Origin: Streptomyces gardneri | GTDB lineage: Bacteria > Actinomycetota > Actinomycetes > Streptomycetales > Streptomycetaceae | Length of the DNA stretch: 64,000 bases | Assembly (NCBI RefSeq): GCF_006539185.1 | Contig: NZ_BJMN01000028.1 | Location: 1-64,000, forward strand | Reading direction: 5' to 3' | Shown here: positions 1 through 64,000 of the stretch, in pieces | How positions within the stretch are numbered: position 1 is the first letter of the stretch | Layout of the letters: each line of letters begins with the position of its first letter | The notes under the pieces: model-generated | Told to the model about the DNA's origin: nothing | Database searches by the model: none | The model's input: only the letters and a program-made list of their open reading frames with translations | Position numbers and translations under genes: made by a program

Positions 1-26
1 CGGGGTGTTTCACGTGAAACACCCCG
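1..26. promoter_or_regulatory. parS: parS centromere site (ParB-binding palindrome)
   Basis: Bases 7-20 read GTTTCACGTGAAAC, the exact ParB-binding consensus of Streptomyces and many other bacteria. Flanking bases extend it to a perfect 26-bp inverted repeat. ParB loads here and spreads to organise origin-proximal DNA and, in Streptomyces, to segregate chromosomes during sporulation. Known Streptomyces sites cluster around oriC, so the window is probably within a few hundred kilobases of the origin. The site lies in the intergenic DNA just upstream of fba. Confidence 0.95.
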
Positions 27-150
27 CCCCTTGGTGTGCCGCGCCCGTGGGAGCCAGGACGAGAGTCTGAAAGGATGGGGGCGACGATGACGTCGCCCCC
101 AGGTCAGGGACAGCAACGCACACACCCCGCACATCACAAGGAGCGGACGA

Positions 151-1173
151 ATGCCCATCGCAACCCCCGAGGTCTACAACGAGATGCTCGACCGGGCGAA
201 GGCAGGCAAGTTCGCCTACCCGGCCATCAATGTGACCTCGACCCAGACTCTGCACGCGGCGCTGCGAGGCTTCGCGGAGGCCGAGAGCGACGGCATCATT
301 CAGATTTCGACCGGTGGCGCCGAGTTCCTGGGCGGCCAGTACAACAAGGACATGGTCACGGGCGCCGTTGCCCTGGCCGAGTTCGCGCACATCGTCGCCG
401 CGAAGTACGACATCACGGTCGCTCTGCACACCGACCACTGCCCGAAGGACAAGCTGGACGGCTACGTCCGTCCGCTGCTCGCCGTCTCCGCCGAGCGCGT
501 CGCCCGTGGTGAGAACCCGCTGTTCCAGTCGCACATGTGGGACGGCTCCGCCGAGACCCTCGCCGACAACCTGGCCATCGGCCAGGAGCTGCTCGCGCTG
601 GCCGCCGCCGCCAAGATCATCCTTGAGGTCGAGATCACCCCGACCGGTGGCGAGGAGGACGGCGTCACCCACGAGATCAACGACGAGCTGTACACCACCG
701 TCGACGACGCCATCCGCACCGCCGAGGCCCTCGGCCTGGGCGAGAAGGGCCGCTACCTGCTGGCCGCGTCCTTCGGCAACGTCCACGGCGTCTACAAGCC
801 GGGCAACGTCGTGCTCCGCCCCGAGCTCCTCAAGGACCTCCAGGCGGGCGTCGCCGAGAAGTTCGGCAAGGTCAACCCGTTCGACTTCGTCTTCCACGGT
901 GGCTCGGGCTCGACCGCCGAGGAGATCGCCACCGCGCTGGAGAACGGCGTCGTGAAGATGAACCTCGACACCGACACCCAGTACGCCTTCACCCGCCCGG
1001 TCGCGGACCACATGTTCCGCAACTACGACGGTGTCCTGAAGGTCGACGGCGAGGTCGGCAAGAAGTCCACCTACGACCCCCGCACCTGGGGCAAGCTGGC
1101 CGAGGCCGGCATGGCCGTCCGTGTGACCGAGGCGTGCGCGGCGCTGCGCTCGACCGGCACGAAGCTGAAGTAA
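151..1173 (+). CDS. fba: class II fructose-bisphosphate aldolase
   Basis: Cleaves fructose 1,6-bisphosphate to glyceraldehyde 3-phosphate and dihydroxyacetone phosphate in cytosolic glycolysis and gluconeogenesis. The 340-residue product is full length for zinc-dependent class II (FbaA-type) aldolases. Visible motifs are HTDHCPKD with the zinc histidine, the EVEITPTGGEEDG stretch, NVHGVYKPG with a second metal histidine, and the phosphate-binding FHGGSGS. The ATG at 151 follows AAGGAG at 139-144. It stands alone, with parS upstream and a terminator downstream. Confidence 0.97.
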   Translation: MPIATPEVYNEMLDRAKAGKFAYPAINVTSTQTLHAALRGFAEAESDGIIQISTGGAEFLGGQYNKDMVTGAVALAEFAHIVAAKYDITVALHTDHCPKDKLDGYVRPLLAVSAERVARGENPLFQSHMWDGSAETLADNLAIGQELLALAAAAKIILEVEITPTGGEEDGVTHEINDELYTTVDDAIRTAEALGLGEKGRYLLAASFGNVHGVYKPGNVVLRPELLKDLQAGVAEKFGKVNPFDFVFHGGSGSTAEEIATALENGVVKMNLDTDTQYAFTRPVADHMFRNYDGVLKVDGEVGKKSTYDPRTWGKLAEAGMAVRVTEACAALRSTGTKLK

Positions 1174-1185
1174 TCGTTGAACGAC

Positions 1186-1215
1186 GGGCCCGGTACCTCC
1201 CGAGGTGCCGGGCCC
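1186..1215 (+). terminator. hairpin terminator after fba
   Basis: A 13-bp stem (one G-T wobble) around a four-base loop starts 13 bases after the fba stop. There is no T-run, as is usual in Streptomyces terminators. It separates fba from the PLP lyase gene starting at 1251. Confidence 0.75.
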
Positions 1216-1250
1216 TCGTGCGTCCAGGACACTTCCCAGGGGAGGGCACG

Positions 1251-2411
1251 ATGTACGACTTCGACCGTGAGATAGACCGGCACGGGACCTGGTCGGTCCA
1301 GTGGGACGGGATCGCGGACCGCTTCGGCGTCCCCGACCTGCTCCCCTTCACCATCTCCGACATGGACTTCGCCTCCCCGCCGGAGGTCCTCGCCGCCCTG
1401 CGCGACCGCGTCGACCACGGCGTCTTCGGCTACACGGACTGGCGGCTCGGGGAGTTCCGGGACGCGATCCGGCACTGGTACGCGAGCCGGTACGCGACCG
1501 GGATCGACCCGGAGGCGCTGGTGTACGCGCCGTCCGTGCTCAACCAGCTCTCGCAGCTCCTGCGGATGTGGACGGAGCCCGGCGACGGCGTCGTCGTGCA
1601 CACCCCCACCTACGACGGCTTCCGCAAGGCGGTCACCGGGCTCGGGCGCGAGCTGCGGGGCGTGCCGCTCGGGGACCTCGACGCCCTGGAGCGGGAGCTC
1701 GCCCGCCCCGACAGCCGGATGCTGCTGCTCTGCTCCCCGCACAACCCGACGGGCCGGGTGTGGACGGAGCAGGAGCTCGCCGCCTTCGCCGAGCTGGCCG
1801 AACGGCACGGCGCGGCCGTCGTCAGCGACGAGATCCACGCCGACCTCACCACCGACGGCCACCGGCACGTCCCGTGGACCCGGGTGGCCGAACAGGGCCG
1901 GGGCCGCCGCTGGGCGCTCGTCACCTCCGGCACGAAGGCCTTCAACTTCCCCGCGCTCTCCGGCTCGTACGGGATCGTCGGCGACCCCGACGCCCGCCAG
2001 ACGTTCGTCCGGCGCATGGAGACCGGCGAGGGCCTCGCCTCGCCCGCCGTCCTCTCGCTGACCGCCCACATCGCCGCGTACCGGCAGGGCGCGCCGTGGC
2101 TGGACGAGCTGCGCGGCTATGTCGCGGGCACGATGGAGCTGCTCCGGGAGCGGCTGGCCACGGGGCTGCCCGGTGTCGTCTGGGAGCCCCCGCAGGCCGG
2201 CTACCTGGCCTGGATCGACCTGCGCCCGCTCGGGATCGAGGAGACCCGGCTCCAGGAGGAGCTGGTGTCCGTGGAGAAGGTCGCGATCATGCCGGGCGGG
2301 GTGTACGGGACGCCGGGTTTCGTCCGGCTGAACGTGGGCTGCCCGCGGAAGAAGGCCGAGCGGGGCGTGGACGCGCTGATCAGAGCGGCGACCCGGCTGC
2401 GGACGCGCTGA
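1251..2411 (+). CDS. MalY/PatB-type PLP-dependent C-S beta-lyase
   Basis: A 386-residue fold-type I aminotransferase-like protein of the MalY/PatB group, which typically cleaves cystathionine and other S-substituted cysteines. The N-terminal MYDFDREIDRHGT...WDGIADRFG region and FTISDMDF are typical of the group. The cofactor lysine lies in SGTKAFNFP (about residue 226), and an SPHNPTGRVW motif is present. The ATG at 1251 follows a GGGGAGGG ribosome site; an upstream in-frame GTG would fall inside fba. The last twelve codons are copy 1 of a 32-bp tandem array that runs past the stop, so the C-terminus may vary between strains. The natural substrate is unknown. Confidence 0.85.
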   Translation: MYDFDREIDRHGTWSVQWDGIADRFGVPDLLPFTISDMDFASPPEVLAALRDRVDHGVFGYTDWRLGEFRDAIRHWYASRYATGIDPEALVYAPSVLNQLSQLLRMWTEPGDGVVVHTPTYDGFRKAVTGLGRELRGVPLGDLDALERELARPDSRMLLLCSPHNPTGRVWTEQELAAFAELAERHGAAVVSDEIHADLTTDGHRHVPWTRVAEQGRGRRWALVTSGTKAFNFPALSGSYGIVGDPDARQTFVRRMETGEGLASPAVLSLTAHIAAYRQGAPWLDELRGYVAGTMELLRERLATGLPGVVWEPPQAGYLAWIDLRPLGIEETRLQEELVSVEKVAIMPGGVYGTPGFVRLNVGCPRKKAERGVDALIRAATRLRTR

Positions 2412-2540
2412 TCAGAGCGGCGACCCGGCTGCGGACGGGCTGATCCGGGCGGCGACCTGGCTGCGGACGGGCTGATCCGGGCGGCGACCCGGCTGCGGAC
2501 GGGCTGATCCGGGCGGCGAACCCGCTGCGGACGGGCTGAC
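2369..2540. repeat. 32-bp tandem repeat array, about 5.4 copies
   Basis: Units begin at 2369, 2401, 2433, 2465 and 2497, with a 12-base partial at 2529. Copies 1 and 2 are identical; copies 3 to 5 differ by a few substitutions. Copy 1 encodes the C-terminus of the PLP lyase, and the stop falls in copy 2 because 32 is not a multiple of three. There are no spacers, so this is not a CRISPR array. It looks like replication-slippage expansion of a gene end. Confidence 0.9.
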
Positions 2541-2623
2541 GGCGCCGGCCGGAGTCCGCCCGGCGACTGCCCCGGCGGCCGCGTCGGCGAGCGGCGCCCG
2601 CGGCTTCGCGGGACCATGCAGGC

Positions 2624-4078
2624 ATGGGTGAGCGGGACGTGCGGATGGCCTCGGGGACAGGCCGGTGGATCCTGTTCACGACCGTCCTCGGCTCCGGGAT
2701 GGCGCTGCTCGACTCCACCGTCGTCAACGTCGCCCTCCCGCACATCGGCGAGGACCTGGACGCCGACCTCGGTGCCCTCCAGTGGACCGTCAACGCCTAC
2801 ATGCTGACCCTCGCCGGACTGATCCTGCTCGGCGGGGCGCTCGGCGACCGGTACGGGCGGCGCCGGGTCTTCGTGATCGGGGTGGTGTGGTTCGCGCTCG
2901 CCTCGCTGCTGTGCGGACTCGCGCCGAACACCGAGGTGCTGATCGCGGCCCGCGCGCTCCAGGGCGTGGGCGGGGCGCTGCTCACCCCCGGCTCGCTCGC
3001 GCTGATCCAGGCCAGCTTCCACGAGGACGACCGGGCCAGGGCGGTCGGCCTGTGGTCCGGCTTCGGCGGCGTGGGCGCGGCGATCGGGCCGTTCGTCGGC
3101 GGCTGGCTGGTGGACGGGCCCGGCTGGCGGTGGGTGTTCCTGCTGAACGTGCCGCTCGCCGCCGTCTGCGTGCCCGTGGCCCTGCGCCATGTGCCCGAGT
3201 CGCGGGACGAGACCGCGCACGGTCGCTTCGACGTGCTCGGCGCGTTCCTGGGCGCGGCGGCGCTCGGCCTCGTGACGTACGCGCTGATCGGCGCGGCCTG
3301 GTGGGCGGGGGTGGCCGGGCTCGTGCTCGGGGCGGGGTTCGTGGTGGTGGAGCGGCGGCGCGGCGAGCGTGCGATGGCGCCGCCGTCGATCTTCGCGTCC
3401 CGGCTGTTCACGGCGGTCAACCTGGTCACCCTGTGCGTGTACGCGGCCTTCGGCGGGTTCTTCTTCCTGGCCGCGCTCCAGCTCCAGGTGGTCTCCGGCT
3501 ACTCGGCGCTCGGCGCCGGTACGGCCCTGCTGCCGACGACCGTGCTCATGCTGCTGCTGTCGGCGAAGTCCGGGGAGCTGGGGGAGCGGATCGGCCCCCG
3601 GATCCCGCTCACGGTGGGGCCGCTGCTGTGCGCCGCGGGAATGCTCCTGATGCTGCGGGTCGGGGAGGACGCCTCGTACGTACAGGACGTGCTGCCGGCC
3701 ATGCTGGTGCTCGGCCTCGGCATGACGGCCCTGGTCGCGCCGCTGACCGCGACCGTCCTGGCCTCGGTGGACGTGTCCAGGGCGGGCCTGGCGAGCGGGA
3801 TCAACAACGCGGCGGCGCGGGCGGCCGGGCTGCTCGCGGTGGCCGCGCTGCCGCTGCTCGCCGGGATGGGCCCGGAGGCGTACCGCTCGGCGGAGGAGTT
3901 CGACGAGACCTTCCGGCGCGCGATGCCGATGTGCGCGGGGATCCTGGTGGTGGGGGCGGTGCTCGCCTGGACGACGATGCGCACCCCGGCCGAACGGCCC
4001 GGATGCCACCCGGAGTGCCGCGTCCACTGCGGGGTGACGTCACCGCCACTGGACCCGGGGGCGAACGCCTCGGGCTGA
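2624..4078 (+). CDS. MFS drug/proton antiporter, DHA2 (EmrB/QacA) family
   Basis: A 484-residue membrane exporter of the 14-helix DHA2 group, expected to expel small toxic compounds or antibiotics using the proton gradient. Family signatures are LDSTVVNVALPHIGEDL in helix 1, LGDRYGRRRVF in the loop between helices 2 and 3, and the antiporter motif GGVGAAIGPFVGGWLV in helix 5. The ATG at 2624 lies 6 nt behind the -10-like GACCAT, which suits a leaderless transcript; ATG 2645 is an alternative. The polar tail of about 25 residues is unlike the family. No adjacent TetR-type regulator is present, so the substrate cannot be guessed. Confidence 0.88.
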   Translation: MGERDVRMASGTGRWILFTTVLGSGMALLDSTVVNVALPHIGEDLDADLGALQWTVNAYMLTLAGLILLGGALGDRYGRRRVFVIGVVWFALASLLCGLAPNTEVLIAARALQGVGGALLTPGSLALIQASFHEDDRARAVGLWSGFGGVGAAIGPFVGGWLVDGPGWRWVFLLNVPLAAVCVPVALRHVPESRDETAHGRFDVLGAFLGAAALGLVTYALIGAAWWAGVAGLVLGAGFVVVERRRGERAMAPPSIFASRLFTAVNLVTLCVYAAFGGFFFLAALQLQVVSGYSALGAGTALLPTTVLMLLLSAKSGELGERIGPRIPLTVGPLLCAAGMLLMLRVGEDASYVQDVLPAMLVLGLGMTALVAPLTATVLASVDVSRAGLASGINNAAARAAGLLAVAALPLLAGMGPEAYRSAEEFDETFRRAMPMCAGILVVGAVLAWTTMRTPAERPGCHPECRVHCGVTSPPLDPGANASG

Positions 4079-4121
4079 GACACCCGCTGCTTCGGGCCGG
4101 GCAGCTCGGCCCGAGGGCACC

Positions 4122-4195
4122 GCCCGGGCCGCCGGGGCCGCTCGGGGGCGAGGACGCAGCCCGGGCCGCCGGTCCCGCTCGGGGGCGAGGGCGCC
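4122..4195. repeat. imperfect 37-bp direct repeat in intergenic DNA
   Basis: Two copies, starting at 4122 and 4159, share GCCCGGGCCGCCGG followed by CGCTCGGGGGCGAGG. They lie in a GC-rich, non-coding 239-base gap between the transporter and DUF3151 genes. Extensive self-complementarity suggests transcript-end structure, but no single clean terminator stands out. Confidence 0.6.
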
Positions 4196-4317
4196 TCCCC
4201 GGCCCCCGACCCCTCAGACCCACCGACGCCGCCGACACCGCTCGGCCCGAGGCCGACCTCAGGTCGCCCGGGCAGCGCGGCCCGAGGGCGGGGGCGGGCA
4301 CCCCCTAGGCTGTGGCC

Positions 4318-4731
4318 ATGGCCATCCACGAGAACCTTCTGGGGGGACCGGCCCCCACCCACCTGCCCGACGACCCGGGTCCGCGCGAGCTGCTCGCGAA
4401 CGGCACGGCGCCGGCCGAGGTCGCCGCGCAGTACCCGACCTCTTCGCTCGCCTGGGCCCAGCTCGCCGACGACGCCTTCGAGGGCGGCCGGGTCGTCGAG
4501 TCGTACGCCTACGCCCGTACCGGCTACCACCGCGGCCTGGACGCGCTGCGCCGCAGCGGCTGGAAGGGCCACGGCCCGGTGCCGTGGGAGCACGAGCCGA
4601 ACCGCGGCTTCCTGCGCGCGTTGCACGCCCTCGCCCGGGCGGCCGGCTCGATCGGCGAGAAGGAGGAGTTCGAGCGCTGCACGACCTTCCTGCGGGACTC
4701 CTCGGAGACCGCGGCGGAGACGCTCGGCTGA
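4318..4731 (+). CDS. DUF3151 family protein
   Basis: A 137-residue soluble protein of unknown function conserved across actinobacteria. The diagnostic N-terminus is MAIHENLLGGPAPTHLPD; the rest is helical, with YARTGYHRGLDALRRSGW and HEPNRGFLRALHALARAA. The ATG at 4318 is preferred over GTG 4312 because homologues begin at this Met and TAGGCT (4306-4311) sits exactly 6 nt upstream, the geometry of a leaderless actinobacterial promoter. Its place after the aldolase gene is conserved in Streptomyces as far as I recall. No catalytic motif is visible. Confidence 0.85.
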   Translation: MAIHENLLGGPAPTHLPDDPGPRELLANGTAPAEVAAQYPTSSLAWAQLADDAFEGGRVVESYAYARTGYHRGLDALRRSGWKGHGPVPWEHEPNRGFLRALHALARAAGSIGEKEEFERCTTFLRDSSETAAETLG

Positions 4732-4819
4732 CCTGCCGGACCGCTTCCCGGACGACCTGATCCGTCCCGGTTTCCCCCTGTCCCACCGGGCGGGCGGAAA
4801 TCGGGACAGACCCTCTCGA

Positions 4820-4839
4820 CGTGTTCGAGCGTGTTCGAG
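4820..4839. repeat. perfect 10-bp tandem direct repeat upstream of a promoter-like site
   Basis: CGTGTTCGAG occurs twice head to tail, 19 bases before a TACGAT -10-like hexamer at 4859-4864 that could drive the DUF3152 gene. Direct repeats one helical turn apart at this position suit an activator or sigma-factor site. No factor is identified. Confidence 0.5.
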
Positions 4840-4951
4840 GACGGACGAAGAGGGCCGGTACGATCCCCGGGACCGCAGGACCGAAGACGCCGGTTTCCGA
4901 GGCCCCAACTCCTCTTCCCCCACACCGGCCGACACAGGGGAGAAGTCTGTC

Positions 4952-5842
4952 GTGGGCAAGCGTGCCGCACCCGCAGGACGGCGAGGGACACAGAGCCGCC
5001 GGCGGGCCAGAGGCAGACGCGGCCCCGTGCGCCGGCTCGCGTTGCCGGTCCTGGTCCTGATGACCCTCGCGCTCGGCGGCGGAGCCGCCCTCGCCCACTT
5101 CAACGGCCGGACGGCCGACGATGCGGCCGCCCCCGCGCCGGAGCCGACGCCCGTGACCGAGGCGCCCACGACGGACGCCCCCACACCCCGGCCGACGACG
5201 GCGAAGCCGAAGCCGAAGGCCACGACGGCGAAGCCGAAGCCCAAGCCCAAACCGACCCCGAAGAAGACGACCGTGCCGCAGTCCGGCGCGGGGACGTTCA
5301 CCACCGCGCAGGCCTCCGGCGACGCGGTCGGCACCGGCGGCTCGCTGCGCCGCTACCGCGTCCAGGTCGAGGACGGCATCGAGCTGTCGGCGCACGGAGC
5401 GGCCGCCGAGATCCAGCAGATCCTGGCCCATCCGCGCAGCTGGGCGGCGCACGGCCGGGGCCGCTTCCAGCTGGTCTCGCAGAACGCCGACTTCGTCATC
5501 CGGATCGCCACCCCCGACACGGCGGACGCCCTCTGCGCCCGGCAGGGCCTGAACACCCACGGCGAGCTGAACTGCGAGACCGCCGACGGCGTCGTCGTGA
5601 ACCTCAAGCGGTGGATGCTCGGCTCGCCGACCTTCGCGGGGGAGGCGGCCGAGTACCGGCACCTGATCATCAACCACGAGGTCGGCCACGAGATCGGCAT
5701 CCGACAGCACATGGGCTGCCCGGGTCCGGGCAAGCCCGCGCCCGCGATGATGCAGCAGATCAAGGGCCTGAACGGCTGCCGTTCGAACGCGTTTCCGTAT
5801 GACGAAGACGGTAGCTACATCACGGGGCCGATCGTGTCATGA
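4952..5842 (+). CDS. membrane-anchored DUF3152 protein, putative zinc metalloprotease
   Basis: A 296-residue extracytoplasmic protein. The basic N-terminus is followed by one hydrophobic segment (about residues 28-48), then a Pro/Thr/Lys linker (TAKPKPKATTAKPKPK) likely to cross the cell wall, then the DUF3152 domain. That domain carries INHEVGHEIG (about residues 240-248), an HExxH zinc-protease signature followed by a second histidine-rich turn (RQHMGC). Four cysteines could form disulfides. The start is GTG 4952 behind GGGAGAAG. Peptidase activity is inferred from the HExxH motif and not known for the family. Confidence 0.85.
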   Translation: MGKRAAPAGRRGTQSRRRARGRRGPVRRLALPVLVLMTLALGGGAALAHFNGRTADDAAAPAPEPTPVTEAPTTDAPTPRPTTAKPKPKATTAKPKPKPKPTPKKTTVPQSGAGTFTTAQASGDAVGTGGSLRRYRVQVEDGIELSAHGAAAEIQQILAHPRSWAAHGRGRFQLVSQNADFVIRIATPDTADALCARQGLNTHGELNCETADGVVVNLKRWMLGSPTFAGEAAEYRHLIINHEVGHEIGIRQHMGCPGPGKPAPAMMQQIKGLNGCRSNAFPYDEDGSYITGPIVS

Positions 5843-5966
5843 TGCCGTTGGGACGGCGCGCGACGAAGCACGCCTCCCGAGGGGACCGGGGCTCCCGTGC
5901 CGCAGGGAAGAAGGCGCGCACGGTGGAGCAGACCGCTACCCGGTAGTTCGTATCGAGGAGACAGCA

Positions 5967-6818
5967 ATGTCACTCCCCCCGGTTTCCCCCGATGCCGGAG
6001 CCGGTTCGGTCGACCCGAACCTCGACTTCGCGGGTACCACGCCGTACGAGGACTACGTCCAGGCGGACGTCCTCACCCACCTCCAGCACCTCCGCTCGGA
6101 CGACCCCGGCGAGATGGTCTTCCTGGTCACCACCCAGGTCATGGAGCTGTGGTTCACGGTCATCGTCCACGAGTGGGAGACCGCGAGCCGCGCCCTGCGC
6201 GAGGACCGCGTCCCCGTCGCGATGGACGCGCTCAAGCGCTCGGTCCGCGAGCTGGAGGCGCTCAACCACTCGTGGCGGCCGCTCGCCCAGCTCACCCCCG
6301 GCCAGTTCAACGCCTACCGGGCCGCCCTCGGCGAGGGCTCCGGCTTCCAGTCGGCGATGTACCGCCGCATGGAGTTCCTGCTCGGCGAGAAGTCCGCGTC
6401 CATGCTCGTCCCGCACCGGGGCGCGCCCCGCGTACACGCCGAGCTGGAGAAGGCGCTCCAGGAGCCGAGCCTGTACGACGAGGTCCTCGCCCTGCTGGCC
6501 CGGCGCGGGCTGCCCGTGCCGCAGTCGGTCCTCGGCCGTGACCTCGCGCAGCGGTACGAGCCGTCCCCCGAGGTCGAGGCCGTCTGGGCCGGGATCTACG
6601 CGGACGCCGACCAGAACACCGAGCTCGTCCGGCTCGGCGAGGCCCTCAGCGACGTCGCCGAGCTGATCTGGCGCTGGCGCAACGACCACCTGGTCGCGAC
6701 CCGGCGCGCGATGGGCGCGAAGACCGGCACCGGCGGCTCGGCGGGCGTGGCCTGGCTGGAGAAGCGGGCCCAGAAGAACGTGTTCCCCGAGCTCTGGACG
6801 GCCCGCAGCCATGTCTGA
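5967..6818 (+). CDS. kynA: tryptophan 2,3-dioxygenase
   Basis: Haem enzyme opening the indole ring of L-tryptophan to N-formylkynurenine, first step of the kynurenine pathway. The 283-residue length is normal. Family features are the MELWF helix, YRRMEFLLGEKS with the substrate-binding arginine, RNDHLVATRR with the proximal haem histidine, and GTGGSAGVAWL. The distal-pocket histidine of the Xanthomonas enzyme is Thr here (VTTQVMELW), common in Streptomyces homologues as I recall. The ATG at 5967 follows CGAGGAGA. It is the first gene of an operon, overlapping kynU by 8 nt. Confidence 0.96.
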   Translation: MSLPPVSPDAGAGSVDPNLDFAGTTPYEDYVQADVLTHLQHLRSDDPGEMVFLVTTQVMELWFTVIVHEWETASRALREDRVPVAMDALKRSVRELEALNHSWRPLAQLTPGQFNAYRAALGEGSGFQSAMYRRMEFLLGEKSASMLVPHRGAPRVHAELEKALQEPSLYDEVLALLARRGLPVPQSVLGRDLAQRYEPSPEVEAVWAGIYADADQNTELVRLGEALSDVAELIWRWRNDHLVATRRAMGAKTGTGGSAGVAWLEKRAQKNVFPELWTARSHV

Positions 6819-8013
6819 GTCGTACGAGGAGAAGGCAGCCCGGCTCGACGCGGCCGACGAGCTGGCCAAGTACCGCGAGAAGTTCGCCCTCGACGCGGGG
6901 ACCGTCTACCTCGACGGCAACTCGCTCGGCGCGCTCCCCGCGCACGTCCCGGCCCGCATGGCCGATGTGATCACCCGTGAGTGGGGCGAGCTGCGCATCC
7001 GCTCCTGGGACGAGTCCGGCTGGTGGACCGCGCCGGAGCGGATCGGCGACCGGATCGCCCCGATCGTCGGCGCCGCCCCCGGGCAGATCGTGGTCGGCGA
7101 CTCGACGAGCGTGAACGTCTTCAAGGCGGTCGTCGCGGCGGCCCGGATCAACGGCGACGATCGCGACGAGATCCTCGTCGACGCGACGACCTTTCCCACG
7201 GACGGGTACATCGCACAGTCCGCGGCGCGCATGACGGGTCACGAGATCGTGGCGTGCGACCCGGCCGACATGGCGGACGCGGTGAGCGACCGCACGGCCC
7301 TCGCGCTCGTCAACCACGTCGACTACCGGACGGGCCGGCTCCAGGACCTGCCCGGCCTCACCGCCGCGCTCCACGCGGCGGGCGCGCTCGCCGTCTGGGA
7401 CCTGTGCCACAGCGCGGGCGCCCTGCCCGTCGGCCTGGACGCCCACGGGGTCGACCTGGCCGTCGGCTGCACCTACAAGTACCTGAACGGCGGCCCCGGT
7501 TCGCCCGCGTACCTGTACGTCGCCGAGCGCCACCAGGCGGCCTTCGACTCGCCGCTGCCCGGCTGGAACTCGCACGCGGACCCGTTCGCGATGACCCCCG
7601 GGTACGAGGCGGCCGCGGGCGCCGTGCGGGGCCGGGTCGGGACGCCGGACATCCTCTCCATGCTGGCCCTCGAAGCGGCGCTCGACGTCTGGGACGGGGT
7701 CGCCATCGAGGACATACGGGCCAAGTCCCTGGCGCTCACGGACTTCTTCCTGGAGTGCGTGCGGGCGTACGTGCCGGCGGGCCGCGTCGTCTCCGTGACG
7801 CCGGACGCGCACGGCGAGCGGGGCAGCCAGGCCGCGCTGAGCTGCGAGAACGCGCCGGCCGTCATGGCCGAGCTGATCAAGCGCGGCGTCGTCGGCGACC
7901 TGCGCCGCCCCGACGTCCTGCGGTTCGGCTTCACCCCGCTGTACGTCGGCTTCGCGGACGCGGAGAAGGCGGCGCGGGTCCTCGCGGAGGTCCTGGCAGA
8001 CCTCCCCGCCTGA
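6811..8013 (+). CDS. kynU: kynureninase
   Basis: PLP enzyme hydrolysing L-kynurenine to anthranilate and L-alanine. The 400-residue product matches the family. YLDGNSLGALP near the N-terminus and the lysine in VGCTYKYLNGGPGSPAYLYV (about residue 225) are diagnostic. Its ATG lies inside the last codons of kynA, so the two are translationally coupled. With kynA and the downstream hydrolase it converts tryptophan to anthranilate. No 3-hydroxykynurenine or NAD branch genes are present here. Confidence 0.96.
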   Translation: MSESYEEKAARLDAADELAKYREKFALDAGTVYLDGNSLGALPAHVPARMADVITREWGELRIRSWDESGWWTAPERIGDRIAPIVGAAPGQIVVGDSTSVNVFKAVVAAARINGDDRDEILVDATTFPTDGYIAQSAARMTGHEIVACDPADMADAVSDRTALALVNHVDYRTGRLQDLPGLTAALHAAGALAVWDLCHSAGALPVGLDAHGVDLAVGCTYKYLNGGPGSPAYLYVAERHQAAFDSPLPGWNSHADPFAMTPGYEAAAGAVRGRVGTPDILSMLALEAALDVWDGVAIEDIRAKSLALTDFFLECVRAYVPAGRVVSVTPDAHGERGSQAALSCENAPAVMAELIKRGVVGDLRRPDVLRFGFTPLYVGFADAEKAARVLAEVLADLPA

Positions 8014-8116
8014 GGAACGACCGTCCGATGATCGCCTGATCTGCGGGGGCTCCGGTGCTGGTACCGTCCCCGCAGGTCAGGCCAATTCGGCCGCGTCACC
8101 GAGAGGTTGGAACAGC

Positions 8117-8986
8117 ATGCCGGACCCCGCCGCGCGCGATGCCGCCGAAGAAGCGTCGGCCTTCTCGCACCCGGCCGTCCCCCCGGACGCCTCCGCCGCG
8201 TACGGCGACCACCCGGACCAGGTGGTCGACTTCTACGCCCCGCGCGACGGCCGCACCCGGGCCCCGCTCGTCGTCGCCCTGCACGGCGGCGCCTGGCGGG
8301 CGCCGTACGACCGGCAGCACCTCACCCCGTTCGTGGACTTCCTCGCCCGCCGCGGCTTCGCCGTGGCCAGCGTCGAGTACCGGCGCGGCAGCGACATCCC
8401 CCGCCAGGGCGGTACGTCCCCGGTCGCCGGGCGCTGGCCGGAGACCTTCGACGACGTGGCGGCCGCACTCGACGCCGTACCGGACCTTGCCGCCGTCCAC
8501 CTGCCCCAGGCGGACACCGCCCGGATCGTCCTCACCGGCCACTCGGCCGGCGGCCACCTCGCCCTCTGGGCCGCCGCACGGCACGTCCTGCCCGCGGACT
8601 CCCCCTGGCGACTGCCCGCCCCGCCCGCGCTGCGCGGGGTCGTCGCCCTCGCCCCGATCGCCCACTTCGGGCGGGCGGTGGAACTAGGCGTCTGCGGCGG
8701 CGCGGTCACCGAACTCCTCGGCGGCGAGACGGAGTACGAGCGCCGAGCCCCCTTCGCCGACCCGGCCGCCCTCCTCCCGACGGGCATCGCCACCACGATC
8801 GTCCAGGGCCGCGAGGACACCGACGTCCCGCACACGGTCGCCGAGGCGTACGCGGACGCGGCGGCGAAGGCCGGCGAGGAGGTCGGCCTCACACTCCTCG
8901 AAGGCGTCGGCCACTTCCCCCTGATCGACCCGGCAGCGGACGCCTGCGCGGTGGTCTCGGAGGAGATCGCCCAGCTGGCCTGGTGA
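8117..8986 (+). CDS. alpha/beta hydrolase, probable kynurenine formamidase
   Basis: A 289-residue alpha/beta hydrolase of the esterase/arylformamidase type. ALHGGAWR provides the oxyanion hole, GHSAGGH the nucleophilic serine, the Asp in GREDTDVPH is the likely acid, and VGHFPLID carries the catalytic His. Lying 103 bases behind kynU, it most likely supplies the missing middle step, N-formylkynurenine to kynurenine. This is inferred from context: it is not a metal-dependent KynB, and resembles eukaryotic-type formamidases. ATG 8117 follows GAGAGG. An imperfect hairpin (8041-8075) lies between the genes. Confidence 0.82.
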   Translation: MPDPAARDAAEEASAFSHPAVPPDASAAYGDHPDQVVDFYAPRDGRTRAPLVVALHGGAWRAPYDRQHLTPFVDFLARRGFAVASVEYRRGSDIPRQGGTSPVAGRWPETFDDVAAALDAVPDLAAVHLPQADTARIVLTGHSAGGHLALWAAARHVLPADSPWRLPAPPALRGVVALAPIAHFGRAVELGVCGGAVTELLGGETEYERRAPFADPAALLPTGIATTIVQGREDTDVPHTVAEAYADAAAKAGEEVGLTLLEGVGHFPLIDPAADACAVVSEEIAQLAW

Positions 8987-9096
8987 CCGTCTCCGGAGTC
9001 GAACGTTCAACGCATTCCTCGTACAACCACGGGCCCCGATCACGAGTCTGATCAGGCACGGCACCGCCGTGTCCGATCTTCTCGTGGGAGTCCACC

Positions 9097-10005
9097 TTGC
9101 AGTTCCGTTCCACCGGCATCCGCCTCGCCTCAGCCGTTCTCGCCGTCACGGCCCTGGGCGCCGGCACCCTCGCCACCGCCCCGGCTGCTTCCGCGGCCGG
9201 CTCGGCCTCGACCAACCCGCACGACTACAACGGCAACGGCTCCACCGACGTCCTCGCCCGGGACGCCGACGGCGTGCTGTGGCGCGACGACCTGAGGGAC
9301 CGTCCGTACTACGGCCTGATCAGGACCGAAACGACCACCCGTGTCGGCGCGGGCTGGGGGGCGTACAAGCAGATCGAGGCGGTAGGCAACGTGGGCGGCG
9401 CCGCCCACGGCGATCTGGTCGCGGTCGACGGCTCCGGCGTGCAGTGGCTCTACCTGGCCAAGGGCGACGGCACGTTCGCCCCCCGGCTGAAGGTCGGCCC
9501 GGGCTGGCAGGGCTACAACAAGATCGCCGGAGGCTCGGACCTCGATGGAGACAACCGCTCCGACCTGGTGGCCACGGACAGCGCCGGCGTCCTGTGGTTC
9601 TACAAGGGCACCGGCAGCTACGCGAAGCCGTTCGGGACCCGGGTCCGGGTCGGCGGGGGCTGGCAGGCCTACAACCACCTCACCGCCGTCGGGAACATCG
9701 CCGGCACCGCCGCCGGGGACTTGGTCGCCCGTGACACCTCCGGCGTCCTCTGGCTGTACCAGGGCAACGGCCACGGCGGCTTCTCCACCCGCGTGAAGAT
9801 CGGTGCCGGCTGGGGTGCCTACTCCCAGCTCATCGGCGCCGGCGACGTCGACAACGACGGGCGGCCGGACCTGATCGCGTACGGGACGAGCGGCGAGTAC
9901 GGCGCGCACGTCTACAGCTCGACAGGCAACACCACCGCCCCCTTCACCCGTCGGACGACGGACCTCTACAAGTACCAGGGCGACAACTACAGCAGCGTCG
10001 CCTGA
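9097..10005 (+). CDS. secreted VCBS/FG-GAP repeat protein
   Basis: A 302-residue exported protein. Residues 1-35 form a Sec signal peptide ending in APAASA. The rest is a beta-propeller-like set of about five repeats of the form VGNIAGTAAGDLVARDTSGVLW followed by GWQAYN, with D-x-D-x-D calcium-binding loops (DLDGDNRSD, DVDNDGRPD). Such domains usually mediate surface or carbohydrate binding. The start is TTG 9097; no in-frame ATG would keep the signal peptide. It is paralogous to the protein at 26680-27531 and followed by a terminator. No catalytic domain is attached. Confidence 0.82.
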   Translation: MQFRSTGIRLASAVLAVTALGAGTLATAPAASAAGSASTNPHDYNGNGSTDVLARDADGVLWRDDLRDRPYYGLIRTETTTRVGAGWGAYKQIEAVGNVGGAAHGDLVAVDGSGVQWLYLAKGDGTFAPRLKVGPGWQGYNKIAGGSDLDGDNRSDLVATDSAGVLWFYKGTGSYAKPFGTRVRVGGGWQAYNHLTAVGNIAGTAAGDLVARDTSGVLWLYQGNGHGGFSTRVKIGAGWGAYSQLIGAGDVDNDGRPDLIAYGTSGEYGAHVYSSTGNTTAPFTRRTTDLYKYQGDNYSSVA

Positions 10006-10024
10006 GGCCTGCTCTAGTCCTCAA

Positions 10025-10070
10025 GGGGGACCCGGAAGGATCCGCATCCAGCGGGACGACCGGGTCCCCC
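10025..10070 (+). terminator. hairpin terminator after the VCBS-repeat gene
   Basis: An 11-bp perfect stem (GGGGGACCCGG with its complement) surrounds a 24-base loop, immediately before the TACCGT promoter element of the sensor kinase gene. Confidence 0.6.
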
Positions 10071-10091
10071 ACCCCCCGTACCGTGGTTCGC

Positions 10092-11417
10092 GTGACCCAG
10101 ACACAGACCTCCGAGACGAGCCGCAGCCCCGAGCTCCACCTGGTGCAGGAAGCCCTCGGCGGGCTGCGGCAGGAACTCTTCCACGACGCCTTCGCCTACC
10201 GACCGCTGCCGCGCATGGACGTGGACAGCGGGCCGACCCGCTTCCTGCCGAGGCGGATACGGGTCTACACCGGGTTTCTCCCGCACGCCTTCGTCGCGTT
10301 CTGGGCCGTGATCGTCTTCGCCCTGGGGTACGACCGGATCTACTACGGCTTCGGTGCCGCGGCGCTCGTGGCCACCTGCGTGCCGGCCGCGATCGTGCTG
10401 CTCACCCTGGTCCGGCCGGTCCTCGCCTTCTGGGCCTCGCTCGGCGCGGCCCCCTTCATCGGGTACATCGCCGGTTTCGACGGCGGTTGGCCCTGGTCGG
10501 CGGCCTGCCTCGTCGCCCATCTGGTGATCCTCGTCGTGGTCGCCGCGCGCACCCGGCCCCGTACCGCCGTGTGGATGTGGCTGGTGACGGCCGGCTACTG
10601 CCTCTTCACCGAGATGTTCCTCGGCCGGGGGCGCAGCTCCGACTCGATCCCGCTGCTGTTCGTCGCGGCGCTCGCGCTGCTCACCGTCTCCATGTTCCAG
10701 GTCCGCCGCCAGGCCACCCGCGAGGTCACCGCCCAGCAGACCGTGACCGCCCAGGAGATCTCCAAGCGGACCGTCCTGGAGGAGCGCACCACCATCGCCC
10801 GGGAGCTCCACGACGTCGTCGCCCACCACATGTCGGTGGTCGCCATCCAGGCCGAGGCCGCGCCCTACCGGGTCGAGAACCCGCCGCCGGAGCTGGAGCA
10901 GGCCTTCCTCACCATCCGTGAGAACGCGGTCGCCGCGCTGACCGAGCTGCGCCGCATCCTCGGGGTCGTCCGCGCCGAGGACTACGAGGCCCCCGACGCC
11001 CCGCAGCCGACCCTCGGCGATCTCGACTCGCTCGTCCGCAATGTCACCGAGGCCGGGCTCGTCGTCGAGAAGACGGTGACCGGCGCGGTGCGGGAGCTGC
11101 CGCAGGGCGTGGAGCTCTCCGCGTACCGGATCGTCCAGGAGGCCCTGTCGAACGTGCTGCGGCACGCGCCGGGCGCGGCGGCGAAGGTCGAGGTCAGCTA
11201 TGTCCTCGGGGGGCTTGGGCTGCGCGTCGCCAACGGGCCCGCGCGCGGGCTCGTGAAGCCCTCGCCCGGGGCCGGGCACGGCATCACCGGCATGCGGGAG
11301 CGTGTGACGATGCTCGGCGGGGAGATGACCGCCGAGGTGACGGCGGACGGCGGCTACGAGGTGGCGGCCTTCATCCCTGTGAGCCGTGACGAGGTCCGCG
11401 AGGAGGCCGGGGAATGA
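10092..11417 (+). CDS. NarL-type sensor histidine kinase
   Basis: A 441-residue membrane kinase. A cytoplasmic N-terminus is followed by about five or six transmembrane helices (residues about 58-205), then a HisKA_3 dimerisation helix with phospho-acceptor His in RELHDVVAHHMSVV, then a HATPase_c domain (SAYRIVQEALSNVLRHAPG, GHGITGMRERV). It is expected to phosphorylate the response regulator whose start overlaps its stop by 4 nt. GTG 10092 is preferred over GTG 10083 because TACCGT (10079-10084) lies 7 nt upstream. No extracytoplasmic sensing domain exists, so the signal is probably sensed in the membrane. Confidence 0.9.
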   Translation: MTQTQTSETSRSPELHLVQEALGGLRQELFHDAFAYRPLPRMDVDSGPTRFLPRRIRVYTGFLPHAFVAFWAVIVFALGYDRIYYGFGAAALVATCVPAAIVLLTLVRPVLAFWASLGAAPFIGYIAGFDGGWPWSAACLVAHLVILVVVAARTRPRTAVWMWLVTAGYCLFTEMFLGRGRSSDSIPLLFVAALALLTVSMFQVRRQATREVTAQQTVTAQEISKRTVLEERTTIARELHDVVAHHMSVVAIQAEAAPYRVENPPPELEQAFLTIRENAVAALTELRRILGVVRAEDYEAPDAPQPTLGDLDSLVRNVTEAGLVVEKTVTGAVRELPQGVELSAYRIVQEALSNVLRHAPGAAAKVEVSYVLGGLGLRVANGPARGLVKPSPGAGHGITGMRERVTMLGGEMTAEVTADGGYEVAAFIPVSRDEVREEAGE

Positions 11418-12079
11418 GCATCAAGGTGCTGATCGTCGACGATCAGATGATGGTCCGCGAGGGCTTCTCCGTCCTGCTCGGCGCGATGCCCGACATCGAG
11501 GTCGTCGGCGAGGCCGTCAACGGCCGGGAGGCGATCTCCCAGGTCGCCGCCCTCCGCCCGGACGTCGTCCTCATGGACATCCGCATGCCCGAGCTGAACG
11601 GCATCGACGCCACGCGGGAGATCGTCGCCGCCGACGCGGACGCGAAGGTCCTCGTCCTGACCACCTTCGACCTGGACGAGTACGTCTACCAGGCGCTGCG
11701 CGCCGGGGCCTCCGGCTTCCTGCTCAAGGACGCCTCGGCCCGCCAGCTCGCGGAGGGCGTGCGGGTGGTCGCGGCCGGCGAGGCGCTGCTCGCGCCGACC
11801 GTCACCAAGCGGCTGATCACCGAGTTCGCGAAGGCCCCCGGCAGCTCCCCGAAGCCGCCGGCGATGGCGCAGATCGGGGAGCTCACGGAGCGGGAGACGG
11901 AGGTGCTCGTGCTCATCGCGCAGGGCCTGTCGAACGTCGAGATCGCCGAGCACCTCGTCGTCGCCGAGTCGACCATCAAGACGCACGTGAGCCGGATCCT
12001 GGTGAAGCTGGGCCTGCGCGACCGGACGCAGGCGGCGGTCTTCGCCTACGAGGCGGGTCTGGTGCGCGTCGGCGGCTAG
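11414..12079 (+). CDS. NarL/LuxR-type response regulator
   Basis: A 221-residue transcription factor. The receiver domain has IVDDQ, the phospho-acceptor Asp in VLMDIRMPELNG (about residue 54), the switch Thr in LVLTTFD and the Lys in LLKDAS. The C-terminal LuxR HTH reads LTERETEVLVLIAQGLSNVEIAEHL. ATG 11414 overlaps the kinase stop (ATGA), so stoichiometric coupled synthesis is expected. Target genes are unknown; the P450 gene 53 bases downstream has its own promoter-like element but could be regulated by it. Confidence 0.93.
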   Translation: MSIKVLIVDDQMMVREGFSVLLGAMPDIEVVGEAVNGREAISQVAALRPDVVLMDIRMPELNGIDATREIVAADADAKVLVLTTFDLDEYVYQALRAGASGFLLKDASARQLAEGVRVVAAGEALLAPTVTKRLITEFAKAPGSSPKPPAMAQIGELTERETEVLVLIAQGLSNVEIAEHLVVAESTIKTHVSRILVKLGLRDRTQAAVFAYEAGLVRVGG

Positions 12080-12132
12080 GCCCTGTCCGGCGGATCATGG
12101 CCGGGCCCGCGGCGAAGGGGTAGCGTCCGCTC

Positions 12133-13335
12133 ATGGAAGCTGCTGACGTCGATGCCCTGTACGACCCCTGGTCCCCCGAGTTCGTCGCCGATCCCTACCC
12201 CGCCTACGCCCGGCTGCGCGCCGCCGGCCGCGCGCACTGGCACGGTCCCACCCGCCAGTGGCTGATCCCGCACTACGAGGACGTCTCGGCGCTCCTCCGG
12301 GACCGGCGGCTCGGCCGGACGTACACGCACCGCTTCACCCACGAGGAGTTCGGGCGGGAGGCGCCGGACGCCGCGCACGAGCCCTTCCACACGCTCAACG
12401 ATCACGGGCTGCTCGATCTGGAGGCCGCCGACCACACCCGGATCCGGCGGCTCGTGTCGAAGGCGTTCACCCCGAGGACGGTGGAGAACCTGGCGCCGAC
12501 GGTACGGCGGCTGGCTGCCGGCCTCGTCGGGGACCTGGTGGCGGCGGGCGGCGGCGATCTGCTCGCCTCGGTCGCCGAACCCCTCCCGGTCGCGGTGATC
12601 GCCGAGATGCTGGGCGTCCCGGAGGACGACGAGGAGCGGGCGCGGCTGCGGCCCTGGTCGGCGGCGATCTGCGGGATGTTCGAGCTGAAGCCCTCGGAGG
12701 AGACGGCCCGGCGGGCGGTCGCCGCCTCGATCGAGTTCTCGGACTATCTGCGGGAGCTGATCGCGCGGCGCCGCAAGAGCCCGGGGGACGACCTGATCTC
12801 GGGTCTCGTCGCGGTGGAGGGGCTGACGGAGCAGGAGATGGTCTCCACCTGTGTGCTCCTTCTGAACGCGGGCCACGAGGCCACCGTGAACACCACGGTC
12901 AACGGTTGGTGGACGCTCCTCAAGCACGACGTCCGCCCGGATCCCGAAAAGTTGTCCACAGCTGTGGAAGAAATCCTGCGCTACGACACCCCGCTCCAGA
13001 TGTTCGAGCGCTGGGTCCTCGACGACATCGAGATCGGCGGCCAGATCATCCCGCGCGGCTCCGAGGTCGCCCTCCTCTTCGGCTCCGCCAACCGCGACCC
13101 GGCCCGCTTCGGCCCGACGGCCGACGAGCTCGACCTCACCCGCGCCGACAATCCGCACATCACCTTCGGCGCGGGCATCCACTACTGCCTCGGCGCCCCG
13201 CTCGCCCGCCTCGAACTGGAGGCGGTCTTCGGCGAGCTCCTCCGTCAGGCCCCGAACCTGCGGCTCGCGGCCGAGCCGGTGTGGAAGCCGGGCTACGTGA
13301 TCCGGGGCTTCGAGGAGCTGCTCGTGGAGGTGTGA
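12133..13335 (+). CDS. cytochrome P450, CYP107-like
   Basis: A 400-residue soluble haem monooxygenase of the bacterial three-component class, resembling CYP107 proteins that hydroxylate macrolides and other secondary metabolites. The haem cysteine is Cys352 in FGAGIHYCLGAPLARLE; the K-helix ExxR is EEILR. The I-helix reads NAGHEATVN: Ala250 replaces the conserved oxygen-activating threonine, as in P450eryF. TAGCGT at 12121-12126 lies 6 nt before the ATG, implying a leaderless transcript. No ferredoxin gene is adjacent. The last 43 bases overlap the convergent gene at 13293-14741. Substrate unknown. Confidence 0.92.
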   Translation: MEAADVDALYDPWSPEFVADPYPAYARLRAAGRAHWHGPTRQWLIPHYEDVSALLRDRRLGRTYTHRFTHEEFGREAPDAAHEPFHTLNDHGLLDLEAADHTRIRRLVSKAFTPRTVENLAPTVRRLAAGLVGDLVAAGGGDLLASVAEPLPVAVIAEMLGVPEDDEERARLRPWSAAICGMFELKPSEETARRAVAASIEFSDYLRELIARRRKSPGDDLISGLVAVEGLTEQEMVSTCVLLLNAGHEATVNTTVNGWWTLLKHDVRPDPEKLSTAVEEILRYDTPLQMFERWVLDDIEIGGQIIPRGSEVALLFGSANRDPARFGPTADELDLTRADNPHITFGAGIHYCLGAPLARLELEAVFGELLRQAPNLRLAAEPVWKPGYVIRGFEELLVEV

Positions 13336-14741
13336 GCCTCCACGGGCGGGGCGAGCCGGTCGAGCAGCGCCGGGAAGCCCTTCCCGCCCGCCTCCCGGTA
13401 CGGGCCCGAGGGCCACAGGGGGCGCCCGTCGATCCAGGGCACGATGAACGCGTCACCGTTCCGGGTGAGGTCCCGCCAGCCGTGCAGCCCGGCGGGGCCG
13501 ACGGGCAGGGCCGGCAGCCCGCGGCGCGGGTGCTTCGGCGGCCCCGGCGGAACGAGCGGGAGCACCCCTTCGGGTGCCTCGTCCAGGCCGCCGTGCATCG
13601 AGAAGAACACCAGGACCGGGGCGCCGCCGTGCGGGTCGTAGAGGAGGACGTACCGGCGCGGGACGGGGGTGAAGGTGGTCGCGGCCCGGGCCAGCACCCG
13701 CACCGTGGGCAGGCCGGCGGTCAGCATCCGGTAGCCGGAGAACACGAGGCCGGCCAGGGAGACCGCCCCGGCGAAGAGCAGCTTCGGCATGTCCCGCTCC
13801 GACGGCCCGGTCAGCGCGACCGCGCCCATGGCCGCGCAGAACCCCAGCGCGATCAGCACCGACGTCACCCCGGCGATGCTCCGCAGGCTCCGCACCCGCC
13901 ACCACGGCACCTCGCGCACGTCCGCCTCCGGGCGCGGCGCCTTGCCCGGGGGCTCGGCCTGCCGCTGGGCGTGGGCGGCGAGCACGGCGTACGTCGGCCC
14001 GGACACGGGCGGGCGGGCGTCGGTGGATACGGACGGCTCGTGTACGGCCGTGGGCGCCTGTACGACCGTCGGGTCCTGTACGTGCGCCGGCTCCGGTACG
14101 ACCGTCGGGTCCTGTACGACCGACGCCTCCTGTACGACCGACGGCTCCTGTACGTGCGCCGGCTCGACCGCCGGCCCCTGCGGCTGCCTCGGGGTCGGCC
14201 GGTGCAGGAGCCCCTGCGCCTCCGCGAGCGCGACGATCCGGCGGCGCACGCGCTCGCCCCGGAGCGGCTTCGCCCAGATCAGCGGCCCGCCGCCGGGCGC
14301 TGCGAGCACCCCGCCCACGCGCGGGTCGCCGCACCACCAGAGCACGCCGTCCGGACCCGGCCGCACCAGTTCGTACCGCTGCCGGGTCGCGACCGCGGCC
14401 AGCGGCCACGTCTCGGGGCCGTCCGGCGCGCGCAGCACGAGGCTCGTCGCGTGCCCCTTGCCGCCGACCGTCGCGGCGGGGTGCGCCGACCAGGTGCCGG
14501 TGCCGAGCGTCCGCCGCATCCGCCGGGCGCCGAACAGCGTGGCGGCCCCACCGAGCAGCGAGACGATCCCGAGCGCGAGGGGCAGGTTGACCGCGCCGCG
14601 GGGCCAGGTGTCCGCGAAGAGCAGGCCGAGGCCGCCGGCCACCGCGATCGTCACGAGCCCCGCGACGATCAGCCCGACGGCTCTTCGCCGGGTCCGCTCC
14701 AGCGCCCTCGCCGTCTCCTCGACGTCCAGCGCACACGTCAT
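13293..14741 (-). CDS. four-TM membrane protein with hexapeptide repeats
   Basis: A 482-residue integral membrane protein of unknown function. Two TM helices (about residues 20-43 and 52-72) are followed by a cytoplasmic stretch, a Pro/Val/Gln repeat linker (about residues 190-235) built from six-residue units such as VVQDPT and HVQEPS, then two more helices (about 290-340) and a C-terminal domain ending PRIT. The ATG at 14741 follows GGGGGGA. It converges on and overlaps the P450 gene by 43 bp. I recognise no enzymatic motif; the repeated linker is the most variable part. Confidence 0.75.
   Translation of the reverse strand: MTCALDVEETARALERTRRRAVGLIVAGLVTIAVAGGLGLLFADTWPRGAVNLPLALGIVSLLGGAATLFGARRMRRTLGTGTWSAHPAATVGGKGHATSLVLRAPDGPETWPLAAVATRQRYELVRPGPDGVLWWCGDPRVGGVLAAPGGGPLIWAKPLRGERVRRRIVALAEAQGLLHRPTPRQPQGPAVEPAHVQEPSVVQEASVVQDPTVVPEPAHVQDPTVVQAPTAVHEPSVSTDARPPVSGPTYAVLAAHAQRQAEPPGKAPRPEADVREVPWWRVRSLRSIAGVTSVLIALGFCAAMGAVALTGPSERDMPKLLFAGAVSLAGLVFSGYRMLTAGLPTVRVLARAATTFTPVPRRYVLLYDPHGGAPVLVFFSMHGGLDEAPEGVLPLVPPGPPKHPRRGLPALPVGPAGLHGWRDLTRNGDAFIVPWIDGRPLWPSGPYREAGGKGFPALLDRLAPPVEAHTSTSSSSKPRIT
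14041..14166. repeat. seven 18-bp coding repeats
   Basis: Seven consecutive 18-base units, most starting TGTACG, encode a run of hexapeptides (VVQDPT, HVQEPS and variants) in the four-TM protein on the minus strand. In-frame expansion or contraction would change linker length without disrupting the gene. Confidence 0.85.
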
Positions 14742-14853
14742 CGCACGTCCCCCCGTCCGGTGAATGTCCCCCGGCGCGAGGCCCCACCCGGCATGCGCGC
14801 CAGGCCGTGATCCGAAATGTAGTCGAACAGACGCGACCGGACGGCGCTCCGGG

Positions 14854-15678
14854 TCAGGTCGCGGTACGGAGCTCCTGAGCCGCCTCCCGGGGCAGCGTCA
14901 GCCCCCAGGCGCCCGCCCGGGCCGTCCACGTCCGGCGCCGGACCGGTCCCGTGACGCGGCCGTCCGCGCGGTAGCGGAAGTCCGGGCCCGAGACGGTGAG
15001 GGTGCGGGCGGTCCCGTGGAGTGCCGGGGCGGCCGACGGGTGGACGATCACCTCCGCCGTCCCGGCGACCGAGCGGACCGAGACGCCCTCCACCGGCGTG
15101 TCCACGTCCGCGAGGAGCACCCCGTCCGCCTCCACCCGCAGCCGGTACGTGCGGACCGCGAGGGCCGTCGGGGCCGGGCGGACCAGCGTGCGGACCAGGG
15201 AGCGGCAGGTGCCCCAGACGGACGAGGTCGGCGCGCCCAGGTCGCGGACGGCCGGGACGAGCAGGTCGCCGAGGACGACCCCGTCGCTGTCGTCGACCAG
15301 CAGGTCCAGGCGGCGCACCGCCCCGTCGAGGACGGCCCGCGCGGCCGCCGGAGTGGAGCGCGGCACGCCGAGCGCGTGAGCGACTTCCAGGGCGTCCGGC
15401 GGGCCGATCGGGACGAGGGAGAGCGCCCCCTCGGCGAGCTCCCGCTCCCGGTGCAGCAGCGTCACCGTGCGGAGCAGCGCGCGGTCGTCGCCGAGCACCA
15501 CGGGGTGCCGTGAGCCGCGCCGGGCCAGGGCCCGGGTGAATTCCTCAGGACTGTCCGGCAGGCAGATCTTCGCTTCTGCGCGCGCAGACAGGACATCCTT
15601 CGCGATCCGTACGGACTCGCCGTCACTTCGGCGGGCGACCGGGTCGACGATGACCAGCAGCTGGTCGTGATCCGACAC
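14854..15678 (-). CDS. diacylglycerol/lipid-kinase homologue with degenerate active site
   Basis: A 274-residue protein with the overall layout of the DAGK_cat/YegS lipid-kinase family: an N-terminal Rossmann-like half (LLVIVDPVA) and a beta-rich C-terminal half (VRTYRLRVEADGVLLADVDT, FRYRADGRV). Conserved catalytic signatures are altered: the nucleotide-binding GGDGT position reads LGDDR, and the usual G-T-x-N-D-F-A stretch reads IGPPDALEVAHALG. The start is GTG 15678 behind GAGGAAGGA; an upstream ATG at 15711 lacks a ribosome site. It is divergent from purA. I infer a non-catalytic or altered-specificity role. Confidence 0.72.
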   Translation of the reverse strand: MSDHDQLLVIVDPVARRSDGESVRIAKDVLSARAEAKICLPDSPEEFTRALARRGSRHPVVLGDDRALLRTVTLLHRERELAEGALSLVPIGPPDALEVAHALGVPRSTPAAARAVLDGAVRRLDLLVDDSDGVVLGDLLVPAVRDLGAPTSSVWGTCRSLVRTLVRPAPTALAVRTYRLRVEADGVLLADVDTPVEGVSVRSVAGTAEVIVHPSAAPALHGTARTLTVSGPDFRYRADGRVTGPVRRRTWTARAGAWGLTLPREAAQELRTAT

Positions 15679-15695
15679 CTCGGTCCTTCCTCGGG

Positions 15696-15821
15696 TAGCA
15701 TCTTTGTGCAAGAGCCCCTTGCGCTATTGCGCCAGGGGCTTCGTCTATTCCGGGGCACACCGGTGAGGCGGCGTATGCCCCCTGACCTTGGACATGCCCC
15801 ACCCGGAAGGGGTGTACGCCT
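15696..15821 (+). promoter_or_regulatory. purA promoter and structured leader
   Basis: A TAGCAT -10-like hexamer at 15696-15701 lies about 120 bases before the purA GTG. The leader contains a 12-bp hairpin with one mismatch (15713-15724 with 15729-15740, four-base loop) shortly after the presumed start of transcription, then GGAAGGGG before the start codon. No purine riboswitch core is recognisable. Confidence 0.45.
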
Positions 15822-17105
15822 GTGCCCGCACTTGTGCTGCTCGGTGCTCAGTGGGGTGACGAGGGCAAGGGAAAGGCCACCGACCTCCTCGGTGGATCCG
15901 TTGACTATGTAGTGCGTTACCAGGGCGGCAACAACGCCGGCCACACCGTCGTCGTAGGCGACCAGAAGTACGCGCTGCATCTTCTCCCTTCCGGAATCCT
16001 CTCACCGGGGTGCACCCCGGTGATCGGAAACGGTGTCGTCGTCGACCCGGCGGTCCTGCTCTCCGAGCTGAGCGGACTGAACGAGCGCGGCGTGGACACG
16101 TCGAAGCTCCTGATCAGCGGTAACGCTCACCTGATCACCCCGTACAACGTCACCCTCGACAAGGTGACGGAACGGTTCCTCGGCAAGCGCAAGATCGGTA
16201 CCACCGGTCGCGGCATCGGGCCGACGTACGCCGACAAGATCAACCGCGTCGGCATCCGGGTCCAGGACCTGTACGACGAGTCGATCCTGGTCCAGAAGGT
16301 CGAGGCGGCGCTGGAGGGCAAGAACCAGCTCCTCGCCAAGCTGTACAACCGCCGCGCGATCGACGCCGCCCAGATCGTCGAGGAGATGCTCCAGTACGCG
16401 GAGCAGATCAAGCCGTTCGTCGCGGACACCACGCTGATCCTCAACAACGCGCTCGACGAGGACAAGGTCGTGCTCTTCGAGGGCGGCCAGGGCACCCTCC
16501 TGGACGTGGACCACGGCACGTACCCCTTCGTCACCTCCTCGAACCCGACCGCGGGCGGCGCCTGCACCGGCGCCGGCGTGGGCCCGACGAAGATCAGCCG
16601 GGTCATCGGCATCCTCAAGGCGTACACGACCCGTGTCGGCGCCGGCCCGTTCCCGACGGAGCTCTTCGACGCGGACGGCGAGGCGCTGCGCCGCATCGGT
16701 GGCGAGCGCGGTGTCACCACCGGCCGTGACCGTCGCTGCGGCTGGTTCGACGCGGTCATCGCCCGCTACGCGACCCGCGTCAACGGCCTGACCGACTTCT
16801 TCCTCACCAAGCTCGACGTGCTGACGGGCTGGGAGCAGATCCCGGTCTGTGTCGCGTACGAGATCGACGGCAAGCGCGTCGAGGAGCTGCCGTACTCGCA
16901 GACCGACTTCCACCACGCGAAGCCGATCTACGAAATGCTGCCGGGCTGGTCCGAGGACATCACCAAGGCCAAGACCTTCGCCGACCTGCCGAAGAACGCG
17001 CAGGCCTACGTGAAGGCCCTGGAGGAGATGTCGGGCGCCCCGATCTCCGCGATCGGTGTCGGCCCCGGCCGGACCGAGACGATCGAGATCAACTCGTTCC
17101 TCTAA
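15822..17105 (+). CDS. purA: adenylosuccinate synthetase
   Basis: GTP-dependent ligase joining IMP and aspartate to adenylosuccinate, committing step of AMP synthesis. The 427 residues are full length. Signatures are [11 protein letters not shown] at the N-terminus (GTP loop and catalytic Asp), [10 protein letters not shown], the [15 protein letters not shown] active-site motif, [22 protein letters not shown], and TKLDVLTGW for guanine recognition. GTG 15822 follows GGAAGGGG. It is monocistronic, ending in a strong terminator; the neighbouring lipid-kinase homologue is divergent. Confidence 0.98.
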
Positions 17106-17133
17106 GCGGTACGAAGCGGTACGAAGCGGTACG
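17104..17133. repeat. three 10-bp tandem repeats at the purA stop
   Basis: AAGCGGTACG is repeated three times, starting within the TAA stop region of purA and ending just before its terminator. Likely a slippage product with no evident function. Confidence 0.75.
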
Positions 17134-17137
17134 AGAG

Positions 17138-17175
17138 AAGGGCCCGCACCCCGGGAGACCGGGGTGCGGGCCCTT
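17138..17175 (+). terminator. strong purA terminator
   Basis: A perfect 17-bp stem (17138-17154 with 17159-17175) around a GAGA loop, ten bases before the stop codon end of the convergent SDR gene. It probably terminates both purA and, on the opposite strand, the SDR transcript. Confidence 0.9.
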
Positions 17176-17184
17176 CCTCATGGG

Positions 17185-18015
17185 TCAGCCGTCGAGCCTC
17201 GTGTCCCGGCCGACCTTCTCCCAGGTGGTGAGGTCGCTCCGGACCTGCTCCAGGTGGCCCAGGATCGCGTCGATCGAGTCGTCGCCGAGGGCGAGCCGCA
17301 GCGGCGTCTCGTCGGCTTCCAGCGCGGCCAGGACCGCCGCCGCGGCCTTCGCCGGGTCGCCGGCCTGCGTGCCGCCCCCGGTCTCGACGAAGGCCCGGGT
17401 CGCGCCCACCGTGTCCGCGTAGTCGGCGATGCCGTCGCCGCTCAGGCTGTGGTTGCCGAACAGGCTCGTACGGAAGGCGCCGGGCTCCACGATCAGGACC
17501 CGGATGCCGAGCGGGGCGACCTCGGCCGCGAGCGCCTCCGACATGCCCTCCAGGGCGAACTTGGTCGCGCTGTAGGCGCCGAAGCCCGCCATGGACGCCT
17601 GCCCGCCGACGCTGCTGAGCTGCACGATCGCGCCCGAGCGGCGGGCCCGCATGTGCGGCAGGACCGCCCGGGTGAGGGCGGCCGGCCCGAAGACGTGCAG
17701 GTCGAAGAGGGAGCGCAGCTCGGCGTCGGCGGTCTCCTCGACCGAACCGACGTGCGTGCGGCCCGCGTTGTTGACGAGGACGTCGATGCGGCCGTGCCGC
17801 TCGGCGGCCTCCGCGACGACCCGGTCGACCGCCGCCGCGTCGGTGACGTCCAGGGCGACCGCGTCCACCTGGTCGGGGTGGGCGGCGACCAGGTCGTCCA
17901 GGGTCGCGGGGCGGCGGGCCGCGGCGACCACGACGTCGCCGGCGGCGATCGCGGCCTCGGTGAAGGCCCGCCCGAAACCGCTGTTGGCGCCCGTGATCAA
18001 CCAGACCTTGCTCAT
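17185..18015 (-). CDS. short-chain dehydrogenase/reductase
   Basis: A 276-residue classical SDR. TGANSGFG at residues 9-16 is the NAD(P)-binding glycine motif, NNAG follows at about residue 89, and the catalytic Ser (SSVGG) and YSATK (Tyr-x-x-x-Lys, about residue 151) are intact. An Arg-Arg pair after beta-strand 2 (AARRP) suggests NADPH preference. ATG 18015 follows GAGGGAG. It is divergently transcribed from a LysR gene 87 bases away, the usual arrangement for a regulator controlling an oxidoreductase. The substrate is unknown. Confidence 0.92.
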   Translation of the reverse strand: MSKVWLITGANSGFGRAFTEAAIAAGDVVVAAARRPATLDDLVAAHPDQVDAVALDVTDAAAVDRVVAEAAERHGRIDVLVNNAGRTHVGSVEETADAELRSLFDLHVFGPAALTRAVLPHMRARRSGAIVQLSSVGGQASMAGFGAYSATKFALEGMSEALAAEVAPLGIRVLIVEPGAFRTSLFGNHSLSGDGIADYADTVGATRAFVETGGGTQAGDPAKAAAAVLAALEADETPLRLALGDDSIDAILGHLEQVRSDLTTWEKVGRDTRLDG

Positions 18016-18072
18016 GTCCGTACTCCCTCGAAGTCGTTCCCGGTGATGCAACAAGCCTGCGCCGAGGGCCCT

Positions 18073-18084
18073 TTGGCCGTCCAA
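18073..18084. promoter_or_regulatory. candidate LysR operator between SDR and lysR genes
   Basis: TTGG-N4-CCAA is a perfect small inverted repeat in the 87-base divergent intergenic region, 19 bases upstream of the regulator start. Position and symmetry suit autoregulation, but the arms are only four bases and the site lacks the textbook T-N11-A form. Confidence 0.35.
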
Positions 18085-18102
18085 GACCTCCTGTGATAAC
18101 CC

Positions 18103-19017
18103 ATGGGCATGACGACCAGTGATGTCCACGGCCGCGACCTGAGGTACTTCCTCGCGGTCGCCGAGGAACTCCACTTCACCCGCGCCGCCGAGCGGCTGTA
18201 CGTCTCCCAGCCCGCGCTCAGCAAGCAGATACGGGCCCTGGAGCGGCAGCTGGGCGCCCCCCTCTTCGACCGCGACCGGCGGGGCGTCGCCCTCACCCCC
18301 GTCGGTACGGCCCTGCTGCCGCACGCCCGTGCCGCGCTCGCCGCCTGGGAGGAGGGGCGGGAGGCGGTGCGCCGGGCGCGGGAGGCGGCGGACGGCACCC
18401 TCGTCGTCGGCATGAGCACCAGCCCCGGGCGCGGCGGCCTGCTGCCCGCGATCCGCTCCCGCTTCACCGAGGCCCACCCGGGCGCCCGGCTGAAGCTGCG
18501 CCAGGTCGCCTGGGACGACCCGACGGCCGGGCTCGCCGAGGGTGGGAGCGACGTCGCCTTCGTCTGGCTGCCGCTGGCCGGCGCGGACCGGTTCCGCTGG
18601 GTCGTCGTGGCCACCGAGCCCCGGCTCGTCGCGCTCCCGGCGGCCCACCCGCTGGCCGCGCGCGAGAGCCTGGACTTCGCCGACCTCCTCGACGAGCCAT
18701 TCCTCGCCCTGCCGGACAACGTGCCCGAACTGCGCGACCACTGGCTGGCGGTGGACGCCCGGGGCGGACGCCCGCCGGTGATCGGCGCCGAGATCGGCGG
18801 GGTGGACGAGACGTACGAGGCGCTCGTCGGCGGCCTCGGGGTCTGCCTGGTCGCGGCGGGCAACGCGCCCCTGCTCGCCCGCGAGGGCGTCGTCGTCCGG
18901 CCCGTCCGCGGCCTCACCCCCAGCCACCTCGTCCTGGCCTGGCGCGCCGACGACACCCGCCCCCTGGTGCGCGACTATGCCCGCGCGGCGGCCGAACTCC
19001 GCCCTCGGGAGGCCTGA
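18103..19017 (+). CDS. LysR family transcriptional regulator
   Basis: A 304-residue LTTR. The N-terminal winged HTH is diagnostic: LRYFLAVAEELHFTRAAERL followed by SQPALSKQIRALERQLG. A periplasmic-binding-like effector domain follows (about residues 90-295). The ATG at 18103 and another at 18109 are both possible; neither has a strong ribosome site. It probably controls the divergent SDR gene and itself. The ligand is unknown. Confidence 0.92.
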   Translation: MGMTTSDVHGRDLRYFLAVAEELHFTRAAERLYVSQPALSKQIRALERQLGAPLFDRDRRGVALTPVGTALLPHARAALAAWEEGREAVRRAREAADGTLVVGMSTSPGRGGLLPAIRSRFTEAHPGARLKLRQVAWDDPTAGLAEGGSDVAFVWLPLAGADRFRWVVVATEPRLVALPAAHPLAARESLDFADLLDEPFLALPDNVPELRDHWLAVDARGGRPPVIGAEIGGVDETYEALVGGLGVCLVAAGNAPLLAREGVVVRPVRGLTPSHLVLAWRADDTRPLVRDYARAAAELRPREA

Positions 19018-19092
19018 ACTCGCCTTGTTCGTAAGGGGAGTTGAGCGCTTAATGAGTCTCCACTCACGTGCGGTTCCGTCCCAGGGGGAAAC

Positions 19093-19662
19093 ATGGACAC
19101 GACCGGACCACTCGTCACACCGCCGCCGCCGAACCGTCCACCCGCTCCGCCGCCCCGCGACGTCACCACCATCGACGTGAGCGTCAGCAGGAGCCTGCTG
19201 TGGGTGAACCGCGCGTGCTATCCGCTGGGGAACATCGCCCGCGTCCACACGTACGTCGTCGTGCCCGACCGCTGGGCCGCCGTGAAGCGGTTCCTGGCGA
19301 TCGTGGTCATCCCGGTTCTGGTGCTGTCCGTGACCTCCGGCGAATCCGACGAGGGCGTGGACATCGCCCGGTTCGTCAGCCTCGCGGTCCTTGTCTTCGC
19401 CCTCGCGGACATGCTCATCGTTCTCTTCCGGCCGGAGCACTCGGTCCTGGCCATCGAGACCACGGGGGTGGCGATCGCCCTGCTCACCAGCCGCGACGCG
19501 AGCGTGCTCTCGGATCTCGTCCGCCGGATCGCGCTCGCGATCGAGAACCCGGACGCGGATTTCCACGTCCAGGTGGAGCAGCTGACGGTCAACATGAAGA
19601 ACTACACCGGGGACACCGTCAACATCGTCGGAGGCCGCGACCACAAGGGGATCGTGAAGTGA
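19093..19662 (+). CDS. DUF6232 family two-TM protein with C-terminal glycine motif
   Basis: A 189-residue protein. After a Pro-rich N-terminus comes the beta-rich DUF6232 core (VSVSRSLLWVNRACYPLGNIARVHTYVV), then two TM helices (about residues 75-88 and 98-115) and a soluble helical part. The tail NYTGDTVNIVGG (residues 170-181) and HKGIVK strikingly match the N-terminus of the next gene product. ATG 19093 follows CAGGGGGAAAC. Its stop overlaps the next start by GTGA, so the two proteins are made together. Function unknown; I suspect a membrane sensor/effector pair. Confidence 0.8.
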   Translation: MDTTGPLVTPPPPNRPPAPPPRDVTTIDVSVSRSLLWVNRACYPLGNIARVHTYVVVPDRWAAVKRFLAIVVIPVLVLSVTSGESDEGVDIARFVSLAVLVFALADMLIVLFRPEHSVLAIETTGVAIALLTSRDASVLSDLVRRIALAIENPDADFHVQVEQLTVNMKNYTGDTVNIVGGRDHKGIVK

Positions 19663-20027
19663 CGGCCGGCGACAACCACGGCGGAAACAACTACGGCGGC
19701 GACCAGGTCAACATCTTCGGCGGCGAAGGCCACACGGGCATCGTCCACCACCACGCCGGACCCCAGCAGCAGCCCACCCTGGAGGAGGCGCTGCGGACCG
19801 TCGTCGAGCTCATGCGGGTGCTGCGCGCGGAGGTGCCGCCCGAGGACCGGGGCTCCTTCGACGACGCCCTGCCCGTCCTCGCCGCCGACGAGGACGCCAC
19901 CCCGCCCCCGGTACGGCGCCGGGCGCTGCTGACGGTCGCGGGCATCGCCGCGCTGCTCGGGACCGTCGGCACACCGCTCCTGGACGCGGCCCGTGCCGCC
20001 CTGGAACTACTCGGAGTAGGCGGCTAG
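19659..20027 (+). CDS. small membrane protein with N-terminal glycine motif, partner of DUF6232 protein
   Basis: A 122-residue protein. Residues 10-29 contain NYGGDQVNIFGG then HTGIVHH, aligning position by position with the C-terminus of the upstream protein (N-Y-x-G-D-x-V-N-I-x-G-G-x-x-H-x-G-I-V). A helical middle (LEEALRTVVELMRVLRAEV) and a C-terminal hydrophobic segment (LLTVAGIAALLGTVGTPLL, about residues 92-110) follow. The GTG start overlaps the previous stop by 4 nt. I recognise no Pfam-type domain; this is part of the two-gene module discussed in the findings. Confidence 0.75.
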   Translation: MTAGDNHGGNNYGGDQVNIFGGEGHTGIVHHHAGPQQQPTLEEALRTVVELMRVLRAEVPPEDRGSFDDALPVLAADEDATPPPVRRRALLTVAGIAALLGTVGTPLLDAARAALELLGVGG

Positions 20028-20071
20028 AGGCTCTCCGAGCGCCGCGCTCACGCAGCGTATTCGGGTACCCC

Positions 20072-20096
20072 GGCCCCGAGTTGCCAACTCGGGGCC
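20072..20096 (+). terminator. hairpin terminator after the DUF6232 operon
   Basis: A perfect 11-bp stem (GGCCCCGAGTT with its complement) and three-base loop, 45 bases after the stop. The following 127 bases before the next gene hold no recognisable riboswitch or strong promoter. Confidence 0.7.
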
Positions 20097-20223
20097 ACGG
20101 GAGAAGAGTGGGTCCTGTGATTCCTGTGCACCGTTGAGTCGTGGAACTCCGGTCACCCAGGGCCGCCTTCAGAGGCCGGCCCCCGCGGACGAAGCAGCAC
20201 CCTGACAGCCACCTGGATTCACC

Positions 20224-21507
20224 ATGACCACAACCGCCCAGCGACGAGTCGTCCGAGCTGCGAGCGCGTCCCTTCTGGCGGCGGGCCTGGCGCTGTCGTC
20301 AGGCATGAGCGCCATGGCGGCATCCTCCGCGCCGGCGCAGGTGCAGGCCGCCGAAAGGGCCCAGCCGACACCGCCACCACCTGCTGAGGAGGAGCAGGTG
20401 CCGCCGCCTGTGGAGGAGGAGCAGGTACCGCCGCCCGTGGAGGAGGAGCAGGTACCGCCGACGGTGGATGAGCAGGTGCCTCCCGTCGAGGAGCAAGTGC
20501 CTCCCGAAGAGGAGCAGGTGCCTCCTGAAGAGGAGCAGTACAACCCCGACCAGGGGGAAGAGCAGAACCCCGCGGACGAGGAAGTGAACCCCGACGGGCA
20601 GCAGGGAGTGCTGCCCGCTGAGGGCGAGGAAGCGCCTCCTGCCCAGAACGTCGCGATTCAGACCCTGACCGCCGGCGAGCTCAAGCAGGCGCAGGACAAC
20701 CTCGCGGCCACCAACCTCTCCGCCGCGGAGAAGGCGAAGGTCAAGAAGCAGCTGGACGACCTCCAGGCCATCATCAACGGGAACGGGTCGCAGCAGCAGA
20801 AGGACGAGGCCAAGGCCCTCGCCAAGGGGCTGGCCGAAGCGCTGAGGCTCAGCAAGGACGCGGACTTCCCGAAGGAGGACCGGGAGAGGTACGCGAAGCT
20901 CGTCCTCGGCGTCACCACAGCGCTGGAGAAGGTCAACGGGACGGGGTCCGTCGCCGAGCGGCTCGTCTACTTCAAGGTCCTCCAGGACCTGAACACCGTC
21001 CTCACGAAACTCACGGACAAGAACCTGACCGTGCAGGAGAAGGTGCTCTACTCCAAGTACGCGGACGTGCTCCTCGGCGGCGTGCTGGCCGCACAGCAGC
21101 CGGGCACCGCGCCGACGAAGCCGGAGGACAAGAAGAAGCTCCAGGAGAAGCTGCAGAAGAACGCCGCGGCGCTCAAGGTCTACCAGAGCGCGGACTCCTC
21201 CCCGGAGCAGCGGGCCGAAGCCAAGGCGACGCTCGACGAGCAGGCCCGGTCGGTGACCGACGCCAAGTACCTGGAGCTCGTCGAGGAGCTCAAGCGCCTG
21301 AAGGCACCGCAGGCCTGCCTCGACGTCGTGCAGACCCGGACGCAGCAGGCCGGCTGGCCGGACGGCTCCCTCTGGGGTCTGACCGACAAGTCCTGCGAGG
21401 ACACCGTGAAGGCGGGTGCGGCGGACAGCAGCAGCGACTGGGCCGCGCTCTTCGAGTGCATCGTGAACGAGCCGTTCAGCACGTGCCCGGCCCGCATCCC
21501 CGAGTAA
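20224..21507 (+). CDS. secreted protein with Pro/Glu repeat and helical domain
   Basis: A 427-residue exported protein. The signal peptide (residues 1-33) ends SAMAASS. Residues 55-107 form an acidic proline repeat of EEEQVPPPV-type units that shortens from nine to seven residues. The remainder is strongly helical, with alternating Lys/Glu/Leu/Ala (ELKQAQDNLAATNLSAAEKA), suggesting a coiled or helical-bundle rod. Four cysteines in the last 75 residues could form two disulfides. ATG 20224 has no clear ribosome site. It converges on the kinase gene with only 3 nt between stops. I do not recognise the family; a wall-spanning structural or adhesive role is a guess. Confidence 0.75.
   Translation: MTTTAQRRVVRAASASLLAAGLALSSGMSAMAASSAPAQVQAAERAQPTPPPPAEEEQVPPPVEEEQVPPPVEEEQVPPTVDEQVPPVEEQVPPEEEQVPPEEEQYNPDQGEEQNPADEEVNPDGQQGVLPAEGEEAPPAQNVAIQTLTAGELKQAQDNLAATNLSAAEKAKVKKQLDDLQAIINGNGSQQQKDEAKALAKGLAEALRLSKDADFPKEDRERYAKLVLGVTTALEKVNGTGSVAERLVYFKVLQDLNTVLTKLTDKNLTVQEKVLYSKYADVLLGGVLAAQQPGTAPTKPEDKKKLQEKLQKNAAALKVYQSADSSPEQRAEAKATLDEQARSVTDAKYLELVEELKRLKAPQACLDVVQTRTQQAGWPDGSLWGLTDKSCEDTVKAGAADSSSDWAALFECIVNEPFSTCPARIPE
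20386..20544. repeat. coding Pro/Glu repeat array
   Basis: Degenerate 27- then 21-base units encode EEEQVPPPV and EEQVPPE in the secreted protein. Third-position drift between units indicates older expansion than the 32-bp array at 2369. Confidence 0.75.
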
Positions 21508-21510
21508 GCC

Positions 21511-23388
21511 CTACAACCGCACGAACTCACCCGGCTCCGCGTCCACCATCGGGTAGACGAGGAGCCGGTCCTTGCCCTCCCACGTGTCCACGACCACGTA
21601 ACTGGAGCCGTTCTCCGGGCACTCGGAGTCGGTGTTGCCCGTCTCCTTGGTCTGCGGTCCGATGACGAGGAACGCGCCGACGCCCGCGAGGACGGACGTG
21701 GAGGCGCAGCTGACGACGTCGGTGGTGGCCTCGCCGGCGTCGTTCGTGCGCGGGAAGACGTCGGTGATGCGGATGACCGGCGTGCCGATGGGGCCCTGGG
21801 TGACCGTCACCTCCGTGCGGTAGCGGTCGTCGTTGTCGCCGTAGACCTCTCTCATGGGCTTGCTGCGCCAGCGGCCGAGGTAGCGGGCGGGGACGACGGC
21901 GGTGCCGGTGGGCGCCTTGCGGAAGGTGGCCTTCGCGGCGCCCGAGGTCCACTCCAGGACGTCGGGGGAGCGCAGGGTGAGGGTCTGGTGCGCGGCGGGG
22001 GTGCAGCGCTGGGCGGGCACGCTGGTCGTGACGTCGGACTCGCCGAGCACGACCTTGTCCTCGTCGGCCGAGACGAGCCGGGAGCGGCCCATGCAGAGCC
22101 GGCTCTCGGAGACCTGGACGTAGACCGCGCTCTTGGCGCCCGCCGCGCCCTGGGTGATCTCGATCCGGGCGGTCTCCCGGGGGTGGTCGGCGGTGCCCTG
22201 GATGACGCCCTCCCAGGCGCCGAGGAAGCTGCCGGGGACGATCCCGGCGGGCCGGGCGGAGACGCCGTCGGTCTGGCCCTTGCCGCGGTTCTTCTGCTCG
22301 TCGCCGCCGGTGTCCGGGTCGGGCCAGAAGGTGTACGTGGCGCCGGCCGCGGCGGCCACGACGAGGGTCGCGAGGGCGGTGATCAGGGCCGTACGGCGGC
22401 GGGGGCGGGGTGCGGTGCGGGCGGTGGGCGGCAGGGGGGTGGCGGGTGTCGGGTCACCGGCGGAGGCGAGCATCCTGGCTCCCCCTGCCTCCGGACCCGC
22501 CTCGGCCTCGAGGAGCCGGGCCGCGTGGCGGCCCAGCCGGGCCAGGACGTCCGCCGGGAGCCACGGGTCGGCGACGGGCAGCGTCTCGACGATCTCGGCC
22601 GCCGAGGGACGCGCCGCGGGGTCCTTCGCGAGGCAGGCCCGGATGAGGCCGGAGAGCTCGGGTGCGAGGTCCGTCAGGTCGGGTTCGTCGTGGGCGATGC
22701 GGAACATCTGGGCGTGGACGCCGCTGTCGGCCGTCCCGAAGGGGGAGCGGCCGGTCGCCGCGTACGCGAGGACGGAGCCGAGGCAGAAGACGTCCGACGC
22801 GGGGGTGACGCGGTCGCCGCGGACCTGCTCGGGCGACATGAAGCCGGGGGAGCCGACGACCGCGCCGGTGGAGGTCAGGCCGCCGCCGTCGGCGACGGTG
22901 TCGACGGCGCGGGCGATGCCGAAGTCGATGAGCCGGGGCCCGTCGACGGTCAGCAGCACGTTGGAGGGCTTGAGGTCGCGGTGGACGAGCCCGGCGTCGT
23001 GGATGTGGACGAGGGCGCGGGCGAGCCCGGAGGCGAGCGCCCGTACGGTCGCGGGCGGCAGGGGCCCGTACTCGTCGCCGACGACGGTCCGCAGCGACGG
23101 ACCGGGGACGTACCCGATGGCCACCCACGGGGCGTCGGCGGAGGTGTCCGAGCCGAGCACGGGCGCCGTGCCCGTGCCGCCGACCCGCTCCAGGGCGGCG
23201 ACCTCGCGGGCGAACCGCCGCCGGAACTCCTCCTGGGCGGCCAGCTCGGCGTGCACGATCTTGACCGCGACCGTCCGGCCGCCGGCCGAGCGCGCGAGGA
23301 ACACCCGGCCCATCCCACCGACCCCGAGACGGCCGATCAGACGGAACGGACCGATGCTGACCGGGTCTTCCGCGTTCAATGGCTCCAC
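21511..23388 (-). CDS. membrane Ser/Thr protein kinase with extracytoplasmic domain
   Basis: A 625-residue PknB-type (Hanks) kinase. The catalytic domain spans about residues 12-270: GRLGVGGMG loop, VAVKIV lysine, HRDLKPSNV catalytic loop, IDFGIAR metal motif, SPGFMSPEQV activation segment. A Pro-rich stretch is followed by one TM helix (TALITALATLVVAAAAG, about residue 335) and a beta-rich external region of about 270 residues with Cys pairs, a possible sensor. I choose GTG 23388 over ATG 23400 because CATGCT, overlapping that ATG, lies 7 nt upstream as a leaderless -10. External ligand unknown. Confidence 0.88.
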   Translation of the reverse strand: MEPLNAEDPVSIGPFRLIGRLGVGGMGRVFLARSAGGRTVAVKIVHAELAAQEEFRRRFAREVAALERVGGTGTAPVLGSDTSADAPWVAIGYVPGPSLRTVVGDEYGPLPPATVRALASGLARALVHIHDAGLVHRDLKPSNVLLTVDGPRLIDFGIARAVDTVADGGGLTSTGAVVGSPGFMSPEQVRGDRVTPASDVFCLGSVLAYAATGRSPFGTADSGVHAQMFRIAHDEPDLTDLAPELSGLIRACLAKDPAARPSAAEIVETLPVADPWLPADVLARLGRHAARLLEAEAGPEAGGARMLASAGDPTPATPLPPTARTAPRPRRRTALITALATLVVAAAAGATYTFWPDPDTGGDEQKNRGKGQTDGVSARPAGIVPGSFLGAWEGVIQGTADHPRETARIEITQGAAGAKSAVYVQVSESRLCMGRSRLVSADEDKVVLGESDVTTSVPAQRCTPAAHQTLTLRSPDVLEWTSGAAKATFRKAPTGTAVVPARYLGRWRSKPMREVYGDNDDRYRTEVTVTQGPIGTPVIRITDVFPRTNDAGEATTDVVSCASTSVLAGVGAFLVIGPQTKETGNTDSECPENGSSYVVVDTWEGKDRLLVYPMVDAEPGEFVRL

Positions 23389-23426
23389 GGCGACGAGCAT
23401 GCCAGAACACGCCTCGGCCGTCTCCG

Positions 23427-24986
23427 TCAGCCGTCCCCGCAGACCTTCGTGCCCTTCGGGGTGGAGCAGGGCAGATGGCCGTGGGTGAGGACGACGTCCT
23501 GGCCGCTGCCCCGGATCAGGTAGTTGAGGAAGCTGGAGGTCAGCGAGTCGGCGGGCGGCCGGCCCCAGGTGTAGGCGTACTCGATCTCCCGGTACGGGTA
23601 GCTGGACACGCCGATCTCCTCGACGACCGGCCTGCGCCCGTCGATGGCCACCCGGTGCAGCCCCTTCAGGCCGCTGCCGCTGCGGAGTTCGGTGTAGCCG
23701 ATGGCGCCGGGGAGCCGGGCGACGGTCGACAGGACCTGCTCGGTGGAGTCGAGCTCGCAGCGGACGACCTTCGACGCGGGGTCGTCGAGGCTCTCGCAGT
23801 TCAGGGAGGAGTTGGCCAGCTCGTTGCGGCCGAGGACCCGGCGCTGGAAGACCTCCCTGGTACCGGAGTTGGCGTCCCTGCTGATGAGCCGGACCGGCTG
23901 GTGCACGCCGGGGACGAGCTCGTTCCAGTCGGTGATCTCGCCCCGGTAGAGGCGGCGGATCTGGTCCAGGGTGAGGCTCTCCACGGGTATCCCGTCGTTG
24001 AGGACGAGCGTGAAGAGGGAGACCGCGACCATGCTCTCCCGCAGCTGCGGATAGCCGCCCGGCTTGCGCCCGTCGGAGAGGGCGACGACGGCGGGGGAGC
24101 CCTTGCCGTGGTTCGCCCCGGACGCCGCCAGCTCCCGTATCCCGGCGGTCGAGCCGTGCGCGGTCACGTTCACCGTCGAGCCCGGGCAGTCCTTCTCGTA
24201 CTTCTTCGCCAGCTCCCGTACGACCGGCGCGAAGGCCGTCGAGCCGGTGACGGTGAGCGTGCCCGTGGCGCAGCCGATCGGCGGCGGGGTCCGCTCGCGG
24301 ACGATGATCGTGGCGAGCGCGACGACACAGACGGTGAGGACGATCGTGACCGTCCGGGCGGCCCGGCTGAAGACGGGCGGCTTGTCGTCGGGGGTCGTGC
24401 TGTGGTTGAGGTGGACGTGTCCCTCGGCGATGTTGCCGTCGACCGAGACCGGGTCGCCGATGGGGCCGCCGGTGAGCAGGACGAGCAGCTTGTAGTGGGC
24501 GCCGCGGTTGAGCGGGACCTTGGGCAGCAGGACGGTGGTGGCGCCCTCCGCCGGGCCCTGCCAGCTGTCGGGGAAGTGGCTGAGGAGCCGGGGGTGGTCG
24601 GGCGCGGTGACGACGACCGCCTTCACCCGCCGGTTCCGGAACTCGACCGTGAGTCCGTGGTCGTCACCGTCCGTGTAGTGGTCGGCGCCGATCGACAGGG
24701 CCCCGTCGTTCTCGATCCGGAGGAGGACGAGGGTGGCGTCCCGCAGCTCCGGGCTCGCGTTGAAGAACCCGCGCCGGACGGCCGCGCCTGGGCCGGTCAC
24801 CGCGCCGTTCGCGGCGGCGTTCCCGATGGCCGTGTCGAGCTGGACGCGGTAGCCGATCCGCCGCTGGTGCGGCACCCGCCGCTCGTACCAGACGGCACCG
24901 GTGGAGACGAGGACACCGAGGAGGGCGGTGACCAGGGCGATGAGGTTCTCAGCGGTGAGCCAGTCCACCCGCGCGACGGTACGCAC
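23427..24986 (-). CDS. membrane-tethered PstS-like substrate-binding protein
   Basis: About 519 residues. An N-terminal TM helix (NLIALVTALLGVLVSTGAVWY) precedes a beta-rich domain of about 190 residues, a second TM helix (VTIVLTVCVVALATIIV), then a periplasmic-binding domain of the PstS class: LTVTGSTAFAPVV, HGSTAGIREL, SRDANSGTREVF and GAIGYTELRSG. Phosphate binding is plausible, but there are no pstCAB transporter genes and the fused N-terminal module is unusual, so sensing seems as likely as transport. The start is uncertain: GTG 24986 or GTG 24968; an open frame extends to 25160 but is Pro/Arg-rich and non-coding in character. Confidence 0.75.
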   Translation of the reverse strand: MRTVARVDWLTAENLIALVTALLGVLVSTGAVWYERRVPHQRRIGYRVQLDTAIGNAAANGAVTGPGAAVRRGFFNASPELRDATLVLLRIENDGALSIGADHYTDGDDHGLTVEFRNRRVKAVVVTAPDHPRLLSHFPDSWQGPAEGATTVLLPKVPLNRGAHYKLLVLLTGGPIGDPVSVDGNIAEGHVHLNHSTTPDDKPPVFSRAARTVTIVLTVCVVALATIIVRERTPPPIGCATGTLTVTGSTAFAPVVRELAKKYEKDCPGSTVNVTAHGSTAGIRELAASGANHGKGSPAVVALSDGRKPGGYPQLRESMVAVSLFTLVLNDGIPVESLTLDQIRRLYRGEITDWNELVPGVHQPVRLISRDANSGTREVFQRRVLGRNELANSSLNCESLDDPASKVVRCELDSTEQVLSTVARLPGAIGYTELRSGSGLKGLHRVAIDGRRPVVEEIGVSSYPYREIEYAYTWGRPPADSLTSSFLNYLIRGSGQDVVLTHGHLPCSTPKGTKVCGDG

Positions 24987-25174
24987 GTGTGTGCGGTTCC
25001 ACGGTCGGCGTAGCCCCCCGTCACCCGGAGTTCTCCCTTCCTTCAGGCGGGTCCCCGGGCGGGTCCCCGGGCGGGGCCCGGGCGGGTCCTTCAGGCGGGC
25101 GATCAGGGGTTGCCCGGGGCTCGCGGGCGTGGGTGTAATGGCCACGAGGGGGCCTGCCATCTGAGGAGTACCCC

Positions 25175-26116
25175 ATGCGTGTCGTCGAAGTGACCGCCTA
25201 CGGCGGACCCGAGGTCCTCAGAATGTCCCGCCGGCCCGAGCCGGAGGCCGGGGACGTCCCGGGGAGGGTCCGGGTGCGCCTGAAGGCGGCCGGTGTGAAC
25301 CAGGCGGATCTGCGGATCCGCGCAGGCCACTACGCCGACTCGGTCGGCTCGCTCAAGCCCCCGTTCATCCTCGGGACCGACTTCGCGGGGAAGCTGCTCG
25401 ACCCGGCGCCCGGGATGGCGGTCGGGACCCGTGTGGCCGGATTCGTGCCCTGGTACGACGAGCTGACCGGAGAGGGCACCTACGCGGAGGTCGTCCAGGT
25501 CGCCCCGGAGTGGCTGGCCCCGATCCCGGACGACGTGGACCACACCGTGGCCGCCTCCCTCCCGCTCGCCTCGGCCGCCGCCCAGCAGGGGCTCGACCGG
25601 ATCGCGCTGCCGGCGGGGTCGACGCTGCTCGTGACCGGCGGGAGCACGGTGGTGGGCCGGCTGGCCGTCCAGTACGCCTCGGCGGCCGGGCTGCGGGTCG
25701 TGGCCGTGGCCCACGAGGGTGACGAGAGCGAACTGAAGATCCTCGGGGCGGAGCACGCCCTCCCGCGCGGCACCCCGGAGGACGTGATCGACAGGGTGCT
25801 CGCGGCCGTCCCTGAGCAGGTGGACGGGGTCTTCGACGGGGCGCTCCTCGGCGAGGACATCATTCCGGTGCTGAAGGACGGCGGCGTCTTCGTCGCGATC
25901 GCCCCCGACCGGGTTCCGGCCCCGCAGCGGAACATCCGCGTCGAGGCCGTCCGTGCGGTGCCGGACGCCACCCGGCTGGCCGAGAGCCTGCAGAAGGTGG
26001 CGGACCGGGAGCTGATCACCCGGGTGGCCGACGTCCTCCCCCTGGAGGAGGTCGCCGAGGCCCACCGCCGAGCGGAGTCGGGCCACCGCCCGGGCCGCAT
26101 CATCCTGATGATCTGA
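25175..26116 (+). CDS. quinone oxidoreductase-type MDR family protein
   Basis: A 313-residue zinc-independent medium-chain dehydrogenase/reductase of the NADPH:quinone reductase class. The N-terminal GroES-like domain has VRLKAAGVNQADLRIRAGHY and GTDFAGKL; the Rossmann domain has LLVTGGSTVVGRLAVQYA. The usual nucleotide motif GxxGxVG reads GGSTVVG, a slight deviation. Zinc-binding cysteines of alcohol dehydrogenases are absent. ATG 25175 follows GAGGAGT. It is monocistronic with a long terminator. Substrate unknown; detoxification of quinones or enones is typical of the family. Confidence 0.88.
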   Translation: MRVVEVTAYGGPEVLRMSRRPEPEAGDVPGRVRVRLKAAGVNQADLRIRAGHYADSVGSLKPPFILGTDFAGKLLDPAPGMAVGTRVAGFVPWYDELTGEGTYAEVVQVAPEWLAPIPDDVDHTVAASLPLASAAAQQGLDRIALPAGSTLLVTGGSTVVGRLAVQYASAAGLRVVAVAHEGDESELKILGAEHALPRGTPEDVIDRVLAAVPEQVDGVFDGALLGEDIIPVLKDGGVFVAIAPDRVPAPQRNIRVEAVRAVPDATRLAESLQKVADRELITRVADVLPLEEVAEAHRRAESGHRPGRIILMI

Positions 26117-26139
26117 CCCTTCCCGGCCCGATCCGACCC

Positions 26140-26192
26140 CCGTCAACCTCGTCCGTCCGGGCCTCCTCGACCCGGGCGGACGAGGTTGACGG
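26140..26192 (+). terminator. 22-bp-stem terminator after the quinone reductase gene
   Basis: Arms 26140-26161 and 26171-26192 are complementary over 22 bp (one G-T wobble) around a nine-base loop. This is one of the longest hairpins in the window. Confidence 0.9.
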
Positions 26193-26238
26193 ATGCGGAA
26201 TCGCCGGTACCTGGGGCGCGGGGGATCGTTAGCGGGGC

Positions 26239-26460
26239 ATGAACTCTTCCCAGCGTGTCCTCACCGCCCTCGCCCTCGCCGCCTCCGCCATCGGTCTCGG
26301 CGCGGGTGCCGCCGCCGCGGCCGACCCCCTGGCCGGCGCGACCGGCCTGCTCGGCCCGGTCAGCGGCGCCGCCACCCAGCCCGACTCCCCGCTGAGCGCC
26401 GTCACGGGCGGTGCGGCGACCTCGGCGCTCCCCGACGTCACCTCGGCCCTGCCCCTCTAA
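26239..26460 (+). CDS. small secreted protein
   Basis: A 73-residue protein. The signal peptide (residues 1-28, cleavage near AAAAA-DP) leaves a mature chain of about 45 residues rich in Gly, Ala, Ser, Thr and Pro without cysteine. ATG 26239 follows AGCGGGG. It sits between two strong terminators, so it is an independent unit. It is not a chaplin (no hydrophobic chaplin core or cysteines). Function unknown. Confidence 0.65.
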   Translation: MNSSQRVLTALALAASAIGLGAGAAAAADPLAGATGLLGPVSGAATQPDSPLSAVTGGAATSALPDVTSALPL

Positions 26461-26490
26461 GGCGCCCGCTCCTCCCGCTCTCTCCCCGGC

Positions 26491-26525
26491 CGGCTCCGGG
26501 GCGGCACATTGCCGCCCCGGAGCCG
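26491..26525 (+). terminator. hairpin terminator after the small secreted protein gene
   Basis: A perfect 15-bp stem (26491-26505 with 26511-26525) and ACATT loop, 30 bases after the stop. Confidence 0.88.
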
Positions 26526-26656
26526 TTCCGCGTGCTGTGGCAAGCTCTTGGACCCGGAGCCGTCTTTTCCGGTTTTCCGGGCCCGAATTTTGGTCCGAAA
26601 ACAGTCGAACGCTGTGGCAGGATTCCAAGATCAGTGGCGTGTGAAGTACGCCGCCG

Positions 26657-26662
26657 TAGAAT
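26657..26662 (+). promoter_or_regulatory. TAGAAT -10 element of the second VCBS gene
   Basis: A good -10 hexamer, followed by AGGGGGG at 26666-26672 and the ATG at 26680. The preceding 100 bases are comparatively A/T-rich and contain an imperfect inverted repeat (26572-26580 with 26595-26602) that could bind a regulator. Confidence 0.5.
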
Positions 26663-26679
26663 CCCAGGGGGGATTTTCG

Positions 26680-27531
26680 ATGAACATCATTCGTCGTCGT
26701 GCGCTCAAGGGCGCGCTCGTCGCCACCGCCGTCGCCGTCGCGACCGCGACCGTCGCCGGCACGGCCTCCGCCGCGCCCGTCGCCGCGCCGGAGACGCCCA
26801 TCTTCGAGATGTACGGCGTCCACAAGACGACCAACGACCTCTACGTGTGGAACCCCAACACCACCGGTGGCTTCAGCGCCGGGGTCCCGCTGGCGAGCGA
26901 CGCCGGCGACATCGCCGACATCATCGTCGGCGACAACAACAACGACGGCTTCGGCGAAGTCGAGTGGACGCTCTACAAGAACGGGCGGCTGGACTTCTTC
27001 TCGTTCGAGGGCACGGACCCCGACGCGAACAACGTCGGCCGGGGCTGGAACATCTACAAGACGGTCCTCTCGCCGGGCAGCATCGGCGGCGCCCAGCAGG
27101 CCGACCTGCTCGGTGTCGACACGGCCGGTGTGCTGTGGAGCTACCTCTCCTACCCGGACGGCCGCCTCACCACCCGCACGCGGGTCGGCGGTGGCTGGAA
27201 CGCGTACAACCAGATCGCGGGCCAGGGTGACCTGACCGGTGACGGCAAGGTCGACGTCGTCGCGCGCGACACGACGGGTGTCCTGTGGCTCTACAAGGGC
27301 ACGGGCGACTACCGGGCCCCCTTCACCGGCCGCACGAAGATCGGCTCCGGCTGGAACACGTACAACCGGATCCTGTCGACCGGTGACATCAACTTCGACG
27401 GCAAGGCGGACCTGCTCGCCCGCAAGGCGGACGGCAAGCTGTTCCGCTACTCGGGCACGGGCAACGCCGCGGCCCCGTTCAAGGCGCCGGTCCAGATCAA
27501 CACCGGTATGCAGAACTTCAACCTGCTCTAG
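26680..27531 (+). CDS. secreted VCBS/FG-GAP repeat protein, second paralogue
   Basis: A 283-residue exported protein. The signal peptide (about residues 1-32) starts MNIIRRRALKG, a twin-Arg-like basic start but without the full Tat motif, and ends TASAAP. Five propeller-like repeats follow, for example GQGDLTGDGKVDVVARDTTG and STGDINFDGKADLLARKADG, each with a calcium-loop D-x-D-x-D variant and the GWN(A/T)YN tag. The sequence closely parallels the protein at 9097-10005, indicating duplication. ATG 26680 follows AGGGGGG. Likely an extracellular binding module; partner unknown. Confidence 0.85.
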   Translation: MNIIRRRALKGALVATAVAVATATVAGTASAAPVAAPETPIFEMYGVHKTTNDLYVWNPNTTGGFSAGVPLASDAGDIADIIVGDNNNDGFGEVEWTLYKNGRLDFFSFEGTDPDANNVGRGWNIYKTVLSPGSIGGAQQADLLGVDTAGVLWSYLSYPDGRLTTRTRVGGGWNAYNQIAGQGDLTGDGKVDVVARDTTGVLWLYKGTGDYRAPFTGRTKIGSGWNTYNRILSTGDINFDGKADLLARKADGKLFRYSGTGNAAAPFKAPVQINTGMQNFNLL

Positions 27532-27555
27532 TCGTACCGCTTCGCCGCGACTGAC

Positions 27556-27594
27556 GGCGGCCCCGGGCCTCGGAACTCCGAGCCCGGGGCCGCC
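27556..27594 (+). terminator. hairpin terminator after the second VCBS gene
   Basis: A stem of 18 bp with one bulged C, 24 bases after the stop codon, mostly G-C pairs. Confidence 0.85.
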
Positions 27595-27639
27595 TCATGT
27601 GTTCCCGGGGCAAGTGGAACCCCAACTGTCACAAGTTCT

Positions 27640-27665
27640 GGTCTAGACCTTGACAGGTCCAGACC
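27640..27665 (+). promoter_or_regulatory. chitinase-type direct-repeat operators flanking the -35 box
   Basis: GGTCTAGACC (27640-27649, perfect palindrome) and GGTCCAGACC (27656-27665) flank TTGACA (27650-27655). Streptomyces chitinase promoters carry paired repeats of this form over the -35 region, and the DasR site contains the same GGTCTAGACC core. This predicts repression relieved by chitin-derived amino sugars plus chitin-specific induction. Confidence 0.85.
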
Positions 27666-27718
27666 AATAGCGCTTCGCTGTGCTTCCCCGACCCGGCCCC
27701 ACCCGGAAGGAAGCACGC

Positions 27719-28639
27719 ATGCTGCGTAAGTTGGTCACCTCGCTGGCGGCGCTCTGTACGGCCGTTGGACTCGCCCTGCTCCTCCTCCCCGCCGCCTCGG
27801 CAGGAGCGGCAGCCGCCTGCGCGGCCGCATGGAACTCCTCCAGCGTCTACACGGGCGGGATGACGGCCTCGCACAACGGGCACAACTGGCAGGCCAAGTG
27901 GTGGACCCAGAACGAGACCCCCGGCACGACCGGCGAGTGGGGCGTCTGGGCCGACCAGGGCGCCTGTGGCGGCGGACCCACCACCCCGCCCACCACGCCG
28001 CCCACCACGCCCCCGAGCTCCGGATTCGTCGTCTCCGAGGCCCAGTTCAACCAGATGTTCCCGAGCAGGAACCCCTTCTACACGTACGCGGGCCTCACCG
28101 CGGCCCTCAAGTCGTACCCCGGCTTCGCCAACACCGGCAGTGACACGGTGAAGAAGCAGGAGGCCGCGGCCTTCCTCGCGAACGTCTCCCACGAGACGGG
28201 CGGCCTGGTCCACATCGTCGAGCAGAACACCGCCAACTACCCGCACTACTGCGACCGCAACCAGCCCTACGGCTGCCCCGCCGGCCAGGCCGCGTACTAC
28301 GGCCGCGGGCCCATCCAGCTCTCCTGGAACTTCAACTACAAGGCGGCCGGTGACGCCCTCGGCATCGACCTGCTCAACAACCCCTGGCGGGTCGAGCAGG
28401 ATCCGGCCGTCGCCATGCAGACGGGCCTCTGGTACTGGAACACCCAGAACGGCCCCGGCACGATGACCGCCCACAACGCCATGGTCAACGGCGCCGGTTT
28501 CGGGCAGACCATCTGGGCGATCAACGGCAGCCTGGAGTGCAACGGCGGCAACCCGGCCCAGGTGCAGAGCCGGGTCACCAAGTACCAGCAGTTCACCCAG
28601 ATCCTGGGCGTCCCGGCCGGTGCGAACCTGTCCTGCTAG
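27719..28639 (+). CDS. secreted family 19 chitinase with chitin-binding domain
   Basis: A 306-residue extracellular chitinase hydrolysing chitin with inversion. The signal peptide (about residues 1-30) is followed by a CBM5/12-type chitin-binding domain (CAAAWNSSSVYTGG, GHNWQAKWWT, GEWGVW), a Thr/Pro linker, and the GH19 catalytic domain (SEAQFNQMFP to C-terminus). The catalytic Glu is in NVSHETGG and the second in NPWRVEQDP region; YYGRGPIQLSWNFNY is the GH19 signature. ATG 27719 follows GGAAGGA. The domain order is as in Streptomyces ChiF/ChiG-type enzymes. Confidence 0.96.
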   Translation: MLRKLVTSLAALCTAVGLALLLLPAASAGAAAACAAAWNSSSVYTGGMTASHNGHNWQAKWWTQNETPGTTGEWGVWADQGACGGGPTTPPTTPPTTPPSSGFVVSEAQFNQMFPSRNPFYTYAGLTAALKSYPGFANTGSDTVKKQEAAAFLANVSHETGGLVHIVEQNTANYPHYCDRNQPYGCPAGQAAYYGRGPIQLSWNFNYKAAGDALGIDLLNNPWRVEQDPAVAMQTGLWYWNTQNGPGTMTAHNAMVNGAGFGQTIWAINGSLECNGGNPAQVQSRVTKYQQFTQILGVPAGANLSC

Positions 28640-28806
28640 TCCAGCAGGGCGCGCTGATGTTCATGCAGGTGTTCACGCAGTAGATCCGTAGATCTGTGGG
28701 AAGAAGCGACCCCGTCCGGGACCTGTCCCGGGCGGGGTCGGTCATGTCCGGGACATGCCCCGTAATTGTCGGCGCGAGGTAGCGGTATGTGCATATTGTG
28801 CCGACC

Positions 28807-29598
28807 GTGACCGACTGGAACAGCATCTGCGCCGCCGACTACGCGATACCCACCGACCGTGACCTGGAAGAACTGACGGGAGAGCTGTCCCGTGCCCTCG
28901 CGGATCCCGATCCGGAGGTCCGCGACGGATCGGCCTACGCCGTCCTCGCGACCTGGATCGAGCGCGGGGTGATCGACGGGCCCCGGAGGCTCGCGCTCGG
29001 CGACGAGATGGCCGCCCGCTTCGGCGACCCGGAGGTCCAGGCCAGGACCTTCGCCCCGCTCGTGCTGGACATGCTCCTGGCGAAGGGGGACTTCAGGGCG
29101 GGCTGGGTGGACGCGTTCGCGCGCTGGTACCCGGCCGAGGAGGACCTGCGCGGTCACGACCCGAAGCTCGGCTGGCTGCACGCGGTCGCGCACGGAGCGG
29201 ATCTCCTCGGCGCGTTCGGGCGCCACGCCGAGGTGGACCCGGCGCGGATGCTGAACCTCGCCGCCGCGCGGCTGACGGCGCCGACCGACCGGGTGTGGGA
29301 CCAGCTGGAGGACGACCGGCTGGCGCGGGCGTCGGCCCGGGTCCTCACCCGGACCGACCTGGGCGAGCTGGAGTCGACCGCGTGGCTCGACGCGGTGGCC
29401 GACGAGTTCGGGTCGGACGACATCGGCGTCCCCGTCGCCGCCCACCTCTCCAACTGCCTGCGCACCCTGCGGATGCTGTACGTCCTCGCGGACCGGGGTG
29501 TGCGGATGGACCGCGACGGGGAGCCGCGGCCGCTCCGGCACGGCGAGGCGGTCAAGGCCCGCCTCGCCGAGGTCCTCGACCGGATCGTCAGGCGCTGA
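28807..29598 (+). CDS. DUF2785 family protein
   Basis: A 263-residue cytoplasmic helical-repeat-like protein of unknown function. Recognisable family stretches are DYAIPTDRDLEELTGELS, DPDPEVRDGSAYAVLATWI and HDPKLGWLHAVAHGADLLGAFGRH, the last with several conserved histidines. GTG 28807 is chosen because TATTGT (28794-28799) lies 7 nt upstream; a further upstream ATG (28789) overlaps that element. The gene is isolated, converging on the MarR gene with 0 nt between stops. Confidence 0.8.
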   Translation: MTDWNSICAADYAIPTDRDLEELTGELSRALADPDPEVRDGSAYAVLATWIERGVIDGPRRLALGDEMAARFGDPEVQARTFAPLVLDMLLAKGDFRAGWVDAFARWYPAEEDLRGHDPKLGWLHAVAHGADLLGAFGRHAEVDPARMLNLAAARLTAPTDRVWDQLEDDRLARASARVLTRTDLGELESTAWLDAVADEFGSDDIGVPVAAHLSNCLRTLRMLYVLADRGVRMDRDGEPRPLRHGEAVKARLAEVLDRIVRR

Positions 29599-30072
29599 TC
29601 ACGGCGCCTCGGGGGCGGTGTAGCGCGCGCCGACGGCGTCCAGCGCCCCCGAGAGCCGTTCCAGCACCCGTACGGTCTCGTCGAAGGCCTCCTGGCCGCC
29701 CAACTCCCGTGCGAGCAGGGCCGCCAGCTCCGCGTGGCCCGGTTCGATGCGGCCGATCGCCGCCCGGCCCGCCTCCGTGGGCGTGAGGAGCTTGGCGCGC
29801 CGGTGGGCCGGGTTCGGCTCGTACGCCGCGAGGCCCTCCCGTACGAGCAGGTCCGCGATCCGCTGGACGCTCTGGCGGGTGATGCCCATGACGCGGGCGA
29901 TCCCGGCGACCGGCAGCGGTTCGGGGAGGACGGCGCCGAGGACCTGCCACCAGGCGGCGGTCAGGCCGGCCGGTTCGGCCAGTTTCTCCGAGACGGCGAG
30001 GAACTGGCCGTTCAGGCGGAAGACGCCCAGGGCGGTACGGGACAGGGCGTCCTGCTGCTGCCTGTCGCTCAC
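29599..30072 (-). CDS. MarR family regulator
   Basis: A 157-residue winged-helix dimer. ITRQSVQRIADLLVREGL is the recognition helix region, followed by the wing ANPAHRRAKLLTPTEAG (here PNPAHRRAKLL). The start at 30072 overlaps the stop of the DJ-1 gene by 4 nt, so it is the second gene of that operon. It is the obvious candidate to bind the paired palindromes at 30674-30708 and repress its own operon. The inducing ligand is unknown. Confidence 0.92.
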   Translation of the reverse strand: MSDRQQQDALSRTALGVFRLNGQFLAVSEKLAEPAGLTAAWWQVLGAVLPEPLPVAGIARVMGITRQSVQRIADLLVREGLAAYEPNPAHRRAKLLTPTEAGRAAIGRIEPGHAELAALLARELGGQEAFDETVRVLERLSGALDAVGARYTAPEAP

Positions 30073-30674
30073 GAGTTCAGCTCGACGAAGGCCGCCGGGT
30101 CCGAGTCGTGGAAGAGGCGGTACCAGGCGTCCCGCTTGCCCTCGTACGCACCCAGCCGGGCGAAGATCTCCCGCGCGAACGCGACCGGTTCGGTCGGGCC
30201 CGCCGTGATCAGGTCCCCGTCCGTCACCGCGTCCGCGTCGACGTAGTGCTCACCGCCCTTGTAGCCGGTGGCGGCGAGGTAGAACGAGACGGCGCTGGTG
30301 TGCGGGCGGTCGTCGAGCAGGCCCTCCTTCGCCAGGCCCGCCGTGGCGCCGCAGATCGCGGCGACCGGCACGCCGGCGTCGAGGAAGGTCCGGGCCTTGG
30401 CCGTGAAGGGGGCGAGCTCCTCGCCCTCGTCGTACTTCTCGGCGCCCGGGAGGATCAGCAGGGCGCTGTCCTCGGGACGGAGGTCGTCGAGCGCGAGGTC
30501 GGGGACGATCCGGATGCCGGCGATCGTCGTGACGGGCTCCCCGGCGACCGGGCCGACGGTCCGGATCGTGTACCCGGCGCGGGTGAGCCAGGCCGTGGCG
30601 TGGCCCGTCTCCCAGTCGGCGAGGGTGTCGTAGACGGCGAGATGAACGGTCGTGGTGTCGCTCTCGGTTCCCAT
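30069..30674 (-). CDS. DJ-1/PfpI family protein
   Basis: A 201-residue class I glutamine-amidotransferase-like protein. The nucleophile cysteine sits in VAAICGATAGLA (about residue 107) at the usual nucleophile elbow, and an upstream glycine-rich LLILPGAEKYDE matches the family. Members act as deglycases, chaperones or isonitrile/aldehyde hydratases; the exact role is unclear. The ATG lies 6 nt after a -10 CAGTCT with TTGACA at 17-bp spacing, a clear leaderless promoter embedded in operators. First gene of a two-gene operon with the MarR gene. Confidence 0.9.
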   Translation of the reverse strand: MGTESDTTTVHLAVYDTLADWETGHATAWLTRAGYTIRTVGPVAGEPVTTIAGIRIVPDLALDDLRPEDSALLILPGAEKYDEGEELAPFTAKARTFLDAGVPVAAICGATAGLAKEGLLDDRPHTSAVSFYLAATGYKGGEHYVDADAVTDGDLITAGPTEPVAFAREIFARLGAYEGKRDAWYRLFHDSDPAAFVELNS

Positions 30675-30709
30675 GACAGAAGACTGTCATGATGACAGCT
30701 TGCTGTCAA
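30674..30709 (-). promoter_or_regulatory. leaderless promoter covered by two identical palindromic operators
   Basis: On the minus strand TTGACA (30709-30704), 17 bases, CAGTCT (30686-30681), 6 bases, then the ATG at 30674. Two copies of TGACAG-N4-CTGTCA occupy 30674-30689 and 30693-30708, centres 19 bp apart on the same helix face. The first overlaps the start codon and -10, the second the -35. A repressor dimer at each site would block the promoter completely. Confidence 0.88.
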
Positions 30710-30840
30710 TGGGAATGGGGCTTCCTCCGAGACTCCGCCCCGGCGCGAATCGGGACGGAGCAAGGTGTCGCGTCCGGCCCGGTCTCGGTGGACAAGATGG
30801 CCATGGCCCGCCCCACCTGCGATTCCTTACCCTCGACCGC

Positions 30841-32205
30841 ATGACCCCTCATGTCGCCGCACCCGATCCCCAGGCCGGCGCGGCCGTCAAGGCCGCCGAC
30901 CGCGCGCACGTCTTCCACTCCTGGTCCGCCCAGGGTCTGATCGACCCGCTCGCCGTCGCCGGCGCCGAGGGTTCGTACTTCTGGGACTACGACGGAAACC
31001 GCTACCTCGACTTCTCCAGCGGTCTCGTCTACACGAACATCGGCTACCAGCACCCCAAGGTCGTCGCCGCGATCCAGGAGCAGGCCGGCAAGCTCGCGAC
31101 CTTCGCGCCCGCCTTCGCCGTGGACGTCCGCTCCGAGGCCGCACGCCTCATCGCCGAGCGCACCCCGGGCGACCTGGACAAGATCTTCTTCACCAACGGC
31201 GGCGCCGAGGCCGTCGAGAACGCCGTCCGGATGGCCCGTCTGCACACGGGCCGCCACAAGGTGCTCTCCGCCTTCCGCTCGTACCACGGCGCCACCTCCA
31301 CCGCGATCAACCTCACCGGCGACCCGCGCCGCTGGGCCTCCGACACCGGCACCGCCGGCGTCGTGCGCTTCTGGGCGCCCTTCCTCTACCGCTCGCCGTT
31401 CTACTCCGAGAACGAGCAGCAGGAGTGCGAGCGCGCCCTCGCGCACCTGGAGGACACGATCGCCTTCGAGGGTCCGGCGACGATCGCCGCGATCATCCTG
31501 GAGAGCGTGCCCGGCACCGCCGGCATCATGACCCCGCCGCCCGGCTACCTGGCCGGCGTCCGCGAGATCTGCGACAAGTACGGCATCGTCTTCGTCCTCG
31601 ACGAGGTCATGGCCGGCTTCGGCCGCACGGGCAAGTGGTTCGCCGCCGACAACTTCGACGTCGTGCCCGACCTGATCACCTTCGCGAAGGGCGTGAACTC
31701 CGGCTACGTGCCGCTCGGCGGCGTCGCCATCAACGCCGAGATCGCCGCGACCTTCGACAAGCGGCCCTACCCGGGCGGTATGACCTACTCGGGTCACCCG
31801 CTGGCCTGCGCCGCCGCCGTCGCCACCATCCAGGTGATGGAGGACGAGAAGGTCGTCGAGCACGCGGCCCACATCGGCGAGAACGTCCTCGGCCCCGGCC
31901 TGCGCGAGCTCGCCGAGCGCCACCCGTCCGTCGGCGACGTGCGCGGCCTGGGTGTCTTCTGGGCGATCGAACTGGTCAGGGACCGCGAGACGCGCGAGCC
32001 GCTCGTCCCGTACAACGCCGCCGGCGAGGCCGCCGCGCCGATGGCCGCCGTGGGCTCCACGATGAAGAAGAACGGCCTGTGGCCCTTCATCAACATGAAC
32101 CGCGTGCACGCCGTCCCCGCCTGCAACGTCTCCGAGTCCGAGGTCAAGGAGGGCCTGGCAGCCCTGGACGTCGCGCTGTCGGTGGCTGACGAGTACACCG
32201 CGTAA
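30841..32205 (+). CDS. class III PLP-dependent aminotransferase
   Basis: A 454-residue omega-type aminotransferase. The cofactor lysine is in ITFAKGVNSGYVPLGG (about residue 285), preceded by VFVLDEVMAGFGRTGKWFA; FFTNGGAEAVENAVRMAR binds the phosphate. The family acts on beta-alanine, taurine, GABA, putrescine or related amino donors with pyruvate or 2-oxoglutarate, and the sequence does not decide among them. ATG 30841 lies 7 nt after TACCCT (30828-30833), a leaderless arrangement. A GntR regulator follows 84 bases downstream and may control it. Confidence 0.9.
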   Translation: MTPHVAAPDPQAGAAVKAADRAHVFHSWSAQGLIDPLAVAGAEGSYFWDYDGNRYLDFSSGLVYTNIGYQHPKVVAAIQEQAGKLATFAPAFAVDVRSEAARLIAERTPGDLDKIFFTNGGAEAVENAVRMARLHTGRHKVLSAFRSYHGATSTAINLTGDPRRWASDTGTAGVVRFWAPFLYRSPFYSENEQQECERALAHLEDTIAFEGPATIAAIILESVPGTAGIMTPPPGYLAGVREICDKYGIVFVLDEVMAGFGRTGKWFAADNFDVVPDLITFAKGVNSGYVPLGGVAINAEIAATFDKRPYPGGMTYSGHPLACAAAVATIQVMEDEKVVEHAAHIGENVLGPGLRELAERHPSVGDVRGLGVFWAIELVRDRETREPLVPYNAAGEAAAPMAAVGSTMKKNGLWPFINMNRVHAVPACNVSESEVKEGLAALDVALSVADEYTA

Positions 32206-32289
32206 CCGCCCGTTCGCGTACGGGTGATACGGGGAGGTTCCCTCCGTTTGGACTAGGGTGTCCGAAGCCGGACGGAGGGGGCCGACCAG

Positions 32290-32997
32290 ATGCCCGCGAG
32301 CGGAGCTGTCACCCGCAACACCTTGCGACAGCAGATCGCGGACGCGCTGCGTGACGAGGTGCTCGCGGGCCGTCTCCAGCCGGGCCAGGAATTCACGGTC
32401 AAGCAGATCGCCGAGCAGTACGGGGTGTCCGCGACGCCCGTACGGGAAGCCCTCGTCGACCTCTGCGCGCAGGGGCTCCTCGACTCCGACCAGCACCGCG
32501 GCTTCCGCGTCCACCAGTACTCGGTCGACGACTACCGGCGGATGGTCGAGGCCAGGATGCTCGTCGTCGACGGCATCTTCCGCCGCGACGCCGCCATGGT
32601 GCCGCCCCGCTCCGTGCCCACGGAACCCGACCTCGGGGTCGGGGTCGCGCTCGTCTCCGTACGCCGCAGGGGCGAGGCCGCGGCCCGCGCCGCCCGCGCC
32701 GGCGACCTGGACGTCCTCATCGGCTACGACATCCGCTACTGGCGTGAACTGGCCCGCCTGGTCGCCGCCAACGACTACATCGCCGAGTTCCTGCACCGGC
32801 TCCGCGTCCAGGCCTGGGTCTTCTCCGTGCCCTATCTGCGCTCCGAGCGGGACATGAACGGCTGGCTGTGGAGCGGCCACATCGATCTGGTGGACGCCAT
32901 CACGCGCGGCGACGCGGAGGGGGCCGTCGAGGTCGTGCGGGACTACAACACGCACTCCCTCGAGTGGGCTGACCGCCTGGAGAACCGCGCGCGTTGA
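32290..32997 (+). CDS. GntR/FadR family regulator
   Basis: A 235-residue regulator. The N-terminal winged HTH (LRQQIADALRDEVLAGRLQPGQEF then GVSATPVREALVDLCAQGLL) is classic GntR; the C-terminal helical part is FCD-like (DDYRRMVEARMLVVDGIFRR, GHIDLVDAITRGDAEGAVEVV). ATG 32290 has weak ribosome-site support. TAGGGT at 32254-32259 is a likely -10, and CCCTCCG/CGGAGGG arms (32240-32278 region) flank it as a possible self-operator. It follows the aminotransferase gene in the same direction, suggesting shared metabolic control. Confidence 0.88.
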   Translation: MPASGAVTRNTLRQQIADALRDEVLAGRLQPGQEFTVKQIAEQYGVSATPVREALVDLCAQGLLDSDQHRGFRVHQYSVDDYRRMVEARMLVVDGIFRRDAAMVPPRSVPTEPDLGVGVALVSVRRRGEAAARAARAGDLDVLIGYDIRYWRELARLVAANDYIAEFLHRLRVQAWVFSVPYLRSERDMNGWLWSGHIDLVDAITRGDAEGAVEVVRDYNTHSLEWADRLENRAR

Positions 32998-33122
32998 GGG
33001 GAACCTCCGGGTGGCGGCCGGGTTGAGGCGGCGGATCCGGGGGCAGTTCCTGAGCGGGTGGGCGTCGTCGGCGCCGCCGACTACCCTGGCCGTCCCTGCA
33101 ACCGACGGAGAGCGAGCCTCCC

Positions 33123-33773
33123 TTGGCCTGTGACCTGTGGCTGGTCCCCCTTGTCGACCTGCTGTGCCACAGCCCCGACAACCCCTTCGCCGAAGAGATA
33201 GCGGCCTACGACGCCGTGCTGAGCGCGTCCGGCCTGCCGACCGTGCCCGTCTACGCGTACATGCCGGGGCTCTCCGGCGACGTCGCCCCGATCGCCGGCT
33301 TCGACTACGAGGCCCTGCACTTCCTGCGCCGCGCGTACCTGCTCCAGGTGTGCGGGCTGCCGGTCGAGCCGGTCGGCGAGCTCGGCGGGGACTACGAACA
33401 GCTCCTGGAGATGTTCGAGGCGACCGCCCAGCAGTCGCACCTCGTCTGGCACTACGACCACGCCGGCTCGTACGTGCCCGTCGACTTCCCGGCGCCGCTC
33501 TCCAGCGAGGAGCTCCTGGAAGGCGGCGGCCCGCTCGGCTCCTCGTACGGGCTGCTGCGCGAGCTCGAGTTCGTGGCGCCCTCGATCGGCATCGACCCGA
33601 TGAACCCGCCGGCGCTTCCGCTGCCGCCGGAGCGGCCGACCTCGCTGGAGGAGCCGGCCGGACCGATTCCGTACGACGACAGTCCCTTCGCGCGGGAGCG
33701 TCACGTGTGGCTGGGGCTGCACGCGGCGGCGACCAGGAGCCTTGCACAGGGCTCGATGATCATCCTGAGCTGA
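33123..33773 (+). CDS. conserved hypothetical protein
   Basis: A 216-residue acidic cytoplasmic protein I do not recognise functionally. It has no signal peptide or TM helix; Pro/Glu-rich near the end (PPALPLPPERPTSLEEPAGP). The start is TTG 33123 behind GGAG at 33107, with a TACCCT -10 at 33082-33087. The last codons (IILS stop) run into a TGAGC pentanucleotide array, so slippage there would alter the C-terminus. Strong GC3 bias supports coding. Confidence 0.65.
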   Translation: MACDLWLVPLVDLLCHSPDNPFAEEIAAYDAVLSASGLPTVPVYAYMPGLSGDVAPIAGFDYEALHFLRRAYLLQVCGLPVEPVGELGGDYEQLLEMFEATAQQSHLVWHYDHAGSYVPVDFPAPLSSEELLEGGGPLGSSYGLLRELEFVAPSIGIDPMNPPALPLPPERPTSLEEPAGPIPYDDSPFARERHVWLGLHAAATRSLAQGSMIILS

Positions 33774-33866
33774 GCTGAGCTGAGCTGAGCTGAGCTGAGG
33801 TAGCTGAGCTGGGCTGGCTGAGCTGGGCTGGCCGAGCCGAGCCGAGCGGGCCGAGTGGGCCGGGCG
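33766..33866. repeat. TGAGC pentanucleotide array grading into degenerate repeats
   Basis: Six exact TGAGC units (33766-33795) cover the stop codon of the hypothetical gene, followed by TGAGG and degenerate GAGCTGGGCTGGC/GAGCCGAGCC copies to about 33866. From there to 33988 the DNA is a mixture of AGGCC-type inverted repeats that probably terminates both convergent genes. Confidence 0.85.
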
Positions 33867-33988
33867 ACGCCCGGTGGCCCGCCCTCGGGGGAATTACCCC
33901 CGAGGCCTCCCCGCGGCCCCTTCCGGAGCCTCTGAGGCCCTCCAGAGCCCCTCGGGAGGCCCCTCGGAGGCCCGAAGGCCCCTGAGGC

Positions 33989-34729
33989 CTAGCGGGCCTC
34001 CGGGGGCCGCTGGCGCGGCATGTTCGGCCGGGTGCCGGGCGGCAGCGGGAAGCGGCCCGACGGGTGGGAGCTCTCCGTGCGCGCGGGCACCACGCCCACC
34101 GACTGGAGCATCAGCGGCGCCGGGCCCGAGCGGAACTCGACCATCCAGTCCGCGGTCTCCGCCCGTACGAGCTCGGTCACGTCCTCCGAGAAGCGGCGCA
34201 GCACGCCGAGACATCGCTCGGCGGCCTCGCTGGCCGTGCCCTCCGTGGGGCCCAGGACCTCGCGGACGCTCTCCGAGGCCCAGTCGAACTGGAGGGCCTG
34301 GAGACGGCGCTGCACGGCCTGTGCGGTCGCCACGTCCCTTATCCAGCCGGACGTCAGCCCGAAGTACCGGTCGCAGGCCAGGCAGGCCGCGCCGATCAGC
34401 AGCGACAGATAGCCCCAGCCGGCCGCGCCCTCGGCCGCCCCGGTCAGGTCGAGCAGCGGCAGCGCGGCGCCCGCGATCACGCCGGCGGCGGTGCCGAGCC
34501 GCAGGATCCGGGCGCCGCGGCGCTTCCAGACGCGGTCGGAGAGGTACCACTCCGCCGTGCGCAGGGCATTCGACTCGACCCAGCGGTACAGCTCGTCGAG
34601 CCGCTCGGCGGGCTCGCCCCAGTCGCCCAGGGGGAACGGCGTACCGGTGAGATCGCGGTCAGGCCGCTCCGTGACTTCCCCGTTCTCCCCGGACTGACCC
34701 GGTGGCTGCATGTCCGGCTGCTGGCTCAC
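33989..34729 (-). CDS. SLATT-domain two-TM protein
   Basis: A 246-residue membrane protein. The core has ELYRWVESNALRTAEWYL and VWKRRGARILRLG, then two close TM helices (LGTAAGVIAGAALPLLDL and GYLSLLIGAACLACDRYFG), then a long helix (IRDVATAQAVQRRLQALQFDW): the pattern of SLATT domains, known as putative membrane-breaching effectors of SMODS/SLOG nucleotide-signalling conflict systems. No nucleotidyltransferase or SLOG gene is adjacent. Start GTG 34729 follows GAGGAGT. The gene next to ybaB-recR appears widely conserved in Streptomyces from memory, so it may be a resident rather than a mobile defence gene. Confidence 0.75.
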   Translation of the reverse strand: MSQQPDMQPPGQSGENGEVTERPDRDLTGTPFPLGDWGEPAERLDELYRWVESNALRTAEWYLSDRVWKRRGARILRLGTAAGVIAGAALPLLDLTGAAEGAAGWGYLSLLIGAACLACDRYFGLTSGWIRDVATAQAVQRRLQALQFDWASESVREVLGPTEGTASEAAERCLGVLRRFSEDVTELVRAETADWMVEFRSGPAPLMLQSVGVVPARTESSHPSGRFPLPPGTRPNMPRQRPPEAR

Positions 34730-34981
34730 CGGGGGACTCCTCTGTTCAGCTCAGCGCGCGTGTCCTTCTGTGACGTGCGGTGCACGTGGTGCCTGCCCTT
34801 CCTACCGCCGAATGGTGGGCGATGGGCCCGGAATCCCGGGATTTCCGCCCGCAAGAGGGTGTTGATCAGGTAGAGAAGCCCGCAGTTTCTCACCCGAAAG
34901 AGTGATGGAGGCAGGGCGGGCGGCGAACACGTAGGCTCGGGCGTACCCGACATTCGGACGTAACGAACCTCAGGAGTGCCC

Positions 34982-35317
34982 GTGATTCCCGGTGGTGGCC
35001 AGCCCAATATGCAGCAGCTTCTCCAGCAGGCCCAGAAGATGCAGCAGGACCTCGCTCGCGCGCAGGCGGAGCTCGCCGCGACCGAGGTGGACGGGCAGGC
35101 GGGCGGTGGCCTGGTCAAGGCGACCGTCACCGGCTCCGGCGAGCTGCGCGGCCTGGTGATCGACCCCAAGGCGGTCGACCCGGAGGACACGGAGACGCTG
35201 GCCGACCTGATCGTGGCCGCCGTCCACGCGGCGAACGAGAACGCGCAGCAGCTCCAGCAGGCGAAGCTGGGCCCGCTGGCGCAGGGCATGGGCGGCATGC
35301 CGGGCCTGGGGTTCTGA
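34982..35317 (+). CDS. YbaB/EbfC family nucleoid-associated protein
   Basis: A 111-residue DNA-binding dimer. [22 protein letters not shown] is the N-terminal tweezer helix, followed by the [28 protein letters not shown] beta hairpin, diagnostic of YbaB. GTG 34982 is chosen over GTG 34976 because AGGAG at 34972-34976 is 5 nt before it and would overlap the other. It precedes recR, a linkage conserved across bacteria, and the pair is probably cotranscribed from TAGGCT at 34932-34937. Confidence 0.93.
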
Positions 35318-35397
35318 CTCGTACACCCCGTACACCTTCAAAGGCGCACTTCCAGCCACTACCGTAAGAATCAAGCACCCCCGAGAAGGGCGTTCCG

Positions 35398-35997
35398 TTG
35401 TACGAAGGCGTGGTTCAGGACCTCATCGACGAACTGGGCAGGCTGCCCGGCGTCGGTCCCAAGAGCGCGCAGCGGATCGCCTTCCACATCCTCCAGGCGG
35501 AGCCCACGGATGTACGGCGGCTGGCGCACGCGCTCCTGGAGGTCAAGGAGAAGGTCAGGTTCTGCGCGGTCTGCGGCAACGTGGCACAGCAGGAGCAGTG
35601 CAACATCTGCCGGGACCCGCGGCGCGACCTGACGGTCATCTGCGTGGTCGAGGAGCCGAAGGACGTCGTGGCGATCGAGCGGACCCGCGAGTTCCGGGGG
35701 CGGTACCACGTCCTCGGCGGCGCGATCAGCCCGATCGAGGGCGTCGGCCCTGACGACCTGCGCATCCGGGAGCTCCTCGCACGGCTCGCGGACGGCGCGG
35801 TCACCGAGCTGATCCTCGCCACCGACCCGAACCTGGAGGGCGAGGCCACCGCGACGTACCTGGCGCGGATGATCAAGCCCATGGGCCTGAAGGTGACCCG
35901 CCTCGCGAGCGGACTCCCGGTCGGCGGCGACCTGGAGTACGCCGACGAGGTGACCCTCGGCCGCGCCTTCGAGGGGCGGCGACTGCTAGATGTATGA
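35398..35997 (+). CDS. recR: recombination mediator RecR
   Basis: A 199-residue RecFOR pathway protein helping load RecA on gapped DNA. The N-terminal helix-hairpin-helix has [17 protein letters not shown]; the zinc finger is [16 protein letters not shown] (four Cys); the Toprim domain has [12 protein letters not shown] and [11 protein letters not shown]; the C-terminus has [29 protein letters not shown] 35398 follows GAGAAGGG. All functional residues are present. Confidence 0.97.
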
Positions 35998-36041
35998 CGA
36001 GGACCGAGCCCACGCAGGTGCGCCCCGAGGAAGGCTTCTCG

Positions 36042-36701
36042 ATGTCTGACGCCACGCTTCACTCCGTCACGCAGGACCCCGACGACTTCGCGGTCCAGAT
36101 CGCCGACTCGATCGAGAGCTTCATCGTCGCGACCACGGAGGTCGCGAAGGGCGACGAGCCTGACAGCGCGGTGCCGTTCATGCTGCTGGAGATCTCGCAG
36201 CTGCTGCTCGCGGGCGGGCGGCTCGGCGCGCACGAGGACATCGTCCCCGACGAGCGGTACGAGCCGGACACCGGTCCGGAGCCGGACGTGGACGACCTCC
36301 GCGAGCGGTTCGCGGTCATGCTGGACCCGGTCGACGTCTTCTCCGAGGTCTTCGACCCGTACGAGCCGCGCAAGGCCCCCGTGCCGGCGCGGATCTCCGA
36401 CAACATCGCCGACATCGTCACCGACCTCCGGCATGGCCTGGCGCACTACCGCGCGGGCCGCACCAGCGAGGCACTGTGGTGGTGGCAGTTCTCGTACTTC
36501 TCCAACTGGGGCCCCACCGCATCGGCCACCCTCCGCGCCCTCCAGTCCCTGGTCGCGCACGTCCGCCTCGACCAGCCCCTGGCCGAGCTGGACGGCCTCG
36601 ACACGGACGAGGACCTGACGGAGGACGACCTCGCGGAGGAGGCGGGCCGCGTGATGCTGGAGGAGATCGCGGCCCCGCTGGGGCTGCGGTCGAAGAAGTA
36701 G
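36042..36701 (+). CDS. DUF5063 family protein
   Basis: A 219-residue acidic cytoplasmic protein of a family conserved downstream of recR in Streptomyces; function unknown. FAVQIADSIESFIVATTEVAKG and AGRTSEALWWWQFSYFSNWGPTASATLRALQSL are typical. ATG 36042 follows GAGGAAGG at 36027-36034. The gap from recR is only 44 bases, so it is probably in the ybaB-recR transcript. Confidence 0.85.
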   Translation: MSDATLHSVTQDPDDFAVQIADSIESFIVATTEVAKGDEPDSAVPFMLLEISQLLLAGGRLGAHEDIVPDERYEPDTGPEPDVDDLRERFAVMLDPVDVFSEVFDPYEPRKAPVPARISDNIADIVTDLRHGLAHYRAGRTSEALWWWQFSYFSNWGPTASATLRALQSLVAHVRLDQPLAELDGLDTDEDLTEDDLAEEAGRVMLEEIAAPLGLRSKK

Positions 36702-36736
36702 AGGTCTGTGTCGTCCCCTCCTGCCATCATGGGCTG

Positions 36737-38734
36737 ATGACTGGGGGAGCGGGCAGGGCCGACGCGTCCGGCGACCGTTCCGTCGCGGCGGGCGGGGGAA
36801 TCGGGCGCGTCAACACCGGTGACTTCGTCACCCAGGTGGAGAACGCGACGCTGCTGCCGCCGGAGGCGCTCACCGTCTCCCCGGCAGGGCTGGTCCATCT
36901 CCCCGAGCGGACGCAGCTGTTCGTGGGCCGCGCCCGTGAACTCGCCCTGCTGGACGAGGGCGTGGGCATCCAGGTCCTCTGCGGGCTCGGCGGCATCGGG
37001 AAGTCGACGCTGGCGGCGCGCTGGGCGGCGGACCGGGTGGCCGACCACACCGTCGTCTGGTGGATCACGGCCGAGACGCCCGCCGAACTCGACGCGGGCC
37101 TCGCCGACCTGGCGCGGGCCATGCAGCCCGGTGTCGTCGGCGTCCTGCCCGAAGACGCCCTGCGCGAGCGGGCGTTGCAGTGGCTGGCCACGAACCACGA
37201 CTGGCTCCTCGTCCTCGACAACGTCTCCACCCCGGCCGACCTCCGCCCGCTGCTGGCGCGGGTCGGGAGCGGCCGGATCGTCGTCACCTCACGGCGGGCG
37301 AGCGGCTGGCAGGACGTCGCGCGGACGGTGGTCCTGGACGTCCTGGATCCGGAGGAGGCGGCGGAGCTCTTCACCGGGGTGTGCGCCTCCGACGACGGAC
37401 TCGGCCCGCTCTGCGCGGAGTTGGGTCATCTGCCCCTCGCGCTGAAGCAGGCGGCCGCGTACTGCGCGGAGGCCGGCATCACCCCGCGTACGTACCAGGG
37501 GCTGCTCGCGGAGTATCCGGGGGAGATGTTCGCGGCTACGGCGGAGGGCGGCGAGGCGGCGCGGACTCTGGCCCGGGTCTGGCAGGTGACCCTGGACCGG
37601 CTCACGGACACCCCGCGCGCCGCCCTCGTACTCCGGATCATCGCCTGGTGGGCGCCTGAGGGGATCCCACGCCGGCTCCTGGATCCGCTGGGGACACCGC
37701 TGGAGGTCACGGAGGCGGTGCGGCGGCTGGCCGCGCACAGCATGATCACGCTCAGGGGCGGGGAGCTGAGCGTGCACCGGCTGGTGCAGGCGGTGGTCAG
37801 GGCGGACCCGAGGGAGTCGACGGGGGTGGCGCGCGAGCTGGCCACAAGGGTGTTGCACGCCGGCATATCCCTCTCGGGGATCGGTGCGGATCGGCACACC
37901 GCGGTGCACGTGGAGGCGTTGGCCGGACACACAGCCCCGGCCGACGACACCGACGTGGCAGCCGAGTTGTTCGAGACGGTCGCCTTGTACCTCGGCAGGG
38001 TCACGGCCGCCGACCGGGCCCTGCCGCTGTTCGTACGGGCCCTGGACTCCCTGCGCAGGATCCACGGTCAGGACCACCCGCGGACGCTGGAGGCGCTGCA
38101 GATCCTCGCTCTGACCGTGGACATGTCGGACAACGGGGCCCAGATGGCCGCGGACATGCTGACGGAGGGCCTCGCGGGCCAGCTGCGTGTCTTCGGGCCC
38201 GACGATCCCCGCACGCTGGCGGCCCGCGGACATCTGGCCCGGGTGCTCGGGGCGAGCGACCCGGAGCGGGCGCATGCGTTGCTCCGGGAGAACGTCGAGC
38301 ACTGCCACCGTGCCTTGGGGCCGATGCATCCGCAGACGATCTCTGCCCGGTACGACCTGGTGATCGGCTCCGCGTCCGCCACGGGCGCCGACGTGGCGGC
38401 GCTGGAGGAGCTCGTCGCCGATGCCGGGCGAGCGTCGCCCGAGGATCCCCTCCTGCGGGACAACATCAAAAGCTCCCTCATCATGCGGCTCGCGGTCGCC
38501 GGAGACACAGATCGTGCGCTTGTCCTCTCGGCGGAAGCCATCGAGGACTCCCACCGTCGCTACGGTCCCGAGGACTCGCGCACGCTCATGGCGCGCGTGG
38601 TCGAGGCCGACGTCCTCCAGCACGGCGGGCAGGCGGAACGTGCCCGCATCCTGATCGCCGCACTGCTGGAGGACTGCCTGCGGACCGTCGGGGAGTGCGA
38701 ACTGACCCAACTTCTCCGTGTGATGCAGGCTTAA
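36737..38734 (+). CDS. NLR-like STAND protein: glycine motif, NB-ARC ATPase, TPR
   Basis: A 665-residue predicted signal-transducing ATPase. Residues 10-29 contain ASGDRSVAAGGGIGRVNTGD, a peptide shared with the next two proteins. The NB-ARC region follows: P-loop GLGGIGKST (83-91), Walker B WLLVLDN (156-162), RIVVTSRRA sensor, LPLALKQAAAYC, and HRLVQAV at the winged-helix end. C-terminal tetratricopeptide-type repeats have FGPDDPRTLAARG and LGPMHPQTISARY. CATCAT at 36725-36730 lies 6 nt before the ATG, a leaderless promoter. No enzymatic effector domain is fused, so output probably passes through the N-terminal motif. Confidence 0.88.
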   Translation: MTGGAGRADASGDRSVAAGGGIGRVNTGDFVTQVENATLLPPEALTVSPAGLVHLPERTQLFVGRARELALLDEGVGIQVLCGLGGIGKSTLAARWAADRVADHTVVWWITAETPAELDAGLADLARAMQPGVVGVLPEDALRERALQWLATNHDWLLVLDNVSTPADLRPLLARVGSGRIVVTSRRASGWQDVARTVVLDVLDPEEAAELFTGVCASDDGLGPLCAELGHLPLALKQAAAYCAEAGITPRTYQGLLAEYPGEMFAATAEGGEAARTLARVWQVTLDRLTDTPRAALVLRIIAWWAPEGIPRRLLDPLGTPLEVTEAVRRLAAHSMITLRGGELSVHRLVQAVVRADPRESTGVARELATRVLHAGISLSGIGADRHTAVHVEALAGHTAPADDTDVAAELFETVALYLGRVTAADRALPLFVRALDSLRRIHGQDHPRTLEALQILALTVDMSDNGAQMAADMLTEGLAGQLRVFGPDDPRTLAARGHLARVLGASDPERAHALLRENVEHCHRALGPMHPQTISARYDLVIGSASATGADVAALEELVADAGRASPEDPLLRDNIKSSLIMRLAVAGDTDRALVLSAEAIEDSHRRYGPEDSRTLMARVVEADVLQHGGQAERARILIAALLEDCLRTVGECELTQLLRVMQA

Positions 38735-38764
38735 CCTCCTGCGGAGCGCTGTCATCATGGGTGC

Positions 38765-39205
38765 ATGGCAGCGCAGATACGGTCGAAGGCAGTGCTGTGG
38801 AGCGGTGCCGGCATCGGTGTCGTCGGGATCGGCGCGCTGATCGCCGTCGCGGTCACCGACCTCGGGAAGGCCGACCAGCTCGCGAGCGTCGTCGGCGCCG
38901 TGCTGGCGGCCGCCGGTCTCGGGCTCACCCTCTGGGGGCAGTTCGGGAATGGCGGCGTGACCACACCGGCCCCGACCGCCCCGGTCGTGACCGCCTCCGG
39001 CGCCGGTTCCGTCGCCGCCGGCGGGAACATCGGGTCCGTGGTGACGGGCGGCAGCGGTACGAGCCCGGCGCCCGCACCCGCACCCGCGGCACCGGCACCG
39101 GCCCCGGCACCCGCGCGGCCCGCCCCCGGCTCCGTCACCGCCTCCGGTGACCGGTCCGTCGCGGCGGGCGGCGACATCGGGAGTGTGTCCACGGGCGACG
39201 CGTGA
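38765..39205 (+). CDS. two-TM protein with two copies of the NLR glycine motif
   Basis: A 146-residue membrane protein. Two adjacent TM helices (residues about 11-31 and 38-58) are followed by a Pro/Ala linker and two copies of the peptide found at the N-termini of the flanking ATPases: GSVAAGGNIGSVVTGG (residues 81-96) and ASGDRSVAAGGDIGSVSTGD (126-145), the second at the extreme C-terminus. CATCAT (38753-38758) sits 6 nt before the ATG, identical to the upstream gene. The stop overlaps the next gene start (GTGA). I infer a membrane effector or anchor recruited by motif-motif contact. Confidence 0.85.
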   Translation: MAAQIRSKAVLWSGAGIGVVGIGALIAVAVTDLGKADQLASVVGAVLAAAGLGLTLWGQFGNGGVTTPAPTAPVVTASGAGSVAAGGNIGSVVTGGSGTSPAPAPAPAAPAPAPAPARPAPGSVTASGDRSVAAGGDIGSVSTGDA

Positions 39206-41121
39206 GCGGGGACGTATCCGCCTCGGGGGACCGGTCCGTCGCGGCCGGTGGGGACATCGGGTGGGTGCACACCGGGGACCGGGTGACCGTGCTGCCGGCG
39301 GAGGCCCTCGGGCCGTTGGTCTGCCCGCCCGGACTCGTCAGCGTGCCCCGCAAGGCCGCCCACTTCGTGGGGCGCGGCGAGGAGGGCGACCTGCTCGACC
39401 GGGAGGCGGAGACCGTCGTGATCTGCGGCCTCGGCGGGGTGGGCAAGTCCTCGCTCGCCGCCCGCTGGGCCCTCCGGCAGGCGGCACACCGCAACCCCGT
39501 CTGGTGGATCACCGCCGAGAGCCGGGCCGACGTGGACGCCGGGCTCGCGGCCCTCGCCGTCGCGATGCAGCCCGCGCTGATCGACGTACTCCCGCAGGAG
39601 GCCCTGCGCGAGCGGGCGTTGCAGTGGCTGTCGGCGCACGACGGCTGGCTGCTCGTCCTCGACAACGTCACCGACCCCGGAGACGTGGCCGATCTGCTGG
39701 CCCGGGCCGGCCGCGGGCGGGTCGTCGTCACGAGCCGTACGACCGACGCCTGGTACGGGATCGGGCGGGTCCTCACGCTGCCCGTCCTGCCGGCCGCCGA
39801 AGCCGTCGAGCTGTTCACCCGCGTCGCCACCCACACGGGCCCCCGCGACACGACCGGCGCCGAGCGGCTCTGCGAGACCCTCGGCCAGCTGCCGCTGGCC
39901 GTCGAGATCGCTGCCGCGTACTGCGGCCGCACGGCCACGCCCCCGCTCGCGTACCTGGCGGAGCTGGGCCGGAGCGGCGGCCCCGGCGACGCGGAGGAGG
40001 CCGTCGCCCGCACCCTGCGCGTCACGCTCAACCGGCTGTCCGCCACGGTCCCGTACGCGTCGGGGATCCTCCGGATGGTCGGCTGGTTCGCCCCCGACCG
40101 GATTCCCGCAATGCTCCTGCCGCCGTTCCCCGGCACCCGGGAGGCGCTCGGGGAGCTGGCCGCGCACAGCATGATCACCCTGCACGAGGACGGTTCGGTG
40201 TCCGTCCACCGGCTCGTGCAGGCCATCGCCCGCCGTCCGCCGCCCGGGGGCGAGCGCGAGTGGCCAGGGGTGACCGAACGGGCCCGCAGGCTCGCGCAGA
40301 CGGCGTTCGGTCACGCCGCACCGCTGGACAGCGTGGAGCCGGCCCACTGGGAGACGTGGCGGGTGCTGGTGCCGCACGTCGAGGCGTATCTGCGGCACAC
40401 CGACCCCGCGGAGGACAACGACGCCCTGCTTCCCGTACTCGGCGCCGCGGGCGCGTACCTGAGCCTGAACATGCGGTACGAGGAGGCGGCCGACGTGTAC
40501 GAGCGCACGCTGGCCGGCTGTGAGCGGCTGTTCGGCGCGGACGATCCGGCCACCCTCGGCCTGCGCGGCGCACTGGCCGAGACCCTCGCCTCGGCGGGAC
40601 GCGCGGACGAGGCGATCGAGGCGGCGGCCGAGCTGGTGCGGAGCATGACCGACGTGCTGGGGCCCGACGACACGAACACGCTCAAGGCGAGGTGCTGCCT
40701 CGCGACGGCCCATGTGAAGGCCGGGCTGATCCACAGGGCGGTCTCCCTTCAGGAGAGCGTGCTCGTGGACATGGCCCGCGTCCTGGGCGCGAAGGACCGG
40801 GAGACGCTGCTGGCCTGCTCCGAGCTCGCCGGGATCTACCGGGCCGCCGACCGGATCCACGACGCCCTCGCGCTGGGCGCGCACGCGGCGGCCGTGATGA
40901 GCGTCGTCTTCGGCGAGGAGGACCTGGACACCCTGATCACCCGGATCAACCTGACCGGGCTGTACGCCGGAGCGGGGGCGACGGACCGGGCCCGCGCCGA
41001 CTACGCGGAGCTGCTGGCCGTCTGCGTACGCCTCCTCGGCGACGACCATCCGTACACCGTGCACGTACGCGACGCCCTCGACGCGCAGGGGCCGGACGGC
41101 GCCGCGCAGGGGTCGCAATGA
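39202..41121 (+). CDS. second NLR-like STAND protein: glycine motif, NB-ARC ATPase, TPR
   Basis: A 639-residue homologue of the protein at 36737-38734. Residues 7-26 carry ASGDRSVAAGGDIGWVHTGD; P-loop GLGGVGKSS (76-84), WLLVLDNV Walker B, RVVVTSRTT, LPLAVEIAAAYC and HRLVQAI follow. The TPR tail has LGPDDTNTLKARC, LGAKDRETLLACS, FGEEDLDTLITR and LGDDHPYTVHV. GTG 39202 overlaps the two-TM gene by 4 nt, so the pair is coupled. Exactly 30 consecutive bases (39601-39630) are identical to 37157-37186 in the first copy, pointing to duplication with recent conversion or strong constraint. Confidence 0.88.
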   Translation: MSGDVSASGDRSVAAGGDIGWVHTGDRVTVLPAEALGPLVCPPGLVSVPRKAAHFVGRGEEGDLLDREAETVVICGLGGVGKSSLAARWALRQAAHRNPVWWITAESRADVDAGLAALAVAMQPALIDVLPQEALRERALQWLSAHDGWLLVLDNVTDPGDVADLLARAGRGRVVVTSRTTDAWYGIGRVLTLPVLPAAEAVELFTRVATHTGPRDTTGAERLCETLGQLPLAVEIAAAYCGRTATPPLAYLAELGRSGGPGDAEEAVARTLRVTLNRLSATVPYASGILRMVGWFAPDRIPAMLLPPFPGTREALGELAAHSMITLHEDGSVSVHRLVQAIARRPPPGGEREWPGVTERARRLAQTAFGHAAPLDSVEPAHWETWRVLVPHVEAYLRHTDPAEDNDALLPVLGAAGAYLSLNMRYEEAADVYERTLAGCERLFGADDPATLGLRGALAETLASAGRADEAIEAAAELVRSMTDVLGPDDTNTLKARCCLATAHVKAGLIHRAVSLQESVLVDMARVLGAKDRETLLACSELAGIYRAADRIHDALALGAHAAAVMSVVFGEEDLDTLITRINLTGLYAGAGATDRARADYAELLAVCVRLLGDDHPYTVHVRDALDAQGPDGAAQGSQ

Positions 41122-41182
41122 TCACCCAGTGAGCTTCGAATCTCACCATGCGATATCACGCGGGCCTTTTCCGGTCCCTCGT

Positions 41183-41188
41183 TAGACT
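41183..41188 (+). promoter_or_regulatory. TAGACT -10 element for the aspartokinase operon
   Basis: A good -10 hexamer 48 bases before the aspartokinase GTG, with GAGGAG as ribosome site. No lysine riboswitch fold is recognisable in the short leader, consistent with feedback control at the enzyme level. Confidence 0.5.
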
Positions 41189-41236
41189 GAGCCGATCGCA
41201 GCGCCGGCTGCGGCACACACTGAGCGAGGAGCGCAC

Positions 41237-42508
41237 GTGGGCCTTGTCGTGCAGAAGTACGGAGGCTCCTCCGTTGCCGATGCCGAAGGCATCAAGCGCG
41301 TCGCCAAGCGGATCGTGGACACCAAGAAGGACGGCCATCAGGTCGTCGTCGTGGTTTCCGCGATGGGCGACACGACGGACGAGCTGATCGATCTCGCCGA
41401 GCAGGTATCCCCGATCCCTGCCGGGCGAGAGTTCGACATGCTGCTGACCGCCGGAGAGCGGATCTCCATGGCCCTGCTGGCCATGGCGATCAAAAACCTG
41501 GGCCACGAGGCCCAGTCGTTCACGGGCAGCCAGGCAGGTGTCATCACCGACTCGGTCCACAACAAAGCGCGCATCATCGATGTCACGCCGGGCCGGATCC
41601 GTACCGCCCTCGACGAGGGCAACATCGCCATCGTCGCCGGCTTCCAGGGTGTGTCCCAGGACAAGAAGGACATCACCACCCTGGGTCGTGGTGGTTCCGA
41701 CACGACCGCCGTGGCGCTCGCCGCCGCGCTCGACGCCGAGGTCTGCGAGATCTACACCGACGTCGACGGTGTCTTCACGGCCGACCCGCGCGTCGTGAAG
41801 AAGGCGAAGAAGATCGACTGGATCTCCTTCGAGGACATGCTGGAGCTCGCCGCCTCCGGCTCCAAGGTGCTGCTGCACCGGTGCGTCGAGTACGCGCGCC
41901 GCTACAACATCCCGATCCACGTCCGCTCGTCCTTCTCGGGACTGCAGGGCACGTGGGTCAGCAACGAACCGCAAGGAGCCCAGAAGGTGGAGCAGGCCAT
42001 CATCTCGGGTGTCGCCCACGACACCTCCGAGGCGAAGATCACCGTTGTCGGCGTGCCGGACAAGCCGGGTGAGGCCGCGGCCATCTTCCGCGCCGTCGCG
42101 GACGCCGAGATCAACATCGACATGATCGTGCAGAACGTGTCCGCCGCCTCCACGGGCCTCACGGACATCTCCTTCACCCTCCCCAAGGCCGAGGGCCGCA
42201 AGGCTCTCGACGAGCTGGAGAAGGCGAAGAGCGCGATCGGTTTCGACTCGCTCCGCTACGACGACCAGATCGGCAAGATCTCCCTGGTCGGCGCCGGTAT
42301 GAAGACGAACCCGGGCGTCACCGCGGACTTCTTCAAGGCGCTCTCCGACGCGGGCGTGAACATCGAGCTCATCTCGACCTCCGAGATCCGCATCTCGGTC
42401 GTCACCCGCGCCGACGACGTCAACGAGGCCGTGCGCGCCGTCCACACCGCCTTCGGTCTGGACAGCGACTCGGACGAGGCCGTCGTCTATGGAGGCACCG
42501 GCCGATGA
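41237..42508 (+). CDS. lysC: aspartokinase, alpha subunit
   Basis: Phosphorylates aspartate, first step to lysine, threonine, methionine and diaminopimelate. The 423 residues match the actinobacterial alpha/beta type. The kinase domain shows [35 protein letters not shown] and [13 protein letters not shown]; two ACT domains follow ([55 protein letters not shown]) for lysine plus threonine feedback. GTG 41237 follows GAGGAG. The stop overlaps asd by ATGA. Confidence 0.96.
41987..42508 (+). CDS. aspartokinase beta subunit from an internal in-frame start
   Basis: An internal GTG at 41987 with AAGGAG at 41973-41978 (8-nt spacing) begins a 173-residue product [17 protein letters not shown], consisting only of the two ACT regulatory domains. 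Corynebacterium glutamicum lysC makes a 172-residue beta subunit from the equivalent internal GTG, so an alpha2beta2 enzyme is expected. The strong ribosome site inside a coding region is the main support. Confidence 0.8.
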
Positions 42509-43572
42509 CGCCGAAGCCGACGCTCGCGGTCGTCGGTGCGACCGGAGCCGTCGGCTCGGTGATGCTCCAGATGCTCACGCACCACGCGGACGTCTGGGGC
42601 GAGATACGTCTGCTCGACACCCCGGGGGCGGCCGGCTCCAAGGCCGCCGTCCGCGGGGTGGAGTGCGAGGTCCTCGCGCTCGACGAGGACTCCGAGGAGT
42701 CCCTGGACGGCGTCGATTTGGCGCTCTTCCTCGTGCCCGAGGAGGTGGCCGCCCGGTGGGCGCCCGTCGCCGTCGCCAAGGGCGCGGTCGTCGTGGACAC
42801 CTCCGCGGCCTTCCGGGGCGACCCGGACGTGCCGCTCGTCGTCCCCGAGGTCAACGCCCACGCGGCGCGCGTACGCCCCCGGGGCATCGTCGCGAGCCCC
42901 GGCTGCACCACGCTCGCGCTGATCGCCGCCGTGGGCGCGCTGCACGCCGAGTTCGGGGTCGCCGAACTGGTCGTCACCGCCCAGCAGGCGGCGAGCGGCG
43001 CCGGTGCCGGACAGGCGGGCGTCGACGCGCTCCGCGCGCAGCTGGGTCTGGTGGCCGGCGACGGCGAACTCGGTACGCAGCCCGGCGACGTCCGACGGGC
43101 CGTCGGCGAGAACTCCGGACCGTTCCCCGGGCCCCTCGCGCTCAACGTCCTGCCCTGGTCGGGCACGGCCGGCGAGGACGGCGCCTCCTCGGAGGAGGAG
43201 CGCGTCCGGGACGAGACCCGCAGGGTCCTCGGCCTGCCCGGGCTGCGGATCGCCGCGACCTGTCTGCGCGTCCCCGTCGTGAGCGGCCACTCCGTCTCCG
43301 TCCACGCGCGTTTCGAACACCCCGTCACGGTCGGGCGTGCGCACGAGGTCCTGGCGACCTCGCCGGGGGTCGTGCTGTACGACGATCCCGCGGCGGGCGA
43401 CTTCCCCACCCCGGCCGACGTCGTCGGCACCGATCCCGCGTGGGTCGGACGGGTGCGGCGCTCGATGGACGACGAGCGCGCCCTCGACTTCTTCGTCTGC
43501 GCCGACAACCTCCGCAAGGGCGCCGCGCTCAACGCGCTGCAGATCGCGGAATCGGTTGTCACGGATTTGTAG
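42505..43572 (+). CDS. asd: aspartate-semialdehyde dehydrogenase
   Basis: NADPH-dependent reduction of aspartyl phosphate to aspartate semialdehyde. The 355 residues include [16 protein letters not shown] (nucleotide binding), ASPGCTT with the catalytic cysteine, and [15 protein letters not shown] with the catalytic histidine. The cysteine context is PGCTT rather than the usual PNCST of Gram-positive enzymes, and the middle segment is divergent, so this may be a specialised paralogue. ATG 42505 overlaps the aspartokinase stop, forming the lysC-asd operon. Confidence 0.92.
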
Positions 43573-43836
43573 GATCTGTGAAGGCGCTGTGAGCAAAAAG
43601 GCGTCAGATACCTCTTGAACTGCGGTGATTCCGTGTTCGACGATGCTCTTCCCCCGCGTTGCAACCACGAGTTGGGCGGGGCGCGTCTCTGCGTTCACTC
43701 ACCATCGTGTGGCGCGGAGCACGCTGCGAAAGCGGGGCATCGGGGGAGAACGGTTACGCATGAGGACAAACGGGTCACCGTCGATTTCGGTGGCGAACGC
43801 GTACAACCCTGGCGGGGGGAGGCGTGTCCAACAGGC

Positions 43837-44565
43837 GTGGCAGAGGTACTCGACATCGCGACCATCGCTCCGCTGCGCGGCGCGGGCACAGCGGTGCTCC
43901 CCGTGCGGAGCGCCGCCGTCATCCCCGTACGCGGTTCCGTGGTCCGTCCGTTCGGTCGGCCGCGAGGGCCCGGCGGGATGCCGGTGATCGCTCCCGTGCC
44001 CGCAGGATCCCGCACAAGAGCGGTGGACGGCATCCCGTCTCCCCGCACGAGCGCTGAAGGGGACATGGCCGCCGGCACCACCGTCGACCACCTGACCGAG
44101 ACCTACCGCGCCCACTACCGGTCGCTGCTCGGCCTCGCGGCGCTCCTCCTCGACGACACGGCCTCCTGCGAGGACGTCGTCCAGGAGGCGTTCATCCGCG
44201 TCCACTCGGCCCGCAAGCGCGTCCGCGAGCCCGAGAAGACGCTCGCCTACCTGCGCCAGACCGTCGTGAACCTCTCCCGGTCCGCGCTGCGCCGCCGCAT
44301 CCTCGGCCTCAAGCTGCTGTCCAAGCCGATGCCGGACATGGCCAGCGCGGAGGAGGGGGCGTACGACCAGCTGGAGCGGGACGACCTCATCAAGGCGATG
44401 AAGGGCCTGCAGCGGCGGCAGCGCGAGGTGCTCGTGCTGCGGTATTTCGCGGACATGACGGAGGCCCAGGTCGCCGAGACGCTCGGGATATCGCTGGGAT
44501 CGGTGAAGGCGTACGGTTCGCGAGGCATCGCGGCGCTGCGCGTCGCGATGGAGGCGAACGCATGA
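43837..44565 (+). CDS. ECF-type (SigE-like) sigma factor with N-terminal extension
   Basis: A 242-residue sigma factor. Region 2 is YRAHYRSLLGLAALLLDDTASCEDVVQEAFIRVH (two segments of the classic ECF helix pair), region 4 is LQRRQREVLVLRYFADM then QVAETLGISLGSVKAYGSRG. About 75 residues rich in Pro, Arg and Val precede region 2, unusual for an ECF factor and reminiscent of the processed extension of BldN. GTG 43837 lies 14 bases after GGGGGAGG; ATG 44065 would remove the extension (166 residues) but has ribosome spacing of only 2-4 nt. It overlaps the membrane-protein gene by 4 nt. Confidence 0.82.
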   Translation: MAEVLDIATIAPLRGAGTAVLPVRSAAVIPVRGSVVRPFGRPRGPGGMPVIAPVPAGSRTRAVDGIPSPRTSAEGDMAAGTTVDHLTETYRAHYRSLLGLAALLLDDTASCEDVVQEAFIRVHSARKRVREPEKTLAYLRQTVVNLSRSALRRRILGLKLLSKPMPDMASAEEGAYDQLERDDLIKAMKGLQRRQREVLVLRYFADMTEAQVAETLGISLGSVKAYGSRGIAALRVAMEANA

Positions 44566-45839
44566 GCCACGAGAAGGACGAGCCCCGCGCCGAGCGCGAA
44601 GCCCGTGCGGCCGAGCGCGACGCCCGTGATGAACGTGACGACCTGAGTGGACGACGGATGCTGAACATCGAGCCCGGTTCCGAGCCTGATGCGGAGCCCG
44701 ATGCGGAGCCCGACCCAGGGGCGGACACGGATGCCGACAGCGGGCTCGGCGACGAGCTCGCGCTGCGGCGGCTGCTCCACGGCGCGGTCGCGGGCCTGGA
44801 GCCCACCGCGGGCTCGCTGGACCACCTGCGCCGTGCCGTGCCCGCGCGACGCGCCCGCAAGCGGCAGGCCGTCGTCGGCGCCGCCGCTGCCGCCGTCCTC
44901 ATCGGGACGGCCGTGCCCGCCTTCGTGCACGTCGCGAACTCGGGCGGGATCACCGCCGCCAACCCCGTGAACGCGGGCCACGGCCAGGACGCCCAGGGCG
45001 GCACCGGAGCCGAGACGGGCGTCGAGGGCGGGAAGACCTCCCAGTCCCCGGCGTCCCAGGTCTCCCCCAGCCAGGCCGCGGCCGACGGGGCCACGGGCAA
45101 GCCCCAGCAGTCGGGGAGCGGCACGAGCACCCAGGGACCGCAGGTCACGCAGAACCCGGTGCCCGGCGACTCGCCGCAGTGCGAGCCGGGTCAACTCGGC
45201 GTCAGCTCGACCCAGACGAGCGGCCCCGACGGGTCGGGGAGCGTGTACGGCACGTTCCGCGTCGCCAACGTCTCCGGGCAGAGCTGTGTCGTCGACGGCA
45301 GCGGCATCGTCAGCTTCGAGGCCAGGGGCGCCGCCGACCCGGGCAAGATCTCGGTCATCCGGCACACCGCCGGCGACGGCAGCGGTCTGCCCGATCCCGC
45401 GCAGGAGGCCACCGTGCTCCTCCTGAAGCCCGGCGGCTCCTACGAGGTGCGGTTCGCCTGGCTGCCGAGCGAGACCTGCCCGACGTCCGGTGGCACCCCG
45501 ACGACCGCGCCGACCCCGACGACGCCGACGACCCAGCCGACCCCGACCGAGCCGACCCCGACGGTTCCGCCGACGACGGTTCCGCCGACGACCACGCCCC
45601 CGACGACGGAACCGGCCACCCAGGACCCCAGCGCGGGGACGGGCGGCACGGACACCGGGACCGGTACGGACGCGGAGGGCGGCGTCGCGCCGCAGCTGCT
45701 CCAGGAGGACGGCACGCCGGCGGACGGCAGCGTCTCGGTCAGCCACACGGCGGAGCCGGGCGGCCCCGTCGCCGTGGCGACCGTCCCGAACGCCTGCGCC
45801 GGCACGATCTACCGCACCGGGATCCTCGCCGGCCCCTGA
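44562..45839 (+). CDS. single-TM membrane protein, possible sigma-factor regulator
   Basis: A 425-residue protein. A charged cytoplasmic N-terminus of about 110 residues (with SEPDAEPDAEPDPG repeats), one TM helix (AVVGAAAAAVLIGTAVPAFVHVA), then an extracytoplasmic region with a beta domain having paired cysteines (QCEPGQLGV, QSCVVDG, ETCPTSG, NACAGT) and a long Thr/Pro linker. The start overlaps the sigma-factor stop (ATGA), the usual position of an anti-sigma factor; no HxxxCxxC zinc anti-sigma motif is seen, so binding would use another fold. The external beta domain resembles DUF4232-type domains. Confidence 0.78.
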   Translation: MSHEKDEPRAEREARAAERDARDERDDLSGRRMLNIEPGSEPDAEPDAEPDPGADTDADSGLGDELALRRLLHGAVAGLEPTAGSLDHLRRAVPARRARKRQAVVGAAAAAVLIGTAVPAFVHVANSGGITAANPVNAGHGQDAQGGTGAETGVEGGKTSQSPASQVSPSQAAADGATGKPQQSGSGTSTQGPQVTQNPVPGDSPQCEPGQLGVSSTQTSGPDGSGSVYGTFRVANVSGQSCVVDGSGIVSFEARGAADPGKISVIRHTAGDGSGLPDPAQEATVLLLKPGGSYEVRFAWLPSETCPTSGGTPTTAPTPTTPTTQPTPTEPTPTVPPTTVPPTTTPPTTEPATQDPSAGTGGTDTGTGTDAEGGVAPQLLQEDGTPADGSVSVSHTAEPGGPVAVATVPNACAGTIYRTGILAGP

Positions 45840-45902
45840 GCGGAACCGGCCCCGAGCGGAACCGGCCCCCGAGCGGAGCCGGCCGCTGACCGCGGACACG
45901 GG

Positions 45903-45942
45903 AAAGGGCCTGGAGGCCGGCGATCGGTCCTCCAGGCCCTTT
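45903..45942. terminator. bidirectional terminator between convergent genes
   Basis: A perfect 14-bp stem with AAA/TTT ends (AAAGGGCCTGGAGG and its complement) around a 12-base loop. It lies between the convergent sigma operon and SURF1 gene, and the T-run on both strands makes it a canonical bidirectional terminator. Confidence 0.9.
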
Positions 45943-45980
45943 CTCGTGGGCGCATGCCCTGGGCGTTTCCGTCGGGCCCC

Positions 45981-46721
45981 CTAGAGGCCCAGTGCCTCGT
46001 CCCGGGAGGCCTCCGCCTCACGGCGCGCCAGGCGGAACCACATGAAGAGCACGAAGCCGGCGAAGACGAACCACTCCGCCGTGTAGCCGAGGTTCTGGAA
46101 GGCCTTCACGTCCAGGCTCGTCCCTGCCGCGGCGGACGCCGGGACCGGTGTGAGACCGGCGGGGGAGTCGGTGAGGGTGATCCAGGCGTCGTAGACGTCG
46201 TCCGTGACCACGTTCACCAGGGCCGCCGCGCTGATCATGCCGAGCTGGCCCTCGGGCAGGCCGCCCGCCGCGTGGGCGCCCTTCGTCCCGGGGTTCTCCG
46301 AGGCCTGGAGCGCGCCCACCACCGTGACCTCGCCGGACGGCGGGGCCGGGGCCTTCGCGCCCGTGGGGAGCCAGCCGCGGACCACCGGCAGCGACCGGCC
46401 GCCGTCCGTCTTCAGCAGCGTGAGGACGTACGAGCCGGTCCGGCCGTCCAGGTCGCGCTCCGGGACGAGGAACTGCTCCCCGAACCGCCCTCGCGCCTCG
46501 GCGGACCGCCCCGAGGTCTCCTTGTCGACCGGCAGGAGCGTGGCCAGCGGCGCCGCCTTCAGCGAGCTCGCGGCGGGCCGCTGCTCGGCCTCCTGATGGG
46601 TGTCGACGCGATCCTCGAACTTGCCCAGCTGCCAGGTCCCCATGAACACGCAGAACGGGATCGCCAGCAGGACGAAGACGTTGATCCCCCACCAGCGGGG
46701 CGTTGTCAGGAACCGGTACAC
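45981..46721 (-). CDS. SURF1 family cytochrome oxidase assembly protein
   Basis: A 246-residue membrane protein with the SURF1 topology: N-terminal TM helix (RWWGINVFVLLAIPFCVFMGTWQLG), an extracytoplasmic domain of about 170 residues (VVRGWLP, ITLTDSP), and a C-terminal TM helix (TAEWFVFAGFVLFMWFRLARRE). SURF1 helps insert haem a into cytochrome aa3 oxidase. GTG 46721 lies 6 nt behind TACCGT (46733-46728), a leaderless start. It follows the peptidase gene by 23 bases on the same strand but has its own promoter. Confidence 0.9.
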   Translation of the reverse strand: MYRFLTTPRWWGINVFVLLAIPFCVFMGTWQLGKFEDRVDTHQEAEQRPAASSLKAAPLATLLPVDKETSGRSAEARGRFGEQFLVPERDLDGRTGSYVLTLLKTDGGRSLPVVRGWLPTGAKAPAPPSGEVTVVGALQASENPGTKGAHAAGGLPEGQLGMISAAALVNVVTDDVYDAWITLTDSPAGLTPVPASAAAGTSLDVKAFQNLGYTAEWFVFAGFVLFMWFRLARREAEASRDEALGL

Positions 46722-46744
46722 ACCCCCACGGTACGCAAGCGGGC

Positions 46745-48580
46745 TCAGGCTCCCGACGGCCGGGTGCCCAGGTGCTTCGCGGCGAAGGCCAGGTCCAGGG
46801 CGACCTGCTTGATCCGCTCCTCCACGACGAGCGAGCCGTGGCCCGCGTCGTACCGGTACACCTCGTGGACCGCGCCCCGGGCCGCGAGCCGGTCCACGTA
46901 GTTGTCGATCTGCCGGATCGGGCAGCGCGGGTCGTTGACGCCGGCCGAGATGTGGACCGGCGCCTTCACCGCGTCCACGTACGTCAGCGGCGACGAGGCC
47001 GCGTACCGCTCGGGCACCTCCTCGGGCGAGCCGCCCAGCAGCGTCCGGTCCAGCGCCTTCAGGGCCTCCATCTCGTCCTCGTACGCCGTGACGTAGTCCG
47101 CGACCGGGACCGCCGCGAGACCGACCGCCCAGGAGTCCGGCCGCGTCCCGAGACCGAGGAGCGTGAGGTAGCCGCCCCACGAGCCGCCGGAGAGGACCAG
47201 CCGCGTCGGGTCGGCGAGGCCGCTCGACACCGCCCACTCGCGGACCGCCTCGACGTCCTCCAGCTCGATCAGACCGACCCGGTGCTTCAGCGCGTCCGTC
47301 CACTCCCGGCCGTACCCCGTCGAGCCCCGGTAGTTGACCCGCACCACCGCGTAGCCGTGGTCCACCCAGGCCGCCGGGCCCGAGGCGAAGGCGTCGCTGT
47401 CGTGCCAGGCGGGACCGCCGTGCACCTCGAAGACCGTGGGGAACGGCCCCTCGCCCTCCGTCGGGCGCTGCACGAGCGCGTGGACCCGGCCGCCGGGCCC
47501 GTCCACCCACACGTCCTCCACCGGCACCGAGGGCGGCGCCTTGGGGCCGGGAGGGTCGAGGACGACCGAGCCGTCCGTGGAGCGCACCACCGGCGGCTCG
47601 GCCGCCGAGGACCAGAGGTACTCGACGCTGCCGTCGGGCCGGGCCGTCGCCTCCGACACCGAACCGGCCGGGGTCTCCACCCGGACCAGGGCGCGCGTGG
47701 CGATCTCGTACCGGAAGAGTTCGCTGCGGGCCTCGAAGCTGTGCACGATCAGCAGTCCGGAGCCGTCCGGATACCACTCGGCCGACACGTCGCCCGGCAG
47801 GTCGAGCCGCAGGTCGGTCTCGGTGCCCGCTGCCACGTCCCAGAGCATCGGCTCCCAGCGGCCGCGCCGCTGGTGTCCGACGAGCAGCCGGGAGTCGCCC
47901 GCCACCGGCGCGAAGCCGAGGACCGCGAGCCCGAGCTCCTCCGTGCCGCCCTTGGTGTCGTCCAGCTCGGCCAGCACGCTCGCGTCGGCGGCGCGCAGCA
48001 CCCGCAGCGCCGAGTGCATCGCGTCCCCGTGTTCGGTGTGCTCGATCGCGATCAGCGAGCCGTCGTGCGAGAGGTCGCCGACCCCGGCCGACTCCCGGTG
48101 CCGGTAGATCTCGACCGGGGCGCCGGCCCCCGGGCGTACGAGATGGACCGTCGAGCCGTCCTCGTCCGTGGAGCGGCCGATCACCAGCGTGCCCTCGCGG
48201 CCGATGGCGAGGCCGCCCGGGTAGGAGGCGTCGAGGCCCGGCACGGCGGGCTCGTCGGCGCCGCCCGCGAACGGCTGGCGCATCCACACCCCGAACTCGT
48301 CCCCGTCGGTGTCCGCGAACCACCAGATCCACGCGCCGTCGGGGGAGAGGGTGCCGTCCGTCGTGCCGTTCGGCCGGTCCGTGACCTGCCGCTGCTCGCC
48401 GCTCACCCGGTCCCAGGCGTACAGCTCGTACGTCCCCGTGGCGTTGGAGACGAACAGCGAGCGGTCCGGGGCCTCCTCGGCCCACTCGGGCAGGGAGACG
48501 CGCGGTGCGCGGAACCGCTGCTCCCACACCGGGGTCTGCTCCCACGCCGGGATCTGGGTGAAGTCCTTGCTCTCAGTCAT
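46745..48580 (-). CDS. S9 family prolyl oligopeptidase-type serine peptidase
   Basis: A 611-residue cytoplasmic peptidase. A seven-bladed propeller (YDW/WWFADTDGDEFGVW, DLSHDGSLIAIEH, EWYPDGSGLLIVHS) precedes an alpha/beta hydrolase domain with nucleophile Ser in SGGSWGGYLTL, the Asp in GVNDPRCPI and the His in DAGHGS. Family S9C enzymes act as acylaminoacyl peptidases or dipeptidyl peptidases. ATG 48580 lies 7 nt after CATCAT; an upstream ATG (48589) overlaps that element. No signal peptide. Confidence 0.92.
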   Translation of the reverse strand: MTESKDFTQIPAWEQTPVWEQRFRAPRVSLPEWAEEAPDRSLFVSNATGTYELYAWDRVSGEQRQVTDRPNGTTDGTLSPDGAWIWWFADTDGDEFGVWMRQPFAGGADEPAVPGLDASYPGGLAIGREGTLVIGRSTDEDGSTVHLVRPGAGAPVEIYRHRESAGVGDLSHDGSLIAIEHTEHGDAMHSALRVLRAADASVLAELDDTKGGTEELGLAVLGFAPVAGDSRLLVGHQRRGRWEPMLWDVAAGTETDLRLDLPGDVSAEWYPDGSGLLIVHSFEARSELFRYEIATRALVRVETPAGSVSEATARPDGSVEYLWSSAAEPPVVRSTDGSVVLDPPGPKAPPSVPVEDVWVDGPGGRVHALVQRPTEGEGPFPTVFEVHGGPAWHDSDAFASGPAAWVDHGYAVVRVNYRGSTGYGREWTDALKHRVGLIELEDVEAVREWAVSSGLADPTRLVLSGGSWGGYLTLLGLGTRPDSWAVGLAAVPVADYVTAYEDEMEALKALDRTLLGGSPEEVPERYAASSPLTYVDAVKAPVHISAGVNDPRCPIRQIDNYVDRLAARGAVHEVYRYDAGHGSLVVEERIKQVALDLAFAAKHLGTRPSGA

Positions 48581-48651
48581 GACACCCATGATGCGCCGAG
48601 CGGCCGACAATCCGGTCGCGTCGTCCGCAACCTGTGGATAACCTCGCCGAC

Positions 48652-49482
48652 ATGTACTCCCCGACCCCTGAGGACTGGCGCGAGGCGAATCGCGCACGCT
48701 GGGACGAGCGCGTCCCGATCCACGCCTCCAGCGCGTTCTACGACCTCGACTCCTTCCGCACCGGCAAGGACGCCCTGCGGGACTTCGAGCTCGCGGAGGT
48801 CGGTGACGTCACCGGACGCTCCCTGCTCCACCTCCAGTGCCACATCGGGCTGGACACGCTCTCCTGGGCCCGGCACGGCGCCGCGCACGTCGTCGGCCTG
48901 GACTTCTCCGAGCCGGCCGTCGAGACCGCCCGCTCGCTCGCCGCGGACCTCGGGCTCCCGCAGGACCGTGCCGCCTTCGTCGCCGCCGACGTGTACGACG
49001 CGGCCGGGGCCGTCCCCGACAACGCGTACGACATCGTCTACACCGGTGGCGGGGCGCTGAACTGGCTGCCCGACATCGAGCGCTGGGCGGAGACCGCCGC
49101 CTCCCTCGTCACACCGGGCGGCTTCCTCTACGTGGCCGAGTTCCATCCGCTGACCGACTCGCTCGACGACGAGACCGGCACCCGGATCGTGAACGACTAC
49201 TTCATCCGCGAGCCGTGGGTGGACACCGCCCCGGGCACGTACGCGGACCTCGACGCCGACACCGTCCACAACCGCAGTGTGGAGTGGGTGCACCCGGTCG
49301 GAGAGGTCGTCACGGCGATCGCGCGGGCGGGCCTGAGGATCGAGTTCCTGCACGAGCACGACGCCTCGCTGTATCCGCGCTACGGCGCGCTCCAGCGGCA
49401 CGAGGACGGCTACTACCGCTTCCCGGCGGACCGTCCCCGGATCCCGCTGATGTACTCGATCAAGGCGTCCCGCCCGGCCTAG
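48652..49482 (+). CDS. SAM-dependent methyltransferase
   Basis: A 276-residue class I methyltransferase. Motif I is LLHLQCHIGLDTLSWA with VVGLDFSEPAVE; motif II is YDIVYTGGGALNWLPDIERWAE. A C-terminal region of about 90 residues (HPLTDSL, EWVHPVGEVVTAIARAGLRIEFLHEHD) suggests a small-molecule substrate. ATG 48652 is preferred over GTG 48634 because TAACCT (48639-48644) is 7 nt upstream. The last 23 bases, including the stop, are duplicated in tandem. Substrate unknown. Confidence 0.87.
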   Translation: MYSPTPEDWREANRARWDERVPIHASSAFYDLDSFRTGKDALRDFELAEVGDVTGRSLLHLQCHIGLDTLSWARHGAAHVVGLDFSEPAVETARSLAADLGLPQDRAAFVAADVYDAAGAVPDNAYDIVYTGGGALNWLPDIERWAETAASLVTPGGFLYVAEFHPLTDSLDDETGTRIVNDYFIREPWVDTAPGTYADLDADTVHNRSVEWVHPVGEVVTAIARAGLRIEFLHEHDASLYPRYGALQRHEDGYYRFPADRPRIPLMYSIKASRPA

Positions 49483-49506
49483 GCAAGGCGTCCCGCCCGG
49501 CCTAGG
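49461..49506. repeat. exact 23-bp tandem duplication over the methyltransferase stop
   Basis: Bases 49461-49483 are repeated exactly at 49484-49506. The unit covers the last seven codons, the TAG stop and one extra base, so the second copy supplies a spare stop in a different frame and abuts the stop of the convergent DUF6191 gene. Confidence 0.92.
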
Positions 49507-49801
49507 GCCTGTCCTTCGCACCGATCCGGATGACGGCGCGCCCACCCTTCAGATCCACCGTCGAGTGGTGCGGCGGGGCGCCGTCCTCCTCGTCGTCGCG
49601 CATCACCAGGGCGCTCTGCCGCTCCTTGAGCTCGTTCTGCTTGCCCTGCGAGAACGTCGCGTGCAGCTGCTCGAAGCCCGTGGAGGAGACCTGGCCGGTG
49701 CGCTTGCCGCGCCCGGTCGCCCGCAGCAGCTGGTCGGCGAAGGCGACCACGGTCAGCAGGATGACGAGGCCGGGCAGTGTGACGAACACGGCGAACTCCA
49801 T
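49502..49801 (-). CDS. DUF6191 family small membrane protein
   Basis: A 99-residue protein with an N-terminal TM helix (FAVFVTLPGLVILLTVVAFADQLL) followed by a cytoplasmic tail containing GFEQLHATFSQGKQNELKERQSALVMRDDEEDGAPP, the conserved DUF6191 signature. Function unknown. ATG 49801. Its stop at 49502 lies within the second copy of the 23-bp duplication. Confidence 0.82.
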   Translation of the reverse strand: MEFAVFVTLPGLVILLTVVAFADQLLRATGRGKRTGQVSSTGFEQLHATFSQGKQNELKERQSALVMRDDEEDGAPPHHSTVDLKGGRAVIRIGAKDRP

Positions 49802-49850
49802 GCCGCCATCAGAACACGCGAGCCCGTGCGGCGGAACGGGCCGACCGGCC

Positions 49851-50882
49851 TCAGATCGTCACGTCGGGCCGTATGTGGTGGGTGCGCCGACCGTCCGGTC
49901 CGAGAACCTGCGCCCCGATCTTGCGGGTGCGCAGTGAGACCTGGGTGCCCGTGATCCGCAGCGTGGGGGCGGCCCGTACGAGCGTCGACGTCATCTCGTG
50001 CAGCTCCTCGACCGTACGGAGCCACGTCGCGATCGCCAGGTTGTGCGGCCCCGTCACCGAGGTGATCAGCAGGGTGTGGCGCAGCCGGGACAGCGCGGCC
50101 ACCGTCGAGGACACCTCAAGGGGCTGGACGTCGGCCGTGACCAGCGCCCACACCGGGCGCCCGGAGAACCTCGGGGCCGGCAGGCAGTGATGGTGCAGCG
50201 CGCCGGCGGCCATGAGGGCGTCGAGCCGGCGCCGTACCGTCGACTCGCTCGTGCCGCACTGCCGGGCCAGCTCGGCGGCGCTGCGGCGGGCGTCCCCGGC
50301 CAGCTCCGCGACCAGTGCGCGGTCGAGGTCCGTGAGGGACATCCGGGGGCGGGCGCTCTGGCGGGGCCGCTTCTCGCCGCCCGTGACGTCCGTGAGGAGC
50401 CGGACCTGCCCGGGGGCGAGCTGTTCGATGCGCGAGCGGTACGGGCGGTTGTGCAGCCGGGTGACGACCTGCGTGCGGGAGCGGAGCACTCCGGGCAGGC
50501 GGCGCACCCGGCCCGCGAGGTAGACGTCGAGGGCGTAGAGGTCCGGGCAGACCACGAGCAGCACCAGGTCGGCCTCGCCGGTCACCTGGTGGACGCCGAG
50601 GGTGTACGGATCGTCCGTGAGCTCGATCGCGGTCGCGTCGGCGGCACCCGCGGCGCATTCCAGCTCGACCCAGGCGTACAGCGTGGAGTCCCTGCTGCGG
50701 GCGACGAGCAGCGAACTCCAGGCCCAGCCGCCCTCGGTGAGGTGGTCCCAGCGCCGGGCGAGCGTGTCGGGGCTCGACCCCAGGACGGCCGAGAGCTGTG
50801 TCCAGCTTGCGCGCGGAGCGAGCTGCAATGCGTGGATCAGCGACAGATCCGGCTCTCCCAGGACGGATTCCCCGGTATGCAT
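49851..50882 (-). CDS. duplicated Lrp/AsnC-type regulator
   Basis: A 343-residue regulator built from two AsnC-like halves. Each half has an HTH (SLIHALQLAPRASWTQLSAVLG; ALVAELAGDARRSAAELARQCG then TSESTVRRRLDALMAAG) followed by a RAM-like ligand-binding half (GEADLVLLVVCPDLYALDVYL; GPHNLAIATWLRTVEELHEM). Single-domain Lrp proteins are about 150 residues, so this is an intragenic duplication, a type common in actinomycetes. ATG 50882 follows AAGGAGG with only 3-nt spacing; a GCATATGC palindrome overlaps the start. Divergent from the TPR gene. Confidence 0.87.
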   Translation of the reverse strand: MHTGESVLGEPDLSLIHALQLAPRASWTQLSAVLGSSPDTLARRWDHLTEGGWAWSSLLVARSRDSTLYAWVELECAAGAADATAIELTDDPYTLGVHQVTGEADLVLLVVCPDLYALDVYLAGRVRRLPGVLRSRTQVVTRLHNRPYRSRIEQLAPGQVRLLTDVTGGEKRPRQSARPRMSLTDLDRALVAELAGDARRSAAELARQCGTSESTVRRRLDALMAAGALHHHCLPAPRFSGRPVWALVTADVQPLEVSSTVAALSRLRHTLLITSVTGPHNLAIATWLRTVEELHEMTSTLVRAAPTLRITGTQVSLRTRKIGAQVLGPDGRRTHHIRPDVTI

Positions 50883-50960
50883 ATGCCTCCTTGGCCGATC
50901 CCTGGGAAACCGTGGGTATGGGCACCAGGGCGCCCCAGGATGTGGACTGGGGCATATGCA
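50878..50960. promoter_or_regulatory. paired GCATATGC palindromes between divergent genes
   Basis: TGCATATGCC (50878-50887) and its inverted copy GGCATATGCA (50951-50960) lie 73 bp apart, about seven helical turns. The first covers the Lrp-type start codon. The spacing on one helix face suits an octameric Lrp-family protein wrapping DNA, implying autoregulation. Confidence 0.6.
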
Positions 50961-51059
50961 TTCAAGCCTTGGTGGCGATTGTTCGCCATTAAGGCTGGCA
51001 TAAGTCACAGACATGGACAGGAACAGGACAGGACAGAACGGGACAGGGTGGTACGGGGG

Positions 51060-52592
51060 ATGGAATCCATGGGGCACATGGGGAATCCGAAGAGCCCGCG
51101 GAATACCAGGAATACGAGGAGCGCGCACAGGTCGAGCAGTACGCGCAGGACGAGCAGTACGAGCGGTACGAGGGGGATGCCGGAAAGCACACGCATGGCA
51201 GGGGCCACGACGGAGTCGCCGGAATCGGAGCTGCTGTGGGGTGAGCCGGTCAGTCCCGACCAACTGGCCGCCGCCGAGCAGGGCTACGAAAGCTGCGGCG
51301 CCGCCGAACGCCTCCTGTGGGAGCGGCTCTCCGTCTTCGAGGGCGCCTTCGGCCGGGAGGCCGTCCAGGAGGTCTGTGCCTCCGGCACGCTGCCCTCGGG
51401 GGAGATCCAGACGGTCCTCGACCGGCTCTCCCCCCTCGCGCTCCTCCCCGTCGACGACCTGTTCGACGGTGAGGACGGCGCCCCCCGCTACTGGATGCCG
51501 CACCCGATGCGGGCCGTCGGCGCCCGCCGCCTCACCGCACGCGGCGACCGCTGGGCCGTCCTCCTGCACCACCGGAGGTGGTGCGTGAAGCTGGCCCGGC
51601 AGGCCGCCGACTGGTGGCAGAGCGGTCGTCAGGTCGACGCCAGGAACCTCGCCCTGAGAGAACTCCCCGACCTGGCCGCCGCGATGGACCCGACGACCGC
51701 CCCGCTCTCGCCGAGCGCCGAGGCCGACACGTCCGTCGAGATCGCGGTCTCCCTGTGGTTCCTGTGGGTGGCCTGCGGGCGGGTCGCCGAGGGCCGGACC
51801 CGGCTGCGGCACGCCCTCTCCCTGCACTTCGGCCCGACGCCGGCCCGCGCCCTGTGGCTCGCCGCCTATCTGGAGCTGGAGTCGGGCCGCCCCGAGGACG
51901 CCGACCCGCTGCTCGTCCAGGCCTGGGCCGCGGCCGTACGCGACGGGGACGACCGGTGCCTCGGGATGCTGGCCCATCTGCGCGGCGCGACCGCCCTCTT
52001 CCAGGGGCGTACGCGTGAGGCGGCGGCCGAGTTCCGGGAGGCGCTCGCCCTCATGGAGGAGCGCCCGGAGTTCGGGCCGAGCCGGGAGCTGTGCTGGGTC
52101 GCGCTCGCCCTGACCCTCAGCCGGACCGACCCGGAGGCCGCGCAGGAGGCCCTGGACCAGGCGGTTCTCGACACGGCGGCCCGCCGCGCCTGGACGGGGC
52201 GCGACCTGTGGGCCGATGCCTGGGCGCACCACGCGCGGGCCGAACTCCTCTCCTGGGACGGCGAGCGCGAGCGGGCCGCCGAGCACGCCCGGCGCGCGCT
52301 CCGCGCCCACCTGTTCCTCGGGACGGCCGTCGGGGCGGCCTGCGCGGCCGAACTCCTCGCCCAGATGCGGGTCATGGTCGGCCGGATGACCTCCGCCGCC
52401 CATCTCCTCGGCGCGGCCGACCTGTTGCGGGCCTCGGTCTTCGAGGAGACGTACCGCCCGGCTGAGTACTGCGCGACCTCGCGCGACCGCAGCGAAACGC
52501 TCCTGCGGGGGCTGCTCGACGACCGGGAACTGCGCCGCGCGTACGAAGAGGGCGCCCGACTGGGCCTGTTCGCCCTGGCGGGAGAGGAGTGA
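51060..52592 (+). CDS. helical-repeat protein resembling LuxR/AfsR regulators without their ATPase and HTH
   Basis: About 510 residues (start uncertain: ATG 51060, 51177 or 51195). RLSVFEGAFGREAVQEVCASG, LDRLSPLALLPVD and YWMPHPMRAVGARRLTARGD match the winged-helix region that follows the NB-ARC in LuxR/LAL-type regulators, and the rest is TPR-like (REAAAEFREALALMEE, AAEHARRALRAHLFLG, SAAHLLGAADLLRAS). There is no P-loop before it and no LuxR HTH after it. The first 45 residues are low complexity (NTRNTRSAHRSSSTRR), so 51195 may be nearer the truth. Divergent from the Lrp-type gene. Perhaps a scaffold or a decayed regulator. Confidence 0.72.
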   Translation: MESMGHMGNPKSPRNTRNTRSAHRSSSTRRTSSTSGTRGMPESTRMAGATTESPESELLWGEPVSPDQLAAAEQGYESCGAAERLLWERLSVFEGAFGREAVQEVCASGTLPSGEIQTVLDRLSPLALLPVDDLFDGEDGAPRYWMPHPMRAVGARRLTARGDRWAVLLHHRRWCVKLARQAADWWQSGRQVDARNLALRELPDLAAAMDPTTAPLSPSAEADTSVEIAVSLWFLWVACGRVAEGRTRLRHALSLHFGPTPARALWLAAYLELESGRPEDADPLLVQAWAAAVRDGDDRCLGMLAHLRGATALFQGRTREAAAEFREALALMEERPEFGPSRELCWVALALTLSRTDPEAAQEALDQAVLDTAARRAWTGRDLWADAWAHHARAELLSWDGERERAAEHARRALRAHLFLGTAVGAACAAELLAQMRVMVGRMTSAAHLLGAADLLRASVFEETYRPAEYCATSRDRSETLLRGLLDDRELRRAYEEGARLGLFALAGEE

Positions 52593-52689
52593 ACGCACAG
52601 GAGCAGCGGCACCGGAGGAGACGTACCGGAGCAGCGGCGCCGGAGCAGTGACACCGGCGGGTGTCGGTCCCGATGCCTACGATGTCGGA

Positions 52690-53697
52690 ATGATCGCCTT
52701 CGTCGTGGCCGCAATCTTCCTGCTGCTCTTCGGGGCCGGGGTGCTGCGCGACCGGCGCCGCTTCGGCAACGCCGTGTACCTCGGCCTGGCCGTCACGTTC
52801 CTCGGGCTCGGCCTCCTCGCGGAGATCGACGCCGCCCCGCCCGGCATCTCCGAGACCGTGATGATCCTGGTGCTGCTCGTGCTGGGCCTCGGCCCCGTCG
52901 TGCTCGCCGTGCTGCTCTGCGCGAACGGCGTCAAGATGGTCCGCAAGGAGGGCAGACGCCCGGCGAACCTGCTCTCGCTCCTCGCGGGCCTCGGCATGTT
53001 CGGGGTGATGGGCCTGATGGTGGCCGCGGCCGTCACGCACTCGGAGGCACTGGGCCTGATCGCCGTCACCACCCTGCTCGTGGTCGGCTACGTCTCGTTC
53101 CTGTTCCTCTGCTTCGTCGGGTACGCGTACCTGTACGGACGGATGAGGCTCCGCCGCGACGCCGACTACGTCGTGGTCCTCGGCTCCGGGCTGATCGGCG
53201 GCCGCCGGGTGCCGCCGCTCCTCGCGAGCCGCCTGGACCGGGGCCGGCAGGTGTACGAGACGCTGGCCGCGCGCGGCGGGGACGCGCCGGTCCTCATCAC
53301 CTCGGGCGGCCAGGGGCCCGACGAGGCGCTGCCCGAGTCCCACGCCATGGCCGACTACCTCGTCGAGCGGGGCTTCCCGGCCGGGGCGGTCGTGCGCGAG
53401 GACCGCTCGCGCACGACCGAGGAGAACATGCTCTTCAGCAAGGAGCTGATGGAGCGGGACCGCCCCGGCTCCTCCTGCGTGATCGTCACCAACAACTTCC
53501 ACGCCTTCCGGGCCGCGCTGATGGCCCGGCGGGCGGGGGTGGACGGCCAGGTCGTCGGCTCGCCCACCGCCGCCTACTTCTGGCCGTCGGCGACCATGCG
53601 CGAGTTCGTCGCCGTCTTCCTCCAGTACAAGGTGGTGAACCTCGGGATCTGCACGGCGCTGATCCTGCTCGGCGTACTGGCGTGGTTCGTCCGCTGA
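52690..53697 (+). CDS. DUF218/YdcF-like membrane protein
   Basis: A 335-residue protein. About five TM helices (residues 1-150, for example IAFVVAAIFLLLFGAGVL and LLVVGYVSFLFLCFVGYAYLYG) precede the DUF218 domain: VVVLGSGLIGGRRVPPLLASRLDRG, VLITSGGQGPDEALPESHAM and EDRSRTTEENMLFSKELM, VTNNFHAFRAAL. Family members (SanA, YdcF, ElyC) influence envelope integrity or bind nucleotides. ATG 52690 lies 6 nt after TACGAT (52678-52683). A final TM helix is at the C-terminus. Confidence 0.88.
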   Translation: MIAFVVAAIFLLLFGAGVLRDRRRFGNAVYLGLAVTFLGLGLLAEIDAAPPGISETVMILVLLVLGLGPVVLAVLLCANGVKMVRKEGRRPANLLSLLAGLGMFGVMGLMVAAAVTHSEALGLIAVTTLLVVGYVSFLFLCFVGYAYLYGRMRLRRDADYVVVLGSGLIGGRRVPPLLASRLDRGRQVYETLAARGGDAPVLITSGGQGPDEALPESHAMADYLVERGFPAGAVVREDRSRTTEENMLFSKELMERDRPGSSCVIVTNNFHAFRAALMARRAGVDGQVVGSPTAAYFWPSATMREFVAVFLQYKVVNLGICTALILLGVLAWFVR

Positions 53698-53737
53698 CCG
53701 CCCGGCGCGCTCCGGGCCCGGTGAGCCCCGTGGCCGC

Positions 53738-55579
53738 TCACGGCGTGACGATCGGGAACTGCGGGTCGGGCGTCGTCACGTACGACAGGAGCCGTGCGAG
53801 CAGCGCCGGATCGCCCTCCGCGCCGACCCCGAGCTCCTGGAGGCTCTGGCCGGCCAGCACGCCGAGGAGCTGGGCCTTCGCCAGCGTGAGCGTCAGCCCG
53901 GCGGGCGTCCGGGGCGCGCCCGTGACCACCCGCTGGGTGAGGGCGCCGTTGTGCAGGGTGAGCCGGTGGCGCGTCCCCGCGCCCGTGGGGCCGTCCAGCA
54001 CGAGCAGGTCGACGGTCAGGTCGTCGTGCCAGGCACGCGGCCCGTCGATCCGTACGGCGATCGAGTCGACGAGCATGGGGACGGTGAGGGCCATCGCCAT
54101 CTCGGGGTTCGACGTGTCGAGGTCCGTCTTCACGATGCCCTCGCGCAGCTCGAGCGCCGAGGTCAGGTAGAAGTTGCGCCAGGGGCCGTTCTCGGCGCCG
54201 TACCCCAGCCGGTCGTAGACCGAGGCCAGGGCCTCCTTCGCCTCGATGCTCCCGGGCTCGGCGAAGACCAGATGGTTGAGCAGGGTCGCCGCGAACCGCA
54301 GGTCGTCCGCGTCGACGTACTCGCGGGCCTTGACGAGCATCTCGGCGGGGCCGCCGGCCAGGGCCACGTACCGCTTCGCGCTCTCGACCGGCGGGTGCTC
54401 CCAGAGGTGGGCGACATTGCCGTCGAACCAGCCCAGGTAGCGCTGGTAGACCGCCTTGCTGTTGTGGCTGAGCGAGCCGTAGTAGCCGCGCGCGTGCCAG
54501 GACGTGGCCAGGGCGGGCGGCAGCTCGATCCGCTCGGCGACCTCCGGGCCGGTGAGGCCCTCGTTGAGCAGCCGCAGCGACTGGTCGTGGAGGTAGGCGT
54601 AGAGGTCCCGCTGCTCGGTCAGGAACTCCACCACCTTGTCGTGGCCCCAGGTGGGCCAGTGGTGGGAGGCGAAGCCGACGTCGTACTGCCCGTGGAAGAG
54701 CTCGACCGCCTCGTCGAGGTAGGCGGACCAGACGCGGGAGTCGCGGACGACCGCTCCGCGCAGGGTCAGGATGTTGTGCATGTTGTGCGTGGCGTTCTCG
54801 GCCAGGCACAGCGCCCGCAGGTCGGGGAAGAGGAAGTTCATCTCGGCCGGGGCCTCGGTGCCCGGCGTCAGCTGGAAGACGATCCGCACGCCGTCGATCA
54901 CCACCTCCTGGCCGGTCCCGGTGACGTCCACGGTCGGCGGGATGAGGCTGATGGTGCCGAGGGAGGTGGTCTGGCCGAGCCCGGCGCCGATCTGCGCGTC
55001 CGGGGCCTTCGGGAGGTTCGCCCCGTACATGAAGGCCGCGCGGCGGGTCATCGCGTTGCCCGCGTACACGTTCTCGCTGACCGCGTGCTCCAGGAAGCCG
55101 GCCGGGGCGACGATCGGCACTCCCTCCTCGGTGCCGTGGGGCAGGATCCCGCGGGCGCCGCCGAAGTGGTCGGCGTGCGAGTGGGTGTAGATCATGCCGG
55201 TGACGGGCCGGTCGCCGCGGTGCTCCCGGTAGAGCGCGAGCGCGGCGGCGGCGGTCTCCGTGGAGATCAGCGGGTCGATGACGATGATGCCGCGCTCGCC
55301 CTCGACGACCGTCATGTTCGACAGGTCGAGGCCCCGCACCTGGTAGACACCCTCGGTGACCTCGTACAGGCCCTGACGCGAGCAGAGCTGGGCCTGGCGC
55401 CACAGACTGGGGTGCGCGGTGTCGGGGCAGTCCGCCTTGAGGAAGTCGTAGACGTCCCCGTCCCAGACGATCCGGCCGTCGGCGGCCGTGACCGCACCGG
55501 GGACCAGGGCACCGATGAAGCCCCTGTCCGCGTCGTCGAAGTCGGTGGTGTCCTCGAAGGAGGGCAGGGTGTCGCTCAT
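53738..55579 (-). CDS. alkylsulfatase of the SdsA/BDS1 metallo-beta-lactamase type
   Basis: A 613-residue hydrolase. The metallo-beta-lactamase domain has IYTHSHADHFGGARG (binuclear zinc site), LAENATHNMHNILTLRGA and the downstream SHHWPTWG histidines; then an alkylsulfatase dimerisation domain (YGSLSHNSKAVYQRYLGWFDGN), and a C-terminal SCP2-like hydrophobic pocket domain. These are the marks of SdsA1-type enzymes that cleave sodium dodecyl sulfate and similar sulfate esters to alcohol plus sulfate. No signal peptide. ATG 55579; its stop converges on the DUF218 gene (40 bases apart). Confidence 0.92.
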   Translation of the reverse strand: MSDTLPSFEDTTDFDDADRGFIGALVPGAVTAADGRIVWDGDVYDFLKADCPDTAHPSLWRQAQLCSRQGLYEVTEGVYQVRGLDLSNMTVVEGERGIIVIDPLISTETAAAALALYREHRGDRPVTGMIYTHSHADHFGGARGILPHGTEEGVPIVAPAGFLEHAVSENVYAGNAMTRRAAFMYGANLPKAPDAQIGAGLGQTTSLGTISLIPPTVDVTGTGQEVVIDGVRIVFQLTPGTEAPAEMNFLFPDLRALCLAENATHNMHNILTLRGAVVRDSRVWSAYLDEAVELFHGQYDVGFASHHWPTWGHDKVVEFLTEQRDLYAYLHDQSLRLLNEGLTGPEVAERIELPPALATSWHARGYYGSLSHNSKAVYQRYLGWFDGNVAHLWEHPPVESAKRYVALAGGPAEMLVKAREYVDADDLRFAATLLNHLVFAEPGSIEAKEALASVYDRLGYGAENGPWRNFYLTSALELREGIVKTDLDTSNPEMAMALTVPMLVDSIAVRIDGPRAWHDDLTVDLLVLDGPTGAGTRHRLTLHNGALTQRVVTGAPRTPAGLTLTLAKAQLLGVLAGQSLQELGVGAEGDPALLARLLSYVTTPDPQFPIVTP

Positions 55580-55681
55580 GGACGAGGTGCTCCGTTCCGC
55601 GAGGGCGGTGATCGGCGTTCCGATCCATCTGAACACCGGGTCACTACGACCGCACTTCGGAGCGGAAGGGCGGGAGAGGCG

Positions 55682-55708
55682 CTCCGTACCTACTCTGGAG
55701 GTACGGAG
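55682..55708 (+). promoter_or_regulatory. hairpin occluding a ribosome binding site
   Basis: CTCCGTACC (55682-55690) is exactly complementary to GGTACGGAG (55700-55708). The right arm contains most of the ACGGAGGTGA ribosome site of the gene at 55716. If transcription starts upstream of 55682 the stem would hide the site, allowing translational control. Confidence 0.5.
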
Positions 55709-55715
55709 GTGACCC

Positions 55716-55997
55716 ATGTCGCGACGCCACCACTTCCACATCGACTACCTCGGGCACTCGGTCTCCGTGACCGTCCAGACCGGGCACACATCCGTCGTCG
55801 AGGTGCTCGTCGACGGCAAGGAGACGGGGCACGCCACGACGAAGGACGACCGGCCGGTCACCGTCCCGATCGAGCTGCCGACCGACCCGCCGACCGCCGT
55901 GTACGTACGGGCGACCTCCGGGCCCGGCGTACCGCGCTGCCTGCTGCTCGCGGCGGCGGACGGCGAGCCGCACGTGATGGCGCCGAGACTGTACTGA
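55716..55997 (+). CDS. small conserved hypothetical protein
   Basis: A 93-residue, probably all-beta protein (FHIDYLGHSVSVTVQTGHTSVVEVLVDGKETGH). No signal peptide or TM helix. ATG 55716 has an excellent ribosome site (GGAGGTGA, 7 nt upstream) inside a hairpin. It is divergent from the alkylsulfatase gene 136 bases away. I do not recognise the family. Confidence 0.7.
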   Translation: MSRRHHFHIDYLGHSVSVTVQTGHTSVVEVLVDGKETGHATTKDDRPVTVPIELPTDPPTAVYVRATSGPGVPRCLLLAAADGEPHVMAPRLY

Positions 55998-56037
55998 GGA
56001 GCGCCGAGGAGTCCCGAGGAGTACGGCGGAGCCCGGC

Positions 56038-57201
56038 TCAGGAGAGCCAGGCCATGCCGATCACCAGGAAGACGACGAAGGCGATGGCCCCGGCGACGGC
56101 GGCCGTCTTACGGGGCCGGCGGCGGGACAGCTCGGCGAGCGCGCCGCCCGTGCCGCCGCCACCGGCCGCCGGCCGCTCGCGCCGCCGCGAGGCCGGCGGG
56201 GCGGCGGAGACGTGCTGGGTCGGCGGCTGCGGGGGGCGTGCGGACGGCGGAGCCTGGTGGACGGGCCGCGGGGCCTGATGGGCAGGCTGCGGGAGCTGAT
56301 GGGCCGCCGGCGGAAGCTGATGACCGGGCTGCGGGACCTGCTGAGGCAGCCCGTGAACGGACTGGGGGACCTGGTGGCCGGGCTGCGGATAGCCGCGCCA
56401 GGCACCCGACGAGAACCAGTCCGCGATCGCCTGCGCCGAGGGCCGCTGCTCGGGCTGCTTGGCCAGCAGGCTCAGCAGGTACGTCTCGAAGACGGGCGGC
56501 AGCGCCACCCCCAGCCGGCCGGGCGGCACCGGCGCGGTGTCGATGTGCTGGTAGAGCAGGGCCGTCGCCGTGTCCGCCCGGAAAGGCGGCTGGCCGATGA
56601 GCAGTTGGTAGAGCACGCAGCCCAGCGAGTACACGTCGGACGCGGACGAGGCGGGCTGCCCCAGGGCCCGCTCGGGGGCCAGATAGAGCCCGGTGCCCAC
56701 GATCTGGCCGGTCGTCGTGAGCGCCGCCGAGGGGTCGTCGACGAACCGCGCGATGCCGAAGTCGGCCAGCTTCACCGTGCCCTCGGCGTCGACCAGCAGG
56801 TTCCCCGGCTTGATGTCGCGGTGCACGACCCCCTGCCGGTGGGCGGCGGCGAGCCCGGCGGCGGCGTGGGCGGCGACGACGGCGACCCGCTCGGCCGGCA
56901 GGACCAGCGGATCGGACGGGCTGCCCGCGAGGCTGTCGCCCTCGACCAACTCCATGACGAGGAACAGCTTCCCGTCCCACGTGCCGAAGTCGAAGACGCC
57001 CACGACGTGCGGGTGGCTCAGCCGGGCGGCGGTCTGCGCCTCCAGCCGGAAGCGGTCGCTCGCGGACGGGTCGGTGCCGTGACCCAGCATCAGCTTCACG
57101 GCCACGGGCCGGCCGAGGACCTCGTCCGTGGCCTGCCACACCTCGCCCATGCCGCCCCGGCCGATACACACATGAAGCCGATATCGGTCCGCGACCAGCA
57201 C
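56038..57201 (-). CDS. Ser/Thr protein kinase with C-terminal TM anchor
   Basis: A 387-residue PknB-type kinase. The catalytic domain fills residues about 5-255: CIGRGGMGEVW, VAVKLM, HRDIKPGNLLV, ADFGIAR, GTGLYLAPERA. A His/Pro/Gln-rich linker (about 265-330, repeats such as VPQPGHQLPPAAHQLPQP) leads to a basic stretch and one C-terminal TM helix (TAAVAGAIAFVVFLVIGMAWL) with no external domain, so the signal must come from the cytoplasm or membrane. GTG 57201 follows AAAGGGTGG. Substrates unknown. Confidence 0.88.
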   Translation of the reverse strand: MLVADRYRLHVCIGRGGMGEVWQATDEVLGRPVAVKLMLGHGTDPSASDRFRLEAQTAARLSHPHVVGVFDFGTWDGKLFLVMELVEGDSLAGSPSDPLVLPAERVAVVAAHAAAGLAAAHRQGVVHRDIKPGNLLVDAEGTVKLADFGIARFVDDPSAALTTTGQIVGTGLYLAPERALGQPASSASDVYSLGCVLYQLLIGQPPFRADTATALLYQHIDTAPVPPGRLGVALPPVFETYLLSLLAKQPEQRPSAQAIADWFSSGAWRGYPQPGHQVPQSVHGLPQQVPQPGHQLPPAAHQLPQPAHQAPRPVHQAPPSARPPQPPTQHVSAAPPASRRRERPAAGGGGTGGALAELSRRRPRKTAAVAGAIAFVVFLVIGMAWLS

Positions 57202-57318
57202 CTGGACACCACCCTTTCGACGATCGATCAACTTGACGGAAGGGGACCAGCGTAGAGCCGTCCGGACACGCTCCTCGCCGCGCGTCCCCTCAGGGCTCCG
57301 CCCCGGCATGATGACGGG

Positions 57319-57921
57319 ATGCTGATCGAACACGAAGGCCAGGCGCCGAGCGTCCACCCGACCGCGTACGTGGCCCCGACGGCGACCCTCTCCGGCGACG
57401 TGCGCGTCGGCGCGGGCTGCCGGATCCTCTTCGGAGCCGTACTGACCGCGGAAGGCGGCCCGGTGGAGCTCGGCGAGGGCTGCATCGTCATGGAGAACGC
57501 GGTCCTGCGCGGCACCCACCGCGACCCGCTGACCCTCGGCCGGCACGTCATGGTCGGCCCGATGTCCTCCCTCGCCGGCTGCACGGTGGAGGACGAGGTC
57601 TTCCTCGCCACCGGCAGCAGGGTGTTCAACGGGGCGCGGATCGGTACGCGTTCGGAGGTCCGGGTCAACGGCATCGTGCACCTGCGGACGGTCCTCCCCG
57701 CCGACGCGACCGTCCCGATCGGCTGGGTCGCGGTCGGCGACCCGGCGCGGATCCTCCCCCCGAACGACCACGGCGAGATCTGGAAGGTCCAGCGGCCACT
57801 GGACTTCCCCGGCTACGTCTTCGGCCTGGACCGCCCGGCGGAGGGGGAGAGCCTGATGCCGGCCGTCTCCGAACGCTACGGTCGCGCGCTCGCCCGCCAC
57901 CGCGAGGACCGTGTGCTCTGA
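57319..57921 (+). CDS. left-handed beta-helix protein, gamma-carbonic-anhydrase-like without zinc ligands
   Basis: A 200-residue hexapeptide-repeat protein (VHPTAYVAPTATLSGDVRVGAGCRI). It aligns with gamma-class carbonic anhydrases, but the zinc motif usually G-H-x4-H-G reads VGPMSSLAGC, losing two of the three zinc histidines; only THRD retains one. It is therefore unlikely to hydrate CO2 and may be an acyltransferase-like or binding protein. ATG 57319 lies 6 nt after CATGAT (57307-57312). Divergent from the kinase gene. Confidence 0.82.
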   Translation: MLIEHEGQAPSVHPTAYVAPTATLSGDVRVGAGCRILFGAVLTAEGGPVELGEGCIVMENAVLRGTHRDPLTLGRHVMVGPMSSLAGCTVEDEVFLATGSRVFNGARIGTRSEVRVNGIVHLRTVLPADATVPIGWVAVGDPARILPPNDHGEIWKVQRPLDFPGYVFGLDRPAEGESLMPAVSERYGRALARHREDRVL

Positions 57922-58028
57922 CGAGCGGCCGGAGCCGTGTCCTCCACACGTGACGCGGGTGAACGGAAGGTGACGCCCGCCCGTTAGCATCCGGGGCGAG
58001 TGTCGGTCAGCGTGGGACGGAGTGGGTC

Positions 58029-58907
58029 GTGGCACGACCGCGTATGGGTGTGGCGGTACTGACGATGGGCACGCGCCCCGACGAGCTGCGGGCCCTGCTC
58101 GACGCCGTGGCAGGGCAGGACGAACCGGCGGCCCGGATCGTCGTGGTCGGCAACGGCACCGGCTCGCTCCCGGAGCTCCCCGAGGGCGTCATCGGCGTCG
58201 AACTCCCCGAGAACAGGGGAGTGTCGGGCGGCCGGAACGTCGCGATCGAGGCGCTGCGCGAGTACGGCGACGTCGATGTCGTGGTGGACCTCGACGACGA
58301 CGGCCTGCTCGTCGACACGGACGTCCTGCGCCGCCTCGGCGACCTGTACGAGGCCGACCCGACCCTCGGGATCGTGTCGTTCCGCATCGCCGACGAGACG
58401 GGCGAGACGCAGCGCCGCCACGTCCCCCGCCTCGGGGCGAAGGACCCGCTGGTGGGCGGCGAGGTGACGACCTTCCTCGGCGGCGGCCACGGCCTGTCGA
58501 TGCCGATGCTCGACCAGGTCGGCGACTGGCCCGAGGACTTCTTCTTCACCCACGAGGAGACCGACCTCGCGTGGCGGGCCCTCGACGCGGACTGGAAGGT
58601 CGTGTACGCGCCGGAGCTCCTCCTCCAGCACCCGAAGACCAGCCCCGCCCGGCACGCCGTCTACTACCGGATGACCGCCCGCAACCGCGTCTGGCTGGCC
58701 AAGCGCAACCTGCCCGTCCTCCTGGTCCCCGTCTACCTCGGCGTCTGGACCCTCCTGACCCTGGCCCGCACCCGCTCCGTCCCGGGCCTGGCGGCCTGGT
58801 TCGCCGGCTTCGCGGAAGGCGTCCGCCGCCCCTGCGGCCCCCGCCGCCCCATGCGCTGGTCCACGGTCGCCCGCATGACCCGCCTGGGCCGCCCGCCGAT
58901 CATCTGA
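58029..58907 (+). CDS. family 2 glycosyltransferase
   Basis: A 292-residue GT-A glycosyltransferase. GVAVLTMGTRPDELRALLDAV is the N-terminal nucleotide-sugar fold, ENRGVSGGRN a conserved acceptor loop, and VVDLDDDGLL the metal-binding DxD-type motif; EDFFFTHEETDLAWRA carries the catalytic-base ED/W motif. A weakly hydrophobic helix near residue 240 (LLVPVYLGVWTLLTLA) may attach it to the membrane. The Cys-Gly-Pro-rich tail is basic. GTG 58029. Product unknown; a cell-envelope glycan is likely. Confidence 0.9.
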   Translation: MARPRMGVAVLTMGTRPDELRALLDAVAGQDEPAARIVVVGNGTGSLPELPEGVIGVELPENRGVSGGRNVAIEALREYGDVDVVVDLDDDGLLVDTDVLRRLGDLYEADPTLGIVSFRIADETGETQRRHVPRLGAKDPLVGGEVTTFLGGGHGLSMPMLDQVGDWPEDFFFTHEETDLAWRALDADWKVVYAPELLLQHPKTSPARHAVYYRMTARNRVWLAKRNLPVLLVPVYLGVWTLLTLARTRSVPGLAAWFAGFAEGVRRPCGPRRPMRWSTVARMTRLGRPPII

Positions 58908-59049
58908 GGAAACCGCCGGCCGCCCTCCGGGGCCGGCCGGCGCCCGGGAGCACCACCGGGACTCCGAGGAGACGGTTGCCTTCGGTGGCTTCGTAGAGGG
59001 CGGTCAGGACCCGTTCGCGGTAGAGCTGGCGCTCACGGAGTGTCGCCAT
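58900..59049 (-). pseudogene. truncated winged-helix-type protein gene (5' fragment)
   Basis: A 49-codon remnant starting ATG 59049. Residues 1-29 (MATLRERQLYRERVLTALY, then EATEGNRLLGV) resemble the N-terminus of small Streptomyces winged-helix proteins as I remember them; after LLGV the frame becomes Pro/Gly/Arg-rich noise and stops. The rest of the usual ~90-residue protein is missing. It overlaps the glycosyltransferase end by 8 bp on the other strand and marks the left edge of the accessory cluster. Confidence 0.45.
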
Positions 59050-59237
59050 GACCGAGTCTTTCAGCGTACTCCGCCCAGCGGCCGGACGAGCGGCTCTGAC
59101 CAGGCGATTTCCCGCGAGGGGCACCTCCCGGCCGGCGGTCGCGGGCATCACCGCAGGCACGCGGGTACCGTGAGAACCACGGCGGTATCGCGCCGGCCAT
59201 GAGGTGTCGGCGGCCCCGCGCAGGCAGGCGGACCACT

Positions 59238-59732
59238 ATGGCCGAATCCGACACTCCCACCCCTCCCCGGCTCCTTCCGGAAGAGATCCACCGAGCGGTG
59301 AAACCCGGCACGGCCCTCCTCCGGCTGCAGACGACGCCCGCCCGCGAAGGCGTCCTCGACGGCGCCTGGTGGCCCCGCACCCGGCACGTCAGAGCCGAGT
59401 TGCCCGCCCTGATCCGGGCGCTCACCGGACACCTCGGTCCCATCACGCGGGTCGGCCTCGACACCGCCGCCTGGGAGGAGGTCCCGACTCGTGTGGTCGT
59501 CGACGGCCGTGTCGTGCACCTCGACTCCTTCCCCGTCGGCGACGACACCGTCCTCATCACTCGAGGCGCCAACGACCACTTCGCCCTGATGGTGGTGCCG
59601 CCGGACACGACGCCCGACGCGGCACGTGACGCGATGGCCCGTGCGGTCCGAGCCGACAACGTCACCCAGGCCGCCGAGATCCTTGTCGCCCCGCTTCCCG
59701 AACCAGCGGCACCCCGTCAGGAGTCGGCATGA
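59238..59732 (+). CDS. DUF5994 family protein
   Basis: A 164-residue cytoplasmic protein. LDGAWWPRTRHVRAELPALIRAL and GLDTAAWEEVPTRVVVDGRVVHLDSF match DUF5994, a family often found in multi-copy near stress and regulatory genes in actinomycetes. ATG 59238 has a weak GCGGA ribosome site. Its stop overlaps the PRC-barrel gene by ATGA, so both are coexpressed. Function unknown. Confidence 0.82.
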   Translation: MAESDTPTPPRLLPEEIHRAVKPGTALLRLQTTPAREGVLDGAWWPRTRHVRAELPALIRALTGHLGPITRVGLDTAAWEEVPTRVVVDGRVVHLDSFPVGDDTVLITRGANDHFALMVVPPDTTPDAARDAMARAVRADNVTQAAEILVAPLPEPAAPRQESA

Positions 59733-60085
59733 TCCAGATGGCAGACATCCGTGAGTGGCGAACCCACGACGTGGTGGACGCGCGGGGCCACAGGATCGGT
59801 GAGCTGGAAGCGGTCTACGTCGACACCAGCACCGACGAGCCGGCCATGGCCACGGTCCGCGTCGGCCTGCCCACCCGACACCGTCTGGTGTTCGTCCCCC
59901 TGGACGGTGCGACGGTGGGGCCGGGCTATGTGAAGGTCGCCCATGACAAGGCGCTGGTGAAGCAGTGCCCTTCGATCGGCAGCGACGACGTACTTCCCGC
60001 CGAGGACGAGGAGGCGGTCTTCCGGTACTACGACCTCCCCTACCAGCCCGGGGCGAACGGTGAACGCCAGCTGGCCCGCCGCTGA
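59729..60085 (+). CDS. PRC-barrel domain protein
   Basis: A 118-residue protein. DIREWRTHDVVDARGHRIGELEAVYVDT and MATVRVGLPTRHRLVFVPLDGATVGPGYV form the PRC-barrel beta sheet seen in RimM and photosynthetic reaction-centre H subunits; stand-alone forms are abundant in Streptomyces stress islands. ATG 59729 overlaps DUF5994; ATG 59738 is possible. Cytoplasmic; partner unknown. Confidence 0.88.
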   Translation: MIQMADIREWRTHDVVDARGHRIGELEAVYVDTSTDEPAMATVRVGLPTRHRLVFVPLDGATVGPGYVKVAHDKALVKQCPSIGSDDVLPAEDEEAVFRYYDLPYQPGANGERQLARR

Positions 60086-60115
60086 GCTCCCCGACCGACC
60101 GAGGAGGTGGCCCTC

Positions 60116-60286
60116 GTGTCGCTCTTCCTGGCCCTGATCATCGTGGCGATCGTGCTGGGCCTCATCGGCGCCGTCGTCGACGGACTGCTCTTCCTTCTGT
60201 TCATCGGCATCGTGCTGCTCGTGGCAGACCTCATCTACATCGCCATGCGCACGCGCCGCTCCGCTCGTCACCGCCCGGTCCGGTGA
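60116..60286 (+). CDS. 56-residue hydrophobic membrane protein
   Basis: GTG 60116 begins VSLFLALIIVAIVLGLIGAV, then VDGLLFLLFIGIVLLVADLI and a basic tail ending RHRPVR. Two hydrophobic helices with a positively charged cytoplasmic end. GAGGAGG at 60101-60107 (8-nt spacing) is an excellent ribosome site and decides the start. It lies 30 bases behind the PRC-barrel gene and is probably the last gene of that operon. Function unknown; short proteins like this accompany stress operons. Confidence 0.75.
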   Translation: MSLFLALIIVAIVLGLIGAVVDGLLFLLFIGIVLLVADLIYIAMRTRRSARHRPVR

Positions 60287-60358
60287 CCCGACGCACCGGG
60301 CGAACCGGTCCGGACAGCGAAGAAGCCCTGTCCACTGCGTGTGAGGGCGCGCATTCGT

Positions 60359-61612
60359 TCAATCGAGTGTGGCGAGATGGTCGGCGTCGCCGCCGCGCCA
60401 CTCGATGAGGAAGATGGTCGCGTCGTCGCTGGTGACGCCGCCTCGTCCCTGTTTCAGGGCGTGGGAGAGCGCGCGCACCACCGGCCGCACCGCCGTGTGG
60501 TCACGGACGGCCCGGTTGGTGCACTCGATGAGCTGCTCCTCTCCGAACTGTTCCCCGCCGGGCTGATGCTCTTCGATCAGCCCGTCGGTGAAACACAGCA
60601 GCCGGTCCCCGGGCTGCAGCATCCGCTCGCTGACCACCGGCTCCTCACCGCCGAAGCCGACCGGCAGGGTAGTCGGGCTCTCCAGCCGGTCCACCACGGC
60701 GCGGCCGCGGATCAGCAGCGGTGCCGGGTGGCCGGCATTGACCCACTGCAGCCGGCCCGTGGCGACGTTCAGACACATCATCTGGGCGGTGACGAAGTGG
60801 TCGTGGCCGAACTGCTCGTTGATGGCCTTGTCCATGAACGCGTACACCTGGGACAGGCCGGTGCCGGCCCGCCGCGTGTGGCGGTAGGCGCCGATGGCGA
60901 CCGTCGCCATGGTCGCCGCGTCCAGGCCGTGGCCCATCGCGTCGATCATGGCCACATGGAGGATGTCGCCGTTGAGGGCGTAGTCGAAGCTGTCGCCGGC
61001 CACGGTGTACGCGGGCTCCAGGATTCCGGCGACCTCGACTTGCGGAACAGTCATCGACAGCGGAGGCAGCAACGACCACTGGATCTCTGCGGCCACGCTC
61101 ATGGGGGCGCGGCGTCGGGTCTGGAAGAACAGGTCGGTGTAGGCGTCCTTGGTCACGATCATGTCCGCGACCAGCCCGGCGAGCCTGCGCAGCAACCGCC
61201 GGTCGTCGTCATCGACGCTGTCCAGCGTGACGGCCATCGCCCCGACCTGGTCACTGCCGTCCAGCAGCGGCAGATACATCCGCACATTTCCGTCCCGCGG
61301 TACCTCTACCGTTCTGCGGCTCAGGAACGACTCCCCGGCGGGGGACCCCTCGACCGGTTCGGGGTCCCCGACCATCAACCCCCGGCCCGGCAGCGGCACC
61401 AGCAGCATCTGTTCGTAGTCCTGCAAGAGGATCGAGACGTCCCGGCCGCCGACCCTGGCCACTTCTTCCGCAACGAGCGGCGCGATCAACTGCGGCGGCA
61501 TCTCGTGAGCCCGGTCCAGCAGCAGACCCAGCAACCGCTCGCCAAACCCCTCCGACCGGTCCACCCCGAACTCGCCCGGCTTTCGCCCACCTTCGGACAT
61601 CGCTGCTCGCAT
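60359..61612 (-). CDS. GAF-SpoIIE protein phosphatase
   Basis: A 417-residue PP2C-type phosphatase of the RsbU/SpoIIE group. A GAF-like sensory domain (about residues 35-160: ISILLQDYEQMLLVPLPGRGL, MAVTLDSVDDDDRRLLRRLAGLVAD) precedes the catalytic domain: EIQWSLLPP, GDSFDYALNGD, IDAMGHGLDAA with metal-binding Asp/Gly, GHPAPLLIRG, FTDGLIEE, DDATIFLIEW. Such enzymes dephosphorylate anti-anti-sigma factors to activate stress sigma factors. ATG 61612 or ATG 61600. It converges on the DUF5994-PRC operon with no antagonist gene nearby. Confidence 0.9.
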   Translation of the reverse strand: MRAAMSEGGRKPGEFGVDRSEGFGERLLGLLLDRAHEMPPQLIAPLVAEEVARVGGRDVSILLQDYEQMLLVPLPGRGLMVGDPEPVEGSPAGESFLSRRTVEVPRDGNVRMYLPLLDGSDQVGAMAVTLDSVDDDDRRLLRRLAGLVADMIVTKDAYTDLFFQTRRRAPMSVAAEIQWSLLPPLSMTVPQVEVAGILEPAYTVAGDSFDYALNGDILHVAMIDAMGHGLDAATMATVAIGAYRHTRRAGTGLSQVYAFMDKAINEQFGHDHFVTAQMMCLNVATGRLQWVNAGHPAPLLIRGRAVVDRLESPTTLPVGFGGEEPVVSERMLQPGDRLLCFTDGLIEEHQPGGEQFGEEQLIECTNRAVRDHTAVRPVVRALSHALKQGRGGVTSDDATIFLIEWRGGDADHLATLD

Positions 61613-62020
61613 CCCTTCATTGGCGCGGCATGGGAATTCAGTGCGTGGTCATCCAGGTGCCTGCGCCTTCGGCCGCGGCGGCTGCATATCCCGGGTCGGG
61701 GTGCCCGCGACCCGACGCGGACCCCGACATGCTCGGATCCAGCGAGCAGTCAACGGCGATCCGCTCGAAACGACGTTCACACGCCCCATGCGCACAGGGC
61801 TCCTCGCACGACAGAGATCAACCCGTGCAGCCTGACACCGCCAACCGGCCCAACGAGCCGATTACGCCAGAGGCGGCATGTCACGCCCGGTCAGAGGAGT
61901 TGGCATGCACGGTCCCCCTTGAGATCCGGGTCCGGCGGCGAGAGTGCTCAAGGTCCCGGAAACCACTCAGGGGCCTGATCCGATTTCTCGGATCAGGCCC
62001 CTGACCTGGTCTTACGGCTG
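61613..62020. other. 408-base non-coding gap
   Basis: Open frames in this stretch (for example 61620-61835 and 61630-62004, plus strand) have no ribosome sites, weak third-position bias and no recognisable product, and the longer one runs through a terminator. Apart from the tRNA terminator at 61967-62004 I see nothing functional. Confidence 0.55.
61967..62004. terminator. terminator of tRNA-Pro
   Basis: A perfect 17-bp stem (61967-61983 with 61988-62004) around TTTC, beginning 17 bases after the tRNA 3' end on the minus strand. Confidence 0.85.
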
Positions 62021-62094
62021 TCGGGGTGGCGGGATTTGAACCCACGACCTCTTCGTCCCGAACGAAGCGCGCTGCCAAGCTGCGCTACACCCCG
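62021..62094 (-). tRNA. tRNA-Pro, anticodon CGG
   Basis: 74 nt on the minus strand. Acceptor stem CGGGGTG pairs with CACCCCG, discriminator A; D-arm AGCGCAGCTTGGCAGCGC; anticodon stem CTTCG/CGAAG around TTCGGGA gives CGG, reading CCG; T-loop GGTTCAAATCC. CCA is not encoded. The high-GC genome makes CCG the main proline codon, so this is a major tRNA. tRNA genes are common integration targets, but no duplicated 3' end is visible here. Confidence 0.97.
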
Positions 62095-62132
62095 ATGTCG
62101 CTGCTCTGTGCTTCACGTCGCGGCGACATCGC

Positions 62133-62879
62133 TTACTTTAGCCCACGGGCGCGCTGAGACGAAATCCGGTTTTCGGAGAGCCGCGCCGCAGGTCGGATGC
62201 GGTCGAGGCCGACGATCGCGAGGCCCAGGACGTAGAAGGCCGCGCCCAGCACGACCGTGTTCACGAGGACGCCGGCGTAGCCGTGGGCGGTGACGTCGAG
62301 GAACGGGTACGTGTAGCGGGTGGGGGCGTCCGGGGAGATCAGTTCGCCGCGGATCAGGGCGAAGGCGAGGTAGAGGCCCGGGGCCGCGAGCCACTGGGCG
62401 GCGTGGCGCCACCGGAGGGCGCCGGGGAGGGTGAGGAGGAGGAAGTCGAGCGCCGCGCCGATCGGGGTGACGGTGTGGAGGAGCTGGTTGGCGACGGCCT
62501 TCGCGCCGGTGAGGCGGGCGATCTCGGCCGCCTGGTTGAACTGGTTCGACGGGTTGTCGAGGACCAGGTGGAAGACGAGGCCGACGACCGAGATGCAGAG
62601 CAGGGCGCCGCCGGTCCAGAGGGCGGGGAGCGGCGGGCGGCGGCTCCAGGCGCGGACGGCGCTCCGGCCGAGGACCACGGCGACCAGGATGTTCGACCAG
62701 ATCGTGAAGAAGCTCAGGACGACGAGCACGGTCCCGTGGGCGCACTCGATGACGATTCCCGTCGCCGCGCACAGGGCGATCAGGCCACGGAACGCCGCCG
62801 CGAAGGGGCGGCGCTCGGCCGGGGGTACGACGGCGGAGGCCGGCACGGCCGCGGAGTCGGCGGGGCGAGGCGTGATCAT
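62133..62879 (-). CDS. Pr6Pr family membrane protein
   Basis: A 248-residue six-TM protein. Hydrophobic segments include AAAFRGLIALCAATGIVIECA, LVVLSFFTIWSNILVAVVLG, LWTGGALLCISVVGLVFHLVL, a loop with LHTVTPIGAALDFLLL, and the tail HGYAGVLVNTVVLGAAFYVLGLAIVGLD. FFTIWSNILV and HTVTP are family signatures (FAR-17a/AIG1-like). ATG 62879 lies 6 nt after TACGGT (62891-62886). Function unknown. It follows the metallophosphoesterase gene by 17 bases. Confidence 0.87.
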   Translation of the reverse strand: MITPRPADSAAVPASAVVPPAERRPFAAAFRGLIALCAATGIVIECAHGTVLVVLSFFTIWSNILVAVVLGRSAVRAWSRRPPLPALWTGGALLCISVVGLVFHLVLDNPSNQFNQAAEIARLTGAKAVANQLLHTVTPIGAALDFLLLTLPGALRWRHAAQWLAAPGLYLAFALIRGELISPDAPTRYTYPFLDVTAHGYAGVLVNTVVLGAAFYVLGLAIVGLDRIRPAARLSENRISSQRARGLK

Positions 62880-62896
62880 CACCCCACCGTAGGGGC

Positions 62897-63835
62897 TCAG
62901 GCGCGAGCCGTCAGCGTGAGCAGGGTGACCTCGGGCGGGCAGGCGAAGCGGACCGGGGTGAAGCGGTTGGTGCCGCAGCCCGCCGAGACGTGCAGGTAGG
63001 AGGTCCGGTCGGCGACGGTGTGGGTCGAGAGCCCCTTCACCCGGTCGGTGTCCAGGTCGCAGTTGGTGACGAGCGCCCCGTAGAAGGGGATGCACAGCTG
63101 GCCGCCGTGGGTGTGCCCGGCGAGGATCAGCTCGTACCCGTCCGCCGTGAACGCGTCGAGCGAGCGCAGGTACGGGGCGTGGACGACGCCCATCGTGAAG
63201 TCGGCCGAGGCGTCGGGGCCGCCGGCCACCCGCTCGTACCGGTCGCGCTTGATGTGCGGGTCGTCGAGGCCGGTGAAGGCCAGTTCGGCCTCGGGCAGCT
63301 TGAGCGTGCCGCGGGTGTTGGTGAGGTTCACCCAGCCCGCCGCGTCGAAGGCGTCCCGCAGGCCCTCCCACGGGTTGTGCACGGCGCCGACGACCGGCTT
63401 GTTGCCGTTGAGCCCGTGGCGTCCCTGCACCTTCTCCATCAGGTAGCGGCCGGGGTTGCGCAGCATCGGCCCGTAGTAGTCGTTGGAGCCGAAGACGTAC
63501 ACGCCGGGAAACTCCATCAGCGGCCCGAGCGCGTCCAGGACCTCCGGCACCGCCTCGGTGTCGGAGAGGTTGTCGCCGGTGTTGACGACGAAGTCCGGGC
63601 GGAGCCCCGCGAGCGACTGGAGCCAGGCCCGCTTCTTGCGCTGGCCGCTCACCATGTGGATGTCGGAGACCTGAAGGACCCGCAGGTCGCGCATGCCGCG
63701 CGGGAGTACGGGCACGGTCACGCGGCGGAGCCGGAAGGAGCGGGCCTCGAAGCCTGCCGCGTAGACGATTCCGGCCGCGGCCGTCGCCGTGAGACCTGCC
63801 GTGACCTTCAGGGGAATCCCGTACCGTGCGCGCAT
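62897..63835 (-). CDS. metallophosphoesterase, YkuE/LpxH-like
   Basis: A 312-residue calcineurin-like phosphoesterase with an N-terminal TM anchor or signal (PLKVTAGLTATAAAGIVYAAGF). Metal-binding motifs: DIHM (D-x-H), GDNLSD (GD), GSNDYY (GN[HD]E-like with N-D), and GHTHGGQL near the C-terminus. Family members act on phospholipid or nucleotide substrates at the membrane. ATG 63835 lies 6 nt after GACGAT. Divergent from the GatB/YqeY gene by 74 bases. Confidence 0.92.
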   Translation of the reverse strand: MRARYGIPLKVTAGLTATAAAGIVYAAGFEARSFRLRRVTVPVLPRGMRDLRVLQVSDIHMVSGQRKKRAWLQSLAGLRPDFVVNTGDNLSDTEAVPEVLDALGPLMEFPGVYVFGSNDYYGPMLRNPGRYLMEKVQGRHGLNGNKPVVGAVHNPWEGLRDAFDAAGWVNLTNTRGTLKLPEAELAFTGLDDPHIKRDRYERVAGGPDASADFTMGVVHAPYLRSLDAFTADGYELILAGHTHGGQLCIPFYGALVTNCDLDTDRVKGLSTHTVADRTSYLHVSAGCGTNRFTPVRFACPPEVTLLTLTARA

Positions 63836-63909
63836 CGCACCATCGTCGCAGACCCGGCGGGTGGAAATGTGCGGGCGTGCGGGGCGGGGCACCTGCCACA
63901 CTTGACCCC

Positions 63910-64000
63910 ATGACCACGCTCAAGGAGAAGCTCAAGGCCGACCTCGACGCCGCGATCAGGGGGCGCGACGAACTGCGCTCCTCGACCCTGCGGCTGACCA
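63910..64000 (+). CDS. GatB/YqeY domain protein, cut by the window end
   Basis: The first 30 residues, MTTLKEKLKADLDAAIRGRD then ELRSSTLRLT, match the start of GatB/YqeY-domain proteins (about 150 residues), whose role may relate to tRNA amidation or is unclear. ATG 63910 is 7 nt after CACACT (63897-63902). The remaining sequence lies outside the window. Confidence 0.8.
   Translation, partial: MTTLKEKLKADLDAAIRGRDELRSSTLRLT

Follow-up and report, generated by a model that had tools for sequence, protein, structure and literature searches.

A palindrome pair over the DJ-1/MarR promoter of Streptomyces gardneri as the probable operator of the operon's own MarR-family regulator

In Streptomyces gardneri, the promoter region of a two-gene operon coding for a DJ-1/PfpI family protein and a MarR family regulator carries two copies of the palindrome TGACAG-N4-CTGTCA, which raises the question of which protein these palindromes serve and how far their layout is set by the promoter that they cover. 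The stretch of DNA analysed, referred to as the window, comprises 64,000 nt (contig NZ_BJMN01000028.1, positions 1 to 64,000). Comparison with orthologous loci and related genomes indicates that the palindromes are very likely dedicated operators of the operon's own MarR protein, which would repress its own operon by promoter occlusion. The features concerned are as follows, with positions in the window.

29599..30072, minus strand: MarR family regulator, 157 aa, GTG start (Pfam PF12802, 7.1e-15); candidate binder of the palindromes
30069..30674, minus strand: DJ-1/PfpI family protein, 201 aa (Pfam PF01965, 2.1e-28)
30672..30674, minus strand: start codon (ATG) of the DJ-1 gene, placed at the predicted +1; no earlier start codon follows the in-frame stop
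30674..30689, no strand assigned: putative operator palindrome 2 (start-proximal), TGACAG-N4-CTGTCA, exact match; holds the -10 and the predicted +1
30681..30686, minus strand: predicted -10 element CAGTCT, from the sequence; A2 and T6 present in 109/109 loci with the pair
30693..30708, no strand assigned: putative operator palindrome 1 (promoter-distal), TGACAG-N4-CTGTCA, exact match; holds the -35
30704..30709, minus strand: predicted -35 element TTGACA, from the sequence; first T present in 109/109 loci with the pair
30841..32205, plus strand: class-III aminotransferase, divergent (NF004718, 794 bits); divergent upstream in 72/80 loci from Streptomyces records
32290-32997: GntR/FCD regulator, divergent to the operon

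The letters at 30674-30689 are TGACAGAAGACTGTCA and those at 30693-30708 are TGACAGCTTGCTGTCA. The layout described in an earlier note, two exact TGACAG-N4-CTGTCA palindromes 19 bp apart over the -35, the -10 and the start codon, was confirmed in the sequence; the 19 bp are counted start to start and leave a gap of 3 bp. That note had also called the two operators identical, which is true of the half-sites, the arms being the same in both palindromes, but not of the 4-bp centres (AAGA versus CTTG). The genome scan that it proposed for the 16-bp site found exact matches at two places in 9.03 Mb, both at the DJ-1/MarR promoter. Under an order-1 Markov model of the window, 0.0017 exact single sites are expected per 64 kb and 0.24 per 9.03 Mb, and exact pairs at a fixed spacing are expected 6e-9 times per 9.03 Mb. 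Sites with up to 2 mismatches showed no surplus in the whole genome (89 places versus 112 for the reversed control), and the 2 matches of this kind inside the window were not above chance (shuffle mean, 1.45). The non-random features of the palindromes are their exactness, pairing and conservation.

Conservation was assessed in 110 orthologous loci with both genes, 80 from Streptomyces records and 30 others, the window's own included; L001-L004 were excluded from the counts, not being orthologous loci. These loci, some of which share a genome or belong to nearly identical ones, represent 99 distinct protein pairs, and 109 of the 110 have the palindrome pair ahead of the operon, with 0-5 mismatches over 24 fixed bases. 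Absence of the site upstream of orthologous operons, named earlier as the observation that would speak against the operator, was thus not encountered. The spacing was 19 bp in 105 loci and 20 bp in 4; the exception, L111, has one palindrome and was omitted from the profile and from the start-codon count. All 17 further loci (L115-L131) had the pair at 19 bp with 0-3 mismatches, and 16 of 18 more two-gene loci (L152-L169), chosen because the pattern search had missed or did not list them, had it with 0-5 mismatches. Of the other two, L153 has one palindrome and L155 has one plus a weak one. A profile built from the 95 distinct loci with 19-bp spacing scored 44-71 bits in those orthologs and, with the longer spacing allowed, 61-65 bits in five loci at 20 bp, and its best score elsewhere in the window was -24 bits.

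Related sites were also found farther away. Across the family, a less constrained pattern (fewer fixed bases, ≤1 mismatch) matched in 39/200 genomes from 4/17 genera, and the reversed control had no match in the table for the same 200 genomes. L144, the one match from another genus that was examined, contains both genes and the pair. Two distant homologs (40-51% identity across the aligned region) come with related pairs of a more degenerate kind (L148, 22 bits; L150, 40 bits); these adjoin the MarR gene, and the profile fits best pointing away from it.

The predicted promoter and the palindromes share the same bases. TTGACA starts one base ahead of palindrome 1, CAGTCT lies in the middle of palindrome 2, and the A of the DJ-1 ATG is the last base of palindrome 2; the spacer between -35 and -10 is 17 bp, and 6 bases separate the -10 from the ATG. 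CAGTCT agrees with TATAAT at 2/6 positions, and its A2 and T6, but not its first base, fit the Streptomyces -10 consensus TANNNT. This consensus was described in S. avermitilis, together with BTGACN for the -35 (PMC8780764). Both the window sequence and the 95-locus profile place the operator over the predicted -35 and -10 of the operon. T1 of the -35 and T6 of the -10 never vary in the profile, whereas their dyad mates do, that of the -35 T being A or T. In both palindromes, dyad pairs 2-5 are symmetric in 73-95 of the 95 loci, and pairs 2 and 5 in all 95; the outermost pair of palindrome 1 is symmetric in just 27 loci and the sixth pair of palindrome 2 in 67. Since the promoter T's are invariant without dyad partners and the dyad pairs are themselves symmetric, the constraints imposed by promoter and operator are partly separable. 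Together they form a conserved island of about 38 bp, running from 2 bases before palindrome 1 to 1 base after palindrome 2. No comparable conservation was found outside the island in the 95 loci, from 25 bases before to 79 bases after the start of palindrome 1.

The dependence of the site on either gene was examined in 199 same-genus genomes, counting a double site with ≤3 mismatches and a MarR match with E ≤ 1e-20. The double site occurred in 104/199 genomes versus 2/199 for the reversed control, and a MarR match in 114/199. Both were present in 104 genomes, MarR alone in 10, the site alone in none and neither in 85 (Fisher test, p = 2e-45, for genomes that share ancestry). Among the 10 MarR-positive genomes lacking the pattern, three have the 20-bp spacing (G072, G153 [L015] and G172 [L014]), four have a single site or degenerate ones (G078, G081, G093 and G198), and three have only homologs of 45-58% identity (G095, G175 and G186).

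Because of the shared ancestry, natural gene losses weigh more than the Fisher p-value. In four genomes (G047, G105, G120 and G184), MarR is present with the double site upstream of it (40-52 bits), and none of the four has a DJ-1 match at E ≤ 1e-25; in G120 (L136), the MarR ATG sits exactly on the last base of palindrome 2. Conversely, DJ-1 is present without a MarR match in G076 and G113, and the operator there is a remnant, scoring -1 bit in G113 and 10 bits in G076 (20-bp spacing, TTGACA lost). The mismatch count of the G076 remnant (5) equals that of the five weakest accepted orthologs, from which it is set apart by the lost TTGACA and the profile score. The operator therefore follows the regulator gene in evolution, as seen in the co-occurrence table and in both kinds of gene dissociation. 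Judged from these genomes, the palindromes depend on MarR and not on DJ-1.

The properties of the regulator are in keeping with a DNA-binding protein of this family. Its GTG start overlaps the DJ-1 stop by 4 bases (GTGA), the PF12802 winged-helix domain is recognised with 55.4 bits against a cut-off of 27, and the AlphaFold model has a pLDDT of 91.8 and a pTM of 0.76. The best Foldseek matches of the model in the PDB are MarR-type regulators, including the DNA complexes 3gfi, 8ylg and 3q5f. The recognition helix as the source of specificity was considered and found unsupported: eight homologs with 52-62% identity have nearly the same helix (RQSVQR), yet lack the palindrome site. Five paralogs with 52-55% identity (L141, L143, L145, L146 and L147) have another upstream element in common, GCGCTGTTATCGTGCAGCG, with one base different in L146; it is likely to be their own operator or promoter.

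Three other explanations were weighed against control by the operon's own MarR. The palindromes might be bound by another regulator, such as the neighbouring GntR protein, with MarR a mere neighbour; the GntR/FCD gene lies 1.6 kb off in the window, and in the MarR-only loci L134-L137, in which no aminotransferase turned up, such a gene immediately adjoins the site. G113 is informative here, having kept both GntR/FCD and DJ-1 but, with no MarR match, just a weak remnant of the site, and the site was found in 0/85 genomes without a MarR match; we consider binding by another regulator very unlikely. Still less credible, to the point of being almost negligible, is the idea that the palindromes reflect chance or pure promoter constraint and have no operator function. 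Although the -35 and -10 do fall inside them and near matches with up to 2 mismatches are no commoner in the genome than those of the reversed control, symmetric bases beyond the two hexamers are conserved, exact pairs are hardly expected in a genome of this size (6e-9), and the co-occurrence table speaks against either version; moreover, the two MarR-less genomes retained DJ-1 but not intact palindromes.

The third possibility concerns the direction of control: MarR bound at the pair might be an activator or have a dual role, or it might chiefly control the divergent aminotransferase. The persistence of this gene next to the operon (72/80 loci) is in its favour, as is the distance from its first codon, extrapolated from the match, to palindrome 1, which is 90-169 bp in 64/72 loci and 208-1071 bp in the rest. 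However, the palindromes sit on the core of the DJ-1 promoter, which is a repressor position; on the aminotransferase side of the island, none of the 23 preceding positions is conserved in the 95-locus profile; and L134-L137 retain both MarR and the site, the DNA retrieved around them showing no aminotransferase. An activating or dual role, or one aimed chiefly at the aminotransferase, is accordingly improbable, about as much so as binding by another regulator.

Autorepression by the operon's MarR, as proposed in the earlier note, is thus supported by the conservation of the site, the co-occurrence table and the gene-loss cases. MarR-family sites are 16-20 bp long (PMC5401885, PMC6018408) and often overlap the -10 and -35 (PMC5401885), and the 16-bp palindromes are conserved together with the MarR gene (109/110 loci; 104/199 genomes). 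For this operator we infer physical binding, repression, a transcription start site and a ligand in the following way. One MarR dimer would bind each TGACAG-N4-CTGTCA, occupancy of palindrome 1 blocking the -35 and that of palindrome 2 the -10 and the +1. RNA polymerase would be shut out and both DJ-1 and MarR kept low by negative autoregulation, until a small ligand frees MarR, upon which DJ-1 and new MarR could be made. In the window, the mRNA would begin with the AUG itself.

Cooperative binding, also predicted earlier, draws no evidence from the spacing. The -35 lies within one palindrome and the -10 within the other, so the promoter spacer forces the distance between the palindromes: spacers of 17 and 18 bp yield the observed 19 and 20 bp, and the 17-bp spacer alone fixes 19 bp. 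Cooperativity as deduced from spacing was therefore rejected. At 10.5 bp per turn, two dimers 19 bp apart would differ in orientation by approximately 70 degrees, an angle that is compatible with contact between them but does not require it.

The DJ-1 ATG of the window is the first ATG, GTG or TTG after the upstream in-frame stop, and no Shine-Dalgarno (SD) sequence was found in the preceding bases, CAGTCTTCTGTC. From the promoter spacing and the lack of an alternative start, a leaderless start is predicted. The claim of a leaderless promoter is supported, as a prediction, for the window genome. Start classes were assigned in the 109 loci with the pair according to how far the start codon lies from the predicted +1, and only 20 combine a +1 ATG with the lack of an SD-led ATG; among them, six loci (L027, L056-L059 and L063) contain a later in-frame GTG with no SD at the usual distance. 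In 81 loci, an SD-led ATG lies 19-176 nt downstream of the same promoter's +1, two loci (L014 and L068) have both a +1 ATG and an SD-led ATG in frame, and six (L008, L041, L042, L045, L047 and L079) have a later ATG with no 4-base SD match. L017, L055, L085 and L104, with a start codon 3-7 nt past +1 plus an SD-led ATG, and L097, with its +1 ATG out of frame, were scored as leadered. The leaderless start as a conserved state was therefore rejected. On a quick tree of the 99 distinct pairs, the leaderless label required 6 changes, with the starred branches forcing at least 3 changes; within the window's clade, parsimony fits gains and reversions alike.

Leaderless mRNAs arise from approximately 21% of primary transcription start sites in S. 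coelicolor (PMC4895711) and make up 22.2% of mRNAs in S. avermitilis (PMC8780764), so such starts are frequent in the genus. The most notable side finding is the apparent repeated gain of a +1 AUG inside the operator. It may be, with the chances evenly balanced in our view, that the operator-promoter core of about 38 bp is a fixed 5′-end module onto which translation starts are grafted, the +1 AUG having been gained in several lineages. Most examined loci would then produce an mRNA with an SD-bearing leader, and in several lineages the +1 AUG would have arisen by base changes at the end of the operator. L014 and L068 would be in-between forms, and L136 a case in which MarR itself has the +1 AUG, DJ-1 being absent. 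If this is true, one orthologous operon under one repressor offers a natural record of how leaderless translation originates. The leadered and leaderless orthologs provide a ready test set for this question.

The DJ-1 protein belongs to the DJ-1/PfpI superfamily, having the PF01965 domain in common with 3efe, 2fex and YdeA (3f5d) and possessing the nucleophile C108 with E22. Because E22, C108 and H125 are kept in all 110 aligned loci, it is probably an active enzyme. Its three NCBIfam scores, 34.9/131.25, 34.1/330 and 49.5/139.05 bits (score/cut-off), all fall short of what the models covering glyoxalase III, PfpI and deglycase demand, and a methylglyoxal link for the operon is a guess. The earlier proposal that the inducer is the compound handled by DJ-1 is weakened by the four genomes that keep MarR and the operator with no DJ-1 match. 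OhrR, MosR and AbfR represent a thiol-sensing type of MarR protein with a conserved reactive cysteine. Assignment to this type was rejected, the window MarR containing no cysteine and 108 of the 110 MarR orthologs having none in the aligned region. The idea that MarR detects a reactive compound through a thiol is thus not supported, and thiol sensing of oxidants by MarR is unlikely.

The reach of the regulon was examined with exact single sites, which were present in 70/199 genomes. Inspected by eye, most of the exact-site matches listed were at the DJ-1/MarR locus, and an exact site occurred in 8 of the 85 MarR-negative genomes versus 5 with the reversed control. A second double-site match in G109 is a 3-mismatch place away from the DJ-1/MarR locus. 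A wider regulon was rejected, since no second target was supported by exact sites in the 199 genomes.

Several observations on neighbouring genes were made along the way. In the window, MarR is followed by a convergent DUF2785 gene and then by a GH19 chitinase with CBM5/12; in L134, L136 and L138, a protein kinase gene (PF00069) follows the MarR homolog. In G076 (L132, 2313-3206), MarR's place after DJ-1 is taken by a 297-aa ORF, for which no Pfam match and no MarR similarity were found. In L149 (1362-1413), the last base of an exact TGACAG-N4-CTGTCA starts the ATG of a distant MarR homolog (48%), and a second palindrome with one mismatch lies 36 bp on, within the coding region.

By this comparison, an uncharacterised MarR protein with matches in more than half of the same-genus genomes is assigned a putative operator and one likely target operon. 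One repressor, one promoter and a 38-bp core would make a clean reporter for the ligand and hence provide a clue to the DJ-1 enzyme. Among the matches listed in a literature search, no description of the MarR/DJ-1 operon or of its operator was found. MexR of Pseudomonas aeruginosa has two adjacent inverted repeats in mexR-mexA, each a dimer site, over a promoter; it differs from the window MarR in controlling an efflux operon, in its half-site and in its divergent arrangement. CrtR of Corynebacterium glutamicum is, like the window MarR, an actinobacterial MarR protein whose motif lies over the -35 and -10 of its target, and its own mRNA is cited as leaderless, as predicted for DJ-1 in the window; its TTAA motif, divergent carotenoid operon and isoprenoid pyrophosphates as effectors are unlike the situation here (PMC5401885).

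The nearest described case among the matches listed is SCO3205 of S. coelicolor (PMC3737563). It too is a streptomycete MarR protein for which two operators were predicted by comparing orthologous upstream regions, with negative autoregulation assumed from the place of the operator, and its operators were later tested by SPR and by a crystal structure of the DNA complex (PMC3737563). Its consensus, TTnAAnnnTCAA, is unlike TGACAG-N4-CTGTCA, and its two motifs are positioned 36 nt ahead of sco3204 and 21 nt ahead of the divergent sco3205, whereas both palindromes of the window lie on one promoter (PMC3737563).
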